Shown here in pieces: positions 1 through 14,475 of a DNA stretch of 14,475 nucleotides. The notes beneath the pieces are model-generated. The model was given only the letters and a program-made list of their open reading frames with translations, was not told where the DNA came from and made no database searches. The stretch comes from Lysobacterales bacterium (GTDB taxonomy: Bacteria; Pseudomonadota; Gammaproteobacteria; Xanthomonadales; Rhodanobacteraceae), in NCBI GenBank assembly GCA_013298265.1, contig JAAFHE010000020.1, forward strand, positions 1 to 14,475, written 5' to 3'. Within the stretch, counting starts at the first letter, position 1. Every line of letters starts with the position of its first letter. A program made the translations under genes and the position numbers.

Positions 1-404
1 TGCAGATGGCGCTCATGGAATTCGTCGAACAGGATCGCGCCGACGCCAGCGATCTCCGGATCGCTCTGCAGCAGCCGCGTGAGAATTCCCTCGGTGACGA
101 CTTCGATGCGCGTCGCCGCCGTCACCTTCGCCTCGAAGCGGATGCGATAGCCGACAGTTGCGCCAACTTCTTCGCCGAGCTGCCGCGCCATGAACTCCGC
201 CGCGGCACGCGCCGCGATGCGACGTGGCTCAAGCAGCAGGATCTTGCGCCCCTGCAGCCAGGTTGCGTCGAGCAAGGCCAGCGGCACCTGCGTGGTCTTG
301 CCTGCGCCCGGTGGTGCTTCGAGCACGGCGCGGGTGCCCGCGGCCAGGGCGGCCAGGAGTTCGGGGAGGATGTCGTGGATCGGAAAAACAGCACGGGCAG
401 GCAT
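1..404 (-). CDS. hrpB: ATP-dependent RNA helicase HrpB, N-terminal part (runs off the left edge)
   Basis: This is the first 134 codons of a DEAH-box helicase; the gene reads leftward and continues beyond position 1. It starts MPARAVFPIHDIL, followed by Walker A (APPGAGKTTQVP, about residues 30-41), motif Ia-like LLLEPRRIAARAAA (about 57-70), a TEGIL motif (about 104-108) and a DEFHERH Walker B/motif II box (about 126-132). DEFHER, together with a start a few residues before the helicase core, is typical of HrpB rather than HrpA. HrpB is a cytoplasmic RNA helicase whose precise cellular role is poorly defined. The ATG at 404 is the first Met before the conserved helicase start. The hairpin at 499-532 separates it from the gene upstream. 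Only the N-terminal helicase lobe is visible, so the rest of the domain order cannot be checked here. Confidence 0.93.
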   Translation of the reverse strand, partial: MPARAVFPIHDILPELLAALAAGTRAVLEAPPGAGKTTQVPLALLDATWLQGRKILLLEPRRIAARAAAEFMARQLGEEVGATVGYRIRFEAKVTAATRIEVVTEGILTRLLQSDPEIAGVGAILFDEFHERHL

Positions 405-498
405 ATTCACGCGCGAAGCGTAGCCCAGTCGACCGTGGCTGGCGACGCGCTCGCGCAATACGTCAGTCGTGAATCGAGCGCGCGTCGCGACGAATCCA

Positions 499-532
499 GA
501 CGAGAAGACCCCGAAACCGGGGTCTTCTCGTC
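499..532 (-). terminator. Hairpin terminator of the 554-1780 gene
   Basis: This is a perfect 15-bp inverted repeat (arm GACGAGAAGACCCCG, 4-base loop) about 20 bases past the stop codon of the secreted-protein gene and about 95 bases before the hrpB start. There is no clear T-run on either strand, so it may stop transcription inefficiently or mainly protect the mRNA 3' end. Its position between two same-strand genes supports a terminator role. Confidence 0.72.
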
Positions 533-553
533 ACTTACCCGCTCGTGCGCGGT

Positions 554-1780
554 TTATTCGCAGGTCATGCCATTGGAATCAACCGTGCGCACCCACGTCG
601 TGCGTGTGCCGGATCCCGAGGGTACGCCGGGAATATTCAAGCTGCTGCTGTAGTCGAAGCTCATGCTGTAGCAGGTCGGGAAGCGGAAGGTCACCGTGCC
701 CCAGGGTGTCGACTGCGCGGTAGGTCCGAAGTTACCGGCAAAACCGCCACCGCTCTGATAGATCGTCGGCACTGCGAGCGGGCCGCGCGAGTCCGCGTCG
801 AACTGGCTCGCACCGAACAGCCATACCGGTCGGCCGTCGGTGCCGTAGGTGAACCACGCGAAGGTAAACAGGCGACGCGTCGTACCCGGAAGATCGAACA
901 CCTGCACAAGCATGCCCTCGCCGCTGTGCGCCGGGTCATACCAGTTGCCGGCCAGATATCCCGTGATCGGGATGTTCTGGAACGCGGTCGGATACGTGGA
1001 CTGAGTCGGATTGTAGGCGGGCAGGGTGATGTCCTTGCCTGGATCGCCGTTGAAGAAATTCAGGAAGGTCAGGGTGAACTGATTGTTGAAGTCCCAGCGC
1101 GCCGTGCGGGCATCGGTAGTAGGGAAGTTTTCCAGCACGTAGGTACCGCTATTGATCAGCGGCTCATCAGCGAAGACGTGAGAGAGGACGGTGTTCGGCT
1201 CCTCGGCCGCGCGTACCAACAGGCGCCGGTTCGTGCCCTGCGTCAGGCGCAGGCCGGGAAACAGCGGATAGCGATTGGTCCTACCCTCGTTGGCCGGATC
1301 ACGATCGATCGCCAGCAGCGTGACCGCATCGAAGAACTGACCGCTGCTGCTGCAGGGGATGCGCCACAATCGCACGTTGACAAATTCCTCGAAAAACTGG
1401 TCATCGATTTGGCTATCACGCGCTGCGAGCAATACGCGAAGGGGCGCGGTTGCTGGATACAGCGGACCACTGAATAGCGTTGGCAGCTCGTGCGCCAAGC
1501 AGCTCGGCGCATAGGCGCGGTAGGTGTTCGCGCTCGGCGTCAGCGCCTTGGCGACCGGGTCGGTGGGATTCGGCGTCTCGATGCGTTTCAACGAAACCGG
1601 ACCCGATGCCTGCGAGCCCACCAGCAGGCTGCGCACTGCAGCGACTTCCTTCGCCGCGCTCTCGTTGCGCTGCTGTGCGGCAACCCCGTCAATGACTTTC
1701 TCTGCGGCGGCGGCCTGCAGAGCGAACACCGAGCCGATCAGCCAGAGGCTGGTCGAGGCCCATGTTTTTAACATACGCAT
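554..1780 (-). CDS. Secreted protein of unknown function, 408 aa
   Basis: The protein begins with a Sec-type signal peptide: MRMLKTW, a hydrophobic stretch to about residue 21, and an AAAA-E cleavage region near residues 23-27, so it is probably exported. The mature N-terminal two thirds match no family I can name. The C-terminal 130 residues are rich in Trp, Tyr, Phe and Gly, with GNWYDPAHSGEG (about 279-290) and WFTYGTDGRPVWL (about 309-321). Similar motifs occur in many secreted proteins of Xanthomonadales and related bacteria, usually with no assigned function. Four cysteines (about 93, 143, 370, 407) could form disulfides outside the cytoplasm. The start is supported by AGGGAG eight bases before the ATG. 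It is transcribed divergently from tatD. Function is unknown; an extracellular or cell-surface role is inference. Confidence 0.85.
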   Translation of the reverse strand: MRMLKTWASTSLWLIGSVFALQAAAAEKVIDGVAAQQRNESAAKEVAAVRSLLVGSQASGPVSLKRIETPNPTDPVAKALTPSANTYRAYAPSCLAHELPTLFSGPLYPATAPLRVLLAARDSQIDDQFFEEFVNVRLWRIPCSSSGQFFDAVTLLAIDRDPANEGRTNRYPLFPGLRLTQGTNRRLLVRAAEEPNTVLSHVFADEPLINSGTYVLENFPTTDARTARWDFNNQFTLTFLNFFNGDPGKDITLPAYNPTQSTYPTAFQNIPITGYLAGNWYDPAHSGEGMLVQVFDLPGTTRRLFTFAWFTYGTDGRPVWLFGASQFDADSRGPLAVPTIYQSGGGFAGNFGPTAQSTPWGTVTFRFPTCYSMSFDYSSSLNIPGVPSGSGTRTTWVRTVDSNGMTCE

Positions 1781-1961
1781 AACAATTTCTCCCTAGGGGT
1801 TTGTGCGAGCGGCAAACGTGGCGAGAGTGTCGCGAAACGGGTGAATTGCCTATGAACTTTTTCTGTTTACGCCGCGCCGTGCGCAGCGGTGCCTGATAAC
1901 CCTACAACGCCGTGGCCGCTTCGGCGGATAATGGCCGGTCTCTATTCCCGGCAACATCCGC

Positions 1962-2747
1962 ATGCAGCTTGTCGATATCGGCGCCAACCTGACGCATTCC
2001 TCCTTTCAGCATGATCTTTCCGCGGTGCTCGAACGCGCCCGGGCACACGGCGTCGGCCAGCTCGTCGTCACCGGCGCCAGCCGCGAGGCCAGTCCGCAGG
2101 CGCTGGCCCTGGCGCAGGCTCATCCGGGGCTGCTCTACGCAACGGCGGGTGTGCATCCGCACCATGCGGGCGAATACGACGCGGAGTGCGACGCGCTGCT
2201 GCGCGAACTCGTCGCAGCGCCGGAGGTACGCGCGGTCGGCGAGACCGGTCTGGACTATTACCGCGACCTGTCGCCGCGGCCGACCCAGCAGTTCGCGTTC
2301 GAGCAGCAACTGCAGATCGCGCTGGACTGCGGCAAGCCGCTGTTCCTGCATCAGCGCGACGCGCACGATGACTTCATGGCCATTCTCCGTCCGATCCGCG
2401 ACAAGCTCGCCGCCGTGGTCGTGCATTGCTTCACCGGCACGCGCAAGGAACTGTTTGATTGCCTCGATCTTGACTGCCATGTCGGCATCACCGGCTGGAT
2501 CTGCGACGAGCGCCGCGGCACGCATCTGCGCGAGATCGTCGGGAATGTCCCGATCAACCGGCTCATGATCGAAACCGACAGCCCCTACCTGCTGCCGCGC
2601 ACGGTCAAGCCGCAACCGAGCCACCGCCGCAACGAGCCGATGTACCTCGCGCACATCTGCGCCGAAGTCGCGCGCGACCGCGGCGAGAGCGTGGAGGACA
2701 CGGCGCAGGGTACGACGGCGACTGCGCGGGCGTTCTTCGGTATCTGA
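1962..2747 (+). CDS. tatD: TatD family metal-dependent deoxyribonuclease
   Basis: This 261-residue protein has the length and signatures of E. coli TatD, a cytoplasmic Mg2+-dependent 3'-5' exonuclease linked to DNA repair after oxidative damage. It opens DIGANLTHSSF, the TatD-type variant of the first metal motif; relatives such as YcfH carry HxH there. Further motifs are GVHPHH (63-68), GETGLDYYRD (93-102, metal-ligand Glu 94), FLHQRDAH (128-135, His 130), VVHCFTGT (153-160, His 155), GITGWICDERRG (175-186) and IETDSPYLLPR (203-213, Asp 206). CDERRG and HRRNEP match TatD proper better than YcfH or YjjV. No strong ribosome binding site precedes the ATG, but this start gives the expected N-terminus. 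It is divergent from the secreted-protein gene and lies 238 bases before the proton-channel operon. Confidence 0.94.
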   Translation: MQLVDIGANLTHSSFQHDLSAVLERARAHGVGQLVVTGASREASPQALALAQAHPGLLYATAGVHPHHAGEYDAECDALLRELVAAPEVRAVGETGLDYYRDLSPRPTQQFAFEQQLQIALDCGKPLFLHQRDAHDDFMAILRPIRDKLAAVVVHCFTGTRKELFDCLDLDCHVGITGWICDERRGTHLREIVGNVPINRLMIETDSPYLLPRTVKPQPSHRRNEPMYLAHICAEVARDRGESVEDTAQGTTATARAFFGI

Positions 2748-2985
2748 TTTCCGTCCAGTCGCGGCCGGGAACCAAGCGTTACGCAACCGGTCAGACGCGT
2801 TGAGCATCCTAAGGAAGCTCCACCCGGTCGTACCCCCGATTGCTTGCCGCCGGCCGTTGATCCGTACGGCGGCGGACTTGCAATGCAAGGTCGCAGCGCC
2901 GAGGGTGTAGCCACGCCGCGGCGGCGAACCCTCTCCGCACCGCATTCGTTCCAACCGTTCCCAGGACGGCACCGCCGAGACTTCC
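2748..2985. other. 238-base gap between tatD and the proton-channel operon
   Basis: I see no gene or RNA here. The only symmetry is weak: a 5-bp hairpin at 2877-2889 and CCGCCG/CGGCGG arms around 2848-2874. It probably holds the promoter of the channel operon, but no convincing -35/-10 pair stands out. Confidence 0.4.
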
Positions 2986-4062
2986 ATGACCCGACCCAAC
3001 CGCAGCCTGATCTGGATTGCCGGTTTCCTCGCCGCGATCGCCGTACTGGCCAGCCTCATCGCACCCCGCCTGGCCCTGGCCTTCATGGCCAATCCGTTCT
3101 TCAACGGCATCATCCTGCTCGTGCTGCTGGGTGGCATCGCGGTGAACCTGCGCCAGGTGCTGGCGCTGAATCGCGACATCGACTGGATCGAAAGCTACCG
3201 CCGCGCCAATCCCGAGCGTCCCGTCACCGGCCAGCCGCGCCTGCTCGCACCGATGGCGCGCATGCTGTCCGGCCGCGAGCGCGGCAAGCTGGCGCTGAGC
3301 CCGAGTTCCATGCGCACGGTGCTCGACGGCGTTTATCTCCGGCTCGAAGAAGCGCGCGACCTGTCGAGGTATCTCATCGGACTGGCCATCTTCCTCGGCC
3401 TGCTCGGTACGTTCTGGGGTCTGCTCGGCACCATACGTGCCGTGTCCGACATCATTTCCTCGCTCGGCGTCGGTACCGATGCCGTCGCGATGTTCACCGC
3501 ACTCAAGGACCAGCTACGCGAACCGCTCGCGGGCATGGCGACGAGTTTCTCGACTTCCCTGTTCGGTCTGGCCAGTTCGCTCGTGCTGGGTTTTCTCGAC
3601 CTGCAGGCCGGCCACGCGCAGAACCGCTTTTACAACGAAATGGAAGAGTGGCTTTCTACCGTGACCAAGCTGTCCTCGGGCGGCGGCATCGCCGGGGACA
3701 TGGAAGGCTCGGTGCCCGCCTATGTGCAGGCGCTGCTCGAGCAGACGGCGGACGGCCTGGAGCGCATGCAGCGCGCCATCGTGGACAACGAGCGCGAACG
3801 GCGCGGCGCCAGCGAGCAGCTCGGCGAACTCAATGCACAGCTCGCGCGCCTGACCGAATTCCTCGGCCGCGACGCGCGCGAACGCCACGCCGCGACCGAA
3901 GTGCAGGAAGACCTGCGCGCGGCGCTGAAGACGATCGCCGGGCAGCATTCCGGCGGCGGCAACACGATGTCCGATGAACTGCGCAGCGAATTCCGTCTGC
4001 TGTCGCGCACCATCGCCGCCGCGCTGGACAACCAGCGCCGTCCAGGTCCCGGGCAGCACTGA
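2986..4062 (+). CDS. MotA/TolQ/ExbB-type proton channel protein, 358 aa
   Basis: This inner-membrane protein has four predicted membrane segments: about 8-32, 38-57, 130-150 and 185-206. The last two form the MotA/TolQ/ExbB channel core, with GLLGTFWGLLGTIRAV (139-154) and ATSFSTSLFGLASSLVLG (185-202). Proteins of this fold form a pentameric proton channel around a dimer of a MotB/TolR-like partner and turn ion flow into mechanical work. The cytoplasmic tail after residue 206 is charged and probably helical for about 150 residues. The stop codon is only 6 bases from the next start, so the two genes form a translationally coupled operon. No flagellar, Tol or TonB genes are nearby, so the output of the motor is unknown. 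ZorA of Zorya anti-phage systems has the same core but a far longer cytoplasmic tail. The family call is firm; the role is open. Confidence 0.88.
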   Translation: MTRPNRSLIWIAGFLAAIAVLASLIAPRLALAFMANPFFNGIILLVLLGGIAVNLRQVLALNRDIDWIESYRRANPERPVTGQPRLLAPMARMLSGRERGKLALSPSSMRTVLDGVYLRLEEARDLSRYLIGLAIFLGLLGTFWGLLGTIRAVSDIISSLGVGTDAVAMFTALKDQLREPLAGMATSFSTSLFGLASSLVLGFLDLQAGHAQNRFYNEMEEWLSTVTKLSSGGGIAGDMEGSVPAYVQALLEQTADGLERMQRAIVDNERERRGASEQLGELNAQLARLTEFLGRDARERHAATEVQEDLRAALKTIAGQHSGGGNTMSDELRSEFRLLSRTIAAALDNQRRPGPGQH

Positions 4063-4068
4063 CGCCTT

Positions 4069-5154
4069 ATGCGCAACCTCGCCTCCCGCCGCCGCGGCGT
4101 CGACATCTGGCCCGGCTTCGTCGACGCGCTCACCGCGCTGATCATGGTGCTGGTGTTTGTACTCATGCTGTTTGCGATCGGCCAGTTCGTGCTGTCGGAT
4201 TCGCTCGCCGGCAAGAACCGCGCCCTCGACGACCTCAACGCGCGCGTCGCGCAGCTCGCCAAGACCCTGTCGCTGGCCGAGAACAGCAAGCGTCAGCTCG
4301 ATACGCAGGTGAAGGAGCTGTCGGCCTCGCTCGGCGGTGTAACGAGCGAGCGCGACCAGGCCCGCACCGAACTCACCGCCGCACAGGCCGAGGCCGCGCG
4401 CCTCGGTGCCGACATCGCGGCGCTGGCGCAGCTCAAGAGCCAGCTCGAAAGCGAAGTCGCACGGCTGGCCGGCGAACTCGGCCTGAGCCAGAGTGAAGTC
4501 GTCAAAGGCAAGGAACTGTCGGCGCAGCAAGTCGCACAGCTCGAACTGCTGAACCGGCAGATGGCCGCACTGAATACGCAGCTAGCGCAGATCCAGGCCG
4601 CGCTCGACGTCGCGAACAAGGATCTCAAGGCCAAGGACGTCAAGATCGCCGATCTCGGCAAGGAGCTGAACATCGCCCTGGCCAACCGCGTCGGCGAACT
4701 GGAACGCTACCGTTCGGAGTTCTTCGGCCGCCTGCGCGCGGCCCTGGGCGACCGCTCCGACATCCGTGTCGTCGGCGACCGCTTCGTCGTGCCGACCGAC
4801 ATCCTGTTCGACAGCGCCTCGGCCGAGCTCGGACCAACCGCGCAGGCGTCGATGGACAAGCTCGCCGAGACGGTCAAACTCGTCGCTGCGGAGATTCCGT
4901 CCAGCATTGATTGGGTGCTGCGCATTGACGGCCATACCGATGCGCGCCCTATCCACACCGACCGCTTCCCCTCGAACTGGGAGCTGTCCTCGGCGCGCGC
5001 GGTGTCGATCGTGAAATACCTCGTCGTGCAGGGCATACCGGCGCACCGGCTGTCGGCCAACGGCTTCGGCCAGTTCCAGCCGCTGGACCCGGCGCAGACG
5101 CCGGAAGCGTTCACGCGTAACCGGCGTATCGAGATTCAGCTAACGAATCGGTGA
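4069..5154 (+). CDS. MotB/OmpA-type peptidoglycan-anchoring partner with long coiled coil, 361 aa
   Basis: A short cytoplasmic N-terminus leads into DIWPGFVDALTALIMVLVFV (12-31) and one membrane helix to about residue 43. Asp 19 is placed like the proton-carrying Asp of MotB, TolR and ZorB. Residues about 44-215 are almost uninterrupted heptad-like Ala/Leu/Glu/Lys/Gln sequence, predicted as a long periplasmic coiled coil. The C-terminus (about 235-361) is an OmpA-like peptidoglycan-binding domain with RIDGHTDARPI (285-295), NWELSSARA (303-311), RLSANGFGQ (327-335) and NRRIEI (351-356). The Asp of GHTD and the Arg of SSARA are the usual diaminopimelate contacts. It lies 6 bases downstream of the channel gene with no obvious ribosome binding site, implying coupled translation. 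The family is clear; whether this is a housekeeping cell-wall motor or an orphan Zorya-like motor cannot be told from sequence alone. Confidence 0.88.
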   Translation: MRNLASRRRGVDIWPGFVDALTALIMVLVFVLMLFAIGQFVLSDSLAGKNRALDDLNARVAQLAKTLSLAENSKRQLDTQVKELSASLGGVTSERDQARTELTAAQAEAARLGADIAALAQLKSQLESEVARLAGELGLSQSEVVKGKELSAQQVAQLELLNRQMAALNTQLAQIQAALDVANKDLKAKDVKIADLGKELNIALANRVGELERYRSEFFGRLRAALGDRSDIRVVGDRFVVPTDILFDSASAELGPTAQASMDKLAETVKLVAAEIPSSIDWVLRIDGHTDARPIHTDRFPSNWELSSARAVSIVKYLVVQGIPAHRLSANGFGQFQPLDPAQTPEAFTRNRRIEIQLTNR

Positions 5155-5178
5155 GGCGAACCGCGTGATGCAGCGAAA

Positions 5179-5197
5179 GCATCCGCCGCGCGGATGC
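5179..5197. terminator. Hairpin between convergent genes
   Basis: An 8-bp perfect inverted repeat (GCATCCGC, 3-base loop, GCGGATGC) sits in the 69-base gap between the stop of the OmpA-type gene (5154) and the stop of the SRPBCC gene (5224). The position suits a bidirectional terminator. There is no clear T-run, so the evidence is position plus symmetry. Confidence 0.5.
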
Positions 5198-5223
5198 GCC
5201 GCCGTTTGCTTTCCGACGGCCCG

Positions 5224-5763
5224 CTACTTCGACGGCTTCTTCGTATCGCCAACCGCATCCAGCGCCGCCCAGCCGCCGAACTGCAGTCCGATGACCTGAT
5301 CCACCACCGGCGCGATCTTGTCGAGCGCATGCGCCGCCGTGCCGCTGACGCGATAGATGACCGTCGCTTCGCTGCCTTCGTCGTTCGCCGCAAGCGCGAC
5401 GCTGAGCACGCCGCTGATGGCCATGTCCTGCAGCGGCCCGAGTGCGGCGTTCAGACGCACGAGTTCGTTGTGCTTGAGCATGATGACGCGGCCGTGTTCG
5501 GCGCCACCGTCTTTCCAGCGTTCGCAGAAGCAGCCGCCGAGCGTGAGATCGAGGCTGAGGTTGGCTGCATCGCCCGACCAAGTATGTTCCTTCGGCCACC
5601 AGCGCGCCGGTTGAGCCAGCGTGGTCCAGGCCTGCGCCGGTGTCGCCGCGATACGCAGGCGGTGTTCGACGACGAAGCCGTCGGGAGAGGACTGCTTGAC
5701 CGCAGCCTGGCCGGCGGCGCTCGCCAGCAGCAGCAAGATGGCACTCACACGGAAGGCACGCAT
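5224..5763 (-). CDS. Exported SRPBCC (START/Bet v 1-like) family protein, 179 aa
   Basis: The protein starts MRAFRVSAILLLLASAAGQAA, a signal peptide with likely cleavage after about residue 21, so it probably acts in the periplasm. The rest resembles SRPBCC/AHSA1-like proteins, a fold with a deep ligand-binding cavity: VVEHRLRIAATPAQAWTTL at the start of the domain, ARWWPKEHTW (about 53-62), a GGCFCERW segment (about 76-83) and a C-terminal helix. The ligand is unknown. The adjacent CFC cysteines could form a disulfide in the periplasm. GGAG seven bases before the ATG supports the start. It lies 71 bases downstream of the SAM methyltransferase gene on the same strand and could be co-transcribed with it. 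The family call is moderately firm; no substrate should be inferred. Confidence 0.8.
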   Translation of the reverse strand: MRAFRVSAILLLLASAAGQAAVKQSSPDGFVVEHRLRIAATPAQAWTTLAQPARWWPKEHTWSGDAANLSLDLTLGGCFCERWKDGGAEHGRVIMLKHNELVRLNAALGPLQDMAISGVLSVALAANDEGSEATVIYRVSGTAAHALDKIAPVVDQVIGLQFGGWAALDAVGDTKKPSK

Positions 5764-5834
5764 GATCGGCTCCGGTTGTCAGGCGACGGCCGATTATGGC
5801 GTCTGGCAAACCGATCCCGCATAGGTCAAATGCG

Positions 5835-6581
5835 TCAGTCGCGCACGCCGACGCGCAGCGCCAGATCCCAGCGCACGGTACGGACTTCGTCCGCATCACC
5901 CCAGGCTGCTGCGAACGCATCGCCAAGCTCGTCGACGGGATCACGGCCCACCGCCTTGAGGTAGCGTTGCGTCGCCGACCACGAGCGCAGATACGCGAGG
6001 AACGCGGCCAGGTCCCATTGCGCGACCAGGTCGAACGTCGGCGCATCGAGGCGCCGGAAGGGAAACGCGAGCGTGGCGTAGCCGGACTCGACCAGACGCC
6101 GCTCGGCGGGCCAGTAGGTCTCGAGCACATCCGAGTAGAGGCGCTGCTTGATCGCGTCGACGGACGGCGTGATCGCGCAATCGGCGTACGTCCACTGCGC
6201 CACGACACCGCCGCGGCGCAGTACGCGTTGGGCTTCGGCGTGGAACGCATCGAGGTCGAACCAGTGCAGCGCCTGCGCGACGGTAACGAGATCAGCGCTG
6301 CCGTCGGCCAGCGTCGAGGCCTCGGCACGCTCGACGCGATACTCGATGCCGGGCATCGGGTCAGCCTGCCCGATCTGCGCGGCACTCGGGTCGGTCGCGA
6401 TCACGCGCTCGAATTCCGCCGCCAGGCCGACGCTCGCCTGACCCGTGCCGCAGCCCGCATCCCAGGCCAGCGTACGTGCCGGCGACTGTGCCGCGAGCCA
6501 GGCGAACAGGCCCGGCGCATACCGCGGCCGTGCCGTGCGATAGATCGCCGACTGGGTCGAAAAATGGTCTTTGAAAGACAT
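5835..6581 (-). CDS. Class I SAM-dependent methyltransferase, 248 aa
   Basis: This soluble cytoplasmic protein has a Rossmann-type methyltransferase core. Motif I is AWDAGCGTGQAS (39-50), the motif II acidic residue is in VIATDPS (Asp 64), followed by VERAEASTLADGSADLVTV (82-100) and a motif IV-like ALHWFDLD (104-111). The opening FKDHFSTQSAIYRTARPRY, with AGCGTGQ, matches the small-molecule Methyltransf_11-type group that includes trans-aconitate methyltransferase-like proteins; the substrate is not predictable. I chose the Met at 6581 because GGAG lies 7 bases upstream and the protein begins at the conserved N-terminus. A longer in-frame start at 6761 would add 60 low-complexity Ala/Arg residues and overlap rluE. 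The gene lies 121 bases downstream of rluE on the same strand. Confidence 0.88.
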   Translation of the reverse strand: MSFKDHFSTQSAIYRTARPRYAPGLFAWLAAQSPARTLAWDAGCGTGQASVGLAAEFERVIATDPSAAQIGQADPMPGIEYRVERAEASTLADGSADLVTVAQALHWFDLDAFHAEAQRVLRRGGVVAQWTYADCAITPSVDAIKQRLYSDVLETYWPAERRLVESGYATLAFPFRRLDAPTFDLVAQWDLAAFLAYLRSWSATQRYLKAVGRDPVDELGDAFAAAWGDADEVRTVRWDLALRVGVRD

Positions 6582-6702
6582 GGACTGCTCCGTCGCCCGT
6601 GTTCGCCAACGATGTGGCGATTGTGCACTTCCGCCCCCGGCGGCCGCGCGTGCGGCGCCCGCCAACTTTGCAGCGCAGGACGGATTTCGCCACGCCGGCG
6701 TT

Positions 6703-7269
6703 TCAGCGGCGCCGAGCGCGCGGCTCATCCGTTTCGACGGTCCGCCATTCGCCCGGCGCAAGGTTCTCGAGCGCGTACGCGCCGATGCGCATCCGTACGA
6801 GACGCAAGGTCGGCAGTCCGACCGCCGCCGTCATGCGCCGCACCTGGCGGTTGCGTCCTTCGCACAGCGTGAGTTCCAGCCATGCGTCGGGCACGTTCTT
6901 GCGGAAGCGCACGGGCGGGTCGCGCGGCCACAGCGCCGGCGGCGTGGCCAGCGCACGCGCGCGCGCCGGCAGCGTCGGGCCGTCGTTGAGTACGACGCCG
7001 TCGCGCAAGGCCGCAAGCGCAGCATCGGTGAGGCAGCCTTCCACCTGCACCCAGTAGGTCTTGTCCTGCTTGTGGCGTGGATCGGTCAGCCGGTGCGCGA
7101 GCGCACCGTCGTCGGTCAGCAGCAGCAGGCCCTCCGAGTCAGCGTCGAGACGGCCGGCCGCATAGACCGCGGGCTGGCGGATGTAGTCAGCCAGCGTAGG
7201 CCGGCGTGGTGTGCTGCGATCCGTGAACTGGCACAGCACGCCGTAGGGTTTGTTGAACGCGAGCAACAT
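6703..7269 (-). CDS. rluE: 23S rRNA pseudouridine(2457) synthase RluE
   Basis: This 188-residue enzyme of the RsuA/RluE family isomerises a uridine in 23S rRNA (position 2457 in E. coli) to pseudouridine. It lacks an S4 RNA-binding domain, as RluE does. The catalytic Asp is in GRLDADSEGLLLLTDDG (Asp 42). Other RluE signatures are NKPYGVLCQF (6-15), TYWVQVEG (71-78), LNDGPTLPA (94-102), LWPRDPPVRFRK (113-124), CEGRNRQVRRM (136-146) and GLPTLRLVRMRIG (151-163). The ATG at 7269 is preferred: it begins directly at the conserved LLAFNKPYG. A GTG at 7284 would add five residues, but it falls inside the left arm of a strong hairpin. No good ribosome binding site is seen, so expression may depend on the upstream gene. 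Confidence 0.9.
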   Translation of the reverse strand: MLLAFNKPYGVLCQFTDRSTPRRPTLADYIRQPAVYAAGRLDADSEGLLLLTDDGALAHRLTDPRHKQDKTYWVQVEGCLTDAALAALRDGVVLNDGPTLPARARALATPPALWPRDPPVRFRKNVPDAWLELTLCEGRNRQVRRMTAAVGLPTLRLVRMRIGAYALENLAPGEWRTVETDEPRARRR

Positions 7270-7277
7270 GGGCGGAC

Positions 7278-7304
7278 GGCGCACGGATGCCGCATCCGTG
7301 CGCC
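7278..7304 (-). terminator. Strong hairpin between the lipoprotein methyltransferase and rluE
   Basis: This perfect 12-bp inverted repeat (GGCGCACGGATG, 3-base loop, CATCCGTGCGCC) starts 7 bases after the stop of the 7312-8256 gene and ends 8 bases before the rluE ATG. It has no T-run. It could terminate the upstream transcript, or, if read through, fold over the rluE ribosome binding region and limit translation. Confidence 0.55.
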
Positions 7305-7311
7305 GCAGTCG

Positions 7312-8256
7312 TTACTGCTTGGCCGCCGAACGATCCGGCTTGACGAACTTCAGCGTCATGCGGTCCGACTCGCCGATCGCCGCGTACTTGTCCTTGTCCT
7401 TATCGCCGAGGGCCAGCGACGGCGGCAGGGTCCAGACACCCTTTTCGTAGTCCTTGGTGTCCTTGGGATTGGCGTTGATCTCGCTCTTTTCCTGCAGCGT
7501 GAAGCCGGCGTCGGTCGCGAGCTTGATCACATAGTCCTCGGGGATATAGCCCGAGTCCTTGATCTTCTCCATATCGGCGCCGGGCGCCGCGCGATGGTCG
7601 GTCACGCCAAGCACGCCGCCGGGCTTGAGCACGTCGAAGGCGGCCTTGAACACTTCCTTGTCATTCTTCCACATCATGAAATTGTGCACGTTGCGGAAAG
7701 TCAACACGAGATCCGCACTGCCGGGTTCGCCGAACTTCGGCGTGGTCAGCGCGAACTCGCGCACTTCCACCTCGGCGTAGCGGTCCGCGTCGGCGGCCAG
7801 CTTGTCGCGCAGCGCGGTGTTGCTCTTGGCGAGATATTTCTGCGTGCCTTCCTTCTCGGCGCTCGTCGGGTCCATGACCGCGGCAACGAGCTTGCCCTGG
7901 CCCTTCAGCAGCGGGGCGAGAATCTCGGTATACCAGCCGCCGCCCGGAGTGAGTTCAACGACGGTCTGGCCGGGCTTGAGTCCGAAGAAGGCCAGCGTTT
8001 CCCGCGGGTGGCGGTAGGCATCGCGCGCCTTGTTCGCCTCGGAACGCCAGTGACCGGTCAGAACCTGACTCTGCAGGATATCCCAGTTGGCATCGGCGGC
8101 AGACGCAGCGGCCACGGGGGGGGCGGGAGTCGGTGCGGGTGCCGGCTCGGCGGGCTTTGCCGGTGCGGGCGCCGCGACGGGCTTGGCCGGTTCCTGACCA
8201 CCGCCACAGGCGGCAAGAACCAGGGCAAGGGCAAACGGCAGGGCGAGCTTCTGCAT
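7312..8256 (-). CDS. Predicted methyltransferase-fold lipoprotein (COG4798-like), 314 aa
   Basis: The N-terminus is a lipoprotein signal peptide with lipobox LAAC (Cys 17), then a Pro/Ala/Lys linker to about residue 50, which predicts membrane anchoring outside the cytoplasm. The remaining domain resembles predicted methyltransferases of the COG4798 type: VVELTPGGGWYTEIL (99-113, the SAM-motif equivalent), ADLVLTFRNVHNFMMW (181-196), FDVLKPGGVLGVTDHRAAPG (207-226) and SGYIPEDYV (235-243). These look like methyltransferases but are exported, where SAM is not expected, so the activity is uncertain. GGAG nine bases before the ATG supports the start. A run of eight C residues on the coding strand (window 8116-8123) lies in the linker. 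It follows the LysR gene on the same strand. Confidence 0.87.
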   Translation of the reverse strand: MQKLALPFALALVLAACGGGQEPAKPVAAPAPAKPAEPAPAPTPAPPVAAASAADANWDILQSQVLTGHWRSEANKARDAYRHPRETLAFFGLKPGQTVVELTPGGGWYTEILAPLLKGQGKLVAAVMDPTSAEKEGTQKYLAKSNTALRDKLAADADRYAEVEVREFALTTPKFGEPGSADLVLTFRNVHNFMMWKNDKEVFKAAFDVLKPGGVLGVTDHRAAPGADMEKIKDSGYIPEDYVIKLATDAGFTLQEKSEINANPKDTKDYEKGVWTLPPSLALGDKDKDKYAAIGESDRMTLKFVKPDRSAAKQ

Positions 8257-8330
8257 GATGGCTCCGGACTATCAGGAAGGGGGCAGCAGGCTAGCACGCA
8301 CCCGGTTAAGGCCGGAACCCGGCGCGCCGT

Positions 8331-8357
8331 GCCGTTGCGCAAACGCGCCGGAACGGC
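8331..8357 (-). terminator. Hairpin after the LysR gene
   Basis: The arm GCCGTTGCGC pairs across an AAAC loop with GCGC and, after a 3-base bulge, AACGGC, giving about 10 bp. It lies 17 bases past the LysR stop codon and before the lipoprotein gene. It lacks a T-run, so this is a candidate only. Confidence 0.4.
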
Positions 8358-8373
8358 AATCAGGCCGCCCCTG

Positions 8374-9294
8374 TCAGCGACGGCGCCGCTTCGCCGTGAC
8401 CGATGCCAGGGCCGTCGCGGCACTCTGCTGGGCGGCCTCTTCCAGCACCCAGGCGCGAAACGCGGCCACACCCGCATGCGCGACTGAACGCGGCGGATAG
8501 ACCAGATAATGCGACCACTCCGCGCGCAGTCGCTCGGGCACGAGCACGACAAGCCGCCCCGCATCGATATGCGGCTTGACCATGGTCAGCCGGCCCAGCG
8601 CCACGCCCAGGCCTTCGAGCGCGGCGCGGTGCAGCGTTTCGGTATCGCCGAAGCTGGCGACGTAGCGCTTGGGCGGCTGGCCGCCGAACTGCTGGAACCA
8701 GTCGGTCCAGCGATCGCCGGGATCGCCGAGCAGCGGCCAGCGCGCGAGGTCGGCCGCCTGCGGCGCACGGCTGCGACGCTTGAGCAGCAGCGGACTGGCG
8801 ACCGGAGTAATCCACTCGTGGAAAAGGTGGATCGCATCGAGTCCCGGCCACACGCCCGGACCGAAACGCAGCGCCGCGTCGAAGGGTTCCTTGGCGAAGT
8901 CGACGATGCCGGTACCCGAATGCAGATGCAGCTCGAGCTCGGGGTGGCGCGCGACGAAGCGCGGCAGGCGCGGCACCAGCCAGCCCGAGGCAACGGTCGG
9001 CATCATGCTCAGGCTCAGCACCTCATCCCGGCTTTGCCGTGGCGGTTGCATCGCGCGCTCGATCGCAGCCAGTGGAGCCTCGACCGCATCGCGCAGACGC
9101 TCGCCATCGACCGTCAGCGTAACGCCGCGCGGGCCGCGCACGAACAAGGTCTGCTGCAAGCGCTGCTCCAGCGCGCGGATCTGGTGGCTCAGCGCACTGA
9201 CGGTGAGATTCAACCGCAGCGCCGCACGCGACAGGTTGCGCTGCTGCGCGGCGAGCACGAAGGCCTGCAGGGCGGTCAGCGGCAATCGACTCAT
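8374..9294 (-). CDS. LysR family transcriptional regulator, GcvA-like, 306 aa
   Basis: The N-terminal 60 residues are a LysR winged helix-turn-helix: LTALQAFVLAAQQRNLSRAALRLNLTVSALSHQIRALEQRL, seen here at residues 6-46, then LFVRGPRGVTLT (50-61). Residues about 92-300 form the periplasmic-binding-protein-like effector domain (MMPTVASGWLVPRLPRF, HSGTGIVDFAKEPFDAALRFG, GVALGRLTMVKPHI). The spacing resembles the GcvA/AmpR subgroup. The effector and targets are unknown. LysR regulators often control a divergent neighbour, and the nearest divergent gene is the small one at 9688, about 390 bases away. The ATG at 9294 gives the family N-terminus. An in-frame upstream Met at 9507 would run through the hairpin-rich region and add 71 residues unlike any LysR. 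Confidence 0.9.
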   Translation of the reverse strand: MSRLPLTALQAFVLAAQQRNLSRAALRLNLTVSALSHQIRALEQRLQQTLFVRGPRGVTLTVDGERLRDAVEAPLAAIERAMQPPRQSRDEVLSLSMMPTVASGWLVPRLPRFVARHPELELHLHSGTGIVDFAKEPFDAALRFGPGVWPGLDAIHLFHEWITPVASPLLLKRRSRAPQAADLARWPLLGDPGDRWTDWFQQFGGQPPKRYVASFGDTETLHRAALEGLGVALGRLTMVKPHIDAGRLVVLVPERLRAEWSHYLVYPPRSVAHAGVAAFRAWVLEEAAQQSAATALASVTAKRRRR

Positions 9295-9687
9295 TGTGAA
9301 GTTTTGAACAAGGCTCTTGACTGCCGCTGTTGTGATCTGCACCAGATCCCCACAACTTCGTTGTGCTCCGTCGCAGCCACGACCGTATGGCCCTTGGGCC
9401 GCGCACCAGATCTCCACAACCCAGGCCAAACGCGTTGCGTTTGGCCGCCCGGCCCGTTGGGCGTTCAGAGTGATCAGAACCTGCGGTTCTGAGCGATCAC
9501 TCTTCACTCCCTTGACTCAAGGGGGCTCCAAGAGCAAATGCCCGCTTCGTTTTGCTCAGAGGCTGCATGTTGAGTTTTTCTCAAGCCTGGCTTGCAAAGA
9601 TGTCGCTTTTTCGGCGGCTGCGCCATCACTACGCTGTCAGGACATTGAAGCGGCGTCAACTCCCGCCGCCGCTACAGGAGAAACCGC
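9295..9687. repeat. Hairpin-rich intergenic region with direct repeat
   Basis: These 393 bases hold no gene that I can support. Between about 9329 and 9594 there is a chain of inverted repeats, mostly with 3-base loops: 9351-9365 (CACAAC, loop TTC), 9389-9400 (GGCCC arms), 9424-9446 (GGCCAAACGC, loop GTT), 9452-9462 (GCCC, loop GTT), 9467-9503 (15 pairs with a 4-base bulge, loop TGC), 9509-9523 (CCCTTG, loop ACT), 9532-9557 (GAGCAAA arms) and 9570-9594 (two overlapping small hairpins). An 18-base element, GCACCAGATCYCCACAAC, occurs at 9339-9356 and 9403-9420 with one mismatch. The density of symmetry is far above that of the other gaps here. It may be a dispersed repeat, a structured RNA or a set of protein-binding sites. 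Confidence 0.6.
9467..9503. repeat. Longest hairpin of the intergenic chain
   Basis: The left arm AGAGTGATCAGAACC (9467-9481) pairs across a TGC loop with GGTTCT (9485-9490) and GATCACTCT (9495-9503), leaving GAGC as a 4-base bulge. That gives fifteen base pairs. It lies mid-gap, not directly after a gene, so it is not an obvious terminator for LysR, which reads away from it. Confidence 0.6.
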
Positions 9688-9864
9688 ATGGCCTCGATCT
9701 GGAAAGACCTGTTGTTCCTGCATGGTCACTTCACGCGCCCGGAGGACGTGCTCGACACAGCCGTCGGCGAGGCAGCAAGCGCGATGGCACGGCGCGAGGC
9801 GACGCCGGCGCGCCAAGACTCGGCACACGACGATGCCGGCCTCGCCTGTGGCGGCTGCGGCTGA
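9688..9864 (+). CDS. Small protein of 58 aa with Cys-Gly-Gly-Cys-Gly C-terminus
   Basis: The frame begins MASIWKDLLFLHGHFTRPED and ends AGLACGGCG. An excellent ribosome binding site, AGGAG at 9676-9680, lies seven bases before the ATG; the whole gene is one open frame, and no other frame has a comparable start. The first 20 residues look like a short amphipathic or hydrophobic segment, the middle is Ala/Arg/Asp-rich, and the final CxxC could bind a metal or form a disulfide. It converges on aceK, with 6 bases between the two stop codons. A 7-bp inverted repeat (9649-9673) sits just before the ribosome binding site. I do not recognise the family, and no function should be assigned. The codon content and start signal make it more likely real than chance. 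Confidence 0.6.
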   Translation: MASIWKDLLFLHGHFTRPEDVLDTAVGEAASAMARREATPARQDSAHDDAGLACGGCG

Positions 9865-9870
9865 GCCGCC

Positions 9871-11610
9871 TCAGACCAGCGACTGCCCCAGCAGCGCAGC
9901 CGGATTGAGGCAGGCCGTCGGCGGATACGGCGGCACGTCGATGCGCTCGCCAGCGGCGATGCGCCGCTGCAGTTCCAGCCACCAGCCCACCTCGAAGATC
10001 TCGCCATGGCGTTCGAGCAGCGCCGCGCGCAGTTCGTCGTTAAGGCCTAGGAACCGCGGAAACTGCTGCGGGAACACATCGTGCGGGCCAACGTACCAGG
10101 CGTCGCTGCCGCTCGCGCCGTCGCCTTCGTCGTCGGGCAGGTCGCGGAAGCGGCATTCTTCGACGAGGCAGAGCTCGTCATAGTCGTAGAAGATCGCGCG
10201 GCCGTTGCGTGTGATGCCGAAATTCTTCAGCAGCAGGTCGCCGGCGAAGACATTGCTGCGCGCCAGATCGCGGATGGCCTGGCCGTAGTCGAGGATCGCG
10301 CGCACGGCGAGGTCCGCGCTGACTTCACGCAGGTAGAGGTTCAACGGCCGCAGACGCCGCTCGATGTAGCAGTGCGCGATGACGAGATCGTTGCCGTCCA
10401 CATACGCGCTTTCACGGCATTCACCGAGGATCTCCTTGAGCAGTGCCGGCGAGAAGCGGCGCTGCGGAAAGCGCAGGAAACGAAACTCCTGCGCATCGAC
10501 GAGACGGCCGGCACGGTCGCGGTGGAAGACCATGCGGTATTTCTCCATGACCTCCTCGCGCACGCTTTCCTTCGGAAACGCGAAGCGGTCGCGGATCAGT
10601 TTGAATACGAGCGGATACGACGGCAGCGTGAACACCAGCATGACCATTCCGCGCTCGCCGTCGGCATGCACGAGCTGCTCGTCCGGATCGCGCTGCAGGT
10701 GGCGGAAGAAATGCCGATAGCGCTCGGTCTTGCCCTGCTTGGCGCGACCGAGCACGGTGTAGAGCTCGTCGATCGGCTTGGACGGCAGCAAGGTGCGCAG
10801 GAACACGACCGCGTCGCCGACCGTGGCCAGATCCGCATGGAAATAGCTGCGCGTATAGCCGAACACCTGAGCGACGTGTTCGTGCTCGGTCAGCACCGCA
10901 TCGGCGCGGATGCCGCCGGGCTCGTGCACCAACGCAATCACGAGCGGCGCGATGCGTTCCGCACCGAACACACGGCCGACGAGATAGGCGCGCCGCTCGC
11001 GATAGAACACGGTCTGCAGCAGTTCGATCGCGCGCACCGGATCGCTGCCCCAGCTTTCCAGCCGCCGCGATACCGCCTCGGCGATGCGCATGGCGCAAAG
11101 CCCCGCATGCGCATAGGCCGCCGCGAACGGATAGTCGTCGAGAATGGCCTGGCAGACCCGCGCCAGATTGCTCCAGACGGCGTAACTGTGGCGCGCAACC
11201 GGATGTGTGATGCGGTCGGTCGGCTCTATGTCGAGCGCAACGAACTCGATCGCAGCGTCGACGCCGCGGGTCTTGAAGAAACGCCGCGTCTGCGTGTTGT
11301 ACCAGGTCTTGTAGAGCTCCTGATCGAGCAGGTTCGCGATCGTCTGGGCGTAGCAGACGTGGATCGCGCGCCAGAGCGCGCGGTCGTGCAACGCCGCGCC
11401 GAGATGGTCCTGGAGCTGGGCCGCCATGCGCTGCGCGCTCGCGTCATAGAGCTTGATACGCTCGACCGCGTCCTCGCTCGCACCGCTCCAGTCGCGCATC
11501 TCGAAGCGCCGCTGCGCGCGTTGCGTGATCTCGCGGAAGCGTGCGTGATAGTCCGCGAAACCGGCGTGGATCAGGGCGGCGGCGCTGGCCGCTACGGAAA
11601 TGTCGGTCAT
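9871..11610 (-). CDS. aceK: Isocitrate dehydrogenase kinase/phosphatase AceK, 579 aa
   Basis: AceK is a bifunctional cytoplasmic enzyme that phosphorylates, and so inactivates, isocitrate dehydrogenase, and also dephosphorylates it; it sets the split between the TCA cycle and the glyoxylate shunt. The N-terminal regulatory part contains [18 protein letters not shown]. The kinase core has [18 protein letters not shown] with ATP-contacting Lys 337, GDLLLKNFG with Asp 458 and Asn 463, and IFYDYDE with Asp 476 and Asp 478. These are one position off the E. coli numbering (Lys 336, Asp 457, Asn 462, Asp 475, Asp 477), and the total length matches E. coli's 578 residues, which supports the ATG at 11610. 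A longer start at 11673 is less likely. Its target gene icd lies about 2.1 kb upstream on the same strand, separated by the ATPase/HNH cassette. No aceA or aceB is in the window. Confidence 0.96.
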
Positions 11611-11636
11611 GGGAGCAAGCGCTGGGGATTTGCGCC

Positions 11637-11664
11637 AGTATCGCGCCTGCGCCGTTGCTGGCAA
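11637..11664 (-). promoter_or_regulatory. Possible sigma70-type promoter for aceK
   Basis: On the minus strand TTGCCA (11664-11659, five of six to consensus) is followed after 16 bases by GATACT (11642-11637, four of six), placing transcription start about 20 bases before the aceK ATG. Such matches occur by chance; the case rests on position, since aceK is otherwise cut off from icd by the cassette. Confidence 0.27.
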
Positions 11665-11706
11665 GCGGTGCACTGGCTGGCGAGTCGATCGCCGAGTCCC
11701 TGTAAT

Positions 11707-11810
11707 GCGGCATCATTTCGCCGGACAGGATGACCGGACCGGGATTGACCTCGTCAAGACCTGGGTAGTTGGGCACCGTGCCGCGCATGGCCTCGAATAC
11801 GGCGCGGCCG
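11707..11810 (-). pseudogene. Broken internal fragment of icd
   Basis: Read on the minus strand, this piece encodes [20 protein letters not shown] and then [17 protein letters not shown]. It aligns without gaps to 13919-14022 of the intact icd gene in this window: by eye 83 of 104 bases are identical (about 80%), and 25 of 36 residues. Similarity stops abruptly at both ends. On one side it ends 1-2 bases from the stop codon of the HNH gene; on the other it is lost where intact icd would read MGWTEAADA, and the last 52 codons of icd are absent. It has no start codon of its own and cannot make a working enzyme. The divergence shows that it is not a very recent duplication, or that it came from a related but different icd. 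It lies about 100 bases before aceK. Confidence 0.85.
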
Positions 11811-11811
11811 C

Positions 11812-12414
11812 TCAACGCAACATGTTCAACCTGACGGCCTCGGCATGAACGAACGGCGATTCACGGCGGAACTTGACTTCGCTGATGTCGCCGACAAGGT
11901 ATTCGTTGTAGTGGTTCTCGCGCAGCTTGCGGCAGTCCGCGCCATTGAGCTTTAGCCGGGCGATGGTGCTTTCAGCGACCGTGGCCATGCGCATGTCGAG
12001 GCCGGATCGCACGCTGATGCGGAAATCACCGAAGTTGAGTTCGAATGGCGAATCGGCCAGAGTGAAGGGGTCCAACACATCGGTAAAGTCGGATTTGCGA
12101 CCGTTCATCGTGCCGCAGATGAACCGATAGTTGCTCCACTCGTATGCAAGATCAATCCGCTGCGCCTTCGGCACAAAATGCTCGACAGTGGCGTTGCCGA
12201 CGACGAGTTCCACATACACGCAGACGTACGCACAGATCGACTGATACGCCGAACGCAATTCAGGCAGGCACCACGTCCAATAGCTTTCCAAGGTCACGCC
12301 AGCGGGTATCGGTTGCTGGGCATCTATCCCTTTTCTGGCGAGCCATCTCACGCCGGGCTGGCGAACATTGACATCGAATCCCGGCGGCTCCGGCTGCGGT
12401 GCGACCGGAATCAT
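11812..12414 (-). CDS. HNH-type nuclease, PtuB-like partner of the ATPase, 200 aa
   Basis: The protein has an HNH (beta-beta-alpha metal) nuclease core. VEHFVPKAQ (77-85) supplies Glu 78 and His 79, EWSNYRF (92-98) Asn 95, and [10 protein letters not shown] (100-109) Asn 104 and Lys 107. The segment before the core, [10 protein letters not shown] (60-69), sits where PtuB-like HNH proteins carry a CxxC-type zinc pair, but here the cysteines are three residues apart. The C-terminus ends [15 protein letters not shown] and looks complete. Its ATG overlaps the ATPase stop (ATGA), so the two are coupled and probably act together. In Septu systems the ATPase (PtuA) and an HNH nuclease (PtuB) form an anti-phage complex that cleaves nucleic acid. 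The DNA looks less GC-rich than its neighbours: about 52% in the 60 bases from 12121, against about 63% from 10681. Confidence 0.8.
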
Positions 12415-13691
12415 CGGCTGGCCACCAGCCCATGCTTTTCGCCGAAATGCCGCCAGCGCATCAGGAACACGTCGCCTTCCGCTGACACCGCGCGGAGTTC
12501 GTTGTCCACGGCGGCATAGGCTTCCACCGTGGGATTGGCTTCCGGTGCCATCAGCATCGCCGCTTTCTCACGGGCACGCTCGGCCGGGATCGACATCGCC
12601 TCCGGCAGGTCGAACACTTCGCTGGTCAGCCAGGCGCTGGCGTCCCCTTTTCGCTCGAACAGCATTGGCTGCAAACGGACCTTGCTACCGTCTGTTTTCC
12701 GCTCCAGATCGATAACGAACAGCCGGTCGCGTTGCTGGTCAAACTCTGGCTCCATCGAAGCCAACAGCAACGGCGCATGCGTCACACCGATTAGCTGCAC
12801 GCGGGCCTCTGCATTGAGGCTCCTGACTGCAGCGAGCAGGGAAGGCAGTATCGTGCGCTGCCAGCGCGGATGCAGATGTGCCTCGATCTCGTCGACCAGC
12901 ACTACCAGACGCTTGAACGGCTCGCTCCAGCCGCGCAGTCCGGCGGCACGCTGGTGTTCTGTCCAGGTCCAGGCAATCAAATAGGCGATCCCCAGGACAC
13001 GTCGAACCGCCTCGGAACATTGATGAGCCGGTGTTTCCGCATAACTGGTCCGCAGAGTCGGATAGTCCTGCACATCATCCGGCGTGAGCCGGCGCGGTTC
13101 TCCCGGCGTCAGCAACTCGTCGTCACTGGGCGAAAGCGCGCTCAACAATTTTCGTAACACATCGAATTCGGGTCGATTTTCCCGCTGCCACGAAACCCAG
13201 TCGCGGATGAGGCCATTGCACAGCGACTGTCCTTCGCGCGCGCCAGACAAGCCGTGCCACACCTGGGACTGGCTCATGAGGTAGGCGCGCGGCGACTCAC
13301 CCAAATCAGGGTCCAGCGAATCGCGGTAGTAGTTACGCGCCGGATCCCAGACTGAAAATCCGCCGTTGGCCCGTGCATAAATCACGAGCGCCGACATCGG
13401 AGGTCGGCCTTTGCTCCAGACCCAGCGTTGCTCGCCGAGAACATAACTGGCGCCGCGCTCCACGCCCTTGGCCGATTCACCATCGACAACAGATCCGACG
13501 CTGGCACTGCGCATTGGCCTGAGCGCTTCTTCGCCGGGCCAGGAATTGGTGAGTTGCCAGAACGCGAGATCCAGCACCAGCGACTTGCCGAGGCCATTGT
13601 CTCCGGTGATCAAATTCACGCGGTCGCCGAAATCCACTGACAGCGGGTCGATCGGGCCGATTCCCTCGGCAGATAGTCGCTTCAGTGTCAT
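12411..13691 (-). CDS. AAA/ABC-type ATPase, PtuA-like, 426 aa
   Basis: The N-terminus MTLKRLSAEGIGPIDPLSVDFGDRVNLITG leads to Walker A GDNGLGKS (30-37), as in SMC/RecF-like and OLD-like ATPases that sense nucleic acid. Walker B is RLVVLVDEIEAHLHPRWQ (261-278), with Asp 267 and Glu 268 followed by the LHP typical of this group. A switch His is in VTHAPLLLAS (303-312). SEAVRRVLGIAYLIAW (226-241) lies where the ABC signature helix is expected. No TOPRIM nuclease domain follows, unlike OLD proteins, so the nuclease is the separate HNH protein that overlaps it by 4 bases. AGGA eight bases before the ATG supports the start. The gene begins only about 30 bases past the icd terminator hairpin, leaving little room for its own promoter, so read-through from icd may drive it. 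Septu-like defence is the best current reading; no named family is certain. Confidence 0.82.
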   Translation of the reverse strand: MTLKRLSAEGIGPIDPLSVDFGDRVNLITGDNGLGKSLVLDLAFWQLTNSWPGEEALRPMRSASVGSVVDGESAKGVERGASYVLGEQRWVWSKGRPPMSALVIYARANGGFSVWDPARNYYRDSLDPDLGESPRAYLMSQSQVWHGLSGAREGQSLCNGLIRDWVSWQRENRPEFDVLRKLLSALSPSDDELLTPGEPRRLTPDDVQDYPTLRTSYAETPAHQCSEAVRRVLGIAYLIAWTWTEHQRAAGLRGWSEPFKRLVVLVDEIEAHLHPRWQRTILPSLLAAVRSLNAEARVQLIGVTHAPLLLASMEPEFDQQRDRLFVIDLERKTDGSKVRLQPMLFERKGDASAWLTSEVFDLPEAMSIPAERAREKAAMLMAPEANPTVEAYAAVDNELRAVSAEGDVFLMRWRHFGEKHGLVASR

Positions 13692-13722
13692 CGACGAATT
13701 CCTGTCCTGTCTTGTAGACGCC

Positions 13723-13751
13723 GCGCAGGACGGTCGATCACCGTCCTGCGC
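13723..13751 (-). terminator. icd: Hairpin terminator of icd
   Basis: A perfect 12-bp inverted repeat (GCGCAGGACGGT, 5-base loop, ACCGTCCTGCGC) begins 9 bases after the icd stop codon at 13761 and ends about 30 bases before the ATPase start. There is no long T-run. If it is efficient, the cassette needs its own promoter in a very short gap; if leaky, icd transcription feeds the cassette. Confidence 0.7.
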
Positions 13752-13760
13752 GCCGCGCTA

Positions 13761-14475
<715 letters not shown>

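Follow-up and report, generated by a model that had tools for sequence, protein, structure and literature searches.

The window analysed here, the whole stretch of 14,475 nt, is one complete contig (G000:C113) of a fragmented Lysobacterales assembly (833 contigs, 87.6% complete). Read along the minus strand, it carries icd, ptuA, ptuB, a fragment of icd, and aceK, in that order. The features that bear on the analysis are as follows:

13761..14474, minus strand: icd, the 3′ 237 codons, the gene being cut by the contig end (ORF; Pfam Iso_dh)
13723..13751, minus strand: perfect hairpin right after the icd stop (sequence; self-match of the gap)
12411..13691, minus strand: ptuA, the AAA ATPase of Septu, 426 aa (PADLOC PtuA, PDLC00307)
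11812..12414, minus strand: ptuB, the HNH-type Septu partner, 200 aa (PADLOC PtuB, PDLC00348), with a 4-nt overlap with ptuA
11695..11810, minus strand: decayed internal copy of icd, the counterpart of 13907-14022
11637..11664, minus strand: promoter-like site for aceK (TTGCCA-16-GATACT), about 30 bp beyond the fragment
9871..11610, minus strand: aceK (Pfam AceK_kinase and AceK_regulatory); the ORF opens at 11673

The icd protein of the window is 94%–98% identical to that of seven same-genus genomes, and the gene is to all appearances intact and canonical for the genus, its 5′ part lying off the contig. The hairpin that follows it could possibly mark the end of the icd transcript; it has no following T-run and does not figure in the terminator-scan list. 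At the other end of the locus, a comparison of starts places the likely start of aceK at the ATG at 11610. Scanning upstream of aceK for promoter-like sites gave one site against 0.4 expected, and its GATACT is visible at the same position upstream of aceK in three same-genus loci (L034, L035, and L036). A small plus-strand ORF (9688-9864; 58 aa compared) lies between aceK and a LysR gene, with a relative (55%) in the corresponding position in the same-genus genome G001.

The longest direct repeat in the window, as reported by a repeat finder, pairs 11695-11810 with 13907-14022 over 116 nt, ungapped, at 78% identity; a position-by-position count gives 91 of 116 identical bases and 25 mismatches. 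An earlier note on this DNA had described a diverged internal icd copy beside aceK, of 104 nt with 21 mismatches. Its observation is borne out: this is the same alignment, 12 nt shorter than the full repeat. Chance similarity is ruled out, since the runner-up placement of the fragment in an ungapped scan of the remaining window, on both strands, matches at only 55 of 116 positions, and the comparison with the window's own icd has E values of 6.6e-23 (blastn) and 2.3e-13 (tblastn). The fragment also turned up independently when the whole genome was searched with the icd protein (G000:C113:11696-11812, E = 3.6e-10). Its translation in the icd frame is 38 residues long. At E ≤ 0.01, 26 distinct sequences in PDB match this translation (best E = 1.9e-07), and all 26 are isocitrate dehydrogenases, which rules out LeuB or another dehydrogenase as the source, a possibility that the earlier note had named as refuting its reading.

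Both edges of the fragment can be placed closely. The ptuB stop codon occupies 11812-11814 and icd similarity begins at 11810, one base past the stop, in agreement with the distance of one to two bases from the stop of the HNH gene given before. The 3′ edge of similarity falls between 13907 and ~13919 in icd coordinates, so that 49–52 downstream icd codons are missing from the copy, a range that includes the 52 codons of the earlier claim. That the fragment is instead the truncated end of ptuB is unlikely: the window PtuB has the same C-terminal end as its Aeromonas relative, while two Azotobacter relatives, at 236 aa, are 36 aa longer. Most likely, then, the fragment starts one base past the natural ptuB stop.

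By its profile matches, the HNH cassette of the earlier note is the Septu pair PtuA and PtuB. Septu is an anti-phage system. PtuA matches the PADLOC profile PDLC00307 over residues 3–421 of 426 (E = 1.5e-142), with GDNGLGKS (the P-loop) and VDEIEAHLHP visible in the alignment, and PtuA sequences in PDB match too. PtuB matches PDLC00348 over profile positions 1–191 of 198 (E = 6.7e-64); a Pfam search with it gave no match. Five residues of PtuB that we take to be catalytic (H79, W93, N95, N104, and K107) are invariant in five aligned sequences, two pairs of which are near-identical. PtuB occurs in only two of 233 family genomes, the window genome included, and the other copy is 34% identical, a distribution that points to the module being an acquisition. 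Its closest relatives in the plasmid collection are 39%–43% identical, and no icd lies within 13 kb of the Aeromonas copy. Among phage records, no PtuB was found, and PtuA matched two records of phage KS9 at 24%.

The differences between the fragment and the window icd are distributed in a way that indicates loss of function. There are 11 differences among the 77 first and second codon positions, and at each of these 11 sites the 41 distinct alleles compared from the family and order all agree. Outside third positions, none of 115 other distinct icd alleles, very distant ones included, differs from the window icd at 11 or more sites. The fragment has thus fallen out of use, and it reads as a decayed, non-functional relic that has been under relaxed constraint compared with functional icd. 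Both ptuA and ptuB stand open directly beside this drifted DNA. This suggests that the pair has been retained by selection, provided that pair and fragment arrived together.

Third positions are informative about the source of the copy. They differ at 14 of 39 sites, compared with the 11 of 77 at the other positions (P = 0.015, Fisher's exact test), and at 13 of these 14 sites the base of the fragment is present among the 41 alleles. The pattern is suggestive only, over 39 sites that are not decisive, of a source allele that already differed from the present icd when decay set in. It bears on the possibility that the copy arose within the genome, by tandem duplication of icd-ptuAB in which the end of ptuB was joined into internal icd and most of the second copy was then deleted. 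Judged from the order of the parts, such a duplication would yield the exact junction between ptuB and internal icd with no foreign icd DNA, but it leaves the third-position divergence on the high side of what decay and drift would produce. If the copy came from the same genome, an excess of this size would have a probability of 0.21–0.44 at a decay of 0.24 and a change in the current copy of 0.07–0.14; with the latter held at 0.07, the probability is 0.015 at a decay of 0.143 and 0.089 at a decay of 0.20. The excess thus appears compatible with a same-genome origin given faster decay, and not decisive against it, and we hold tandem duplication within the genome to be improbable overall.

Comparison with the icd genes of relatives did not lead to a source either. 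Against 20 relatives, the fragment is 73%–79% identical and the current icd segment 83%–97%, contrary to the expectation in the earlier note that the scar would be closer to relatives' icd than the current gene is. A DNA search found no close donor within the family: of 233 genomes, 43 yielded matches, with top identities of 80% over the whole 116 nt and 82% over 101 nt. G001 and G011 escaped this search; by direct comparison, their icd is 78% identical to the fragment. The comparison also bears on the parallel drawn in the earlier note, in which the incoming DNA supplies a replacement icd 3′ end. Compared with its four closest relatives, the window icd has an identity of 0.909–0.918 upstream of the junction and 0.927–0.938 in the tail; the last 81 nt are less alike (0.84–0.90), and so is one stretch upstream of the junction. 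Affinity is steady across the junction, so a foreign icd tail is unsupported, and a congeneric donor would be invisible in such a comparison.

The fragment itself appears to be confined to this locus. A tblastn search found no icd piece downstream of icd in the 20 relatives, one of which (G006) offers just 181 nt. Across 120 loci with >100 nt of downstream sequence, the window included, only the window has an icd piece at E ≤ 1e-4 (in 14 of these loci, that sequence is shorter than 2 kb). We take as chance the blastn pieces of 16–39 nt in seven relatives and a single reverse match in L095 (35%, E = 0.04). In G003, G006, and G007, where icd and aceK are far apart or on two contigs, no fragment lies beside aceK; the interval is incomplete in G006, where two contigs end, and split between contigs in G007. 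With no comparable piece at the other icd loci examined, the proposal that the fragment marks the aceK-side edge of inserted DNA stands, and among the same-genus loci examined (with the G006 and G007 intervals incomplete or split) there is no relative that has the fragment without the cassette.

The earlier note had also predicted that icd lies directly next to aceK in relatives. Outside the genus this is the usual arrangement: in 40 distinct loci where aceK lies no more than 8 kb from icd, the gap is <400 bp in 27 and longer in 13. Within the genus the layout differs: all same-genus loci among the 40 belong to the longer-gap group, with a genus minimum of 711 bp. The icd-aceK intervals of five same-genus genomes are the following:

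G005: 711 bp, with a PemK/MazF-like gene
G002: 2016 bp, with a PemK-like gene, 84% identical to that of G005 over 454 nt
G001: 1789 bp, with an AAA protein and a 198-aa ORF of no family
G004: 4109 bp, with a Pnkp-type ligase
G003: about 16 kb

In G001 (L036, 7644-9270), the AAA protein has mad3 and PDC-M25A among its best PADLOC matches and the 198-aa ORF has no PADLOC or Pfam match; together they are a candidate two-gene defence module. The ligase of G004 (PF16542; L033, 7493-9319) lies between icd and aceK. Several large ORFs in the interval of G003 (L207; about 820–910 aa) show DNA likeness to each other, and ORFs of similar size are seen in L206 (G006) and L047.

In another family of the order, G047 and its congener G056 carry a different Septu, whose start lies 9 nt past the icd stop (L041, 7308-9384, and L042, 7264-9337, respectively; that of G056 is assigned by its likeness to G047). 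For a wider view, the first ORF downstream of icd was called with a home-made gene caller in 114 distinct loci out of 121, in locus sets that overlap in part. This gave 108 first ORFs, of which 21 are aceK (11–217 nt after icd) and were left out. Of the remaining 87, at least three match PtuA models and at least four match AriA (25 of the 119 families listed). We take the PtuA-model members to be those of the window, G047, and G056, to which AriA adds the G001 protein. Defence modules have thus entered this site on more than one occasion, without crowding it. The best reading of these data is that small modules enter the icd-aceK interval, and that the fragment is the dead junction relic of one such event.

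The varied contents of the interval also fit a history in which the fragment is older than Septu, having been left by an earlier occupant, with ptuAB arriving later. Fragment and module would then have separate ages, as the 11 changes at 77 constrained positions beside two open ptu frames might indicate. Against this, the position of the fragment one base past the ptuB stop suggests a common junction, and no same-genus locus examined has the fragment without ptuAB (G006 being incomplete and G007 split). We regard so early an origin of the fragment as very unlikely.

The explanation we favour, and consider probable, is that the decayed internal icd duplicate is the aceK-side junction of the Septu module, formed through non-site-specific recombination. 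Direct observation covers the homology, the position and the decay of the fragment, the open genes of the module, the absence of the fragment from the other loci examined, and the variability of the interval. The fragment is a single case in these data, in which the product and not the route is observed. Non-site-specific recombination would have used or captured icd DNA at the junction, in the window lineage or in a donor, so that the donor end was joined inside a copy of icd. This could have happened by transformation-like uptake, the donor DNA joining by homology at one end and illegitimately at the other, or by a tandem-type join. The remainder of the icd copy, up to the aceK promoter, would then have been lost. 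With the promoter-like site ~30 bp past the fragment, and partly repeated in three same-genus loci, the deletion seems to have spared the sequence that aceK probably requires. The module may have been kept for phage defence, while the fragment, having no role, would drift. As for intermediates, no intact second icd copy was found, nor any donor in which an icd piece follows ptuAB. Recombination joining the module end to internal icd, with later decay and deletion, remains the most economical account of the locus.

The earlier note had explained the scar differently, through a parallel with phage 21 and e14 and entry of an element at the 3′ part of icd. Phage 21 integrates in icd. The e14 element of E. 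coli K-12 begins at a point 165 bp from the icd end. Its displaced piece, icdC, corresponds to the terminal 165 bp of icd, as far as the stop, and is identical to the icd tail at 153 of 165 bases. The e14 boundary, at residue 363 of E. coli Icd, maps to 13925 in the window. The icd counterpart of the scar starts at 14022, 97 bp upstream of this boundary and not at the residue 362–363 start of a displaced piece; its other end corresponds to 13907, which leaves it 49 codons away from the icd stop, where a displaced piece would finish. Being internal and lacking the gene end, the scar departs from the parallel in both respects, and the entry model is left unsupported.

The e14 geometry is common in viral contigs too. 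We compiled 82 provirus loci bearing an icd tail: 79 come from the 80 best of 350 hits to the E. coli tail, two were found with the window tail, and the last is L229. The set includes a few complete icd genes or genes cut by a contig end, and some loci share a contig, as do L229 and L310. Residue 362 is where 60 of the 91 icd stretches in these loci begin. Every one of the 91 extends to residue 416, a result that is partly forced by choosing the loci by their tails. In a further 51 provirus loci chosen by residues 305–361, 52 of 52 icd stretches reach residue 416, many of them probably being the host gene beside the provirus, and none of these 52 stretches is an internal icd piece like the scar. 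Both sets represent E. coli-like icd only. An exact run of 22 nt (13922-13943) was considered as a retained core and rejected, because such a run is expected in about one in 10 such alignments (a hand estimate) and the likeness of e14 icd and icdC begins 3′ of it.

The entry model can be spelled out as site-specific integration. An integrase-bearing element could have entered at ~14022, supplying the icd 3′ end of a congener, with the integrase and the last 49 codons of the old copy deleted later. Replacement of the icd end would survive the affinity comparison if the donor was a close congener, and the attachment point could be other than that of e14. Proviruses with displaced icd tails do exist in viral contigs, and defence genes lie beside such tails. 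In L229 (1-6206; IMGVR_UViG_2852342079_000004), a provirus end carries two tandem displaced icd tails, the second of 165 bp, and ~490 bp beyond the second tail is a retron I-A set comprising RT, PtuA, and PtuB; 11 of the 82 provirus loci match mcrA, the gene found in e14. These cases show that defence genes, PtuA-PtuB included, can be carried into icd by proviruses. The internal position of the scar, 97 bp from the e14 boundary and with the gene end missing, counts against such an entry, as do the starts at residue 362 in 60 of 91 provirus stretches, the reach to residue 416 in all 52 of those chosen independently, and the absence of an affinity shift in the icd tail. In addition, in the ORF list the 2.2 kb separating the repeats is taken up by ptuA and ptuB, the only genes identified there, and the window icd region matched no provirus in a low-sensitivity search, the window tail matching two at 69%. 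We therefore judge entry by an integrase-bearing element to be rather unlikely.

The locus adds to icd integration an insertion scar that lies outside the e14 geometry, and it offers a concrete place for studying how small, apparently integrase-less defence modules move. Within a single order, Septu forms unrelated to each other have on two occasions come to lie immediately after icd. It is a speculative and on present evidence doubtful extension that the interval after icd serves in Lysobacterales as an exchange site for small defence modules, with icd homology as the anchor and the module locking itself in place. Were this true, recombination between the two icd copies would remove ptuAB and the working icd 3′ end together, so that losing Septu by that route would cost the cell its isocitrate dehydrogenase.

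As a Septu system, the module is conventional: it has near full-length PADLOC matches for PtuA and PtuB in two overlapping genes, no functional difference from Septu is seen in the pair, and it is the setting between icd and aceK that stands out. With e14 the locus shares inserted DNA at the 3′ end of icd, a duplicate icd piece on the far side, and a defence gene next to that piece, where e14 has the restriction gene mcrA beside icdC. It differs in that icdC reaches the stop codon whereas the scar is internal, has no stop, and is decayed, at 78% identity, and in that only two genes separate the repeats. The retron I-A set of L229 resembles the window in having PtuA-PtuB near a displaced icd tail; it differs in including an RT and, on our reading, in the presence of phage tail-type genes. 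Among the listed ORFs of the window no RT stood out, and no Rfam match was found in 9000-14475. The parallel with L229 and e14 raises the standing of integration as a model without rescuing its geometry in the window. The scar is real and was correctly spotted, and its cause was partly misread: it is ordinary as a kind, and unlike the classic phage scar.
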